Shown: piece by piece, positions 1 through 50,715 of the stretch
How positions within the stretch are numbered: the first letter of the stretch is position 1
Layout of the letters: every line of letters starts with the position of its first letter
Assembly (NCBI GenBank): GCA_018714165.1
Contig: DVNU01000042.1
Coordinates: 1 to 50,715, forward strand
Origin: Candidatus Coproplasma excrementipullorum
GTDB taxonomy: Bacteria > Bacillota > Clostridia > Christensenellales > Borkfalkiaceae
DNA length: 50,715 bases
Reading direction: 5' to 3'
Translations under genes and position numbers: made by a program
The notes under the pieces: generated by a model
The model's input: the letters and a program-made list of their open reading frames with translations, nothing else
Databases searched by the model: none
Told to the model about the DNA's origin: nothing

Positions 1-46
1 AAATTTAATGCGGATATGGCGCGGGCAGTCGCGCCGTATATAAAAT

Positions 47-129
47 GCGGATATGGCGGAATTGGCAGACGCGCAGGTTTCAGGTTCCTGTGGGCGACCG
101 TGCAGGTTCAACTCCTGTTATCCGCACCA
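47..129 (+). tRNA. tRNA-Leu (anticodon CAG), CCA encoded
   Basis: Acceptor GCGGATA/TATCCGC, long variable arm, anticodon loop TTCAGGT, T-loop GGTTCAACTCC, 3' CCA. Confidence 0.93.
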
Positions 130-131
130 AA
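105..131 (+). repeat. attL: GGTTCAACTCCTGTTATCCGCACCAAA
   Basis: Identical 27 bp at 42142..42168; overlaps tRNA-Leu 3' end. Confidence 0.93.
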
Positions 132-175
132 AAAGCCCGTTTTTTTGCGTTTTTGGCGCAAAAATCGGGCTTTTT
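130..175 (+). terminator. Intrinsic terminator after tRNA-Leu (phage side)
   Basis: AAAAAGCCCG ... CGGGCTTTTT inverted repeat. Confidence 0.7.
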
Positions 176-192
176 CACATTGTTTTTAAGCA

Positions 193-215
193 ACAGCCCA
201 ATTACAGCCCAAATT
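193..215 (+). promoter_or_regulatory. Putative integrase arm-type sites, two direct copies ACAGCCCAA(A)TT
   Basis: Tandem 11/12-bp repeats near attL; similar GCAACCCAAAT(T/C) pair near attR. Confidence 0.5.
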
Positions 216-383
216 GAACTGTAATTGAAACCGCACGATAACGTCTTTGCGGCCGAGCAATCGGCCGCCTTTTCCTTATTAAAATAGCTACTCACAGCAA
301 AAAGGGCAGAGGAAAATCTCCGCCCTTCCCTTAAATACAATATAGCAAATGCCATGCGTCTGTCGCCAATTCAAGTCTCTGAA

Positions 384-860
384 TTAAGAAACGCCGCCGC
401 CGTCGGAATAGAAGATATGCCAATCAAACTCCAGAAGGAGGCCGATCCTCTTTGCCATATCGGGAGAAGGCTTTTTCCTTCCGCTCACAATGTGCGTCAT
501 GTACGAGCGGTCGACGCCGAGTATTATAGCGACCTGATTTTTTGAGAGGTTGCGCTCTTTGAGCCCCTTCTCTATAGCCTCCTCGATATACAGCTGCTTG
601 GCCTCTTCGCTTAAATAGGGCGCAGGCTGAACCATCTGCACGACGGCTCCCTCCTCAGTCTTTATGTCAGTGAGCGGCGTAGGCTCGGGACGCTCCTGCG
701 CAGGATCGCTGAACCAACAGTCTAAGGCGTCGCCGGCCATTAAGAAGGCCTCTTCAAGCGTATCTCCCTCTGTGAGGCATCCGGGCAGGTCGGGAAACTC
801 TACCCAGTACCCGCGAGACTCATCTCTATGAAAAATTGCGGGATAGACTATTTTTTCCAT
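384..860 (-). CDS. hicB: HicB-family antitoxin with C-terminal HTH
   Basis: YPAIFHRDESRGYWVEFPDLPGCLTEGDTLEEA motif plus XRE-like HTH; SD AAGGAG upstream of ATG at 860. Confidence 0.88.
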   Translation of the reverse strand: MEKIVYPAIFHRDESRGYWVEFPDLPGCLTEGDTLEEAFLMAGDALDCWFSDPAQERPEPTPLTDIKTEEGAVVQMVQPAPYLSEEAKQLYIEEAIEKGLKERNLSKNQVAIILGVDRSYMTHIVSGRKKPSPDMAKRIGLLLEFDWHIFYSDGGGVS

Positions 861-904
861 ATTGGTCACTCCTTTCACTTAATATATTATGCGCAGGCTG
901 GAAA

Positions 905-1096
905 TTATTTAAGTCCCGCCTGCTTGAGTATTGCCTGCTCAAGTCCTTTACTCAAGTCTTTGCTGTGCATAGGCACTGTGGTTTGTTTGCCCGTTGCCGG
1001 ATTTCGCAGTTTAAGGTGCGAGGTTCCCGGCTGCCCCACCTCTTCAAAGCCGTTGGCTTTAAGTAATTTGACCATTTGTTTTGGCGTCATCGGCAT
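905..1096 (-). CDS. hicA: HicA-family mRNA interferase toxin
   Basis: MTPKQMVKLLKANGFEEVGQPGTSHLKLRNPATGKQTTVPMH; SD AGGAGG before ATG at 1096. Confidence 0.88.
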   Translation of the reverse strand: MPMTPKQMVKLLKANGFEEVGQPGTSHLKLRNPATGKQTTVPMHSKDLSKGLEQAILKQAGLK

Positions 1097-1124
1097 TGCC
1101 TGCGTCCTCCTGTTTACATTTAAT

Positions 1125-1154
1125 ATTATAGCATACTGTTGACTAAAAGTCAAC
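1125..1154 (-). promoter_or_regulatory. hicAB promoter with palindromic operator
   Basis: Minus strand TTGACT-17 bp-TATAAT; perfect inverted repeat GTTGACT-TTT-AGTCAAC (1138..1154) over the -35. Confidence 0.75.
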
Positions 1155-1176
1155 ATATTTAATTATGTTTTTATGC

Positions 1177-1211
1177 AAAAAAAAGAGGGGACGCTCGATG
1201 GCGCCCCTCTT
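1177..1211 (-). terminator. Late-operon intrinsic terminator
   Basis: Minus strand AAGAGGGG...CCCCTCTT followed by T8. Confidence 0.75.
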
Positions 1212-1420
1212 CCTGTCCGTCTGTCCGAACCGCTAAGCGTCTTTCCGCTTTGTCAAAAATATATGGAAATAAAGGAGAATGAAGACGCGGCTTTCGCCGC
1301 TGTGGTCGCGGGTGGAGAGTTGAACTCCTTTCGTCGCTCCCGCGATAATGTGGAGGGCCACCTTTTTTATAATGGCAGCCCTCCTTTACTCTTTTATAAA
1401 TTCAATCAACACAGAACTTA

Positions 1421-1843
1421 TTATGCCGCTGCTGTATCTGTGGCCGCCGTCGCACCTGAAGATGAAGTGTTGCTGTTCTTCAGGGTGTAGATAGCCGCCT
1501 CAATCTGCGTAGTGAGCCATGCATCGATGTCGCTGAAGTTCTCTGTTATATACGTCTTTACCTTTTCAGGGAGAAGGCTCTTGATCGTTTCAAGCGCATT
1601 GGCAAGGGCGGTCTTTTGCGCCTCTTCGGTAAATGCATCCTGACCTTTGAGCGACTCGACATAAGTCTGATAGGTTTGCTTCACCACACCCGTCACGGTA
1701 GTCAATGCTGAGGTCAAAAAGCTCTGCGCGTTCTTGTCGCTGATCTTTGTGTTGAGCCATTCGGTCAGCTTTGCCACGCCCCACGATGCGAGAGCTGTGA
1801 GCACGATGGAAACCACACTGATAACTACTTCGCTCCAGTTCAT
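1421..1843 (-). CDS. Phage holin (LLH-family-like)
   Basis: N-terminal TM helix, size and position; AALANALETIKSLLPEKVKTYI C-terminal pattern. Confidence 0.6.
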   Translation of the reverse strand: MNWSEVVISVVSIVLTALASWGVAKLTEWLNTKISDKNAQSFLTSALTTVTGVVKQTYQTYVESLKGQDAFTEEAQKTALANALETIKSLLPEKVKTYITENFSDIDAWLTTQIEAAIYTLKNSNTSSSGATAATDTAAA

Positions 1844-2274
1844 TCCTCGACCTCCTCTTCGGTCTGGGTGGTCTGCACTACTGTTTTAGTGTTTTCGGGA
1901 GTCTGCTGTACCGTCTGAGCCTGCTGGTCCTGCTGGTCTTTATTCAAAGTAACCTGCTCAGTGGTGATAACTGTTTTAACCTTGCGCTCCTCGCCAAAAG
2001 TCAGCTTACCGAACTGATGACCGCCCACCGAGGCCCAGCCACAAATACCGCCGAGAATTATTGACGTGGACAGGCTCGTGGTAGGCATAACTTCGGGCAC
2101 ATTCACATAGAAAATGAGGCCAAGCATCAGGCCAATGAGCAGTGCCCACAGAGGAATAAGTCTACGCCACACGTTATTTTTCTGATTACGGACGATCTTT
2201 TTGTAGATTGCCATTGTAAAGAACGTAAGCGCGAGAATTGCAACAGTGCCTATGATTTTGATAAAATGTTCCAT
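1840..2274 (-). CDS. Membrane protein, possible second holin
   Basis: Multiple predicted TM helices, overlaps start of holin gene. Confidence 0.5.
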   Translation of the reverse strand: MEHFIKIIGTVAILALTFFTMAIYKKIVRNQKNNVWRRLIPLWALLIGLMLGLIFYVNVPEVMPTTSLSTSIILGGICGWASVGGHQFGKLTFGEERKVKTVITTEQVTLNKDQQDQQAQTVQQTPENTKTVVQTTQTEEEVEE

Positions 2275-2309
2275 ATATACACCTCTTTAAATATTTTTTT
2301 ATTTTGGTT

Positions 2310-2531
2310 TTAGTTGCTATTTTTTTTCATATCGCGGACGTCGTGCTGAAGTTCACGCACCTGTCCTTCAAGTATGAACGTCCGCTCCACAACCTCGTTG
2401 TGTTTTGCCACTTTTTGCTCAAGTTGCTTTATGCGATACTCTGTCAGCTTTGATCCCGTAATTACGCCGGCGAACGTACCCACCAGCGTTCCAACAAATG
2501 AGATCAAGGCTACAATTATCGTCGGATCCAT
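2310..2531 (-). CDS. Small TM/coiled-coil phage protein (XhlA-like topology)
   Basis: N-terminal TM followed by coiled coil, lysis region. Confidence 0.5.
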   Translation of the reverse strand: MDPTIIVALISFVGTLVGTFAGVITGSKLTEYRIKQLEQKVAKHNEVVERTFILEGQVRELQHDVRDMKKNSN

Positions 2532-2543
2532 CTATGCGCCTCC

Positions 2544-3173
2544 TTACTGCTCCGCATCGCTTTCAGTGTATTCCGACCAGCCGAACACGCCGGGTTCCCA
2601 GACGTTGGCAGCGTAGTCGGATACCCATTTTTTGGAATTGTGCGAAACCTTCGCACCGAGGTCATATACATCATGCGCACCGAGCGGCTGCGACCACTCG
2701 GGCCACTCTTCCGAAGGATCCGGTATCTGAACCCAAAGGCTGGATGCCGCATCCGGCGTCCAGGCTGCTTGTGAAGCATGACTCTGCAGGCAGCGATATA
2801 ATTTGTCACCATACCGTCTGATATTGCCTTCGACGTAAGCCACTGGGTACATCCACGGCAAAAATGCATCGGAGTGTTCAGCCATTGTTGCGACATCGAG
2901 CTCACCGGTTTCAGCAAGCTTTACAAACACAATCTCGGCAATGACTCTCTGCGACGTAATAACTTCCGCCGTTGAGGTTTTCGCCACAATGACCGTTTCC
3001 GCGTCCTGTAATCCCGCTTTACCGAGCAGGGCGTACAGCGTCCCTTTTATGGAAACACCGATAGCGTCCTGCTCTTTCACCTCCACATAAGACCCATTCG
3101 CTCCGACGGCAATAAAACGGACGGAGTCGACAAGCGCGATCTCCGTCCCATCTGTTTTGATGATTCTGTACAT
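2544..3173 (-). CDS. Phage protein with carbohydrate-binding (CBM5/12-like) repeats
   Basis: DKLYRCLQSHASQAAWTPDAASSLWVQI and GAKVSHNSKKWVSDYAANVWEPGVFGW motifs. Confidence 0.65.
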   Translation of the reverse strand: MYRIIKTDGTEIALVDSVRFIAVGANGSYVEVKEQDAIGVSIKGTLYALLGKAGLQDAETVIVAKTSTAEVITSQRVIAEIVFVKLAETGELDVATMAEHSDAFLPWMYPVAYVEGNIRRYGDKLYRCLQSHASQAAWTPDAASSLWVQIPDPSEEWPEWSQPLGAHDVYDLGAKVSHNSKKWVSDYAANVWEPGVFGWSEYTESDAEQ

Positions 3174-3589
3174 TAAGTACCTCCCTTTAATATCTTGAGA
3201 ATATATTGCAGATCCGAAATTTCAGCATTAAAAAATGCGTGGTTCCACAGCCAGTGATCGGCGTGCTCACGCATTCTGTAAATATCAAGTTTTTGATCAC
3301 TCCATATTCTGCCCCACGCCGCCAGACGGCGCTGTTTTTGATCTGCAGTTTCGTTATACTGTTTTTTCAGCAACGAAAGAATAGTCTGTGTAAGCTGTCC
3401 ACGCTCCAGCCCTTTGCCGTCGTCATTGCGAGCAAAGAACTGGTGTGCATTTTCGCTTGTGATAACCACCAGCGGCTTGCCGTTATGCATAATAAACTCA
3501 CCACGCGAGTCACATTCTGTGCCGTATGGCAGATTGACTATTCCTCCCAAGCATTTTGCGCGAAATCGTCGGTAAACCACATACTGCAT
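3173..3589 (-). CDS. Conserved phage protein of unknown function (fibre-associated region)
   Basis: ORF with SD GGGAGGTGAGG before ATG, in tail-fibre/lysis junction. Confidence 0.6.
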   Translation of the reverse strand: MQYVVYRRFRAKCLGGIVNLPYGTECDSRGEFIMHNGKPLVVITSENAHQFFARNDDGKGLERGQLTQTILSLLKKQYNETADQKQRRLAAWGRIWSDQKLDIYRMREHADHWLWNHAFFNAEISDLQYILKILKGGT

Positions 3590-3706
3590 TGGTCCTCACC
3601 TCCCTCTTTGAAGTTTTGATTGTTCTTGACCGAGAAGTCGAAAACAGCGCGGAAAGCCGTATTAGAAACATTCTAAAAGCAAGTTCTTCTGTGATTAGAT
3701 ATTAAA

Positions 3707-5704
3707 TTAGACCGCGAAAGCCGGTGCGAGCGTACGACTTTCATTAACATTACCGCTATAGGCATTCCCGTCTGGGAGGACCGAGCAGAAAAGGCCGCTG
3801 TTAAGGTAATAAGGCGACCGCAACCACCACGTCGCAGCCTCTGACAAGGCTGTGTGCTGATACTTGATTTTGGAGTTACCGTTAGCGAAGTAGTCATACT
3901 GCTCCTGATAATTTTGCTCGTAACTGTTGGCACAATCCCGTGTCCCCTGCACTTCATATTCAGCCAGCAACCACAGGTAGTCCACTGTAGCCGTCACATT
4001 TGCCGCAACGTTTGTTTCTCCACCCACATTATCCGTGTACTTGGTAACCGACTTCATGACCGCACGCAAATCTGCGGGCAGCGCCGCCATCAGTGTATTT
4101 GTCACGGGGCTCGTTGCGCAGGTGCTTGTGGGATTATTGCCGTTGACACCGGATGATTTGGCGGAGCCATAATTTTCGGGAGCAACGTTTGTACTGCCGA
4201 GGATATCATACCTCGCATCGCACGCCGCCCAACCTCCGTAGTTGAAGTTGCCCCAGTGGTTGACGTTGAAATACTTTCCTCCAGTAGCATGGCCGACTGA
4301 ATAGCTGCTGTCAACCAATCCCACGCTCGTGCCGCTGGTTTGGGCTGTTTTGAAACCTTGGAAGTGTATTCTGTGAGTTCCCTCACGGCTCGAGTTATGG
4401 TTAAAGCCGAGAATGTACACCCACAGCGTAGTGTTCATATTGAGCGTGCCTACAGTGCCGTTTATTGTCACCGAGTGCGTATCACCAACCGACCATAGAG
4501 ATTCGCCGAGGTCCATATCGGAAACTGCCCTGATCACCTCCCACGTGTTCTCATTGAGCTCGGTAGACACTATAGCAACGCTCACACTTATCGTGCAGCT
4601 TGAGGCATTGTAGTTCTGCCCTGCGCTGAGCGAAATATTGATTGTCGTGGTTCCGGTACCCACGCCCGTTACGGTAACCGTGGAGCCCGTTATCGAAACC
4701 TGCGCAACTTCTGTATTCTCACTCTGAGCCGTAATACTGCCGTCGCCCGTGTGTGTTATCGTAGCCATGTTGGTAAGATCACTGATGCCGATAATACTCA
4801 TCGTGTCGGGGTCGACTGAAATGGAACTGTTTGCCCGCTCTATCTCCCACGACTTGGCTATCGTACCCTTGTAGTCGCCGGTGCCGTTGATCATCATTGT
4901 GTAAGTCCCGGCATTTGTGCCGGTATTGCCGCTCACAATGTAATCTTTGTTCGCCTCCAGTGTTAAGCCGCCTAAAACGACACTCTCGATCGTCTGGGTC
5001 TTAAGTGAGCCGTCATAGGTCTGTGTAGCGCCGAGAGTAACCACCGCAGTGGATATATCTACGGCATCATTCACCCATACCGGCGCGCCTTGGCCGCTTG
5101 ATTTGAGTATCTGCCCCTCCATTCCTGCCGTAACAGGAGCATAGAAGGCGGGAGATGTGTTGGCGTTGCCGTTGAGCTTTGTCGCCTTCACTATGCCGAA
5201 GGAAGCATCCGTGGCTACAGCGGGATCCGTCACGATCCAGTTTGTACCGTCATACACAAAATCAACCACCGCACCCGCCTGCCATAACTCGGCCAGCGAT
5301 TTAGACGAGTCGTCGGCCTTAATGGTTTTGGCCCCCGTGTTGTTGACATTGAGCGTAGGAGAAGCTGCCGTATTCGCGTATGTAAATTTTACGGCGATTC
5401 GCTTGCCTGACGCGAGCGTAAAGTTCGAGCAGGTCACTGCCTTTGCCGCTGTAGCCGCAGCCGTGGAGCACGTGCCGTAAAACGAAGACGCGCCAGTCCT
5501 CTTTATATAGCCGTCTACAGCAGCCGACAGAGCGGCAAATTTATCGGCCAAGGCGCGCCCGGTATCCTCCGATAAGAAGTCCTTGCTGTTATAGTCCCCT
5601 TCCGTGACCTCGGCAGGCGTGGTGCCGTTAAAGCGCGCAATCACTACGTCGATCTGAGCACATATCTCCTGACCTGCACCATCGGTCATAAATCGTTTTG
5701 ACAT
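3707..5704 (-). CDS. Tail fibre/adhesin with Ig-like segment and C-terminal DUF6273/C-lectin-like domain
   Basis: N-terminal phage fibre sequence, internal Ig-like repeats, C-terminal WWLRSPYYLNSGLFCSVLPDGNAYSG...APAFAV. Confidence 0.75.
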   Translation of the reverse strand: MSKRFMTDGAGQEICAQIDVVIARFNGTTPAEVTEGDYNSKDFLSEDTGRALADKFAALSAAVDGYIKRTGASSFYGTCSTAAATAAKAVTCSNFTLASGKRIAVKFTYANTAASPTLNVNNTGAKTIKADDSSKSLAELWQAGAVVDFVYDGTNWIVTDPAVATDASFGIVKATKLNGNANTSPAFYAPVTAGMEGQILKSSGQGAPVWVNDAVDISTAVVTLGATQTYDGSLKTQTIESVVLGGLTLEANKDYIVSGNTGTNAGTYTMMINGTGDYKGTIAKSWEIERANSSISVDPDTMSIIGISDLTNMATITHTGDGSITAQSENTEVAQVSITGSTVTVTGVGTGTTTINISLSAGQNYNASSCTISVSVAIVSTELNENTWEVIRAVSDMDLGESLWSVGDTHSVTINGTVGTLNMNTTLWVYILGFNHNSSREGTHRIHFQGFKTAQTSGTSVGLVDSSYSVGHATGGKYFNVNHWGNFNYGGWAACDARYDILGSTNVAPENYGSAKSSGVNGNNPTSTCATSPVTNTLMAALPADLRAVMKSVTKYTDNVGGETNVAANVTATVDYLWLLAEYEVQGTRDCANSYEQNYQEQYDYFANGNSKIKYQHTALSEAATWWLRSPYYLNSGLFCSVLPDGNAYSGNVNESRTLAPAFAV

Positions 5705-5895
5705 TATTCTCCTCCTTGCGTTGTTTCATCGTAACACGGGTAGCCTTCCTCATCGCGGTATGCGCGAAAAGAGCCCAACTCTGTTTTTTTTGCGTATGTG
5801 GCGGTTATGTCATTGCCGTCCTTATCAAGCACTGCAACGACATGGAAATTCCCTTCGGCGGTCTTTAATATCATCTCTACTGTTTTGTCCGCCAT
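5704..5895 (-). CDS. Small phage protein, fibre region
   Basis: ORF abutting fibre gene, TAATG-type junction. Confidence 0.5.
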   Translation of the reverse strand: MADKTVEMILKTAEGNFHVVAVLDKDGNDITATYAKKTELGSFRAYRDEEGYPCYDETTQGGE

Positions 5896-5907
5896 AAGCG
5901 CCCCTCC

Positions 5908-6990
5908 TTAAAGCCTGCGAAGGAAAAATGCGCCGATAGGAAGATCGGAAGGCGGAGTATCTTCACCCTCATCGCCGAGGACATAGATCTGACTACCCTT
6001 CAGTACGCGACCTTTTGCATCAACCTGCACCGCTGAATAGGTACCGGCGGTTACCCCAGTGTTTTTGAGCATCATCGCAATTTGCTCGTCTTGCGAACCA
6101 TCGAACGTGGCCGAACCGGTAACATCTCCGGTAAGCTCAATAACCCTTGCCGTGGCAAGTTTGTCAGCCTGTCCTGCAGAACCTGCAGTCTCAGCTTCGG
6201 CCGCTGAACCGACCTGCGTGGTACCAGCAACAATTTTTGCTATCTCTGCCTCATTGGCATCGGCTGCACTCTGTGCCGCAGATGCCGCTGACGCTGCTGC
6301 GGCTGCAGAGTTGCGGACCTCGTTTACAGCTCCCACTACCGTCTTGTCAGTAGTCTGCAGAGAGCTATCATTCTTGGTCTGGTAGTCGGTAAGGTCAACC
6401 TTTTCAGTTTCAAGCTCTGAAATTTCATAGTAGCCGTATGTACCCGAATTGTTGTCGAGTACTGCAGAGATCCAGTAATCCGGAACGCCTGTGGCCTTGA
6501 TATAAAGAGTGTCGCCGACCTTGAAGTCAGTGCTCGATGCGGCCTTGAGGGCTGCGGTCATTGCGTCTACGGTATCGTATGACGTACCCTTTGCTCTGCC
6601 CTGCGCGAGGCTGTAGGCCTGATCGGCCTTCGTCTGTGCCGCAGAAGCCGCATCCCGAATATCTGAATGCGCTGTACCGCTGGAGTTATGTTCTGTCACT
6701 TTCGATTGTGCGGTACCGGCGGGATCAGCTCCCACATTTTCCGCCGACAGGCTGACGTTGCCCTGACGGTATGAAGATTCAGCGGCACCCTTCACGCCGG
6801 TGACGACGCCGCCACCCGTGATATCATTGATGAGCTGCTTAAGCTCGAGAAGGGCGTCCTTAACATTATCGGCTGTAATGCCTGCGGCCGCTAAATGAAC
6901 CACTTCCGCATCCGTTTCAGGATGCAGAGCCAGATACTCCTCCTCTGCAATTTTTACAATAAGTTGCAGCTTGGCGTTTGTTGTTGCCAT
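5908..6990 (-). CDS. Tail fibre-like protein
   Basis: Ala-rich coiled coil, LTGDVTGSATFDGSQDEQIAMMLKNTGVTAGTYSAVQVDAKGRVLKG fibre repeat. Confidence 0.75.
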   Translation of the reverse strand: MATTNAKLQLIVKIAEEEYLALHPETDAEVVHLAAAGITADNVKDALLELKQLINDITGGGVVTGVKGAAESSYRQGNVSLSAENVGADPAGTAQSKVTEHNSSGTAHSDIRDAASAAQTKADQAYSLAQGRAKGTSYDTVDAMTAALKAASSTDFKVGDTLYIKATGVPDYWISAVLDNNSGTYGYYEISELETEKVDLTDYQTKNDSSLQTTDKTVVGAVNEVRNSAAAAASAASAAQSAADANEAEIAKIVAGTTQVGSAAEAETAGSAGQADKLATARVIELTGDVTGSATFDGSQDEQIAMMLKNTGVTAGTYSAVQVDAKGRVLKGSQIYVLGDEGEDTPPSDLPIGAFFLRRL

Positions 6991-7004
6991 AAATATTTTG
7001 CCTC

Positions 7005-7343
7005 CTATTTTTTTGTTACAAATTGAATTGCTCCTATGAGCGCATCTGTCTGAATTTCATCCGTGAGAATTACTCCGTTCCCTCCAGACAACTGATCGGC
7101 CGATATTTTTATCGGCTCACCACTCTTTACACCCAGCAGGAAAACACCCGCCTTATCCTCAGCCGTTTTATAAAGGTCAAGATTTGAGGAGAGCAGATTG
7201 AGTCCCTTTGAGGTAGTATCCTTTGTGAGCTCTATGCCATCTATCGCCGGCTTATCCGAGAGCAACGTGTAGCTGTCCGGCAACACCGATAAAACGCTGA
7301 TGGGTTTACTCTTCCTCCGCGATAAAAATGATGCACTATTCAC
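7005..7343 (-). CDS. Phage structural protein of unknown function
   Basis: ORF between fibre genes, coupled to 7336..7653. Confidence 0.45.
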   Translation of the reverse strand: MNSASFLSRRKSKPISVLSVLPDSYTLLSDKPAIDGIELTKDTTSKGLNLLSSNLDLYKTAEDKAGVFLLGVKSGEPIKISADQLSGGNGVILTDEIQTDALIGAIQFVTKK

Positions 7344-7653
7344 TATCTCCCGCCTCCGAAAGTTTATTTACCTTTTCCCAAACCACGAAGGGCGCGTTAC
7401 GAATCACTGTTACACGATTGCCGTTTTTGAGAACTATCGTCAAATCATATTTGCCGCTACCGACCACCAATGCCTCGGTCTGCACACTGCTCAGGTTCAG
7501 CCAGTATAGCTGCTCACTCTCCGAGTATGCGAGCGTGACGTCAATGTTCTGTACGGCGCTTGTAAAATGAACGGATTCTATGACAGAGTTATCTGTGACG
7601 GCAATTTTAAAAGGCTGCTGCAAAAGATCGCCCTTTATAACATCAATTCTCAT
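7336..7653 (-). CDS. Phage baseplate/fibre-associated protein
   Basis: ORF, beta-rich, coupled to neighbours. Confidence 0.45.
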   Translation of the reverse strand: MRIDVIKGDLLQQPFKIAVTDNSVIESVHFTSAVQNIDVTLAYSESEQLYWLNLSSVQTEALVVGSGKYDLTIVLKNGNRVTVIRNAPFVVWEKVNKLSEAGDSE

Positions 7654-7657
7654 ACCG

Positions 7658-8188
7658 TCACTCCCTCATTTTCCAGCTGAAATACCCGTCCTCGTCAACG
7701 TACACCAAAACCTGTATTTTATCATCGACAGCTGCGAGATCTTCGTGAGTAACGAGGGCGCTCGTATCGATATTGGCGGTAAATTCGCCCTCATTGGATA
7801 CCTGAAGCACTGCCCAGAAGGTGAATACATAGTCAGGCATATCATCGTAAGCGGGGACGCTCACGCCGGTTTCATCTTGAAAAATAGCAACAAGCGTTGA
7901 TTCGCCCTCATCAAGACTCGCCCAAACACCTATCTGGTTTATCTTGTACTCGTCCGTGATGGTTTGGTTTGTGCATTGCAGTTGTAATCTAATCCCGCCC
8001 TCAATGCGTTCTGCTTTAAGGACACTAAGAGTCTGCTTTTGAGCGACGAGCGCCGTCTGCGCCATGAGATAGACGTCCTGCACGGTACCCTCGCCCGCCG
8101 CAGCGCTATCAAGATTGAGGCATCGCCCCGTTACCCACTCGGCCAACAGAGATTTGCCCGCATTAGTAATGACCGCACTATTCCACAA
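7658..8188 (-). CDS. Tail-collar fibre protein
   Basis: MWNSAVITNAGKSLLAEWVTG start typical of phage tail-collar fibre family. Confidence 0.7.
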   Translation of the reverse strand: MWNSAVITNAGKSLLAEWVTGRCLNLDSAAAGEGTVQDVYLMAQTALVAQKQTLSVLKAERIEGGIRLQLQCTNQTITDEYKINQIGVWASLDEGESTLVAIFQDETGVSVPAYDDMPDYVFTFWAVLQVSNEGEFTANIDTSALVTHEDLAAVDDKIQVLVYVDEDGYFSWKMRE

Positions 8189-8203
8189 GGTCGTTACCTC
8201 CTC

Positions 8204-8770
8204 TTATAAATTTACCGCAACGGCAGAATGGCAGATGCTCACACCTGCCCGAGCTACTGCAGCGTAAGCCGTTGCCGAGCCTTCGTGCGCAAATTCTATT
8301 GTATCCAGCACCGCGCTGCTCCTCTTTGCAAGCGCAACCAACGCGCGAAACCGCTCAACGACGTCCTGCATCTGAAGCGGATAGCTTGTAGTTACCCTGA
8401 AATGGAAGGGTTCACCGCCGTATGCGTTCCATTCCGTGACATAGCCGCCGCCGAATACATCCTCCATGACCTTTTCAACGGCCCACTTTGTCCCGCGCTT
8501 GGCGTATACCTGATCGGAGCTTTTGATTAAAGCGCGCTTGCTCTCTATGGGCAGGTCTTTACTGTACCAGTCGATATCAAGTTCCCATGCGAGTTCGTCG
8601 AGCTGCGCGTCGTCGAGATTGTCGATCTGGTCCCACGAGCGCGCCGTCTTTACCGCTGCTGCTGGTTCGGCGAGGATGCTCTCCATCGCCTCGGCCAAGC
8701 CTTTTACGACGGGATCCTCGCGCATAAACGACGGCAAAAGGCGCAGAAATTCTAACGTTGTCAGTTTCAT
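8204..8770 (-). CDS. Tail protein I (P2 gpI-like)
   Basis: LDELAWELDIDWYSKDLPIESKRALI; follows baseplate J. Confidence 0.8.
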   Translation of the reverse strand: MKLTTLEFLRLLPSFMREDPVVKGLAEAMESILAEPAAAVKTARSWDQIDNLDDAQLDELAWELDIDWYSKDLPIESKRALIKSSDQVYAKRGTKWAVEKVMEDVFGGGYVTEWNAYGGEPFHFRVTTSYPLQMQDVVERFRALVALAKRSSAVLDTIEFAHEGSATAYAAVARAGVSICHSAVAVNL

Positions 8771-10107
8771 TCTTCCACCACCTCATGATTTACCACTATC
8801 TTTCCCGAATGTTTGGCCATCGTTGTGCCATCGATTGCTATAAACGTCGGGCTGACTATCGATACGCGATAGGCCCCCACGGCATCGCCGTCGGGCTTTA
8901 ATATGAGCGCTCTCAGCTTGTCAGGGTTGATGTCGCGCCCTATTGCCGCGCTCTGCCACTCTATATACTGCTCAATTGCGCCGCCTGTACCCTCCACGGT
9001 CTCAATAGTCGCGCTTTCGTTTTCGGCCGTAGTATAGTACGTAAGCTCTATATCGTACTCAACTACGGCGGGCGCCTCGACCTTGACGATATCGGTCATC
9101 GGCCTTATATCATCGGCGTTGCATACGTCCCGCACCTTCTGCAATATATCTTCGCTGGGAAGCGTGCCGCCGTTACAAATCGGAATGATGCGCACCACTC
9201 CCGCATTTGTTGTATCTATCTTAATTTTTATCTGGGTTTCACTGGCGAGCTGCCCGCCTTCAAGAAGTGTTATCGTGAGCAGATCGTCGGTATATTCCGC
9301 ACTGTAATCTACGCCGCTTGCGGCCGCTGTATCGGAGTTCACCGCGTAAACGGACAACGTCTCGGGCAGAAGAGTCGCCCCGCCTTTGAACGCCTTTCCA
9401 CAGCTCACCGCGAGCGTGCGCTCCAATGTTTGCTGTTCACTGGTAACGACCACGTCGGCAATAGATGCGTCGGCCGTCATTGCCCAGTATCTGTAACTCT
9501 TTACAGGACCAGCCGTCGACAGTTTGGAAGGCGCTGCGCGGATGCGCGTGCGGAGGCTCTCATCATCTTCTTCATCTGCTCCGCCGCTGGTTATTGTAAT
9601 GTTCTCGACTGCATCGATGTAGGCAATAGGATCTACAATCGTATTTAGCACCCCGACCGATATGTCGTTATATGACGTACCCGCCCCCGTACTCTCCGCC
9701 GCCACATCTATCTGCGTTTCACCTGCCGGCAAAACGGCCGCCGCAACTGTTGCAAAATACCGACGACTGTCGCCCGTCACGCGTGTTCCCTGTGGAATGA
9801 CTATATTTGAAGTGAATGCCTCGTCTACAGAAAAGCGTAGCGTTGTAGTCGCTGTGGTGGCAGGAATGCGTTCAACTCCGACGCGCTCGCCCAGAGCATC
9901 GAGCACATCACCCCTTGCATAGCGCAACATTTTTTGCTGTGCAGCATCGTTCATTGTACTGAATAATGACACGAACACCGCGACCAAAGCATCGCCGAAT
10001 ATTCTGCGTTCGTCGCCCGGGTAGAGCGATTCTCCCGTTTCCTTTTCCAGCGACTTGATTATTGTCTCTTGTATCTCCGATGCGTCGGTTACAATAAAAT
10101 CGCTCAT
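8767..10107 (-). CDS. Baseplate J-like protein
   Basis: PQGTRVTGDSRRYFAT, DDESLRTRIRAAPS motifs. Confidence 0.9.
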   Translation of the reverse strand: MSDFIVTDASEIQETIIKSLEKETGESLYPGDERRIFGDALVAVFVSLFSTMNDAAQQKMLRYARGDVLDALGERVGVERIPATTATTTLRFSVDEAFTSNIVIPQGTRVTGDSRRYFATVAAAVLPAGETQIDVAAESTGAGTSYNDISVGVLNTIVDPIAYIDAVENITITSGGADEEDDESLRTRIRAAPSKLSTAGPVKSYRYWAMTADASIADVVVTSEQQTLERTLAVSCGKAFKGGATLLPETLSVYAVNSDTAAASGVDYSAEYTDDLLTITLLEGGQLASETQIKIKIDTTNAGVVRIIPICNGGTLPSEDILQKVRDVCNADDIRPMTDIVKVEAPAVVEYDIELTYYTTAENESATIETVEGTGGAIEQYIEWQSAAIGRDINPDKLRALILKPDGDAVGAYRVSIVSPTFIAIDGTTMAKHSGKIVVNHEVVEE

Positions 10108-10379
10108 GTGCCTCCTCCTGCAAGTATCAAAGTGACATTGAGCCTGCCATTTACGGCATCCTCCGCTGTCACCTCCACATCCTCTACAGTTACGCGCGGT
10201 TCATACGTTCCGACCATCCAGCTGATATCCTCCGCAAGATCGGAACTCTTCATGAGTCCGTCCCCGATCAGTTCGGCAAATTTTACGCCGCGAATACGGT
10301 CATACGGGATCTCCCCGCGCGATATCTTGGTTAAATTATCCGCACAAACTGCCGGATTCCCGTTCCCGGAACTTCTCAA
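10104..10379 (-). CDS. Baseplate protein W / gp25-like
   Basis: Position between V/D-like and J genes; YEPRVTVEDVEVTAED. Confidence 0.65.
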   Translation of the reverse strand: MRSSGNGNPAVCADNLTKISRGEIPYDRIRGVKFAELIGDGLMKSSDLAEDISWMVGTYEPRVTVEDVEVTAEDAVNGRLNVTLILAGGGT

Positions 10380-10390
10380 TGTTGTTCTCC

Positions 10391-10957
10391 TTAATAAGTC
10401 AAACGTCTTATATCATACTTGACGGCAAGGTTCTTGGCCTTGCGCTTTGCTTTCTCTGCCGTGGAACACGTCACATTGACCGCCGACGGGACCTCCGTTT
10501 CTTCAGCGTCCTGTCCGTTTGCCTCCTCAGCGGCCTCTACAATGCTGTCATCTATTTCCTCGTCGTTCTCCTCGAATGAAAAAGTGAGCTTGGCCATATG
10601 AAAGCGACCTTTTGTGTCAATTTGTACGCTGCCGATCTTGACCGACTTAAGCATATAGTTCGGACCGAAAGTTTCGCCGCCGATTTTAAGTATTCCGGTT
10701 TGCCCGACCCACTGCTTCCAGTCCTCTATTTCGGCTCTTACGTCAACCCCGAGTTGAGCGACCAGAGTCGACGAAAAGGAAAGGCTCTGCTTTTTTAAGC
10801 CCCGCTCGTTTGTAAGCGGGGAGCCTTCCACGGATGAGTTGTCCTCCGCCTCAACCTCAAAACTGGTTGAAAAATCGGTAAAATCATTGACTTTGCGCGA
10901 GTTTACCTCCCACGTCTTTGTGCCAAGCTCAGTGGTGAATGTTGCTATGATAGACAT
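10391..10957 (-). CDS. Phage tail/baseplate protein
   Basis: ORF in baseplate module. Confidence 0.5.
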   Translation of the reverse strand: MSIIATFTTELGTKTWEVNSRKVNDFTDFSTSFEVEAEDNSSVEGSPLTNERGLKKQSLSFSSTLVAQLGVDVRAEIEDWKQWVGQTGILKIGGETFGPNYMLKSVKIGSVQIDTKGRFHMAKLTFSFEENDEEIDDSIVEAAEEANGQDAEETEVPSAVNVTCSTAEKAKRKAKNLAVKYDIRRLTY

Positions 10958-10966
10958 GCCGCCTCC

Positions 10967-11203
10967 TTAAGAACTTGTCTCTCCGTCTGCGCGCATTATA
11001 ATGGCGCCTGAATAGTCGGCAAATTCCACGTATAATACTTTTGTCCCCTTTTTCAGTGCACCCCTGCGAAGTGTTGACGGGATGACGAGCGGCTTGGTAA
11101 TTGTTTTGTCTGCCGTCTCTGATACGACCCGCGCATAATTAGGGTAGCCGTACCGGTCACGCGTCGTCTCTATAGTACTGATTTCACCCCTCTTAACGTC
11201 CAT
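10967..11203 (-). CDS. Small baseplate-module protein
   Basis: MDVKRGEISTIETTRDRYGYPNYARVV; start at 11203 overlaps stop of the gpD-like gene. Confidence 0.55.
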   Translation of the reverse strand: MDVKRGEISTIETTRDRYGYPNYARVVSETADKTITKPLVIPSTLRRGALKKGTKVLYVEFADYSGAIIMRADGETSS

Positions 11204-12138
11204 TAATATCCCTCCAGAGTTCTGCGAAAGAATACTTTGGTCTCTCCGCGGACATGATCCATACGCAGCCGGGTAATAAAGACTTTTCCATCCCACGATC
11301 CGGCTTTTGAGGTCTCTATGTTGATGATGCTCGCCGCAGCGTAGTCGCATGTGAGTCGCCGCCGGAACGCTCCGCTATAACACATTTTATTTGCGTCGCG
11401 GAGTATTCCTCGTGCAAAGCGAAGCGCCTCCGCATTGCTCGCGCAGGCGATCTCGCGCCGGGGTTTCAGCACAAGCCCTGTCGACACATTCTCATCATAA
11501 CAAACGCCGCTGTATTTACCACAAACCACTTCCGCAGAACTATACGCCTGCGCCGACCTGTCCCTATATTCAAATACGCCGTCATCGCCTATTTTAAAAG
11601 TTGCAGTAGCAGCTTCACGCTCTCTGGCCTGTTCATCATATAAGACGAGAGTACCGTCATAAACGGTCATTGCGCACCCCTCAAGCAGGCAGCGACTCTG
11701 TAAAAAATCGAAGTCGGTTTGGCCTTCCTGCCGTATGTACCGGTATGTATAATCGGCCACGCCGTATGACTCAAACTGCAGGCCATGCTGAGCTGCTATA
11801 TCCTCGGCTATCTGTAGCAGACTGAAGTCCTCCCACACGCGGCTCTTTTCAATCCTGCCTGTAGGAGGCATAGCTGTCGCAAAAAAGGTGATCATGCCGT
11901 TTGTTGGCCTGATGTCAGTTATATACATAGTCCCCGTGTCCGCCGCACCGTTAACAAAACGCAACTTGTCACCGCTGCGCGGGCCCCACGAATTCCATAG
12001 TTTTTTACTGTCGGTAAATCGGATCATGAGCCGATCGGCCCGCTTTTCCGCGAAGGTCTCATGCTCGCACCGATTGATAAAGACTTCTTTGGTTATATCG
12101 GTACCTTCATAAAAAACATTCATGAATTCCGTCTCCAA
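11203..12138 (-). CDS. Late control protein D-like tail hub
   Basis: LLQIAEDIAAQHGLQFES, QEGQTDFDFLQSRCLLEGCAM motifs. Confidence 0.85.
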   Translation of the reverse strand: METEFMNVFYEGTDITKEVFINRCEHETFAEKRADRLMIRFTDSKKLWNSWGPRSGDKLRFVNGAADTGTMYITDIRPTNGMITFFATAMPPTGRIEKSRVWEDFSLLQIAEDIAAQHGLQFESYGVADYTYRYIRQEGQTDFDFLQSRCLLEGCAMTVYDGTLVLYDEQAREREAATATFKIGDDGVFEYRDRSAQAYSSAEVVCGKYSGVCYDENVSTGLVLKPRREIACASNAEALRFARGILRDANKMCYSGAFRRRLTCDYAAASIINIETSKAGSWDGKVFITRLRMDHVRGETKVFFRRTLEGY

Positions 12139-12344
12139 GGGGCAAGCGTTGCAGGTTTGCTGCTGTCGTCAAAAATCGGGATGCGCAAAGTTACGGTATC
12201 CTCAAAGATAAGTACATCCGCATAGTCTGGATTAGCCGCGATTATGTACGACGCCATCTTCTCTTCATCGTAGAACTGCAACGCGAGCTCATCGAAGGTA
12301 TCGCCAAGCCGTGTAACATACTCAATATACCGTAACACGGTCAT
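12120..12344 (-). CDS. Tail protein X (LysM-like)
   Basis: VTRLGDTFDELALQFYDEEKMASYIIAANPDYAD. Confidence 0.85.
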   Translation of the reverse strand: MTVLRYIEYVTRLGDTFDELALQFYDEEKMASYIIAANPDYADVLIFEDTVTLRIPIFDDSSKPATLAPWRRNS

Positions 12345-14889
12345 ACCGCCCCTCCTCTTTCATTCGTAACCAATCATCCAGCCAGTCAAAGAACTCTGAA
12401 GCGTGGTCACGCAGGCGCTCTACGATGTCGTCTGCCGTCTGGGTATCACTGCTGCCGTCCGTTTCAACTCTCGGCGCCCACGTGAAGTTACTGAAGTCAT
12501 AGTATATGATGGTCGTCTCCGTCAAACTGCCGAGCGAGAATTCGTCCATCGTCGCAAGTTCGCCCGCCTTTGTGAGTTGTGTCGCCTGCTGGCCGTCTGC
12601 GACGCTCACTTCAAGCGTTTGAACAGCCGCCGTCACGTCAAGCGAACGTACCGCTGCGGTGACGCCAGCACGCGCCTCGTCGCTCATTTCGACGGTATCT
12701 ATTACGCCAAGCAGTTCGCCTGCATGATGCCACAGCTCTACGTTTTGCGCGTGATAGGCAGGGTCAAACGAGATGACTGCCTCCATGCCCTCTTCGCCTG
12801 CAATGCTTACGCCGTCAGTAAAGCCGCCGGAGGCAAGTCGGGGAAGTTTTACAGTGGGTATCTCCGGGATAGCCGGGATGCCCGTCCACGTCCAAACTTT
12901 GCTCAGGCCGCCGGTTATGTTATTTATGAGGCCGATTATTGCATTGAGGCCGGTTTCAACTATGCCGATAAGACCGTTGATCAGGCCTTTGAAAAAGTTC
13001 ACAATGCCATTCCAGATATTTGAGAAAATATCTGCAATCGATTGCCAAGCGCCTGACCAATTGCCCGAGAAGATATTGGTTATAAAATCTATCAACCCCG
13101 ACAAAACGCCGGTTATCATCTCTATCAGTGGCGTCACAACGCTCAGGGCCGCGCCGAGGGTGCCGCTAAACAGGTCGGCCACCACACCGATAGCGTCTGC
13201 GAGAGGCGCCAAGGCATCCCCCACAAGACTCTGGATCATCGACATAAGCGGTCCGAGCAACGAATTTATGAGCGTTAAAATCGGCTTGAGGATGGCCACC
13301 ACCACGTCGAGGATTGGCTCTAAAACCGATAGAACTATGTCGAGGATGGGCATCAACGTGTCCAGAAGTGATATCAGGACAGGCAATACCGCCTCGACAA
13401 GACTCGTAAGGATGGGCGTAATTTCGCCCAACAGCTCGCTAAGGACTGGCATTAATGTGCTGAGCAATCTGCCAAGGACTGTCATTATCGCCTCAATGAG
13501 TTCGGCAATGATAGGCAGCACCGCGCCCAGAACGTCCAGCACCGGTTCAACCGCAATGGCGATCATCTCCACAAGCTGGATTATTACAGGGAGTACCGCC
13601 GTGATAATTCTCATAAGCGGCGGTAAAACCTTCTTGAGCACTGTATTAGCTATCTGCATAATCGGCTGTATCAGCGATGAGACCATCGGCAAAAGCTCGG
13701 CAAAGGTATCTGTAATTAGCGGGGTGAGTATTTCAGAAGTCTCTGTAATGAGTGGAATAACCGCATCAGCCAGATCAGATACCGCCGGCATCAGCCCCTT
13801 TATGCTATCCAAAAGTGTACTTGCCAAGGGCAGCAGGGAGACCTCTAATTGTCGAACGATTCCCTGCCACATTGTCTGCAGGTCGCCATATTGCACTTCA
13901 TTGATGGCCTCGAGCGCATCGACGTTATCGAGCGTGGCCTCTTCCATACTGGCGAGTATGGGGAGTATGGATTCGCCCAGATCCTCGTATTGTGTACCAA
14001 ATAGATTGACCGCCGCTGTATTCTTCGCAAGCGGATCATCCATATTGTTCAGGGCGTCGAGCACCTCAAAAAACGCTTCGTTCGCCGTCTCTCCGCCTGC
14101 GGCAAAGCGGGCGAACATTTCGTCGGCGTCCATACCGAGCAGTGCATAAGCCTCGGCGCTCGTCGTTGATAAGTCTTTGCTCCTTATGTTGAACTCTTTG
14201 ACTGCGTCCCCGACCTTGTCCATCGAGAAAACGCCCTCATCTCCCGCTGCGACCAGTCCCTGAACGAACTGGTCGGCTGAAAGACCTAAGGCCGAATACT
14301 GGGCAGCGTACTCGTTCAGCACGTCGAGCATATCGCCATTCTGATTGGCGCCGTTCTGTGCGCCGTAGGCAATTATGTTGTAGGCTTCGTCGGCGGTGAT
14401 GCCGAAGTTTTTCATCAGTGCTGATGCCGCGCGTGTACTCTCGGATACGTCAAACTCAAAGGCTTTCGCCAAAGACAACGCATCCTCTGCGGCACTTGCA
14501 AGCGCGTCGCCCTCGAGATCGGTCAGCTGCTTTACCTCGGCTACGGCCGCAGCAGCATCCTCCATGCTATCGCCGAAGTTATCACCGTAAACGGTTTTAA
14601 CGACTTCGCCGAGCTCCTCGAGCTCATCACCCGTGGCACCCGTCTGCGCGGATACTTTCTGCATAGCCTTGTCGTACTCGTCGCCGAGTTCAACAAGGGC
14701 CTTGCCTGCCTCCAGTATAGCCTTGCCCACCGCCACAAAGCCGGCGGCAGCCGCTGCCGCCACTGCCGCCGCTTTTACATTGATATTGTCCAGCTGGTCG
14801 CAGGCCTTTTCTACCGATGATTTGAGGGTAGGTGAAAGACTACCCGCAATCTCTACTACAGTCTGCAATACGCGGCTGTTACTTTCCAT
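12322..14889 (-). CDS. Tail tape measure protein
   Basis: 855 aa, long hydrophobic heptad-like region, position between chaperone and gpX. Confidence 0.92.
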   Translation of the reverse strand: MESNSRVLQTVVEIAGSLSPTLKSSVEKACDQLDNINVKAAAVAAAAAAGFVAVGKAILEAGKALVELGDEYDKAMQKVSAQTGATGDELEELGEVVKTVYGDNFGDSMEDAAAAVAEVKQLTDLEGDALASAAEDALSLAKAFEFDVSESTRAASALMKNFGITADEAYNIIAYGAQNGANQNGDMLDVLNEYAAQYSALGLSADQFVQGLVAAGDEGVFSMDKVGDAVKEFNIRSKDLSTTSAEAYALLGMDADEMFARFAAGGETANEAFFEVLDALNNMDDPLAKNTAAVNLFGTQYEDLGESILPILASMEEATLDNVDALEAINEVQYGDLQTMWQGIVRQLEVSLLPLASTLLDSIKGLMPAVSDLADAVIPLITETSEILTPLITDTFAELLPMVSSLIQPIMQIANTVLKKVLPPLMRIITAVLPVIIQLVEMIAIAVEPVLDVLGAVLPIIAELIEAIMTVLGRLLSTLMPVLSELLGEITPILTSLVEAVLPVLISLLDTLMPILDIVLSVLEPILDVVVAILKPILTLINSLLGPLMSMIQSLVGDALAPLADAIGVVADLFSGTLGAALSVVTPLIEMITGVLSGLIDFITNIFSGNWSGAWQSIADIFSNIWNGIVNFFKGLINGLIGIVETGLNAIIGLINNITGGLSKVWTWTGIPAIPEIPTVKLPRLASGGFTDGVSIAGEEGMEAVISFDPAYHAQNVELWHHAGELLGVIDTVEMSDEARAGVTAAVRSLDVTAAVQTLEVSVADGQQATQLTKAGELATMDEFSLGSLTETTIIYYDFSNFTWAPRVETDGSSDTQTADDIVERLRDHASEFFDWLDDWLRMKEEGRYDRVTVY

Positions 14890-14895
14890 GCACTG

Positions 14896-15100
14896 TTACC
14901 TCCTTCGGCGGCGTTTGCGACTGATTCGCGCTGCGGCCTCCTTCTGCCGCTCTTTCTGTTCACGCGTCAGCTGTTCGGCCGCCTCCGCGTACTCGATTAA
15001 AAAATCAACGAGCCGCATTTTGGCGATAGCTGTGACGGGCGTGTGATACACACGCGCATAATCTCTTATGCGCTTGCGGATTTGTTTGCTGTTGAGTCCT
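14896..15100 (-). CDS. Tail assembly chaperone -1 frame extension (gpE'/GT-like)
   Basis: Open -1 frame ...GGLNSKQIRKRIRDYARVYHTPVTAIAKMRLVDFLIEYAEAAEQLTREQKERQKEAAARISRKRRRR* overlapping the 3' end of the chaperone ORF; 5' limit approximate. Confidence 0.55.
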
Positions 15101-15431
15101 CCATCGGCTCTTCTTCCACTTCCGCCGATGGCATAATAAAATTTCGTCCCACTCTCGTCACGGCAATCAGGTCGGTACCTTTTAATCGGCTCAAGTCGTT
15201 ATAGTCGATATCGGGGTTCACCGCTATGATTGCGGCAAAGCCCAATTCGAGATGCATAGAGTAGTCCATCTCGATTGTGGCTGCATTTATTCCCTTCTTT
15301 GACGCTGCATTGAACTTACGCATTTCAGCTTCAACGAAGGCGTCGGCTGTAATTTCATTTGCATCGTAGGTCAGTTCTCTGACCTCTTTGCCGTTGATTT
15401 TTATGGGGTTTTTAAGTTTTAAAATATTCAT
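15066..15431 (-). CDS. Tail assembly chaperone (gpE-like)
   Basis: MNILKLKNPIKINGKEVRELTYDANEITADAFVEAE; upstream of tape measure. Confidence 0.8.
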   Translation of the reverse strand: MNILKLKNPIKINGKEVRELTYDANEITADAFVEAEMRKFNAASKKGINAATIEMDYSMHLELGFAAIIAVNPDIDYNDLSRLKGTDLIAVTRVGRNFIMPSAEVEEEPMEDSTANKSASA

Positions 15432-15490
15432 TTCATCCTCCTTAAAAGTTACCCCCGGAAGCTGTCGCCCCGGGGGTATGATTGATTTTA

Positions 15491-16000
15491 TTAAAGGTAT
15501 GCCGCAATATCGGAATAGTAATCCTTGCCCCGTATGCGACAAATGGAATTGAGCTTGTCTATGCAGAGCAATTCCTCGCCATTTACATACAGCTGATAGC
15601 GGGTAACCGCCAGCGTGATTTCATTCTCGCTGGCGCTGCCCACTTCGAGTGAGATGCCGGGCACAACTTTTGGTATGCCTGTGATGAAGGCCTTGCACCC
15701 CTCGGCCGTAGCCGTGCCATCTGCGCTTATATTGTTCTGAACAAAGCGACATTCATAGCTATGCCTTTGCGGGGTACTCATTGCGATGAGCTGGCTGTCG
15801 GCGCCGATCTTGGTCATAGATGCCTCCATGGCCTCCACAAGGCCGACAAGCGGAAGTTCGGTAGTTCCCATCGCGTTGATCTCGGCCGTTGCAAACGTTA
15901 TTTCAGGCAATGTTACGGCTACATTTTTTGCAACAAGAACGTTATCGCAATACACCGCATCTGCAAGTATGGCGTTTTTCTGATCTACCCAGTTTGACAT
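15491..16000 (-). CDS. Major tail tube protein
   Basis: FII-like ORF following sheath. Confidence 0.85.
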   Translation of the reverse strand: MSNWVDQKNAILADAVYCDNVLVAKNVAVTLPEITFATAEINAMGTTELPLVGLVEAMEASMTKIGADSQLIAMSTPQRHSYECRFVQNNISADGTATAEGCKAFITGIPKVVPGISLEVGSASENEITLAVTRYQLYVNGEELLCIDKLNSICRIRGKDYYSDIAAYL

Positions 16001-17478
16001 TATGCCTCACCTCCTTCTTCGTCTCCATACAGAACGGCAAAGCCGGCATCCGTATAACTTACGGTGACGGTAGCCGCCTTGAGAGGAGGCGTAATCGTTG
16101 CAGAGATGTGCCACTCAAAGTTGGCGAGCAGCACGTCGGACGCCTCGCTCGATTCCCCGTCTGAAAGTTCTACCGTGGGCGTACCGATGAGCGCGCCGAT
16201 AGATACGAGAGCATCAAGTTTTTCCTGTTCGCGGTTGAGAATTGTGTCACGGAGTGCAAGCGTCATGGGCTGATCTATGGTGGTACCCCACTCACGCTGG
16301 AACTCATTCGTAATATAGAACAGCATGAGTATATTCGTATCGAATATCTCGCGCGCCATATAGTCGCCGCCGTTGACGTACGCGGCTGTATGGTCGCCCC
16401 ACACGCGCCAGTTGCCCTCCCAGTAGATTGCCGTTGTTATACCTGCCGCCGTCAGCTTATTGGCGTCGGGACGGTCATAGCCGACAAGTTTTGAGGTGTC
16501 GCTTATGTACAGCCCCGATGCAGGGATAGATTTGTTTGCGCAAGTCTCGAAGGGAATATTGTTGTTGTTTATGTCACAGCGTATCTTTTCAACCAACGCA
16601 AGCGTGGAGAGATGATATACCGTAGCACTGCCGCTCTTTACCTTTGGCCAGAATACCTTGGAATATCCGGAAGTGTATTCGTTATCTTCCTTCCACTTAA
16701 TTGCCGCTGCGATATTGGCAACATTAGTTGTGGGAATATCTGCAAACACGAATGCGCTCCAGTGGTCGTTTATCCCCTGCGATGCCTCTACGAGCGCATC
16801 GTACACCATCGGATCTTCCGACCAGCCGGGGGCTGCCAGATAGGTAGGTATCGCATCATAATCCTGGTACACCTGTCTGAGTGATGCAATGCCCGTTGTG
16901 AGACCGTCGCTGTCCGTGCCGCCGATAACCGTCTCGGCTGTGATTTCTTCAAAGTTTACGCGCTTGAATGAGGCCTGTATCTCCTCCATTGGCGTCTGTC
17001 CGATGTCGGTCACGGTAAGCACACCCGTTGTTGAGTTGTAGCTTATAGTGTAATCAACACCCTGCACCTTTCCATCGAGAGCGAAGGTGGCAAGTATAAT
17101 ATCCGTTTCGGCGAGAGTGGCCTTGCGGTTTGCGAAGATAAGATCTTCGGTCACCGCCTCACTTGCGTGCACGTCGGGGTCAAGCACGTTTATAACATAA
17201 ATGGGGCCGATATTGCCGGCCTCGTTGTTGAAGTGCGCCTCGACTGCCTCACAGAGCGTATACTTGCTCCACATTGCCGAATTGGCAAAATGTCCAAGTT
17301 TTTCGCGCGCTTCGTTCAAATTGTAGATTTTAATAGGCGTATTGACCGCACTCCTGTAGTCGGTCAGCAAGTTCACCGGCGCAGTGCCGAAATATACCGG
17401 CGTAACAGACGCCCGCGATACGCTCTGCACGACGTCGTTGCCGATCTTGCCGTATACGCCATATTTGTATTCAGCCAT
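16000..17478 (-). CDS. Tail sheath protein
   Basis: 492 aa; DYISYNSTTGVLTVT-like region and IYWEGNWRVWGDHTAAY sheath motif. Confidence 0.92.
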   Translation of the reverse strand: MAEYKYGVYGKIGNDVVQSVSRASVTPVYFGTAPVNLLTDYRSAVNTPIKIYNLNEAREKLGHFANSAMWSKYTLCEAVEAHFNNEAGNIGPIYVINVLDPDVHASEAVTEDLIFANRKATLAETDIILATFALDGKVQGVDYTISYNSTTGVLTVTDIGQTPMEEIQASFKRVNFEEITAETVIGGTDSDGLTTGIASLRQVYQDYDAIPTYLAAPGWSEDPMVYDALVEASQGINDHWSAFVFADIPTTNVANIAAAIKWKEDNEYTSGYSKVFWPKVKSGSATVYHLSTLALVEKIRCDINNNNIPFETCANKSIPASGLYISDTSKLVGYDRPDANKLTAAGITTAIYWEGNWRVWGDHTAAYVNGGDYMAREIFDTNILMLFYITNEFQREWGTTIDQPMTLALRDTILNREQEKLDALVSIGALIGTPTVELSDGESSEASDVLLANFEWHISATITPPLKAATVTVSYTDAGFAVLYGDEEGGEA

Positions 17479-17496
17479 TGGATCCTCCTGTTTTAT

Positions 17497-18063
17497 TTAT
17501 AATAATTGCGAATACGCCGACTCTGTTCCATTGAGCCCGCGTTCTACTGTTATGGTCGCCCACGCATAAAAATATGGATATGTGTCGGCGATTTGCCCGT
17601 CCTTTACAAACTGGCCGTACTTAATGCCCGCCTCCTTCACAAAGCGGACGCCGTTCAAATATTCGGCATTTTTAATATCCGTTATCGTCCGTTCGAGAAG
17701 GCTCCACACGTCCTTCCAGCCGTCTGCAGTTCTTCGATATGAGTCCGTCATGCCGTTCTCGTCCGGGTGTAGTCCCGGATTCCACGCCATAAAGCTCAGC
17801 TGAATGTTCATGCGGTCGGTATAGAGCAAGAGGCGCTCATCACCTTCAACCAGCTGTACGTGTATGTAGGGACATGACGACGACACTCCCTCTGGCAATT
17901 TATCGTTGCCCGGCAAAAACATGGCAAAAGCCGTGGGCGACACCTCTTCAAAATTATAATAGGTTCCCTGATTATAATCGCTCGGACGCTTGAGCCGTAT
18001 GCGTGGGCACACATTCTGGTTAAGCCAGTCCGTTATATTTTCAAGGCACTGTACAATCGTCAT
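17497..18063 (-). CDS. Head-tail/tail completion protein
   Basis: ORF from MTIVQCLENITDWLNQ; position upstream of sheath. Confidence 0.55.
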   Translation of the reverse strand: MTIVQCLENITDWLNQNVCPRIRLKRPSDYNQGTYYNFEEVSPTAFAMFLPGNDKLPEGVSSSCPYIHVQLVEGDERLLLYTDRMNIQLSFMAWNPGLHPDENGMTDSYRRTADGWKDVWSLLERTITDIKNAEYLNGVRFVKEAGIKYGQFVKDGQIADTYPYFYAWATITVERGLNGTESAYSQLL

Positions 18064-18076
18064 TGCCGCCTCCTCA

Positions 18077-18394
18077 TTATCTCGAAACCTGCTGCGCGAG
18101 GTGTATTTCGGCCATGCCGTAATCTTCACGCCACGATTGAACTGTAAACTCGCGCCCATCCACATTCAGGCTTTCGCCCTCCATGCGTATATGCGGCAAC
18201 TCCTCAACTTTGGCGTAGAGAATGATATCGCACTCGGCAAGACCTATGGCGGCCATCGCCGATTCTCCCATCATAGGCTCATCTATAACGGCCTTGGCGG
18301 GTCGTCCTTCAATATCGTGCACCTCCCCGAACTCGTCAAAATTGAGGAATATCGCATCGCGGTCGGCTTCCACCATCTTTTTGAAATTATTCAT
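18077..18394 (-). CDS. Head-tail joining protein
   Basis: MNNFKKMVEADRDAIFLNFDEFGEVHDI; typical phage head-tail connector. Confidence 0.65.
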   Translation of the reverse strand: MNNFKKMVEADRDAIFLNFDEFGEVHDIEGRPAKAVIDEPMMGESAMAAIGLAECDIILYAKVEELPHIRMEGESLNVDGREFTVQSWREDYGMAEIHLAQQVSR

Positions 18395-18716
18395 CGACAA
18401 CAGTATCGGTCGTCGACAGATCGGGCGCCTCTTCATCACCCGGCGTTTCGTCAGCTGTCTCGTCGACAGGAGCCTTGGGCTCCTCAGCAGGAACGACCTC
18501 GGGCTGTTTGGCCTTGCTCTTTTTTCCGGTCTTTTCTGTTGCTGCAGGAGCTGAAGGCTCTTCTTTTGCAGGAGTATTCACATAGGCGGCTATTCCAAGC
18601 TTGACAAGCCTCTCCTCTTCAGCGCTGTCGAGTTCTATGGGCGGGTCGCCGGCCTTTACAGGGCGAATGATCTTTTTGTCGCGCATACCATACACGCCTT
18701 TAACAATTTTAATCAT
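18387..18716 (-). CDS. Small head-completion protein
   Basis: ORF between capsid and connector genes. Confidence 0.5.
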   Translation of the reverse strand: MIKIVKGVYGMRDKKIIRPVKAGDPPIELDSAEEERLVKLGIAAYVNTPAKEEPSAPAATEKTGKKSKAKQPEVVPAEEPKAPVDETADETPGDEEAPDLSTTDTVVDE

Positions 18717-18727
18717 GGCCGCCTCCT

Positions 18728-19795
18728 TTACGCATTGATTGCATTGATTGTTATCCAGCTGTCCTTATGGTTGGGCACCATTATGGGCTGGCTGGTGAGC
18801 GTAAGCGTGCGGACATTGCCACGCGCGTCACTGTAATACTTGGGCACTCTGCGGCCGGTATAAGTATGGAATGCACCATCGCTCTGCTCTACCTGCGATA
18901 CGGCGCCGTAGAGCGTTCTGCCGCAGGCGGGCGCAGTGATTATTGCCTTGCCGTTCGGAATGAATTTGTGGTCCTTGTCGTCGTCGCCCGTATAACTTGC
19001 AGAATACATGAGCACGTCCACCACATGACCATTCGCGTTCAGACGAGCGAGCTTGGTTACACCACTGGGCAAAGCCTGGGGATCGACACCGCCGATATTT
19101 ATATTGCGGTTATCGAGCAACTTCTGGATAGTCTCGTTGGCCAGTATTGCAGCACCAACATCGGACGATACTATAAGATCGCTTGAAGGCAGGCCCTTTG
19201 CCGCCAGTATTTCACAAACAGCATATATATCGCCGAGGATATCGGCGCCCGACTCATTCCAGTCAACGGTAGGGGTGTACTGCGCAGGATTGTCAGCCCC
19301 CTCATAGAACTGAATTTGCTTTACGATGGGCTTTGCATCATCGTCAACGATATGCTTCATTACGCAGCCGTTGGTGAGTAGCGTTTCGGCTGCCATTGCC
19401 TCTTCGCGGCGCACGATAAAGCCGGTGAGCTCGTCAAAATCCATCAGCATGAGGGCCGCCTGCCTTTCGGCGGGGGTGAGCTGAGAGAGAAGCGCCTCGC
19501 CAAAGCCGCGCTGGTTGAGGTCGTCCACCGTCATCGTGCGCTTGGGCGCGATTGTAGGCGGAGTGTAGCGGTCCATGTGTGAGCCTTCACGCAATACCGT
19601 TACGCCACCCTTGCGAGGTGATACGAAAGGCGCGAGCTTTTTGCTGCCGTTCCTGTATTCAATCAGAACGTCGGTTGTGGAGAATATATCCGTCGCATCG
19701 TTTGTAGGGAAGTAACGATCGCGCAGGAATGTGGGGGCGGGCAGGATCTGCTGCACCGCCATGAGAAGAGTATGAGTGTCGTAGATATTTAACAT
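18728..19795 (-). CDS. Major capsid protein (lambda gpE-like)
   Basis: LPAPTFLRDRYFPTNDATDIFSTTDVLIEYRNGSKKLAPFVSPRKGG; SQPIMVPNHKDSWI. Confidence 0.92.
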   Translation of the reverse strand: MLNIYDTHTLLMAVQQILPAPTFLRDRYFPTNDATDIFSTTDVLIEYRNGSKKLAPFVSPRKGGVTVLREGSHMDRYTPPTIAPKRTMTVDDLNQRGFGEALLSQLTPAERQAALMLMDFDELTGFIVRREEAMAAETLLTNGCVMKHIVDDDAKPIVKQIQFYEGADNPAQYTPTVDWNESGADILGDIYAVCEILAAKGLPSSDLIVSSDVGAAILANETIQKLLDNRNINIGGVDPQALPSGVTKLARLNANGHVVDVLMYSASYTGDDDKDHKFIPNGKAIITAPACGRTLYGAVSQVEQSDGAFHTYTGRRVPKYYSDARGNVRTLTLTSQPIMVPNHKDSWITINAINA

Positions 19796-19813
19796 TTTGT
19801 TATCCCTCCCGTT

Positions 19814-20242
19814 TTAGTATGCCATTGCGTCGGAAAGCAAAATGCCGACGCTGCGCAGGGCCTCTTCATCGTCGGCCGTAAGCTCATAGCCGTCAGCCAC
19901 GATAAGCTTATTGCGGTTGAAGTGTCCGGTGCGATATGCCTCCACGTCAACCTCATCAGTGCCGGCAATGCAATCGTTTGCAAGAATGCAGTTTGCGACT
20001 GCGGGCGTCGCGGTCGCCGTACCTTCGCTGCCGGTTTCGTCCTCTTCGGCGTCATCCACTGCATCAGAGCCGAGTACCACCATCTTACCATCGGCGTTGC
20101 GTGCAAGAACGGTGCCGCGCTTGAGCATCGTTTCAGCAGAAACGGCCGCGAGCGTAACCGCAAACACGGTGGCCTCGGGGTATGTGTCATGGATGAGATT
20201 ATCGTATTCCATAGTTCCTATGGTTTCGTTCAACATAGTCAT
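19814..20242 (-). CDS. Head decoration protein D-like
   Basis: ORF between protease and capsid; AGTDEVDVEAYRTGHFNRNKL. Confidence 0.75.
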   Translation of the reverse strand: MTMLNETIGTMEYDNLIHDTYPEATVFAVTLAAVSAETMLKRGTVLARNADGKMVVLGSDAVDDAEEDETGSEGTATATPAVANCILANDCIAGTDEVDVEAYRTGHFNRNKLIVADGYELTADDEEALRSVGILLSDAMAY

Positions 20243-21441
20243 TACTTACCTCCTTTCATGGCGCTAAAGGCCTTGAATGCATTTGTCATTACTTTGACGG
20301 CCTCTCTCTCTCCCTTATCGGAATTGCCGCCATTTGGAACGCTTTCTACTTTTGCTGAGCCTGATGCATCGGCATCGCTCTTTAAATTCTGCAGAAAGTT
20401 CTGTCCCAGCTGAGCATTCTTCTTCATCGCCTCAAACGCCAGCTGGGCCGCGTTTTGAGGGTGTTCGCCGTATTTTGCGGCGTTGATGAGGTCTTTGTCG
20501 GCAATCTGCGCTTCGATGCTTTCAATCTCCTGAATGCGCTTGCGTTCTGCCGCTGCTGCCTCGGGGCGGGCACGATCCATGGCGGCGTTTTCAATCTGCG
20601 CCACGAGTTCAGGATACTGCGCCCTCAATTCTTTTTCTGTCATTTGGATTACCTCCTGATTTTGATTTTTATTTCCAGCCGTGACAGGTTCGGCATCGGA
20701 TCCTGTGATCGCAACGGGAATATTCCCGGGAATATTATGGAAGGCATGTACGTCATGGCGCACACCAGCGACAAGCAGCATCTTTTTATCAGCACTCAAA
20801 CTGGCCGTCATGCCATTATCGCCAAGCATTGTATCGGCAAACCCCTTTTCGATTGCCTGCGCGCCGGTCATCCACAGCTCGTTCGCCATCATATTGCGAA
20901 CGGCCTCCTCTTCGATGCCCGTCTTTGTGCTATAAATAGCTGCAAGTGAACGCTCTACCGCATCAACAGATTTGACTGCCTTCTTTAAATCGGCGAGCGT
21001 CATCCAATCGGCGAACATTGTCGACACCCCATGTATCATCATAATGCTGCCAGGGTATACCTGCACTTCATCGCCGGCGCAGGCAATTACCGATGCCGCA
21101 CTGGCGGCAATCCCTTCCACAATAACTGTTTTGTGTCCTGACAGGCCTTTGAGCGCATTGTGTATGGCTATACCTGTGTACACATCACCGCCGCAGCTGT
21201 TCAGTTTGATTACCACCTCGCTTTTGCCGCGAACGGCGGCGAGATCGTCCATAAAGCCTTCGGGCGTGATATACTGCCCCTCTATCACTTCATTCGTCCA
21301 CCAGTTACGCGGAAGGCTGTCGAGCACATCACCGTACAGCGTTATTTCTGCGCTGTCGGTATCGTTGCTTGTGACTACATTCCAAAACTTATTTGCGGTG
21401 GCCGCATTGGGCGCGCCGCCTTTCTGATTTGCTTTGTTCAT
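20242..21441 (-). CDS. Head maturation ClpP-like protease, possible scaffold C-terminus
   Basis: SCGGDVYTGIAIHNAL, GIAASAASVIACAGDE, IMMIHG. Confidence 0.9.
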   Translation of the reverse strand: MNKANQKGGAPNAATANKFWNVVTSNDTDSAEITLYGDVLDSLPRNWWTNEVIEGQYITPEGFMDDLAAVRGKSEVVIKLNSCGGDVYTGIAIHNALKGLSGHKTVIVEGIAASAASVIACAGDEVQVYPGSIMMIHGVSTMFADWMTLADLKKAVKSVDAVERSLAAIYSTKTGIEEEAVRNMMANELWMTGAQAIEKGFADTMLGDNGMTASLSADKKMLLVAGVRHDVHAFHNIPGNIPVAITGSDAEPVTAGNKNQNQEVIQMTEKELRAQYPELVAQIENAAMDRARPEAAAAERKRIQEIESIEAQIADKDLINAAKYGEHPQNAAQLAFEAMKKNAQLGQNFLQNLKSDADASGSAKVESVPNGGNSDKGEREAVKVMTNAFKAFSAMKGGK

Positions 21442-23141
21442 GCATTACTCCCTGTTTGTTTTAATTTATCAATCAGGCGGGGCAGAAGGGCCGCCGCCAA
21501 CTTATCCAACTCGTCACCTGCAGAGGTGCCGTCTGCCTGGTCGTCCGACGCCACGTCCTCATTGTCGGGCGGAAGAGACTGATTGGCCGTAGGCACAGAT
21601 TGCGCTGCTCCCTTAAGCAGCTCATTTTCCTTTTTGAGCTGTTCAGCATTCGTTTCAAAACTGCCGCCGTTGAGGCGCACGGTAGCCTGTTCGCGGGTGC
21701 TGAAACCGTTTTCGCACGCGAGCTGTTCCGCCTGAATTTCCTTTACAGGGTCGAGCTGCCCCTGCGAAGGTCCCGTCCATTCCGAACCGAGCCATGCGGC
21801 GCGTATTCGCGGATCCGAAAAGAAACCCGGCGCAATTATGCGCCCTCTTGCTACCGCCTCGCTCAACCAGACTTCATATATCGGCTTGCAAAAGTCATCG
21901 ACAAACCATTCTCTGCGCATCTTGAACGATTTCCATGCCTCAAGTAGCGCAGCACGGCTTGCACTGTATGATGCGTTGAACGCTTTCAAGAGCAGATCGG
22001 CCGGTATCTCCAGCGCTGCGCCCACCTGCTTGAGAACAGCATTGATGAACGAGTCAAAACCGTTCGCCGGGCGCTTAGGGTCGGCAAAAGCGACATTTTC
22101 GCCCGGTTTAAGCATATTTACAGTGCCCGGCCCCATTTCATATTCGTTTTCGTCGTCGCTTACGGGCGACATACCTTCGCTGCCGACCTCGTTGTATGGC
22201 ATATTGTCCGGGTCGAGTTCGGTCGTTATAAATGCGGTAAAAAAGCTTTCAACGACGGCTGCCGTCAGCTCGCTGTCGGTGTAGCGACGCGCCTGAAGGA
22301 GCGGCTCTATTACTTGTGCGAGATAGGTTACACCTCTGTACTGCTCGGGTCGTTCCGCCTCCATAATGTGCAATATGTTCGGGAGTCCCGTCTCATTTCC
22401 GTATGCCTCGACACGCACCCACTTAGCCGGCTCTACCGTCATCTCGTAGGGGTAGGTGTTGCGTATGTGATAGGCAACTATCCCGCCACTTGCCTTATCC
22501 ACCTCAACGCCATCATATATGGGATTGCCGTTGGGCGCTGTACCCTGCGTGTTAAATACTGCAAGATTCGCACCGAGCATGGCCGTGGGTGTTGCCACCC
22601 TGTCCGCCTCAATCATCTGAAACCTCAGCCCGTAGGGTTTATTCTGCGTGACGGGCACATGCTTAAGCACGACGAACACGTCCCCAGACAATAGCTGAGC
22701 GCTGAACGCGAGCCCCTGAGCCGAGTAAAAATTACTTACGCCCAACGCATCGCAGTTGCGTTTGTCCGCTGCCCACAGTTCAAATTCTTCTTCTGTTTTA
22801 TGTTGCCACTCCCGGGCCTGTTCTTCCGTCAGTCCGAGCGTTGATCGGTTAATTCTGCTGTTCAGCCACAGCCCGCTTCCTATAACGTTCGTCCGATTGG
22901 TCTTGATCGCCGAAGTGGCCACGGGGGCGCTCATATAGAGCATTCTGGCACGTTGGCGCAGCGTATAGTTGTTGGCGTCGATATCCTCGCGCGGTGAACC
23001 GCTGCGGGCAGTAAAACCTTTGAGCGATTTTTTTACATAACTTGCCCCGGCATCGCCATAACCTTTGTTGCGCATGGGCGGAGCGACCGCTCCGCGCGCG
23101 GGGCGCTTTTTTTTGCCGTCCATCCTATACCTCCTTACCAA
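21438..23141 (-). CDS. Portal protein (lambda family)
   Basis: RQRARMLYMSAPVATSAIKTNRTNVIGSGL; ASRAALLEAWKSFKMRREW. Confidence 0.93.
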   Translation of the reverse strand: MVRRYRMDGKKKRPARGAVAPPMRNKGYGDAGASYVKKSLKGFTARSGSPREDIDANNYTLRQRARMLYMSAPVATSAIKTNRTNVIGSGLWLNSRINRSTLGLTEEQAREWQHKTEEEFELWAADKRNCDALGVSNFYSAQGLAFSAQLLSGDVFVVLKHVPVTQNKPYGLRFQMIEADRVATPTAMLGANLAVFNTQGTAPNGNPIYDGVEVDKASGGIVAYHIRNTYPYEMTVEPAKWVRVEAYGNETGLPNILHIMEAERPEQYRGVTYLAQVIEPLLQARRYTDSELTAAVVESFFTAFITTELDPDNMPYNEVGSEGMSPVSDDENEYEMGPGTVNMLKPGENVAFADPKRPANGFDSFINAVLKQVGAALEIPADLLLKAFNASYSASRAALLEAWKSFKMRREWFVDDFCKPIYEVWLSEAVARGRIIAPGFFSDPRIRAAWLGSEWTGPSQGQLDPVKEIQAEQLACENGFSTREQATVRLNGGSFETNAEQLKKENELLKGAAQSVPTANQSLPPDNEDVASDDQADGTSAGDELDKLAAALLPRLIDKLKQTGSNA

Positions 23142-23395
23142 TCACGGGGAATAACACCCACGGCCTTGCGCGGTTTTTTGCCCGCCGCCTGCGCCTCCAG
23201 AGCAGCAATCTCGGCTTCAAGTTCTTTTATGGCCTCGCGGATAGTTGAGAGGTCGACATTATACCGCGTTAAGTTGCGGCTGCCGATACCGTAGCTCTGC
23301 ACTCCGCCGGCGAGTATTTCGCGCTCCTTGTCGCGGTAGGCCTTGAGTCGCTCCTTTTTTTCTCTGATTTGCTCTTTTATGTAGTGTTTGTCCAT
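23135..23395 (-). CDS. gpW-like head-tail joining protein
   Basis: 86 aa between TerL and portal. Confidence 0.65.
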   Translation of the reverse strand: MDKHYIKEQIREKKERLKAYRDKEREILAGGVQSYGIGSRNLTRYNVDLSTIREAIKELEAEIAALEAQAAGKKPRKAVGVIPRDW

Positions 23396-23403
23396 TTGTC
23401 CTC

Positions 23404-25311
23404 CTACCAGTCGTCACCCTCCAAGAGCCGGTTGCGCCGCGTCCTCGAGGGGCGCGATATCCGCCGCTCTGTAACTTGTGGTTTTTTATCTGTCAATCCC
23501 TTCAATCTGCGCTCGATAGCGTCGAGGTCGGGGTTTACAAGACGAAACGCTGCGTTTGCGTAATTCCTGCAATCGAGGGCTTCGTTTCGCTGATGGCCGG
23601 GCAGCTTTTCCCACGTCCAACGGTCGCCGCGCGCCGTGCGCGACAGAACCAACTTTTCAGAGAGCAGCCCTGCAAAGTAATTACTGTCGTAGCCTCTGTC
23701 CCCGCGGGGAAAGTGGGCATAGTTTGCGCCCGGCTCCTGAACCTTCAGGCCGGACATAATTTTACTTTTGCCCGCATCCACTCCGATCGTGTACAGATAG
23801 CAAAAAATGCGTTTGTTGTCCTTGAGGGGCACCTTGGTCGGTACATTAACAAATGGTATGTCTGGACCGCCCTTACCTTTGATTGCAAAAACGCGCTTTT
23901 GCATTCTTGCGCGGCAGGCCGCGTACACTTCCTGAGTGTAGTGGCCGCCAGAGTCGACGCACGTCATGGAAATTCGCAATCCCTTGCCGGATTTGAACTT
24001 ATATACATGATCGATCACTTCGTCCAGCTTAGCCCAGACCTCGGGATTGTCGGGCTTGCCCATTATGAAACCCTTGACAATGCCCCACGATTCATTATAG
24101 TGGCCGTAACCTACCACCTCATACTCAAGACGGTTATCCTGAGTATCCACCCCACACGTCAACGCGAGAACGCCTTCGGGGAGTTCGGCATCGTACTCCT
24201 CGCGGCGCGCCATAATACTGTCCTCGTCCTCCAGATCACCGCGATCCTCCCACAGTTCACCGAGCAACGTATTGTATACTACTTTTAAAAGTTCGGGGTC
24301 CTTTCGCGCCTCGAGAAATCTCTGCACTATTGTGGCCCAAGTGATCCACGGGCTGGCAAAAGCCGTCAGCCAAAAGGAGCGCACGCCACGCGAGTACGCA
24401 TCGGGATTGTCGGCTATCCATTTTGCAGGCTGACGCCGCATAGTATCTTCAGTCGACAAGCAGCCACAGTCGGGGCAGAGCCAGTGAAGAGACGTTATCG
24501 TGTAAACTTTTTTGCGGTTTATAGTGTTCGTGGTAAATTCAAACTTGATCTGGTCGAAGCGTATTTCGTGCCACTCGCCGCAATGTGGGCATTGGTGACA
24601 CCACCGCTCCTGCGTCCCGCGATAAAACGAAGCCTCGATATTACTCCTCCCCTTAATCGTGGGCGTTGAGGTCTCCACAGATTTTTTATTGTAGAATGTA
24701 GTCTGTCTGGCCTTGGCCAGTTCCCACGGGTCGCCCTCTGTCCCGGCGCTCACTGCCCAGCGGTCGCGTTCATCGCCAAAAATATAGCGCGCCGGCGTGG
24801 ATGCGAGCGCGCTTGCCGAATTTGAACCGGTTATGGTGAGCATACCTCCGGGAAAGGACTTTTGCAGTATCGTGTTGCCGCTGTCCCGCGTTTTGACTTC
24901 CGACACTTTTTCTTTAAGCCGCTTGCTATCCCTTATCATGGGTGCTATCCTGAGCCGCGAGAATTTTCGCGCGTCCTCGAGCGTTGGAAGTATTAGCATG
25001 GTGCTGGCCGGATCCTGATCGATTGCGTAAGCAATACAATTCAAAAGAAATTCCGACTTGCCGACCTGCGAGGCTGCCACCATTACAATGTTGCTTATCC
25101 TTGGATCGTTGAACGCCTCCATAGGCTCTTTAAGATAGGGTGTTCGGGATGTTCTCCACGGGCCGGCTTCAGCCGAGCTTTCCGGCGACAGCCTGCGGTA
25201 CTTCTCCGCCCACTCTGTTACGGTTAAATCTTCAGGCGGGGCAAAGTTCTTGACGGCGGGTGCGATTGCCGCATTGAGCTTACTCGTCGCCGTCAGCTTC
25301 GGTTTTTTCAA
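23404..25311 (-). CDS. Terminase large subunit (GpA family)
   Basis: VAASQVGKSEFLLNCIAYAIDQDP; start near 25311 (TTG) uncertain because it overlaps terS. Confidence 0.93.
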   Translation of the reverse strand: MKKPKLTATSKLNAAIAPAVKNFAPPEDLTVTEWAEKYRRLSPESSAEAGPWRTSRTPYLKEPMEAFNDPRISNIVMVAASQVGKSEFLLNCIAYAIDQDPASTMLILPTLEDARKFSRLRIAPMIRDSKRLKEKVSEVKTRDSGNTILQKSFPGGMLTITGSNSASALASTPARYIFGDERDRWAVSAGTEGDPWELAKARQTTFYNKKSVETSTPTIKGRSNIEASFYRGTQERWCHQCPHCGEWHEIRFDQIKFEFTTNTINRKKVYTITSLHWLCPDCGCLSTEDTMRRQPAKWIADNPDAYSRGVRSFWLTAFASPWITWATIVQRFLEARKDPELLKVVYNTLLGELWEDRGDLEDEDSIMARREEYDAELPEGVLALTCGVDTQDNRLEYEVVGYGHYNESWGIVKGFIMGKPDNPEVWAKLDEVIDHVYKFKSGKGLRISMTCVDSGGHYTQEVYAACRARMQKRVFAIKGKGGPDIPFVNVPTKVPLKDNKRIFCYLYTIGVDAGKSKIMSGLKVQEPGANYAHFPRGDRGYDSNYFAGLLSEKLVLSRTARGDRWTWEKLPGHQRNEALDCRNYANAAFRLVNPDLDAIERRLKGLTDKKPQVTERRISRPSRTRRNRLLEGDDW

Positions 25312-25909
25312 AATCCTGCCAACCCTGACGATCGCGCACACGCTTTTTATATGCGGCCGGATCGTATTTATAGTTTGCGAGCTCGTGCAGAATGACGTAG
25401 ACCTCCTGCTTGATGCGCTCCGAAATTTCCGACGGTACCGTGATTGCCGCAAGGTCTATTGCCAACCTTCCCGGCAACGCAAGCAACATTCCGCGGATAG
25501 TGAATACAAGATCTGTAGTCATTGCCTCCACGTCCTCGCTGCGATGCATCAACCCCTGAAGTTCGTCCCGCTCCAATGCGAGCATGGCCGCCTTCGCCTC
25601 CTTGATTTCCGCCTCCGCTTTTATTTTTCTGCTCTCGTTGTCCGAGTCCTCGCGGCTCGCACCCTTTTGACTGAGCTTGTCCTGTAAATATGAAATATAG
25701 CGGCGCACTGTAGGCATAAGGTCATACCCGCGCTTGCGCCCCACCGTCTCTGTAACCAATATACCGTCTTGCGTCAGCTGCTGTATTCTTCGGACAGTCA
25801 ACCCGAATAAAACAGCGACCGCCTTTGTCTCTACAAGCGTTTTTTTGACGGCCGTTCCAGCTCCGTCCGCCATTGCCATCCTCCTTTTTTGCGTAACGAA
25901 ACGCCCCAA
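25280..25909 (-). CDS. Terminase small subunit (Nu1-like)
   Basis: HTH LFGLTVRRIQQLTQDGILV upstream of TerL. Confidence 0.82.
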   Translation of the reverse strand: MGRFVTQKRRMAMADGAGTAVKKTLVETKAVAVLFGLTVRRIQQLTQDGILVTETVGRKRGYDLMPTVRRYISYLQDKLSQKGASREDSDNESRKIKAEAEIKEAKAAMLALERDELQGLMHRSEDVEAMTTDLVFTIRGMLLALPGRLAIDLAAITVPSEISERIKQEVYVILHELANYKYDPAAYKKRVRDRQGWQDFEKTEADGDE

Positions 25910-25967
25910 AAAAAATTTTTCAAAACTACGCGACTTTTGGGCTCGCCAGCACCGCAGTAAAAAATAT

Positions 25968-26061
25968 CGTTCACAGTACCTACTCGGGCAAAATGTGAGC
26001 CGCGGTCCTCCGCGCTCCTCGTCTTGGTGACGTCAAACCTCCCCTTTTAGTACTGTGAACG
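25968..26061. other. Putative cos/packaging region
   Basis: Intergenic upstream of terS; 12-bp inverted repeat CGTTCACAGTAC / GTACTGTGAACG flanking a GC-rich dyad GAGCCGCGGTCCTCCGCGCTC. Confidence 0.45.
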
Positions 26062-26110
26062 AAACGGCAAACACCGTGATTGCGATGCCCTGCAATCATG
26101 GCGAGAGCTT

Positions 26111-26737
26111 TCATGCCTTTACTTGCGGCTTCACCACGCTTGCCTGCTCTATATTGTGCTGCAGGCGAGTGGTTAGAAGCTCATCGATGCGCCCCTGTAT
26201 ATCCGTGGCCACCTGCTCGTTCTCTATCATCTGCGGAATACTTATCGTATGTATTGCATATACGGGAGTTCTGCTATCCCCTACGCGTTGGAAGGGGAGC
26301 ACAATGCCCTGTTTTTGCGGGGCAAGGAATATGGGGGTATCATACTTGCCCTTGAGCGTTTTCTTCTGTCCTTTGAAAAACGTGGCCTTTACAGTGTATC
26401 TCTTCTTATTTAAAGGGCGCTTTTTAGGTGACATTGAAAAGTGTAAAGGTGTAAGGCGCCGACCTGAATATACAAGTTGCAATGTGTTCACACGCACGCC
26501 GCGCACCTTGACTTCGCCTATTGTTTTTGCGCCCGCTTTTGCTGCCTTGCCCGCTGCAGTTACCTCGCTCGATTTAATATTGTATACAGCAGTTACCGCC
26601 TTGGTTATCTGGGCTGGCGCTCTCTGTTTGCAGTCGCTGATTGTGCGATCGATTACCTTTTGCATGTTGGCATTTTGCGCCTCAATCTGTTGCGAGAGCG
26701 TTTTGAAGTTCGGTACAGATAATTGCAGATTTACCAT
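26111..26737 (-). CDS. Minor tail protein Z-like
   Basis: MVNLQLSVPNFKTLSQQIEAQ...; basic, VKATFFKGQKKTLKGKYDTPIFLA. Confidence 0.6.
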   Translation of the reverse strand: MVNLQLSVPNFKTLSQQIEAQNANMQKVIDRTISDCKQRAPAQITKAVTAVYNIKSSEVTAAGKAAKAGAKTIGEVKVRGVRVNTLQLVYSGRRLTPLHFSMSPKKRPLNKKRYTVKATFFKGQKKTLKGKYDTPIFLAPQKQGIVLPFQRVGDSRTPVYAIHTISIPQMIENEQVATDIQGRIDELLTTRLQHNIEQASVVKPQVKA

Positions 26738-26760
26738 GGCCGCCTCCTTTTTTGAACATG

Positions 26761-26796
26761 AAAAAACCGCCCCGGGCATAGTGCCCTGAGCGGTCG
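26761..26796 (-). terminator. Intrinsic terminator of moron gene
   Basis: Minus strand GACCGCTCAGGGCACTATGCCCGGGGCGGTTTTTTC. Confidence 0.8.
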
Positions 26797-26815
26797 AATT
26801 TATATGAAGTTATTA

Positions 26816-27487
26816 TTATGCGATGTTTACCACTTGCTTTGTGCCGTCGGGAATGGTAATGATTATATTATCGCTGTCAATCACAACGGTTGGCTCGAGG
26901 AGCGAGCCGTTCTCAAGCTCAATATCATCCTCATAAGAAAATTGCTTTTTCATCGTTGCGTTTGTGTTCAGGTTCACTACGATGAGTTTAATATTGTAGC
27001 CATCGTCGTCGATAAGAGCGCAGACTTTACCGTTTATGGCAAAACCACAATACTCATCCATAAGCTGCTTGGACGAGGTGCCATCCTTGGTGAGGCGGTG
27101 CAGTGCGCCACTGTCCGTTAAAGCGTAGGCCACGCCTTCGTCGGAAACGCAGGCCGCTTCCACGGTGCCTTTGACAGCTTTACGTTTTAACCCCTCGCTC
27201 CTTGTTGTCAGAGCTATATAGCTATCCGCGCTATCATCTCCGCCGATAAAATAACCATCATGTACGAAAAATTTACCTGAAGGGGACGTCCAAGTCCTAT
27301 CAGCGTCGAACCACTCGCGGTTATTACTTAAAAATATTTTAGGAAAGCCTGTTTTGCTGTCATAACGGCACACTTTCCACGCGGGTGCGGCCGACTCTGA
27401 TTTAGAGCCCGCATTATTTTTCTTTGGGGGCTGTGAAGATACGGCCGCCTTTAATGTTGCTTTAGCCAGTTTAGAAAAGAAACCCAT
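26816..27487 (-). CDS. Moron gene; possible beta-repeat/propeller-like protein of unknown function
   Basis: Has its own promoter and terminator; repeated short beta-strand pattern (ALTDSGALHRLTKDG, FAINGKVCALIDDDG). Confidence 0.7.
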   Translation of the reverse strand: MGFFSKLAKATLKAAVSSQPPKKNNAGSKSESAAPAWKVCRYDSKTGFPKIFLSNNREWFDADRTWTSPSGKFFVHDGYFIGGDDSADSYIALTTRSEGLKRKAVKGTVEAACVSDEGVAYALTDSGALHRLTKDGTSSKQLMDEYCGFAINGKVCALIDDDGYNIKLIVVNLNTNATMKKQFSYEDDIELENGSLLEPTVVIDSDNIIITIPDGTKQVVNIA

Positions 27488-27511
27488 TTGCCTTACCCCT
27501 TATTTTTTAAG

Positions 27512-27540
27512 AGTATAGCACAAATGGAGCACATTGTCAA
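27512..27540 (-). promoter_or_regulatory. Sigma-70-type moron promoter
   Basis: Minus strand TTGACA-17 bp-TATACT. Confidence 0.8.
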
Positions 27541-27544
27541 AAAT

Positions 27545-27574
27545 ATAACCGCGCGGGGATCTCCGTGCGGTTAT
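27545..27574 (-). terminator. Intrinsic terminator upstream of moron promoter
   Basis: ATAACCGCACGG/CCGCGCGGTTAT 12-bp stem then ATTTTT. Confidence 0.75.
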
Positions 27575-27601
27575 CGACAGTTTACAGTATAGCACATATG
27601 C

Positions 27602-27640
27602 TTACTGCCGTTCACTGCCATTTACTGCCAATCACTAACA
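27602..27640. repeat. 10-bp-phased direct repeats (TTACTGCCG TTCACTGCCA TTTACTGCCA ATCACTAACA)
   Basis: Four units at exactly 10 bp spacing, last degenerate. Confidence 0.75.
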
Positions 27641-27672
27641 TTTTTTTGATTTTTTTAGAAATTTTTTCAAAA

Positions 27673-28131
27673 TTACCCCTTATACACTGCTGCGAGAGCT
27701 AAAAGTGCGCGTCCGTGCATTTTAAAGACACGGTTCATGTATGTATCCATCTCAAGCTCGTAGTCCTCTCTGCCGCCATACATGCCCTTGCATACCTCCC
27801 GCCAGCCGCTGCCATAAAAGTAACGAAGAGAAATCAAAAGCCGTTCTGCAGGCTTAAGACAGTCTAACAAGGGCTCAAGTTCGGCCTCGTCGCGGGTGAT
27901 GTCCTCCTGCTTTTTGTTGACGCGCTCCTCAAGCTGCATCTTGACTATTACGCGGTTGGCAACTTTATCGGTATTTGGTCCGCTCCCCTTACCTGTCGAG
28001 GATAGCCCAGAGCTGCGTATGTCACCATACTTCTGTCTGGCAAAATTCAACTCTATTCTCAGAGCCTCGCAGTCCTCCACCATCTTTTTGTGCCTGTTTA
28101 ACCGCTGTTTGATCGCTCCTGTATCTATCAT
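27673..28131 (-). CDS. Late transcription regulator (DUF1492/ArpU/RinA-like)
   Basis: ERLLISLRYFYGSGWREVCKGMYGGREDYELEMDTYMNRVFKMHGRALLALA. Confidence 0.75.
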   Translation of the reverse strand: MIDTGAIKQRLNRHKKMVEDCEALRIELNFARQKYGDIRSSGLSSTGKGSGPNTDKVANRVIVKMQLEERVNKKQEDITRDEAELEPLLDCLKPAERLLISLRYFYGSGWREVCKGMYGGREDYELEMDTYMNRVFKMHGRALLALAAVYKG

Positions 28132-28141
28132 GCCGCCTCCG

Positions 28142-29535
28142 CTATTCTTTGATTAGTTTTGAAACCTCCCTACGGCTCAGCTCACTTCCGTTCCTTATGC
28201 AGACGACGTCGTCCTTCCCGGTTACGAGCATATAGCGCTTTACGATGACGTCAACATACTTTGGATCGAGTTCCATAGTGTAGCACACTCTTTCAGCCTG
28301 TTCGCAAGCAATGAGCGTGGAGCCACTTCCCCCGAATGGATCGTAGACAATCTCTCCGCGCCTGCTACTGTTTTTTATCAGTCTAAGCAACAGTGCTACC
28401 GGCTTCATTGTGGGATGCAGCGCACTTCTTACCGGCTTGTTTTCATGAATTACCGTTGTGGGCTCATCCGTGCTGTGTAGTTTTGTTAGGAGGTCCACCA
28501 ACTCCTGTTTTTTCAATTTGGAGAAATTGACTGCCGCGTCCTCAAACACAGTTGATTGTGTTCTGTCCTTTGTAAAATAATGCGCACCCTCTTTCCAACC
28601 GTATAAGCAGGGCTCGTGTTGCCATTGATAGTCTTGCCGCCCCATCACGAATGTGTTTTTTACCCAGATAAGGCATTGCCTTACATGCAGGCCCACTTCT
28701 TCGCATATCTCTCGAAAAGTTAAACCGTTCCCGTCCGGGTGGAATATGTAAAACGCGCCGCCAGAGACAAGGTGCTCTTTTGCGTTTGTGAATGCGTTCA
28801 AAAGTAATTTTTTAAAGGCGTTTTCGCTGAGGTCGTCATTTGTTATCTTAAGTTTTTGCTCTGTTCCGCCCTCATAATCGACGTTATACGGCGGATCTGT
28901 TAAGAGGAGGTGTACCCCCCCCCATGCAATAAGTTATCCACATTCTCCCGGTTGGTGCTATCACCACAAAATACTTTGTGACGGCCACCCAACACCCACA
29001 TATCGCCAAGCCGTGATACAGGTTCGGGCGGCGGTGTAACTTCATCATCGAGGCCCGTCAACCCATCCAAGGCGTCACTCAACGCATCGGCAATTTCACT
29101 GTATTCCGCAAAGGTATATCCGGTCATATCCATCGAGATATCCGAGGCCATAATCTCCTCAAATATTCCAGCCAGCTTTTGCATGTCGGGGTCGGCAAGT
29201 TCTGCGATTCTATTGTCAGCCACGAGGTCGGCTAACTCCTCAGCATCGGACATATAATTCTGATAATCGACCGGCGCCTCGGTCAATCCTTCCAGCTGGG
29301 CTGCTGCAAGCCTGCCATGGCCGCGTACAATAAGGCCCGATCTGGTGCTTACAGTGATTGGATTGCGCCAGCCCGCGCCCCTGATAATTGCACCCAAGCG
29401 CTTGAGTTGCTCTTCTGGATGCATATTCGGATTTTTAGGGTTCGGCCGTAATTCCCCGAGCGGCACGATTGCATCGTGCGCACAGTAAACTGGGATATTG
29501 TCAGCATACCCCTTGACTTCATTCTTTCCCTTCAT
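28142..29535 (-). CDS. ParB-like nuclease/DNA N4/N6 methyltransferase, split by G9 tract (predicted OFF in this assembly)
   Basis: ParB domain ELRPNPKNPNMHPEEQLKRLGAIIRGAGWRNPI...GHGRLAAA and CGDST in ORF 28900..29535; LLLTDPPYNVDYEGG...DPFGGSGSTLIACE in next frame to 28142. Confidence 0.9.
28915..28923. repeat. Homopolymer tract C9 (G9 on coding strand) inside methyltransferase gene
   Basis: Direct count; frame change occurs exactly here. Confidence 0.92.
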
Positions 29536-29596
29536 TCTCTTCCTCCTTGGTTTGTAAAATAATAATATTCTTGATTCCATGCCGCTTCCGCGGTTA

Positions 29597-29839
29597 TCAT
29601 TCCCAGTACCAGCTATCCTCGCAGGCCTCCTTGGCGTCTTTCAGGCTGGCGAACGGCGGTAAACAGAACCGCTTGCCGGTATAGCCGATATATTTGGCCC
29701 AGAATGTTCTCCGCCTGTGTGAACAGCTCAATTTAATTTCAAAATGCCCATGTTCACCCTCCGCCAGATATGTAGTGCTGTTCACTTTTTTCCAATTCAT
29801 TTTATGGCTCTGAGTTTCCGTATTGTTTCGCGCAAACAT
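29597..29839 (-). CDS. Small phage protein
   Basis: ORF in compact early operon. Confidence 0.5.
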   Translation of the reverse strand: MFARNNTETQSHKMNWKKVNSTTYLAEGEHGHFEIKLSCSHRRRTFWAKYIGYTGKRFCLPPFASLKDAKEACEDSWYWE

Positions 29840-29851
29840 TTTTGCCTCCTT

Positions 29852-30331
29852 CTATTCCTTCATGTACCTTTCAATCTCGATAATTGCCTCGGCCGCGCCA
29901 TAGCATATGAGAGCTTTATATCCGTTGGCCGACAGGGTCGCAGCCCATTGCATTTGTTCCTCGCTGACCTTTGACAGCGATCTTTTCCTACGTTTTAGTT
30001 CAATAAACAGGCCGTGGTACCCATGGCGCGCATACGGAAAAAAATTGTCCGGAAACCCACGCCTCACCCCTTGCTTGGCAAGTAGCTGCCCTGTGGACAC
30101 GCTGCATTCGCGCTCGTTGGGTATATGCACCATCTCGATGCCGTTATCGTGGCACCAACTGTAGAGCGCGCATTGCTCGTCGCTCTCCAGCGGGATCTGC
30201 TCTTTAACAGCGGGCCGCGTCCCTGCCTCTTTATCTACGTCCCATAGAAAATAGTCGCAGTATTCCCATGTCGGGCATGGCCCTTGGTTGTGGACGGAGC
30301 ATCGGGCATTCTTGCAGTACTTCCCGCTCAT
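29852..30331 (-). CDS. VRR-NUC domain nuclease
   Basis: HIPNERECSVSTGQLLAKQGVRRGFPDNFFPYARHGYHGLFIELKR. Confidence 0.88.
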   Translation of the reverse strand: MSGKYCKNARCSVHNQGPCPTWEYCDYFLWDVDKEAGTRPAVKEQIPLESDEQCALYSWCHDNGIEMVHIPNERECSVSTGQLLAKQGVRRGFPDNFFPYARHGYHGLFIELKRRKRSLSKVSEEQMQWAATLSANGYKALICYGAAEAIIEIERYMKE

Positions 30332-30783
30332 TCGCCGTCTCCCTGAAGTTCAAACGGTAGGCCGAAGTTTGAAAGTTCCTTCAAGCGGAGCTTCGCCGCC
30401 TCCGGCGTAAAATAAGCCTTCTGTGTCCGAAATAGTTCGCATATCCTGTAAAGGTTTCTCTCTGTCACTTCAATCTTCTGCATAAAATAACCGCTTTTGC
30501 TTATGCATTCTCCATTCGCCGCAAAGCCGTCGCCAAAACAGAATGTGACTGTATAGACTATGTCGCCTATTTTGCACGGTAAAGGCTGCGACTGCGAGAG
30601 CTTGGAGTTCAGCGCTTCGTTTTCAGCTTTGAGCTGTTCAAACCGTGAAATAATGTCACGCTTTGCCCGAAGTGAGCAATCAGAAAGGCCGTAATAAGGG
30701 CATCCGTCGCAAATTGCTATGTGGTCGCCACAGCTCCGCAGAGCGTTCAGGATCTGCTCGTCGGTCATCTTACTGTCTGGCAT
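30328..30783 (-). CDS. Phage early protein of unknown function
   Basis: ORF; Cys cluster, coiled coil and TPEAAKLRLKEL C-terminus. Confidence 0.55.
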   Translation of the reverse strand: MPDSKMTDEQILNALRSCGDHIAICDGCPYYGLSDCSLRAKRDIISRFEQLKAENEALNSKLSQSQPLPCKIGDIVYTVTFCFGDGFAANGECISKSGYFMQKIEVTERNLYRICELFRTQKAYFTPEAAKLRLKELSNFGLPFELQGDGE

Positions 30784-30947
30784 CTTTCCCGCCTCCTTCG
30801 TTCTCTTTCCTGCGCGCTGCGGAGCTCCTTCTTCAGGCGTGCAAGATACTTGCTGTAGTCGTGTCGCTGCTTGGGCGAGGTTGTCTTGTCCAGCGCCACC
30901 TGCACGCGGTTGATCTCATTGTTGTAATCGGTTACAGTAATCAGCAC
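30765..30947 (-). CDS. Small phage protein
   Basis: ORF in operon. Confidence 0.4.
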   Translation of the reverse strand: MLITVTDYNNEINRVQVALDKTTSPKQRHDYSKYLARLKKELRSAQERERRRRERCQTVR

Positions 30948-30948
30948 T

Positions 30949-31689
30949 TCAGTTCTCCTCTACATAGCACCACGATTGTGGCGGGCGAGTGAGTGACGGA
31001 CGCTTACATACATAATCAAACTGTTTTTCGCCATTGTTCCAAACCAGTTCACTATATCCACAACGCCCACACGGAAAAGTTTTTCCGCACGACTTTCTGA
31101 ATTCCGATAGCGGTCTTGGCGTATCGAATAGCCTTGTTTCGGATATGTGCCAGCCATAGAAATCTTTTAAGCCCCGCCCCACATAATTTCTCAATTCGTG
31201 CCACGAAAGGCACGACAGCTTGCTTAACTCAATGCCTTTGCCGCAGAACACGCCGTTTTCGCCTATTGTGTCATATTCATACTCGCCATATTCTGCAAAG
31301 TCCGACGGCTCATACGGCTCTTGTATACGCTCGTATGTATCGTCGTCCCAGAATTCACCTTCATAGCGTGTAATCTTGTCGCATATAAACGAGCCTATGA
31401 TTCCGCAATGTAAAAGTCGCGGGCCGGTCTCTACTTTATGATAATCCGCGATGTTACCCTCCCACCCGTTTTGTATTGTGCCATTTGGGAGCTTATATAA
31501 TCCGTTTGCTTTTATTGTTGGAGTATGAATGTTTTGTATAATGCTATATTTTCCTTTCGTGCACCACACCAGCACTTCAAATGGTACTTGAACCTGCAAT
31601 GGTTTATCTTTTCTAACTTCAATTTTCTTTTTACCGCTGAAAATCAGCTCGCACCACTTTGGGCGAACAGAAAGCAAAATCTTTTTCAT
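30949..31689 (-). CDS. ASCH-domain-like protein
   Basis: MKKILLSVRPKWCELIFSGKKKIEVRKDKP start. Confidence 0.75.
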   Translation of the reverse strand: MKKILLSVRPKWCELIFSGKKKIEVRKDKPLQVQVPFEVLVWCTKGKYSIIQNIHTPTIKANGLYKLPNGTIQNGWEGNIADYHKVETGPRLLHCGIIGSFICDKITRYEGEFWDDDTYERIQEPYEPSDFAEYGEYEYDTIGENGVFCGKGIELSKLSCLSWHELRNYVGRGLKDFYGWHISETRLFDTPRPLSEFRKSCGKTFPCGRCGYSELVWNNGEKQFDYVCKRPSLTRPPQSWCYVEEN

Positions 31690-32057
31690 TCTTTCCCTCC
31701 GCGAAATTCTCTCAGTCGTGCTATGGCGGCTTCAGGGGTTAGTTCCGTACAAATATAGCTCGTTATAACCTTATAACGGCTTATAACATAAAGCACTCGT
31801 CCATTTTCATGTAACTCTTTTATAAAACACTTTCCATTGTCCGGCGCCTTTTTAAGCCTCTCGCGCAGGGCGACGTTTTCAGTTTCAAGCGTTTTGCAAA
31901 CGCACGGGACGCATTTTTCAACGCCGTTGTCGTCAACCTTTAAGATTTCCGCATAAAGTTTACAGATTTTTTCGCTGTGCGTGCATCTTCCTGTATAGAT
32001 CCCGATATGTTTACATTTGCCACAGTAATATTTGCCGCAATAATACTTATCCTTCAT
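31686..32057 (-). CDS. Phage early protein with Cys motifs
   Basis: ORF; TPEAAIARLREF C-terminus. Confidence 0.5.
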   Translation of the reverse strand: MKDKYYCGKYYCGKCKHIGIYTGRCTHSEKICKLYAEILKVDDNGVEKCVPCVCKTLETENVALRERLKKAPDNGKCFIKELHENGRVLYVISRYKVITSYICTELTPEAAIARLREFRGGKE

Positions 32058-32224
32058 GCTTCACCTCCTTTCTTGACCTCAAAAAGCGTTTTGGCGCACT
32101 CTTCGCGGTACTTTTTGATTGCAACGGTTTTGGAATAGCCGTAGTATTGCCGTACGCCGAGGGCACCGTAAATAACCCACGCGCCTCGCACGTTCTTTTC
32201 AATGATAAAAATATCCTTATCCAT
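32054..32224 (-). CDS. Small phage protein (56 aa), absent from the ORF track
   Basis: Translation MDKDIFIIEKNVRGAWVIYGALGVRQYYGYSKTVAIKKYREECAKTLFEVKKGGEA*; ATGA overlap with the next gene. Confidence 0.7.
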   Translation of the reverse strand: MDKDIFIIEKNVRGAWVIYGALGVRQYYGYSKTVAIKKYREECAKTLFEVKKGGEA

Positions 32225-32657
32225 TTTGCATGAACCATTTTGTTACGCCGTCCACACAGTCGCCGCCATGATGACAAAGGCAATCGTCATCCTCTTCGGT
32301 CGGCTGCGGGCAATAAATGCACTTTGCACAACAGTCCGCCCCACCGTCGTCTATCAGATACTGCGTCGCCGAACGCAGGGCGGCGTTTTCAGCTTTGAGG
32401 CGCTCTATTTCAGTCTCAAGCCTCTCGTTTTCTTTCATAGCCGCCTCCGCATTATTTTGCTCCTGCTCTTTTTCCCGCAACTCTTTTATCTTTTCATCTG
32501 GATGTAAGCAAGGTTCCAAAATGATTTTCCCGTCTTTTTTGTACGCGATGAAAGTTTTAGCTAAAGTTTCATTGCCATCCTTTGAGATTATCTGGTCGAC
32601 TTCAACCGGCAACTTTATGAACTCATCTATCATTACTTTTTCCTCCCCGCACAACAA
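32217..32657 (-). CDS. Phage early protein, coiled coil plus Cys cluster
   Basis: ORF; overlapping junctions. Confidence 0.5.
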   Translation of the reverse strand: MLCGEEKVMIDEFIKLPVEVDQIISKDGNETLAKTFIAYKKDGKIILEPCLHPDEKIKELREKEQEQNNAEAAMKENERLETEIERLKAENAALRSATQYLIDDGGADCCAKCIYCPQPTEEDDDCLCHHGGDCVDGVTKWFMQNG

Positions 32658-33030
32658 AGGTTGAAAGAATTATCTCCATCAGCAGGTCGTGCACGGTGGT
32701 CTTTTCTTCCATGCGGCCGGCAAAGAGATTGACGATAGAGGTCAAAAATTCATGTATAGCTTGCACTTTGAATGCCGACTGGCGGCCGGTGAGGCGCAGG
32801 ATCTCGAAGTTGGCATACTGAATTGCCTTTTCGATATCCTCAACCTCCTTGGCCGCATCCTTTTTGCCGGCGCGGGACACGTACTTGACTATGTTACCGC
32901 GGTTGAAGTTAAGGCCCTTGTCGTTGATGAAGTCGATGACCTCGATTTTACCGTCCGTGTAATGGGCAGGTTTATAAACTGCGTCATTACCGTTTTCGAG
33001 CAACTGCATCAGATTTTTGTACTCGTCCAT
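32623..33030 (-). CDS. DUF3310-family phage protein
   Basis: YKPAHYTDGKIEVIDFINDKGLNFNRGNIVKYVSRAGKKDAAKEVEDIEKAIQYANFEI. Confidence 0.85.
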   Translation of the reverse strand: MDEYKNLMQLLENGNDAVYKPAHYTDGKIEVIDFINDKGLNFNRGNIVKYVSRAGKKDAAKEVEDIEKAIQYANFEILRLTGRQSAFKVQAIHEFLTSIVNLFAGRMEEKTTVHDLLMEIILSTFVVRGGKSNDR

Positions 33031-33341
33031 CTGTCCGCCTCCTTCCTCTTCTTCTGCTGCCTGCTCCACCTGAGCACACGATTGATATTTTTATTGCGAG
33101 TGCGCTCTTTTTTTGCATAAAAGCAGAGATACACCACGCGTTTATCGGGATATGATTTTATCTCATTTGCAAAATCGCTAATTGATTGCGCTATTGCTTT
33201 TACTGTTTCAAAAAGCTCATTGAATACCGGGGTCATGTCCACTATTATGTTTTTGCACGCAACAACAAGGTCATCAATCGCCTGTTTCTGCTCTTCTGTA
33301 ATCCGTACAGTCGCCAGATCTATCAATTCTTCGTCGCTCAT
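33009..33341 (-). CDS. Phage early protein of unknown function
   Basis: ORF coupled to neighbours. Confidence 0.5.
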   Translation of the reverse strand: MSDEELIDLATVRITEEQKQAIDDLVVACKNIIVDMTPVFNELFETVKAIAQSISDFANEIKSYPDKRVVYLCFYAKKERTRNKNINRVLRWSRQQKKRKEADRWTSTKI

Positions 33342-33736
33342 ATCCTCTCCTGCAGCAGGCGGATAGCAGATGCGTCGCCGTTGTCGAGCAATTCCTGCGC
33401 GGCGGCGCGGAATGCGTGAAGATATGACGTTGCCACTTTAGCCGATTTGTTGAGTATCTTTTTTAGTACTGGAGCAGGCATCTTGAATGGCAACGTCGAG
33501 TCGAGCTTCGTTTCTGCTCCCGCCACGATGACTATATTCCCGTCAGGGGCAGTGGCATGTCCAGCCTCACCCAGCATATCGAGCTGCTCATTCGCGGGCG
33601 TGAGTATAATTTCAATCGGATATTGCTCCGCTGAAATCTTTGCCTCGAACCCCGCCTCGTTTTCACAGTAGTCCTTGAGATCCGCGACGGCCATTAAGGC
33701 GTCGTCCATGGTGTAGGTTACAAATTTTTCAGACAT
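33338..33736 (-). CDS. Phage early protein of unknown function
   Basis: ORF with overlapping stop/start. Confidence 0.5.
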   Translation of the reverse strand: MSEKFVTYTMDDALMAVADLKDYCENEAGFEAKISAEQYPIEIILTPANEQLDMLGEAGHATAPDGNIVIVAGAETKLDSTLPFKMPAPVLKKILNKSAKVATSYLHAFRAAAQELLDNGDASAIRLLQERI

Positions 33737-33769
33737 TTTTGTTTCTCCTTTATTTTTTTGGCCATTGGC

Positions 33770-34753
33770 CTATTCTTTTTTTCGCAGGCGAGTGTATATG
33801 TAATACCCGCCATAGGTGTCATTGACATAAACCTGTGGCTCTTCCACCAACTTGAAAGATGGATAGAGCTTGCCGAGTCGATAGACGGCGCCCTCGAAGT
33901 TGAGCATCTGTTCAACCTGTTTTACCGAACGGAATTTGCGGTCGGCTATGTAAACCTTAGGCTTTTTCAGGTTGAGCGATCCGCCCCACCTCTTTTTACC
34001 TTTCGGATCTTTGACAAGATACATTGCAAGCCCTTGCAGATTGAAGTCACTATCAAGCTGCAGGCGCTTTGTGTTGGTGCGGCCTCCCTCTTTCCACAGA
34101 TTTTCGGCAACGTCTCTGTCGGGAAAGTTGCAGATTATGTGGTGATGCACCCTGATGCGCCCCTTGGGCGAGTCGGATTCGCTGTATTCAGTTACATACA
34201 GGTATTTAAGTTGCGGCCACCCGCGCCTTTTGGCATAGGACTGCAGGCGGCGTATGTATTTTGTGAGCGATTTGTGCGCCGCATCCTCATCGGCGGGGCG
34301 ATGCTCATTGTCGTATGTCACGGTGACAAGTATGTCGCCCTTAGTGAAGTTTGCGTTTACGAGCCGGCAGAACTTCTTTTTTGCGTTTTTGGCGTTGAGG
34401 TTTTTCTGAGCGGCGTCGGACTTCTTTTTCTTCGGCCGCTTGGGTGTGTCACCTCGGCGCCTGTACACGGGATAGATTTCCGATTCTACCATCGGTCCGC
34501 TTATGATTGTTTTGACACGATAATGAGAAACCTTTTCGTTGCGGAGCGCGGCGTCTATCTGCTCTTCCCTTGTATCCTCAAACGGTTGCGTGAATATCTC
34601 TTCGGCGTATGCGCCGATATCGCCTTTGCGCATTATCATACAGATTACTTTTCCTTGCGAAAATACGGCTCTCAGGGGCTGCCGCCCCTGCCGCCGGGCA
34701 CACCCCATTTTACGGCTGGTTTGACCCGCCGACGCTGAGATGTTACTACCCAT
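33770..34753 (-). CDS. HUH-superfamily rolling-circle replication initiator-like protein
   Basis: VTYDNEHRP, YVTEYSESDSPKGRIRVHHHIICN (HUH motif), AMYLVKDPKGKKRWGGSLNLKKP (Tyr motif); start 34753 or a downstream ATG, uncertain. Confidence 0.82.
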   Translation of the reverse strand: MGSNISASAGQTSRKMGCARRQGRQPLRAVFSQGKVICMIMRKGDIGAYAEEIFTQPFEDTREEQIDAALRNEKVSHYRVKTIISGPMVESEIYPVYRRRGDTPKRPKKKKSDAAQKNLNAKNAKKKFCRLVNANFTKGDILVTVTYDNEHRPADEDAAHKSLTKYIRRLQSYAKRRGWPQLKYLYVTEYSESDSPKGRIRVHHHIICNFPDRDVAENLWKEGGRTNTKRLQLDSDFNLQGLAMYLVKDPKGKKRWGGSLNLKKPKVYIADRKFRSVKQVEQMLNFEGAVYRLGKLYPSFKLVEEPQVYVNDTYGGYYIYTRLRKKE

Positions 34754-34789
34754 AACGAGGCCGCCACGGCCCTTTTTTGAGCCATTTGA

Positions 34790-34818
34790 TTGACAAACAA
34801 AAGCGCATCTGATATAAT
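34790..34818 (+). promoter_or_regulatory. Perfect consensus sigma-70 promoter on plus strand
   Basis: TTGACA (34790..34795), 17 bp spacer, TATAAT (34813..34818). Confidence 0.88.
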
Positions 34819-34824
34819 ATTTGT

Positions 34825-34893
34825 GTAGGTTGAGATGACGTTTTTGTTGTCTCTTGCCCCTCACCACGTTTGTGGTGAGGGGCTTTACTTTTT
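34825..34893 (+). ncRNA. Candidate ~70-nt antisense small RNA (ctRNA/OOP-like)
   Basis: Downstream of the consensus promoter; stem-loop 34832..34853 (8 bp with 2 GU) and terminator stem 34856..34883; antisense to pcfJ-rep intergenic mRNA. Confidence 0.65.
34856..34893 (+). terminator. Intrinsic terminator of candidate sRNA
   Basis: 12-bp perfect stem GCCCCTCACCAC-GTTT-GTGGTGAGGGGC then TTTACTTTTT. Confidence 0.82.
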
Positions 34894-34907
34894 GCAATCG
34901 ATTGCAA
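34892..34907. repeat. 16-bp perfect palindrome TTGCAATCGATTGCAA
   Basis: Direct reading; 14-bp core repeated at 41977..41990. Confidence 0.85.
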
Positions 34908-34914
34908 TTTTTTA

Positions 34915-36912
34915 TTATGCCGACAGCATGGACAGATGCCTTTGGCCCCATTCTCCCATCTCGGAGAACGGCACTTCCCTGACGACCTTAAAACGCGAGG
35001 TACGCACCTGATCCTTTGCGTCAGGAACGACAATGTCGTGAATATCCGCCTCAACTTCCAATATTGCGACATCGCGCCATCCGTCGCCGAAATTCTGCGC
35101 GAACTCGAGCGATGCAATGTGCAGACCCTTAACAGCCACCTTATCGGGATCGTTGTCGATTTGAGCCTCCGCCCACTCGCCGACTTTGAACTCCATTTTT
35201 TTGTCGTAGTTGCTGATATACTTGCCGTCGTGCTTGTGGACAGCCTTATAGTATCTGACCATCAATTCCTGTTCGTACCCGTCCAAAGGGCGCTTTTTAA
35301 ACCATCTGGCGTACTTTGTTAAAAATCTCTGAACCGTTGCCCGTTGGTCGGTAAGCATATAGTCGGCGTTGTGGTTATCTCGGCACTGCACCACATCCAA
35401 CTTGCGCAGGTCCGGTTTTATCTCCATTGTGAAGTAGTTGGCCTGAATATCTTCCACGCGGCGCACAAACAGGATGATGCTCTCACCCTTTGCCACGCGC
35501 TCACAGTAGCGCCCCACGCAGTGATTTTGCCGCCTCCCTTCCTCGATTATCTCAGCGGCGCATTTAGGCATTATCGTCTGCAATGTTCCGTTTGAAAACT
35601 CTAAAAGGTTGTGCAACTTTTGGTACCACGCATAGATTTGACCGTCGAACACCTCGTTTTCCTTTATCTTGATGGCGTCGGTAGTCCCCCTATGGGCAAG
35701 TTTTAAATCGCGCGGCATACAGATTGCCGTATCACCCACGTTATATCCGAGTTGATGGCACTCGGCGATGTAATCTGTATAGTCGTTTAAAAATGCCCTG
35801 ATGGGCGAGCCGGCCGAGTAATCGAATGGTTCGCCTTTTGAATACAGCGGCTGCTGTTGCAGATAATACTCAAACAGCCGCCTGCGGCTTATAAAGCTGT
35901 ACTCGAAGTCCTCCCCGCTGCGGTCGTTCAAGATTGCAATAAATCTGATAGCCGTATTGACGTTCTGGCTTTCAAGTCGCCACTTCTTTATCTCTTTGCG
36001 CGCGATAAGCTCTTCATAATTAAGATTTGCACACTCTGACAGCTCATCCTTCGAGTCGATTCCGAGCGCCTTCAGTCCCTTATTCTTTTTAAGTTTAGCG
36101 GCTATATAGTTGCCTTCATTCATGAGTTGTCTTGCCAGACTGAAAAGGCCGAATTTTGCAAGCATCTCAAGCTCAGGGAGACCGAGATATCTGCTAAGGT
36201 ATAAAAACGGATTGATAAGCGTTTTAGCGGTCATAATATCGAGTGCGGAATACTCAAAGGGGCTGCCCTTGAATATCTCTTTCAGATTGTTCGGGTAGCA
36301 CTCGAGCGGCTGGTCGCATATGCGCCACGAACACCATACCATGCCGTGTGCCCTTCCGGGCCCGCGCCGCCAGCTCTTTATGCGGTTATTTTCATATGTG
36401 GGATGAAAGAACCATCTGGCGCCGATGCTGTCTATGAAGTCACGCTCTTCCTCGCACTCATCATATTTAACGGAGATTGGAGCGCATATGTTGTTGGTTT
36501 GAACTACTTTGTATACTATGAACAGCCGCTGTACCCAGCCATCGGGCACCTTTTCCAGCACGGCGGCATAGTTTTTTAATTCAAAATAGTCCATCTTATC
36601 CACATTGCGCAACACCACATCTGAGCCGCAGTGTGGGCACTTTATTTTCCTCGATGAGCGGGCGTTTTTAAGCGGCACCACCTCGTCGCAGGCCTCGCAG
36701 TGCGCCAAGTAGTGGCCGCGTTTCAGCTTGTGGTAGAACATAGTTTTGTTAAATAATGTCTTGCGCCACTGAGTGTAGTCCAGAGGCAGATATCCGACAC
36801 TCTCAATGCCATTGCGGGCGATTCTGGCCCGCGTCCTTTCCGATATGTTATAGGCCCGCGCTCGTTCTGCATCCGCCTTGGTGGCGGGCCTGTATCCGCC
36901 GTAATAGCACAT
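34915..36912 (-). CDS. PcfJ-like protein
   Basis: EEGRRQNHCVGRYCERVAKGESIILFVRR PcfJ motif; N-terminal zinc-ribbon-like CEACDEVV...CPHCGSDV. Confidence 0.85.
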   Translation of the reverse strand: MCYYGGYRPATKADAERARAYNISERTRARIARNGIESVGYLPLDYTQWRKTLFNKTMFYHKLKRGHYLAHCEACDEVVPLKNARSSRKIKCPHCGSDVVLRNVDKMDYFELKNYAAVLEKVPDGWVQRLFIVYKVVQTNNICAPISVKYDECEEERDFIDSIGARWFFHPTYENNRIKSWRRGPGRAHGMVWCSWRICDQPLECYPNNLKEIFKGSPFEYSALDIMTAKTLINPFLYLSRYLGLPELEMLAKFGLFSLARQLMNEGNYIAAKLKKNKGLKALGIDSKDELSECANLNYEELIARKEIKKWRLESQNVNTAIRFIAILNDRSGEDFEYSFISRRRLFEYYLQQQPLYSKGEPFDYSAGSPIRAFLNDYTDYIAECHQLGYNVGDTAICMPRDLKLAHRGTTDAIKIKENEVFDGQIYAWYQKLHNLLEFSNGTLQTIMPKCAAEIIEEGRRQNHCVGRYCERVAKGESIILFVRRVEDIQANYFTMEIKPDLRKLDVVQCRDNHNADYMLTDQRATVQRFLTKYARWFKKRPLDGYEQELMVRYYKAVHKHDGKYISNYDKKMEFKVGEWAEAQIDNDPDKVAVKGLHIASLEFAQNFGDGWRDVAILEVEADIHDIVVPDAKDQVRTSRFKVVREVPFSEMGEWGQRHLSMLSA

Positions 36913-36922
36913 AGCCGCCTCC

Positions 36923-37279
36923 TTAAATATCGTCGAGCGAAATGCGGCTGCGGCGAGGCGTGGGCAAGATGCTGTCCGCTGTGCCCATTACCATTTTGTA
37001 TAAGCGCGACGTGCCGCTATTTTTTGCGTGCAAGTGTTCAGCGATAAGGTCGGCCGCCTCAAACGGGCCCACGCAGCGAGCATGCGAGGAATTGCCCTTC
37101 TTCTCAATCAGCCCCCACAGATCCTCTATGGTGATTTTGGGGTCTATCTCGAAGTCGTCATCTTCGTCGAGAAGGGCAATGATAGTACATTCAATCACCT
37201 GATTGAACAGTGTTTTCTTAGGCTCCGACATGGTTTCATTGTCCTGTCGGAGCATTTTTATAAATTCTGCCTTATTCAT
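36923..37279 (-). CDS. Phage early protein of unknown function
   Basis: ORF in operon. Confidence 0.5.
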   Translation of the reverse strand: MNKAEFIKMLRQDNETMSEPKKTLFNQVIECTIIALLDEDDDFEIDPKITIEDLWGLIEKKGNSSHARCVGPFEAADLIAEHLHAKNSGTSRLYKMVMGTADSILPTPRRSRISLDDI

Positions 37280-38262
37280 GCCTGCACCGCCTCCCTCAGA
37301 ATATTTAGGTCGGATGCGACGTTGTTCATAAGCTGCTCAACCTTATCAATGCAGTTGGCTGCCTTTGCACCGTCGGCCAGCTTTATATTTTCGATGCTTT
37401 CAAAGAGCTTGTCCCACAAGTCGGACACTTCGTTGAAGGCACTTTTGAAGGTTGCCAGCGCCTCTCCTGCCTTTTTGTAGCGTTCGAACTCCTCGGCGGC
37501 ACGCTCCGCTGACTCCATCGCGGCCTTCGCGTCGGCCACAGCCGCATCTCTCTCCCTGCAAGCTGTCTCCAGCTCTTCGAGCGTCTTGGGGTCGTCCACA
37601 GCCACTTCGACGGTCTCAACCGCCTGTTTATTTGCCTTAGCCGCCTCCTCCTCAAGCTCCTTTATGCGATTTTGGGCGGCAAGGGCGGCCTCTTTAGCCT
37701 TTTGAGCATTTGCCTCAGCCGCCTCTTTTTCTCTACGCAGAGCGGCCAGTTCCGTTTTTGATTGCTCATCACGACTGTCAAGCTGCCCGTTAAGGAAATC
37801 TATCTGCTGTTGGCGACTCTCTATTTCCGTCGCCTGCTCTTTTATCTTTTCTGTGAGCTGGCGGACGGAGAGTTCAGGCGTCTCCTCATCGGCAATAAGC
37901 TGCTCGCGGATCTCGTCGGCCGCACCAGCGATGAGCGCCAGCTTTGTGATGCCCATGCCGGCGTGTGCCTTTAAATAGTCGCTGTCGAGGTCGAGAACCT
38001 TTATGTAGTTGTAGGCGTGGCGCTCCTTAATGCCAAGTGCAGTCTGCACATAGTCCTTGAAGTCGGCAAAACCTGCGGCTTTATAGAGCTGTTCGTCGCG
38101 CATGCGTTTCATGTCCTTGGCGAGGATGATAAGGCATTCGGCAGCACGTTCACCGGCACGGAGCATCTCTGTATGTACCTGCATGAATGTCAACTGCTCG
38201 GGCGTCATCTCTGCCTCAGGCATCAGCACAAGTTGGGTGTAGGTTGTAGTTGCGTTTTCCAT
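37276..38262 (-). CDS. Coiled-coil DNA-binding-like phage protein (DUF3102-like)
   Basis: AAGFADFKDYVQTALGIKERHAYNYIKV followed by long coiled coil. Confidence 0.6.
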   Translation of the reverse strand: MENATTTYTQLVLMPEAEMTPEQLTFMQVHTEMLRAGERAAECLIILAKDMKRMRDEQLYKAAGFADFKDYVQTALGIKERHAYNYIKVLDLDSDYLKAHAGMGITKLALIAGAADEIREQLIADEETPELSVRQLTEKIKEQATEIESRQQQIDFLNGQLDSRDEQSKTELAALRREKEAAEANAQKAKEAALAAQNRIKELEEEAAKANKQAVETVEVAVDDPKTLEELETACRERDAAVADAKAAMESAERAAEEFERYKKAGEALATFKSAFNEVSDLWDKLFESIENIKLADGAKAANCIDKVEQLMNNVASDLNILREAVQA

Positions 38263-38274
38263 GATGTTATCTCC

Positions 38275-38397
38275 TTATAATTTTTCGATATCAAAATCTA
38301 AGATATCTATTGTTTTCTTTATTTGAGCGATTTGGTCAGTATAAAACTCAACGCGTTCTTTGTGGCCTTTGTTCTCGTCCTCCAGCTCGCGCTGCAT
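38275..38397 (-). CDS. Short coiled-coil ORF downstream of G9 tract
   Basis: MQRELEDENKGHKERVEFYTDQIAQIKKTIDILDFDIEKL*; the same frame is open upstream to the TAG ending ORF 38467. Confidence 0.4.
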   Translation of the reverse strand: MQRELEDENKGHKERVEFYTDQIAQIKKTIDILDFDIEKL

Positions 38398-38466
38398 CTT
38401 AGCAAGATACTCACCCAGCGCAACATATATAATTGCCCGGTGCTCGGAAAGTGTTCTTATCTCTTG

Positions 38467-38685
38467 CTATAAAATACTGTAATGAGCCTGCTGACCCCCC
38501 CCCGGTACAACGTTTGCCTTCTTGCGGCTGCGAGGCAATTCCTTGGGGTTTATTCCACCCGCGGATAGAACGGCAATGATATCCTCCCGCGTGCATCCGT
38601 TGAGCTCGGCAAGGATCGTAACCTGCTTACCCTTGTTTTTTGCGGTGCGGTAGTCGCGTACAATCTCTTCAGGTGACATCTCCAT
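38467..38685 (-). CDS. HTH-like early protein interrupted by G9 tract
   Basis: EIVRDYRTAKNKGKQVTILAELNGCTREDIIAVLSAGGI; C-terminus read through G9. Confidence 0.6.
   Translation of the reverse strand: MEMSPEEIVRDYRTAKNKGKQVTILAELNGCTREDIIAVLSAGGINPKELPRSRKKANVVPGGGQQAHYSIL
38495..38503. repeat. Homopolymer tract C9 (G9 on coding strand)
   Basis: Direct count. Confidence 0.9.
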
Positions 38686-39325
38686 AGAATGGCGCCTCCT
38701 TTATATAGTTTGTGACCGATGCCCTTTTCAGCGTTGCCTCAACGAAAAACGCAGACGCCTCGTAGGCCACCATCAGCTGAATGTTGCCATCAGGCAGCAC
38801 TTTATTATAGTTGCGACTCTGCATGCGCCCTATCAGGACGACATGCGTCCCCACGGGGAGATCTGCAGTAAAACGCGCGTTGGTATTCCATACTATTGCG
38901 GGTATGTAGTCAGAACGTCCATTTTGTCTGTTAATGGCCATCATCAGATCTGTTACCTCATAGCCGTTTAAAGTGGTCCTGTAGACAGGCGGCTTGCAGA
39001 TGGTACCAGACAGCGCTATGTAATTGGCTGCCTCGGCGACTTCCTTCCTTACCTCTGCCGCGTATATATAAAGCCGCAAATGGCAACTACCATCTTTGCG
39101 GTAGCTATAACTGTGGAACTGGCCAGCTATGCCGAGCTTATCACCCTGAACTATTTTGTGACGCCTTAAAAGGCGAGCTGATATATGAACAGGCAAAATA
39201 TCGCAGGTGCCCGATCGACGCATGACCTTTATGAAAAAACTGTACATGTCCGTTCTATCCATAGCGTGGTCGAACACAGGTCGCGTGGCGACTTCGCCAT
39301 ACACATAAGCATAATTTGTCACCAT
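38669..39325 (-). CDS. SSB-like tandem OB-fold protein
   Basis: NYAYVYGEVATRPVF and NYIALSGTICKPPVYRTTLNGYEVTDLMMAINRQNGRSDYIPAIVW. Confidence 0.8.
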   Translation of the reverse strand: MVTNYAYVYGEVATRPVFDHAMDRTDMYSFFIKVMRRSGTCDILPVHISARLLRRHKIVQGDKLGIAGQFHSYSYRKDGSCHLRLYIYAAEVRKEVAEAANYIALSGTICKPPVYRTTLNGYEVTDLMMAINRQNGRSDYIPAIVWNTNARFTADLPVGTHVVLIGRMQSRNYNKVLPDGNIQLMVAYEASAFFVEATLKRASVTNYIKEAPFYGDVT

Positions 39326-39612
39326 CTTGAGCCCTCCTTCTTTCTGTCTACACGAATGATCTTTTTCTTTAATGCAGCAAGCTCTTCGGGCGGCACGTCG
39401 GCTATTGCCCTGCCGCCGAACCACATGGCACAGAACTTAAGGAAAAAGGTCACGTCTTTTATTCTTCCCGAAAGTTTGAACGTGCCGGCTTGCGCAAGCT
39501 GGTCGGGCGTGTATACGCTCTTCATTACCCTGCCGCCTCCATGCATTACCGCGCACAGACGTAGTTTGTATGTAACGGCCTTAATAGAGCCCTTCAAACA
39601 AAATTTATTCAT
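39319..39612 (-). CDS. Small phage protein
   Basis: ORF in early operon. Confidence 0.5.
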   Translation of the reverse strand: MNKFCLKGSIKAVTYKLRLCAVMHGGGRVMKSVYTPDQLAQAGTFKLSGRIKDVTFFLKFCAMWFGGRAIADVPPEELAALKKKIIRVDRKKEGSRW

Positions 39613-39845
39613 TCTGCCGCCTCCGCATTGAGCTTATTGACAAGGTTTTGAACCACTGCCTTGTCCTCGCTATAGTGGCCGAAATACTCACGATTCCCTG
39701 AATGATCGACCACATTCTTGTCAATGAGCCGATAGGCAATATAATTACATTTGCCGTTTATATAATTGCTGCTCAACTTCCATTCACTGCATTTACCCAT
39801 TGTAAAGTCCTCCTTGGTAAAATCAATTAAGCTGTTTCCGCGCAA
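39609..39845 (-). CDS. Small phage protein
   Basis: ORF in early operon; internal start MGKCSEWKLSSNYINGK likely. Confidence 0.5.
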   Translation of the reverse strand: MRGNSLIDFTKEDFTMGKCSEWKLSSNYINGKCNYIAYRLIDKNVVDHSGNREYFGHYSEDKAVVQNLVNKLNAEAAE

Positions 39846-40027
39846 AACAAAGCAACTATTTCGTCAACCGAGACATTCAAAATTTCTGCGATATTTGGCA
39901 GCAGCTTAATGTTGGGCTGACAGATGCCAGAGATCCATTGGCTTATAAGGCTCTGGGTTACACCAAGCCTCTTAGCGAACTCAACTTGAGTTAGCCCCGC
40001 CTTTTTGAGAAGCTCTTTCATTGCCAC
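39827..40027 (-). CDS. Cro-like XRE regulator
   Basis: KKAGLTQVEFAKRLGVTQSLISQWISGICQPN HTH. Confidence 0.85.
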   Translation of the reverse strand: MAMKELLKKAGLTQVEFAKRLGVTQSLISQWISGICQPNIKLLPNIAEILNVSVDEIVALFCAETA

Positions 40028-40033
40028 CTCCTA

Positions 40034-40098
40034 AAAGATTTTCTTGTATTATAATATTAGATTTTCTTGTTGTCAAGTATTTTATTAGAAATTCTTGT
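40034..40098. promoter_or_regulatory. Lysogeny control region: early promoter and three operator copies
   Basis: Minus strand TTGACA-17-TATAAT (40048..40076); repeats AAAGATTTTCTTGT 40034, TTAGATTTTCTTGT 40057, TTAGAAATTCTTGT 40085. Confidence 0.75.
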
Positions 40099-40164
40099 AA
40101 TAATTTTCCTGTAGGGTATTCCCTAAACATTGTCAATATGATATAATATAAGAAACTCTAATAA

Positions 40165-40563
40165 ATGGAGGAAATTATGAACCGCATTCGTGAACTGCGA
40201 AAAGCCGCAGGCTATACCCAAGAAAAGCTTGCGTCTGTGCTATGTGTATCTCAAGCAAATTTATCAGGCTGGGAACTTAACAAGTGGCAGCCCGATCAGG
40301 ATGCACTTAATAAAATGGCTGACCTCTTCAACGTTTCCATTGACTATCTCCTCGGTAGAACAGAAAACGCCCCCGACCCCCTCTCCGGATGGACGGAAGA
40401 GGAAAAGGCCGCGGGCGTCGGAAGGCATCCCACCTACCTATCGGAAGACGAGATCAACTGGCTGGAGCTGCGAAGTGAAATTTTAAGGGTATACGGCGAA
40501 AAGAACCTTTCTGCCGTAGTCACCATGCTTGAGGCTTGGGTTAATAAAAATCAACAAACATAA
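40165..40563 (+). CDS. CI-like XRE repressor
   Basis: RELRKAAGYTQEKLASVLCVSQANLSGWELNKWQPD HTH; divergent from Cro. Confidence 0.85.
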   Translation: MEEIMNRIRELRKAAGYTQEKLASVLCVSQANLSGWELNKWQPDQDALNKMADLFNVSIDYLLGRTENAPDPLSGWTEEEKAAGVGRHPTYLSEDEINWLELRSEILRVYGEKNLSAVVTMLEAWVNKNQQT

Positions 40564-40740
40564 AATATGCGCTAAATAGAAATCATCTATATTGATGGCT
40601 CCTAAAATATTGCGCTCATTTGGCACATTTTTTTATTCAAGTTCCCCCACTATTTTTATTATAAATTGACTTATATTTGTCATATTTTTTCTGCTATAAT
40701 ACCCCAAAACAAATAAATGTTTTACAAAGGAGTAAAAATT

Positions 40741-41970
40741 ATGGCAGGAAAACTTTCAGACGAGCTTATAAACATCTCTACCATGCTTATGGTCGCACAA
40801 GAACGCGGAGACATCCTTCGCGCTACCAATGCACTCAATGAGGCTATATTGGCTATAATTGAAACCGAAGAGAGAACTTGCGGGCTCGCCACGGAAAAGA
40901 AAAAGGCGTTATCGGCAATCATTAAATTTTCAAAAGGTGAAGTTATGAAAATGTCGAAAACGTTTAAAAAAGAATTTATTGCAAACGGCTGCGTGGCGCA
41001 TATCATTAAGCGTCCGAGCGGTAAAAGCGGCTGGTACTACCAGATAAGATATCGGCGCAACGGCTATGATATATCTGTGGCCGATAAAAATCTGGATACC
41101 GTAAAACAAAAATTTATAGAGAAAACTCTTCACTTGGAAGATCTCCGTGAAGTCGTCAAAACAAAAGTAACGCTCGCGTCAGCATTAAGCGATTGGTTAG
41201 CATGGAAAAAGGGCAAGGTCGACATCCGTACATGGAAAAATGCTGCAAGCAATGCAAAAAGATATTTGCCCGAAGATTTGACGTCGAAACCTATTAAAGA
41301 CATAAAGGTAACCGATGTAGATCGCTTTATGCGTTCTCTTGAAGAGAGACCGCGAATTTATGAGGAAGTACGCAGTATACTAAATCAAACTTTTAAATTT
41401 GCTATCGCTAATGGTGTTGTTGAGCGCAACCCTGTTCAGCTCACAAAATTTAAGCAAGCCGAACGACAGCCAAGAGAGGCACTTAACGTGGATCAGATTA
41501 AGGCTTTCCTTATAAGAGTTCAACAGCCACAGTTTGATCCCATACGGCAATTTGCGCTTGCAATGTATTTCTTCGGACTGCGGCCATGCGAAATCGATAA
41601 GGAGCTCCGTGTTGAGGGCAACTTCATTATTGCCCGAAACCGAAAGAGGAAACGAGGTAAAATTGAATTTAAAAAGATTCCCATCCACCCTCTTGCCAGA
41701 AAATATATTGATTTCAATAAATCGCTCTGCTGTGGCTTTGCAAGTAAAGCGCAATGCAAATACCTGAAGTTGGTGCTTGGTGGAACTCATACGGCTTATA
41801 GCCTCCGCCATACCTTTTCGACTCTTTGCCAGAAGAGCGTAAGGCCAGATATTGTCGATATTTGGATGGGCGACAGCCCTGAACGGCTTGTGGGCAGATT
41901 TTATACCCATTTTGACGACGACTTTATGTACAAACAAATGGAAAAAGTGGAATTTATAACGAGTGATTAA
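40741..41970 (+). CDS. int: Tyrosine recombinase/integrase
   Basis: TAYSLRHTFSTLCQKSVRPDIVDIWMGDSPERLVGRFYTH catalytic region; start may be 40717. Confidence 0.93.
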   Translation: MAGKLSDELINISTMLMVAQERGDILRATNALNEAILAIIETEERTCGLATEKKKALSAIIKFSKGEVMKMSKTFKKEFIANGCVAHIIKRPSGKSGWYYQIRYRRNGYDISVADKNLDTVKQKFIEKTLHLEDLREVVKTKVTLASALSDWLAWKKGKVDIRTWKNAASNAKRYLPEDLTSKPIKDIKVTDVDRFMRSLEERPRIYEEVRSILNQTFKFAIANGVVERNPVQLTKFKQAERQPREALNVDQIKAFLIRVQQPQFDPIRQFALAMYFFGLRPCEIDKELRVEGNFIIARNRKRKRGKIEFKKIPIHPLARKYIDFNKSLCCGFASKAQCKYLKLVLGGTHTAYSLRHTFSTLCQKSVRPDIVDIWMGDSPERLVGRFYTHFDDDFMYKQMEKVEFITSD

Positions 41971-41976
41971 ATTTCC

Positions 41977-41990
41977 TGCAATCGATTGCA
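41977..41990. repeat. 14-bp palindrome TGCAATCGATTGCA
   Basis: Shared 17-bp identity TGCAATCGATTGCAATT with 34893..34909. Confidence 0.85.
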
Positions 41991-42028
41991 ATTGAGAGTG
42001 CCGATAAAATGCCTGTTTTCGGGCAATT

Positions 42029-42054
42029 TTGCAACCCAAATTGCAACCCAAATC
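42029..42054 (+). promoter_or_regulatory. Putative integrase arm-type sites, two direct copies TTGCAACCCAAA
   Basis: Tandem 12-bp repeats between int stop and attR. Confidence 0.5.
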
Positions 42055-42141
42055 TATTAAAAAACGCAAAATAGGATACAATATGTTGCGAAGATAATAG
42101 TTAATTATACACAATATATTGATTGGCTGGCGGCATAATAT

Positions 42142-42168
42142 GGTTCAACTCCTGTTATCCGCACCAAA
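42142..42168 (+). repeat. attR: GGTTCAACTCCTGTTATCCGCACCAAA
   Basis: Identical 27 bp to 105..131, 170 bp beyond the integrase stop. Confidence 0.93.
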
Positions 42169-42205
42169 CACAAAGGGCACCCTGAAGGGTGCCCTTTGTG
42201 TTTGG
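42164..42205 (+). terminator. 19-bp perfect hairpin directly after attR tRNA 3' end
   Basis: CCAAACACAAAGGGCACCC-TGAA-GGGTGCCCTTTGTGTTTGG. Confidence 0.7.
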
Positions 42206-42355
42206 TATGAGTACTGTAAAATAACATGAGTTGAGGGCGGAGACGCGAGCGGGAGCGAGCGGTTTGCCTTGCGGCCGACACGTAAGACGACTGCGAAGGC
42301 AAACTGAATAGCGGGTGTCCGCTATTCATCGGGGCGCGCCGCTAAAGGCGCAAAA

Positions 42356-42376
42356 TCCTGTTATCCGCACCAAAAA
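42356..42376 (+). repeat. Third partial tRNA-Leu 3' end/att remnant (TCCTGTTATCCGCACCAAAAA)
   Basis: 21 bp identical to tRNA 3' end at attL, 214 bp outside attR. Confidence 0.85.
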
Positions 42377-42383
42377 CGGAATT

Positions 42384-42408
42384 GGAGCACGTTTGTGCTC
42401 CCTTTTTT
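42384..42408 (+). terminator. Terminator after third tRNA-Leu 3' remnant
   Basis: GGAGCAC-GTTT-GTGCTCC then CTTTTTT. Confidence 0.75.
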
Positions 42409-43004
42409 GTTGGTATGCGCACTATTCTGCCTCCACTTTTTAAGGAGAGGCGCCGAACAAGAGCACCGCGAAAGTGAGGCGGAAGGGTTTACGCTCTTGC
42501 ACCTCAGCCATGAAGAAAAAATTTGTTTAAGTACTACCCCTCCTTTACTTCCATCCCGGCAGCATTAAAGTAATAGCATGGCGCATCTGCCGTTTCCCTT
42601 AAGGGAACCCTCGGCAGAGCAGCGCTTCGCTCGCGCGGTCACCGCTTGCACATTGCACTTTGTGCTCGCTCATCTCGCTACGGCACGCACAAGTGGATGA
42701 CCACTGTTTGAAGAACAGCAATCCCGCCCCTTTACACAAGGGCGACCATATAAAAGAAGCGTGGCGGCAAATGCAATATTTGCCGCCACGCCCCTTGCGT
42801 TGGAAAAAAATATAAAGTGAGTTATATAGTATGTGGGCAAGTTAAAATGTTACCTTCCTGCGGGGCACCGGGGAGTTCATTGTAAGGATAAGGCGCCCGC
42901 AGGAGGAACATTTGAAGTACACCGCACCGCTTTGTGGTGCGGTGTACCTTTTATTTAACTACCTTGCGGTAATTAATATTTTAAGAAGATTGCTACGCTA
43001 TTGC

Positions 43005-46000
43005 TTAAGCAGCATCAGCTTCTGAACCAGTGGTATCCTCTTCAGCAGCCGCCTCTTTATCAGCCTCTACAGCCCAATCATAGCTAGGAAGGTCGCTCTC
43101 GGGGATATCGTCACCAGTCTTAGGAGTAACGGATACCATGTACATTTCGCCGCAATCATCGCAGAATTTAGCTACATAGTACGTACGGGTAACAGTGCCG
43201 TCTTCAGCGGTGGTATCTACGAACCAGTAGTAGTTGCCGTCGCCGGTCCAGATTTCGGGTTCTTCGGGGTCAACGGGTGCAACGGGTGCATCAGCGATGT
43301 GGAAGTGGAAATTATCTACCAACTCACGGCTGAGACCGCCTGCAAGAGTTACCTCGTATTTGAACGAATCAGCAACAGAACCAGCACCCACTTTGCCGTT
43401 GATATCGGCAGCAGTTACGGTGTACTTAACGGTGAAGTTACCATAGCTGTTATGGGTAGGAGGGTTGAAGGATACAAGCGTGAAGGCCTTATTGAGAGTA
43501 AGTGCAGCGCCGTCTTTCTCGAAAGGTGAAAGCTCGATCTCTGCAGTTACGTCGCAATTAGCATTCCTGCACTCGAAAGTCAGAGTGAACTTAAGCGCTT
43601 CATCATCCCAGCTATAACCATTGTAAGCGAAGTTATGACCGGTTGCCTTAGTAGGACCGCAGATCCAAGTCTGGCACTTAACACAGTAGTAGATATACTT
43701 GCCTTCTTCAGTGCAGGAAGCTGCATTGGTGTAGTAAGTATCCTGTGCAAGACCTTCGGTGGCGCCTTTGTATTCGCCTTCAGCCTCACCAACAGTTACA
43801 GTATCCCAATCCATACTCTCGGGAAGGGTGTTGGAAACCTTGCCAGGAACGGTATGAGAATCCCTGATGTGAACAACGATGGGCTTACCGCAAGCATCGC
43901 AAGTGAATACGCCGAGACCGCCCTCGCCTGCGCAAGTTAAGTCATAGTTGCCGGAAGGAATGATGCCTTCGGTAACGGCAGGATCATAGAACAGGTCATC
44001 ATCGATGAGCTGGCCGTTGAGGCTGTGCATAGCCTTGGCGCCTTCAACAACAACAGTTACAACCGCACCGGTATTAGTGCTTGTGTACTGATAGGTGGTA
44101 GTTGCAGGGCTGTCGCAATCGGAAGCGGACTGAGCGATAATCCTTACGCCGTTAGGAGCACTTTCTGCATCGTAAGCGGGGATATCATTCTCGCTGGCAG
44201 CTATGTCGCCGCAGTTAGCGCACTTACGCTCGTAATCCCAGTTCTTCTCTGCATCATTATAAACAAGGCTGTCTTTGTAGTCATGGCCAAGTTTGTCAAC
44301 AGCAACGGTCACAACCTTATCGCAAACATCGCAGAAGAATACTCTTGCGCCGTCTACAGTGCAGGTAGGCTCAACAACAAATACTTTGGTATGATCACTA
44401 CTTGCAGAAGACTGAGCGTTCACAACGGAATCAGACTCAACTTCTACTACCTTGCCGTCAACCTTAGGCTCGGTATGAGGATAGTACATATTGAGAACTA
44501 TAGGCTGACCGCAGTCTTCGCAAGTGAATACGCCGTAAACGCCGCCGTTAGACTCGTCGCAAAGCGCACCCTGAGGCTCGTTACCGGAGATCTCGATGTT
44601 AGGATAATCGCTTACGCTGTATCTCTTGCTATCGTCGAGCTCGCCGTATTCTTCATGAACGTGAGGAGTTGCAGGAACGACCTGAACTATGGTGAGGCTT
44701 TCGCCCTCATATGTACCGGTATAGGTGATGGAACCTTCTTCCTGGCAAGTTGCCTCTACTTTGGTTATAGTGTAATCTTTAAGATTGAAAGTTTCGGTTG
44801 CATCGCAGTTCTTGCAATCACGCTTTACAGTGAGGATAGGATCATTGGTGCCGGGTTCCGTACCTTCGGTAGCGGTGTACTCCCATTCATGATCGGGTAC
44901 GGGAATAACATCTTTAACGGAATCCTGGCAAACCGAGCAGTAGTAGATCTCGTAACCGGTCGTGCCGTCATCTGCGCAAGACGCAGCGAAGGTGTATACG
45001 TTGCTGCGGTTAGCTTCAACTTTCGCATCTTCAAGACGCTGAGCAGACATGTCGGTTGCATCAGTTTTAACAACTGGATTAGCGGGCTTGGTGTGAGGAA
45101 CACGGATATTAACAACTATAGGCCTGCCGCAATCGTCGCAGGTGAATACTGCGTAAACGCCCTGATCGGAGCAGGTAGGAGCCTGGCCGTTGTTGCCTGC
45201 AAGTTCCATGCCCTCGGGAAGGGAATCTACACCGGTATACTCAAGAACTTCGGAAGTGTCGATCGCTTCGCCGTTGAGGTGATGATAACCGCCGGGAAGT
45301 TTGCCGTCGAATTCAATGGTAAGGCCGGTCTTTTCATCGGTATAGGTGAAGTGAGCGTCCATCTCCTCGGAGCAGTTAACATCGGTATCGGTTATAGTAT
45401 ATTCATACTTGGAGAGGTTCTCATCAGTAAGCTCGGGAAGCTCAACTACTACCTTCTCGCCGCAAGCATTGCAGAATGCAGTAGCTGTTCCTTTCTCGCT
45501 CGCGCTGGGAGCTTTCTCAAGAGTGATCTCATCAACGTCGTGGCCCTTAGGAGCAAGCTCTTCGAACTCAACATAACCGCAGTCGTAGGTGCAAGGATAT
45601 ACTACCCAACCGCCCTCGCAAAGGGTGCTGCCGGGATTAGCAACTTCGAACCTGTAGTTCTCGTGATCGTAAACATGCTCGCCGGTCGCGGGAACGATAT
45701 CGGTCTTTTCGCCGGAAGTTTCGCCGCAGTAGATGCACTTGCTGATCGTGTAGCCCTCGCTCATGCAAGTAGGAGGAACAACAGTTTCTTCATAAGCATG
45801 ACCTGCTTCGATAAGCTCGTACCAAGCTTTGCCGCAATCGTTGCAAACCTTGATGTTGTAGCCGTTGGCAACAGCAGAATCGCAATCGTGCTCGCCATAA
45901 ATGTAATCAACATTCTCATGAGCGCAATCGTCAGCAACGCCTGCAGGGATCCTTGTTTCGGTGCCGTCAGCATAGGTAACAACGATCTCGTTGGTTGCTT

Positions 46001-46451
46001 CGTCAAGAACAACGCTTACAACCACGCTGTCAAGATCGTCGGCAGGGATCTCAATGGGGTTGGTAGTACCGTCGCTATAGGTAACAACGATAACGCCGTC
46101 AACGATTTCGATATCGGTAACGGTAACATCGGTGTTAACGATGGTATACTCCTGAGTAGTTCCGTCGCTATAGGTAATAGTGAGGGTATCGCCGACAACA
46201 GAGATATCTTCAACTACTGTACCTATATCGGGTGTTTCGCCGGGCTGGCCGTCTTCGCCCTTAACTAAGCCGAGATCTGCGGAGGAACCATCGCTATAAT
46301 AAACAATGAGATGTCCTTCGTCGTTGATCTCCATGCGATCAACCGTTACACCGGAACAACCGGCAAGGCTGAACGCAAGGGCAACAGCGCAGCATGCGAC
46401 GCACAGCAACATAAGCAGCTTAACAAGCAATGACTTTGTTTTCTGTAACAT
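43005..46451 (-). CDS. Large secreted lipoprotein with SDGTT repeats and CxxC (zinc-ribbon-like) repeats
   Basis: Signal peptide with lipobox LAGC; four YSDGT repeats; CDDCGRPI/CEDCGQPI/CDACGKPI and CSVC/CDVC/CVKC modules. Confidence 0.85.
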   Translation of the reverse strand: MLQKTKSLLVKLLMLLCVACCAVALAFSLAGCSGVTVDRMEINDEGHLIVYYSDGSSADLGLVKGEDGQPGETPDIGTVVEDISVVGDTLTITYSDGTTQEYTIVNTDVTVTDIEIVDGVIVVTYSDGTTNPIEIPADDLDSVVVSVVLDEATNEIVVTYADGTETRIPAGVADDCAHENVDYIYGEHDCDSAVANGYNIKVCNDCGKAWYELIEAGHAYEETVVPPTCMSEGYTISKCIYCGETSGEKTDIVPATGEHVYDHENYRFEVANPGSTLCEGGWVVYPCTYDCGYVEFEELAPKGHDVDEITLEKAPSASEKGTATAFCNACGEKVVVELPELTDENLSKYEYTITDTDVNCSEEMDAHFTYTDEKTGLTIEFDGKLPGGYHHLNGEAIDTSEVLEYTGVDSLPEGMELAGNNGQAPTCSDQGVYAVFTCDDCGRPIVVNIRVPHTKPANPVVKTDATDMSAQRLEDAKVEANRSNVYTFAASCADDGTTGYEIYYCSVCQDSVKDVIPVPDHEWEYTATEGTEPGTNDPILTVKRDCKNCDATETFNLKDYTITKVEATCQEEGSITYTGTYEGESLTIVQVVPATPHVHEEYGELDDSKRYSVSDYPNIEISGNEPQGALCDESNGGVYGVFTCEDCGQPIVLNMYYPHTEPKVDGKVVEVESDSVVNAQSSASSDHTKVFVVEPTCTVDGARVFFCDVCDKVVTVAVDKLGHDYKDSLVYNDAEKNWDYERKCANCGDIAASENDIPAYDAESAPNGVRIIAQSASDCDSPATTTYQYTSTNTGAVVTVVVEGAKAMHSLNGQLIDDDLFYDPAVTEGIIPSGNYDLTCAGEGGLGVFTCDACGKPIVVHIRDSHTVPGKVSNTLPESMDWDTVTVGEAEGEYKGATEGLAQDTYYTNAASCTEEGKYIYYCVKCQTWICGPTKATGHNFAYNGYSWDDEALKFTLTFECRNANCDVTAEIELSPFEKDGAALTLNKAFTLVSFNPPTHNSYGNFTVKYTVTAADINGKVGAGSVADSFKYEVTLAGGLSRELVDNFHFHIADAPVAPVDPEEPEIWTGDGNYYWFVDTTAEDGTVTRTYYVAKFCDDCGEMYMVSVTPKTGDDIPESDLPSYDWAVEADKEAAAEEDTTGSEADAA

Positions 46452-47087
46452 CTTTGTCTTTAAATCTCCTTTATTTTTTAAAAATATTTTAACCTGAATT
46501 TAGTGCCTGCCGCGTGGCCGGTTGAGCCAGGAGCAGTTTTGCCTCCGACCGCCGTTAAGCGGAACGGGGACGGCAGCCATTTTTTGGAAATGACTGCGCG
46601 GGCGCGGCATATGCGCACCCGTTTGCGGACCCATAAAGGATCCTAATAACTCAATTATAATTCTCCTTTACAATACCTCCCCGCAAGATTTGTTACGCTT
46701 TCGCGCCAAGGAAACCAAAAGCCATAAAGGCTTTGCAGGCAAATGCTGTGCCGAAACGCCGAAACCACTGCCGCCGCGCACCGCCGAAGCAATTTAAGGG
46801 GAGCTCAAAACCCGATCAAGGGGAGCTACAACCCGGCTTTCGCAAAGCGCAACAGGCAATATGTTCTGACGAAAAAGACAAAACAAGCCCATAAATTTCC
46901 TTGTCGCTAATCATTTTATATCATTTAAAGTGGCTTGTCAACTGTTTTTATAAAATTTATTCTTTCATTTTCACCTTGCGCTCACAAGAAGCTCGTTTTT
47001 TCCAGGTTTTGGGAACGGACGGGCACAAAATGTGCCGGGCGTAAGCGGAACGGCGCATAACCTTATAACTGCCGAGATCAAAATTCC

Positions 47088-47198
47088 GCGCGGGGTTGTC
47101 GATGTGTTTGACGCCAGAATATCTGTGCGGGTTTGTCGATAAGTTTGACGTCCGAATACTCGCGCGGGTTTGTCGATGTGTTTGGCGTCCGAATACTC
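47088..47198. repeat. Three tandem 37-bp repeats
   Basis: GCGCGGGTTTGTCGATGTGTTTGGCGTCCGAATACTC-type units at 47088, 47125, 47162. Confidence 0.85.
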
Positions 47199-47202
47199 GC
47201 GT

Positions 47203-47270
47203 GGGCGCTGCGGTTTTCCGGGCGCTGCGGTTTTCCGGGCGCTGCGGTTATCCGGGCGCTGCGGTTTTCC
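47203..47270. repeat. Four tandem 17-bp repeats GGGCGCTGCGGTTTTCC
   Basis: Units at 47203, 47220, 47237, 47254, one mismatch. Confidence 0.9.
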
Positions 47271-47272
47271 GG

Positions 47273-47305
47273 GCGCGGGCGCGCGCAGCTCGCGCGCGCC
47301 CGCGC
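47273..47305. repeat. 14-bp GC-only inverted repeat hairpin
   Basis: GCGCGGGCGCGCGC-AGCTC-GCGCGCGCCCGCGC. Confidence 0.85.
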
Positions 47306-47826
47306 ACATAATATATACGCGCACATAATATATATAAGATGTGTTCCTGACGGCGATATATAAACCGAATATTTAATTAAAAAAACGGAGTTTGAACGAA
47401 GACGGAATTTTAACGGCGCGGACGCTCTTTATATGTTTCATGCAGCTTTATATATTTTTGCAAGAGTTTACGGCGGCGCAATACGAAGCCGCGCTTTTCC
47501 GGCACGGCTCAAACAGAGAGATCTGCATGCGCCGAACTATACAATCCCCGCATTCATACACACGTTTACTGTGGACCGCCTTATTCGACTTGCTTTAACA
47601 TGAATGTAAAAATAACAAGTTTTATTTGCCAATATTGGCTAATTTTACAAGTTTTGTGTGTTGTTTGCCAATCGTCTGAAACCAGCCGTTTCCGCGCGGC
47701 AACATACAGCAGCCGCTGCGCATAATGTTGACAATGCGCGCAAAAAGCTTTATAATATTTTAAAGTTAGAAGATATAATATCAGTTAAACTCAACTTTAA
47801 ATTATTAAATTTCAGGAGATCGGATA

Positions 47827-48261
47827 ATGATATATACTGTAGGCGAAGCGGCTAAAATGCTGGGCGTAGCGCCTTCGGCTTTAAGGTACTACGACAAGGA
47901 AGGATTGCTGCCGTTTGTAGAACGCTCGGGCGGCGGCATGCGAATGTTCAAGGACAGCGACATAGAGTGGCTGAAACTTATCGATTGCCTGAAGGCAACG
48001 GGCATGCCCATAAAAGGGATAAAGCAATTTATTGAATGCACTCTGAGGGGCGACGAATCGATAGGCGAGCGGCTGGAAATTTTAAGCGCGCAACGGGGAC
48101 GCGTGCTCGAACAGATAACGGAACTGGAGCGGCACCTTGAAATGATAGATTACAAGGTGTGGTATTATGAGACGGCGCAAAAAGAGGGCACAACGAGCGT
48201 CTTTGAAAAAATGGACGAAAGCGACGTGCCCGAAAGATTCAGAAAATTTTTTAAAAAATGA
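47827..48261 (+). CDS. MerR-family transcriptional regulator
   Basis: YTVGEAAKMLGVAPSALRYYDKEGLLPFVERSGGGMRMF. Confidence 0.93.
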   Translation: MIYTVGEAAKMLGVAPSALRYYDKEGLLPFVERSGGGMRMFKDSDIEWLKLIDCLKATGMPIKGIKQFIECTLRGDESIGERLEILSAQRGRVLEQITELERHLEMIDYKVWYYETAQKEGTTSVFEKMDESDVPERFRKFFKK

Positions 48262-48334
48262 TTTGCCCGCATACGCGCAAATGCGCATATTATCATATAT
48301 ATACATTTAATTGAACAACTGATACTGCCGCGCC

Positions 48335-48370
48335 AGCCGCGCGGGCGCGCTTAACTGCGCCCGCGCGGCT
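48335..48370. terminator. GC-rich hairpin after MerR gene
   Basis: 14-bp perfect stem AGCCGCGCGGGCGC...GCGCCCGCGCGGCT; weak T-run. Confidence 0.5.
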
Positions 48371-48401
48371 TCTATTTATATTCGCTATTTATGAACACTT
48401 A

Positions 48402-48437
48402 ATAATGGCTATAATGGCTATAATGGCTATAATGGCT
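48402..48437. repeat. Four tandem 9-bp repeats ATAATGGCT
   Basis: Direct reading. Confidence 0.92.
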
Positions 48438-48596
48438 CTATATAATGCGGCACGCTAATTATGCCGCCTGTCGGCCGACCGCGGCGGCAAATTCAGAAAA
48501 AACGGGCAGCCATATGCGCCGTTCACGCAACATATTGGAAATATAAGCGACTAAAAAGCGGAATTTAGGGGAATATTCTTTAGCGGAGGAATTTTT

Positions 48597-49844
48597 ATGA
48601 ACCCTTTTACCGAAAGATGCAGATCGCTTGAAAACAATTTTTTACCGCTGAAAAAGATGTATCCGAAGAGTTACAGCAAGGAGCACACCTCTCCCTACAC
48701 CAAAACGCGCGTGATACTCATGAACGGCACCGAGTTTGAATCGGCGTGGTTCATGCACCAATTTGCGCGGCACTGCGACATACCCGAAATAAAGCAGGCG
48801 CTGGCCGTGGTGCGCAGGCAGGAGCAACAGCAGCAGAAGCGCATAAGCTGCCTAAAGCCGCTGAACGAGAGCATACTCGAGACCACCGTGGGCTATGAAC
48901 AACTGGCGATAGACCTGACCGCCGCACTCGCCATTCACGAAAAGGACGAAAACAACATAAAGGCGCTCAACTTTGCGCTTTTGGAGGACTTTGACCACCT
49001 ATACCGCTACGCCAACCTTTTAAAGATGGACAAGGGCATCGACGCGGACATGCTGGTGGGGAAATTTACCGAGATAATGCCCGGGCGCCCCACCATTGCC
49101 GAACACCGTTACCCCGCCGACGAAGTAAAGCCGCATATCGACTGCAAGACGGCAGACCTGTACAGCAAGCTGGTGGTGAACACCATTACCGCCGCCGAAC
49201 AGCAGACCATGAACTATTACATGAACATTGCGCAGTGGTACAAGAACGATTTGGGCAGAAAGCTGTATGCCGAGATAGCCATGATCGAGGAGGCGCATGT
49301 CACGCAATATGAGAGCCTTAAAGACCCCAATGCGACGTGGCTGGAAATGTGGGTAATGCACGAATACACCGAGTGCTGGCTGTATTGGTCCATGCACGAG
49401 GACGAGAGCGACGAAAATATAAAGCGCATATGGCTGGAACACTTTAAAATGGAGGTTTCGCATTTAAAGGCGGCAGCGGCGCTTTTAAAGAAGTATGAAC
49501 AGAAATCTTACGAAGAGGTCGTGGGCAGCGGCGAGTTCCCCACGCTTTTGAAGCTGGGCTCCAACAAGGAATATATAAGAAAGGTGCTCAAGGAGACCAT
49601 AATGCTGACAATGAAGGACGAGGGATATTCCGAACTGAACAAGCTCCCCGACGACTACCGCTTTTTCACTTATCAGGAGAAATTTTTATCGGACGGGACA
49701 AAGACGCCCTCGCACCTTGTGATAGAAAAGGCGATAAAGACCTTTGGCAAGGACTACCGCTACCAGGACGGCGAGCACCCCGTGAAGAGCCTGAGAGACA
49801 GAGCGTGCGACAATGTTGACGTGGCGAGGATAAAGGGCAGTTAA
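48597..49844 (+). CDS. Ferritin-like/di-iron-like conserved protein
   Basis: Helical repeats with ExxH motifs: LLEDFDHLYRYANL, IAMIEEAHVTQYESL, FKMEVSHLKAAAAL. Confidence 0.6.
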   Translation: MNPFTERCRSLENNFLPLKKMYPKSYSKEHTSPYTKTRVILMNGTEFESAWFMHQFARHCDIPEIKQALAVVRRQEQQQQKRISCLKPLNESILETTVGYEQLAIDLTAALAIHEKDENNIKALNFALLEDFDHLYRYANLLKMDKGIDADMLVGKFTEIMPGRPTIAEHRYPADEVKPHIDCKTADLYSKLVVNTITAAEQQTMNYYMNIAQWYKNDLGRKLYAEIAMIEEAHVTQYESLKDPNATWLEMWVMHEYTECWLYWSMHEDESDENIKRIWLEHFKMEVSHLKAAAALLKKYEQKSYEEVVGSGEFPTLLKLGSNKEYIRKVLKETIMLTMKDEGYSELNKLPDDYRFFTYQEKFLSDGTKTPSHLVIEKAIKTFGKDYRYQDGEHPVKSLRDRACDNVDVARIKGS

Positions 49845-50002
49845 AATATGGCCTTGAAGGCCGTTATTTGCGGCATATATACGGGGCAATTGAAGATTAA
49901 CGATATTTTTCAAAGCGGCGCGGGCAATTTATTGCCCGCGCCGCTCCCTGTAATTGACAAACCTGCGTTATGTATGATATAAATGATTTGAGAGGTGAAA
50001 TT

Positions 50003-50503
50003 ATGAACGTGACTTTGAGAAGATGGCGCACGGGCGACGCAGCGGCGCTTGCAAAAATTTTGGGCGAGGGCGATATACACAGGACTATAGCCGATTTACC
50101 GCAGCCATATACCGAAAAGACGGCCTTGGACTACATAGCGTTCTGCATTAATGCCGACGTGAATAATTTTTGGAGCTTTGCCATAGAGTGTGACGGCGAG
50201 CTTGCGGGGTGCATCTCTGCCGAGCGCGGGAAGAACGTCTACCGCCAAAGTGCGGAGATAGGTTATTACATAGCAAAACCGCTGTGGGGCAGGGGAATTG
50301 CCACAGCGGCGGTTAAAAATATAACTCAATTTATTTTTGAAAATACAGATATTATCCGCCTTTATTCCGCCGTATTTGCCGAAAATATCGCCTCTATAAA
50401 GGTGCTTGAAAAATGCGGATTTAATTTTGAGGGCACGCTTAAAAGCGCCGCAATTAAATGCGGAAAAATATGCGATTTAAAATTATATGCAAAAATAAAA
50501 TAA
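50003..50503 (+). CDS. GNAT acetyltransferase (RimJ/RimL-like)
   Basis: AEIGYYIAKPLWGRGIATAAVKNITQFIFENTDIIRLYSAVFAENIASIKVLEKCGF. Confidence 0.9.
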   Translation: MNVTLRRWRTGDAAALAKILGEGDIHRTIADLPQPYTEKTALDYIAFCINADVNNFWSFAIECDGELAGCISAERGKNVYRQSAEIGYYIAKPLWGRGIATAAVKNITQFIFENTDIIRLYSAVFAENIASIKVLEKCGFNFEGTLKSAAIKCGKICDLKLYAKIK

Positions 50504-50562
50504 TTTTAAATAAATAATTAATTAATATTTATTTTAATTTTATTTGAATTATTTTATATTTA

Positions 50563-50715
50563 TCACAGAACGCACTCCGCCATTAATTTAACGGCAAAGC
50601 GGAAGCCGAGTTTGAAATATATTTCAGACTCCTCGGCGTTTACGCCGTCTAAATTTTCGCATAATTTTTCAAAATCCGCAAGTTCGCTGCCGTGCAGTTT
50701 ATTTTTTAATTTTTC
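50563..50715 (-). CDS. 3' end of a DUF6809-like gene, truncated by the window edge
   Basis: Open frame EKLKNKLHGSELADFEKLCENLDGVNAEESEIYFKLGFRFAVKLMAECVL*. Confidence 0.6.
   Translation of the reverse strand, partial: EKLKNKLHGSELADFEKLCENLDGVNAEESEIYFKLGFRFAVKLMAECVL

Follow-up and report, generated by a model that had tools for sequence, protein, structure and literature searches.

A poly-G tract beside the catalytic motif of a prophage ParB-N6/N4 methylase gene: a probable phase-variable switch captured OFF

When a run of nine G residues divides a phage DNA methylase gene into two reading frames, has the gene been broken or has it been switched off? This question is raised by a gene in the window, the whole stretch of 50,715 nucleotides that was analysed here. 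The original prediction was that the gene is a phase-variable phage methylase captured OFF. From the analyses described below, we consider it highly probable that the G9 run is a slipped-strand simple-sequence contingency switch on a prophage ParB-N6/N4 methylase, and that the assembled copy is in the OFF state.

The split methylase gene and its prophage

The G9 run was found exactly where it had been predicted, on the minus strand between a ParB-like half and an N6/N4 methyltransferase half (Table 1). The best start of the upstream ORF was the ATG at 29535, which is preceded by an AAGGAGG ribosome-binding site. From there the frame enters the run and terminates 7 codons from where the run starts, giving 211 amino acids that end ...FCGDSTNRENVDNLLHGGGYTSS-stop. 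At G9, the length in the assembly, the catalytic half is out of frame. A run of G10 or G7 joins the ParB part to the part with DPPY and FxGxG, as had been claimed; the joined frame reads ...VHLLLTDPPYNV...DPFGGSGSTLIACE... and is open through the stop at 28142. The gene therefore carries within its ORF a repeat whose length sets the frame, one of the marks of a phase-variable (SSR) DNA methyltransferase. The further claim that the gene is not otherwise decayed also held. The catalytic half has 256 open codons in the downstream frame with both motifs intact, and 23 of the 23 invariant residues tested were present (one more invariant column lies upstream of the tested half).

Table 1. Positions of the tract, the two halves of the methylase gene and the phage genes identified in the window.
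Feature	Position	Strand	Evidence
G9 homopolymer, proposed slipped-strand ON/OFF switch	28915..28923	-	sequence; G7-G16 in relatives at this site
ParB-like N-terminal half, 211 aa at G9	28900..29535	-	phrog_498 E=3e-51; ParB-like phrog_620 E=1e-31
N6_N4 methyltransferase catalytic half	28142..28912	-	Pfam PF01555 E=4.7e-30; phrog_498 E=4.5e-89
DPPY catalytic motif (IV), 17 nt past tract	28886..28897	-	sequence
DPFGGSG motif (I), S-adenosylmethionine binding	28322..28342	-	sequence
Phage late transcriptional regulator-like gene, directly downstream of methylase	27673..28131	-	phrog_36 E=8e-15
Terminase small subunit	25280..25909	-	phrog_57 E=3e-33
Terminase large subunit	23404..25452	-	phrog_15 E=2e-245
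Tail sheath protein (contractile tail)	16000..17478	-	phrog_23 E=1e-45
Phage repressor-like regulator	40165..40563	+	phrog_8 E=2e-24
Integrase	40717..41970	+	phrog_1 E=8e-29

Both halves matched the same family, PHROG 498. The N half scored 16 bits (E=0.013) against Pfam ParB_N (PF02195), below the gathering cut-off of 26.3, and two relatives (L138 and L542) passed this cut-off. We use the term ParB-like because the N half fell below the Pfam cut-off while its matches to PHROG ParB models were strong. In the catalytic frame there was no start codon between G9 and DPPY, the first being a TTG 32 codons after DPPY. Because the catalytic frame has no start between the run and DPPY, the product of the OFF allele would be the ParB-like stub alone.

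Homopolymers of G or C reach 6 nt at just two places in the window, each a G9 run of the minus strand, and lengths of 6 to 8 are absent. Overlapping G8 matches numbered 4, against 0.83 expected in shuffles. Since 3 of 100 shuffles also reached 4, run length alone is only mildly unusual; the improbable part is the position. The second G9 run (38495-38503, minus strand) lies within a small gene with no assigned function, whose frame passes the run and meets a TAG soon after, before a C-terminal half that is continuous in a relative (L535). We considered this run as a second methylase switch and rejected it, as the protein is small and all three frames past the run are open for at most about 35 codons.

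Judged by its gene content, which includes an integrase, a repressor, the small and large terminase subunits and a tail sheath protein, the window is a prophage, in which a few genes separate the methylase from the terminase downstream. A putative tail-fibre-like protein with a C-terminal domain of the WWLRSP type is encoded at 3707-5704 (minus strand). The host genome is a draft of 1.72 Mb in 91 contigs with thirteen G8+ runs, six of which reach at least G9; the window prophage accounts for two of the six. A second prophage contig of the same host (C57) carries an intact, tract-free methylase relative of 420 residues adjoining its own terminase. On that contig (L542, 657-1723), a PAPS-reductase-like phage gene is divided between two frames by a G8 run and is out of frame; read from the DNA, this run is likely a second OFF switch in the same bacterium.

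Recurrence of the tract in related methylases

A protein search of viral contigs with the N half found nothing, and homologues were therefore gathered with the catalytic half. This similarity-based set comprised 86 relatives, picked solely on the catalytic half, in which the DNA ahead of DPPY was then read. A run of G8-G11 within 60 nt before DPPY was present in 6 of the 86 (G8, G8, G9, G9, G11 and G11), so that the tract is a minority trait in this set; tract-free relatives had sequence like LM-D-G-K-K-A-D-L without a run. Two of the six carriers were in frame (L038, G8; L087, G9) and four, the window included, were out of frame. Across 782 kb of homologue loci we counted 11 coding-strand G8+ runs, six inside the 60 nt before DPPY and five in the remaining 777 kb or so (binomial p ~4e-11). 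The junction was intact in 71 and broken in 1 of the 72 testable tract-free homologues, and intact in 2 and broken in 4 of those with the tract (Fisher p 5e-5).

These counts bear on whether the gene is a decaying prophage pseudogene, its frame lost by a one-way mutation at a hot spot. Prophages do decay, the host draft is fragmentary and the gene is out of frame here. Nevertheless, the catalytic half is open over its whole length and keeps each tested catalytic residue, and tract-free homologues are almost never broken at the junction. Further, tract-bearing relatives are often in frame, and the downstream half is under purifying selection between OFF alleles (see below). We therefore regard decay as highly improbable.

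Tract-bearing methylases were also sought by targeted scans. With the pattern G7+ N8-38 GAYCCNCCNTAY, a G7+ run ahead of GAYCCNCCNTAY was found in at least 120 viral stretches. Among the 120 matches listed, 99 stayed open for 120 codons or more beyond DPPY, and the majority read GDST...L-GGG-.AD...TDPPYNV. The C7 control pattern matched 85 stretches, of which few were methylase-like; 13 of the 80 analysed had such an open frame. A scan of one genome per species matched the genomes of 28 species, with runs of G8-G16. These species span Bacillota, Bacteroidota, Actinomycetota, Pseudomonadota, a deltaproteobacterium, Verrucomicrobia, Spirochaetes and one archaeal draft genome; two of the matches (L350 and L351) have a short downstream frame, and prophage context was checked for some only. 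The S. equinus match was identical to the annotated phage Javan213. In a phylum-wide sample of 399 genomes the pattern occurred in the window alone, and the trait is therefore rare in random genomes. A looser pattern within the window's own family matched 6 of 398 genomes, and its reversed control matched 1.

The targeted scans yielded 86 non-redundant ParB-type methylases with G8-G15, of which 45 were ON, 25 OFF+1 and 16 OFF+2; most tract-bearing sequences are metagenome consensus. The split between ON, OFF+1 and OFF+2 was 7/9/10 in the genome set, near thirds, and 38/16/6 in the viral set, in which in-frame lengths were commoner. Thus, the homopolymer recurs in independent relatives, in frame and in both wrong frames. 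The original prediction had suggested examining tract length in homologues, and the presence of G7-G16 at the same codon position supports its view of a phase-variable phage methylase captured OFF.

The same recurrence speaks to the possibility of an assembly or sequencing artefact that hides a true, in-frame length. Homopolymers invite errors, and the draft to which the window belongs is split into 91 contigs. However, independent assemblies repeatedly show out-of-frame lengths of both kinds, among them the assemblies of the isolates Limosilactobacillus urinaemulieris and Anaerocaecibacter muris, for which the record titles state several-hundred-fold coverage. An artefact is thus a highly improbable explanation, and an error in the window copy alone would leave the general finding intact.

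In a FastTree tree of 195 rows of catalytic domains, a sample partly selected for the tract, tract presence required at least 22 changes, and at least 14 when branches of support below 90 were collapsed. Shuffling the labels on this collapsed tree raised the number to at least 38. Because at least 14 changes compare with at least 38 after shuffling, the tract is clustered, but phage methylases have repeatedly acquired or lost it.

Several candidates for same-species length variants were rejected. S. pyogenes Javan447, Javan492 and Javan476 (split methylase) have no G-run at the junction and carry unrelated lesions, and in the Lactobacillus prophage Lj771 the junction likewise has no G-run and the lesion is unrelated. 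In four S. pyogenes prophages (L545-L548), the catalytic half of the tract-free relative contains a stop in three and is intact in the fourth; these stops have no connection to a homopolymer.

Tract length, selection and structure

Homologues without a homopolymer at this place had been named as grounds for abandoning the idea of a switch; instead, near-identical alleles vary in tract length. The most identical pair was an IMG/VR contig with G11 (L139) and the isolate Anaerocaecibacter muris with G15 (L355), which are 98.6% identical, with 18 substitutions and no other indel over 1,270 nt; both alleles are OFF. A second pair, L131 (G10, ON) and L161 (G9, OFF), is 92.3% identical, again with other indels absent. 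In two Limosilactobacillus species (L354 and L361), the run is G8 and ON in one and G9 and OFF in the other, at 85% identity. Thus, among relatives of the window gene, closely similar alleles differ in tract length, and ON and OFF states are both present.

Fixed-length recoding does not predict such differences. If the G-run were a programmed site of ribosomal frameshifting or of slippage by RNA polymerase, its length would stay fixed and both products would be intended. Homopolymers can act as recoding sites in phages, and the OFF gene is intact apart from its frame. Recoding, however, needs one fixed offset, whereas the 86 methylases were divided among the correct frame and two wrong ones, with run lengths up to 15, and near-identical alleles were 1 or 4 Gs apart. 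We therefore judge it very unlikely that recoding explains the tract; leaky expression from OFF alleles is possible.

Although both alleles of the L139/L355 pair are out of frame, the dN/dS of their catalytic half was ~0.03 (from rough counts). The currently untranslated catalytic half of OFF alleles is thus kept under selection, though an earlier in-frame period could also account for the substitutions. Such a low value between OFF alleles is what reversible switching would predict.

An AlphaFold model of the in-frame relative L138, built from an alignment of viral-contig loci only, had a mean pLDDT of 86, and ~97 around the tract turn. A helix (164-171) is followed by the tract glycines (172-174), a strand (176-181) and DPPY (182-185), and the best structural match was CcrM (6pbd). 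The model suggests that, in a turn which tolerates glycine, a stretch of GGG codons could lengthen while the enzyme stays unharmed, and any shift of frame at this point would cost the protein its entire catalytic domain.

The tight turn in the model, and the one or two glycines that tract-free relatives often have in it, also suit a simpler view, in which the run is a by-product of a glycine-rich turn written in GC-rich codons, with no selection for slippage. The distribution of lengths does not favour this view. In the L131 and L195 families the run lengths are bimodal, nearly all being below 5 or 9-10; a single G6 is interrupted. L456, a close relative within the L195 family, is in frame with an interrupted run (GGGGGGAAG). 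Further, the frame is lost in about half of the tract-bearing genes, a cost that should purge a useless run. A by-product thus seems unlikely to us.

The proposed switch and known systems

The contingency switch that we favour would work as follows. Replication slippage, the presumed mutational step, would add or remove a single G or a few at a time. Every third length would give a fusion of the ParB and catalytic domains (ON); at the other lengths, a stop lying a few codons from the run would end translation and leave a ParB-like stub of ~211 residues, with no usable start for a separate intact catalytic half (OFF). The run would be tolerated because it encodes glycines in the turn between the helix and the strand entering DPPY. 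As read from the DNA, OFF should mean no enzyme activity, and switching should be reversible within a clone. In the ON state, the phage would be protected from restriction enzymes that methylation blocks; in the OFF state, it would escape methylation-dependent restriction and, as a lysogen, the cost of rewriting host methylation. The role of the switch is thus likely to be bet-hedging of phage DNA methylation, as counter-restriction.

Phase variation is commonly seen as something that bacteria do and that phages have to cope with. A recurrent, position-specific G-run in methylases suggests that phages may bet-hedge their own DNA modification. If so, one lysogen should release particles in two methylation states, and the switch could help to explain patchy phage-genome methylation, variable restriction sensitivity and broken-looking methylase genes. 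Annotation can easily mistake a gene split by such a tract for a pseudogene or for two genes.

Elsewhere in the phage loci studied, G8+ runs often fell in DNA-modification genes, as picked by eye among 32 candidates. Phage cytosine-5 methylases contained G8-G15 runs (L133 6687, L151 5316, L153 2860, L242 3006 and 3241, L357 3017, L029 2106); those of L133, L151 and L153 lie beside the PCQ catalytic loop, and several runs directly follow it. A 143 kb phage contig (L153) has at least four G8/G9 runs in 4 kb (378, 2179, 2860 and 4247), which fall in PAPS-reductase-like and cytosine-methylase genes and are possible switches. In L102 and L103, a G8/G9 run ~665-671 nt before DPPY, shortly ahead of the methylase start, lies in an apparent hairpin and might cause expression to vary. 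We treat class-wide enrichment of G8+ runs in phage DNA-modification genes as a lead. On balance, we lean towards the broader view that phages as a group phase-vary DNA-modification genes by poly-G (ParB-methylases, cytosine-5 methylases and PAPS-reductase-like genes), with repeated origins in phages of many bacterial phyla. If this is true, phage methylomes would be bet-hedged much like bacterial surface antigens.

In the SSR-type phasevarions of Haemophilus, Neisseria, Moraxella and Helicobacter (Type III Mod), slippage of a repeat within the ORF toggles a methyltransferase, and H. pylori restriction-modification genes contain homopolymer tracts (PMC12003011, PMC13076061). Those phasevarions are bacterial restriction-modification or orphan genes, whereas the window gene is phage-borne and has its run at the catalytic motif; its N-terminus is ParB-like, not of the Mod type, and its identified neighbours are phage genes, not a partner res gene, which places it outside the Type III Mod group. 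A phage-borne gene switched by slippage is also known, namely neuO of prophage CUS-3, with the heptanucleotide AAGACTC (PMC13001214). Like the window gene, neuO is phage-borne and repeat-switched, but its product NeuO is a capsule O-acetyltransferase, not a DNA-modification enzyme, and its heptamer is in the 5' region. Thus, repeat-switched bacterial methylases and one phage-borne repeat switch are known, and the phage class reported here was not found described in the literature searched. Among the open-licence papers searched, none was found to describe a phage methylase switched by poly-G, a scope that excludes preprints and makes this absence weak evidence; a survey of gut-phage methylation mentions neither phase variation nor homopolymer, poly-G or frameshift.

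With regard to the enzyme itself, CcrM and other beta-class N6-adenine methyltransferases are alike in fold and motif order; CcrM has no ParB domain. The phage orphan methylases of PHROG 498, with N6_N4_Mtase and ParB domains (for example in Streptococcus phages EJ-1 and Javan213), belong to the same family and in those phages also lie near the terminase. Most members of this type are tract-free with an intact junction, unlike the window gene, whereas Javan213, from S. equinus, carries an in-frame G8 at the same site.
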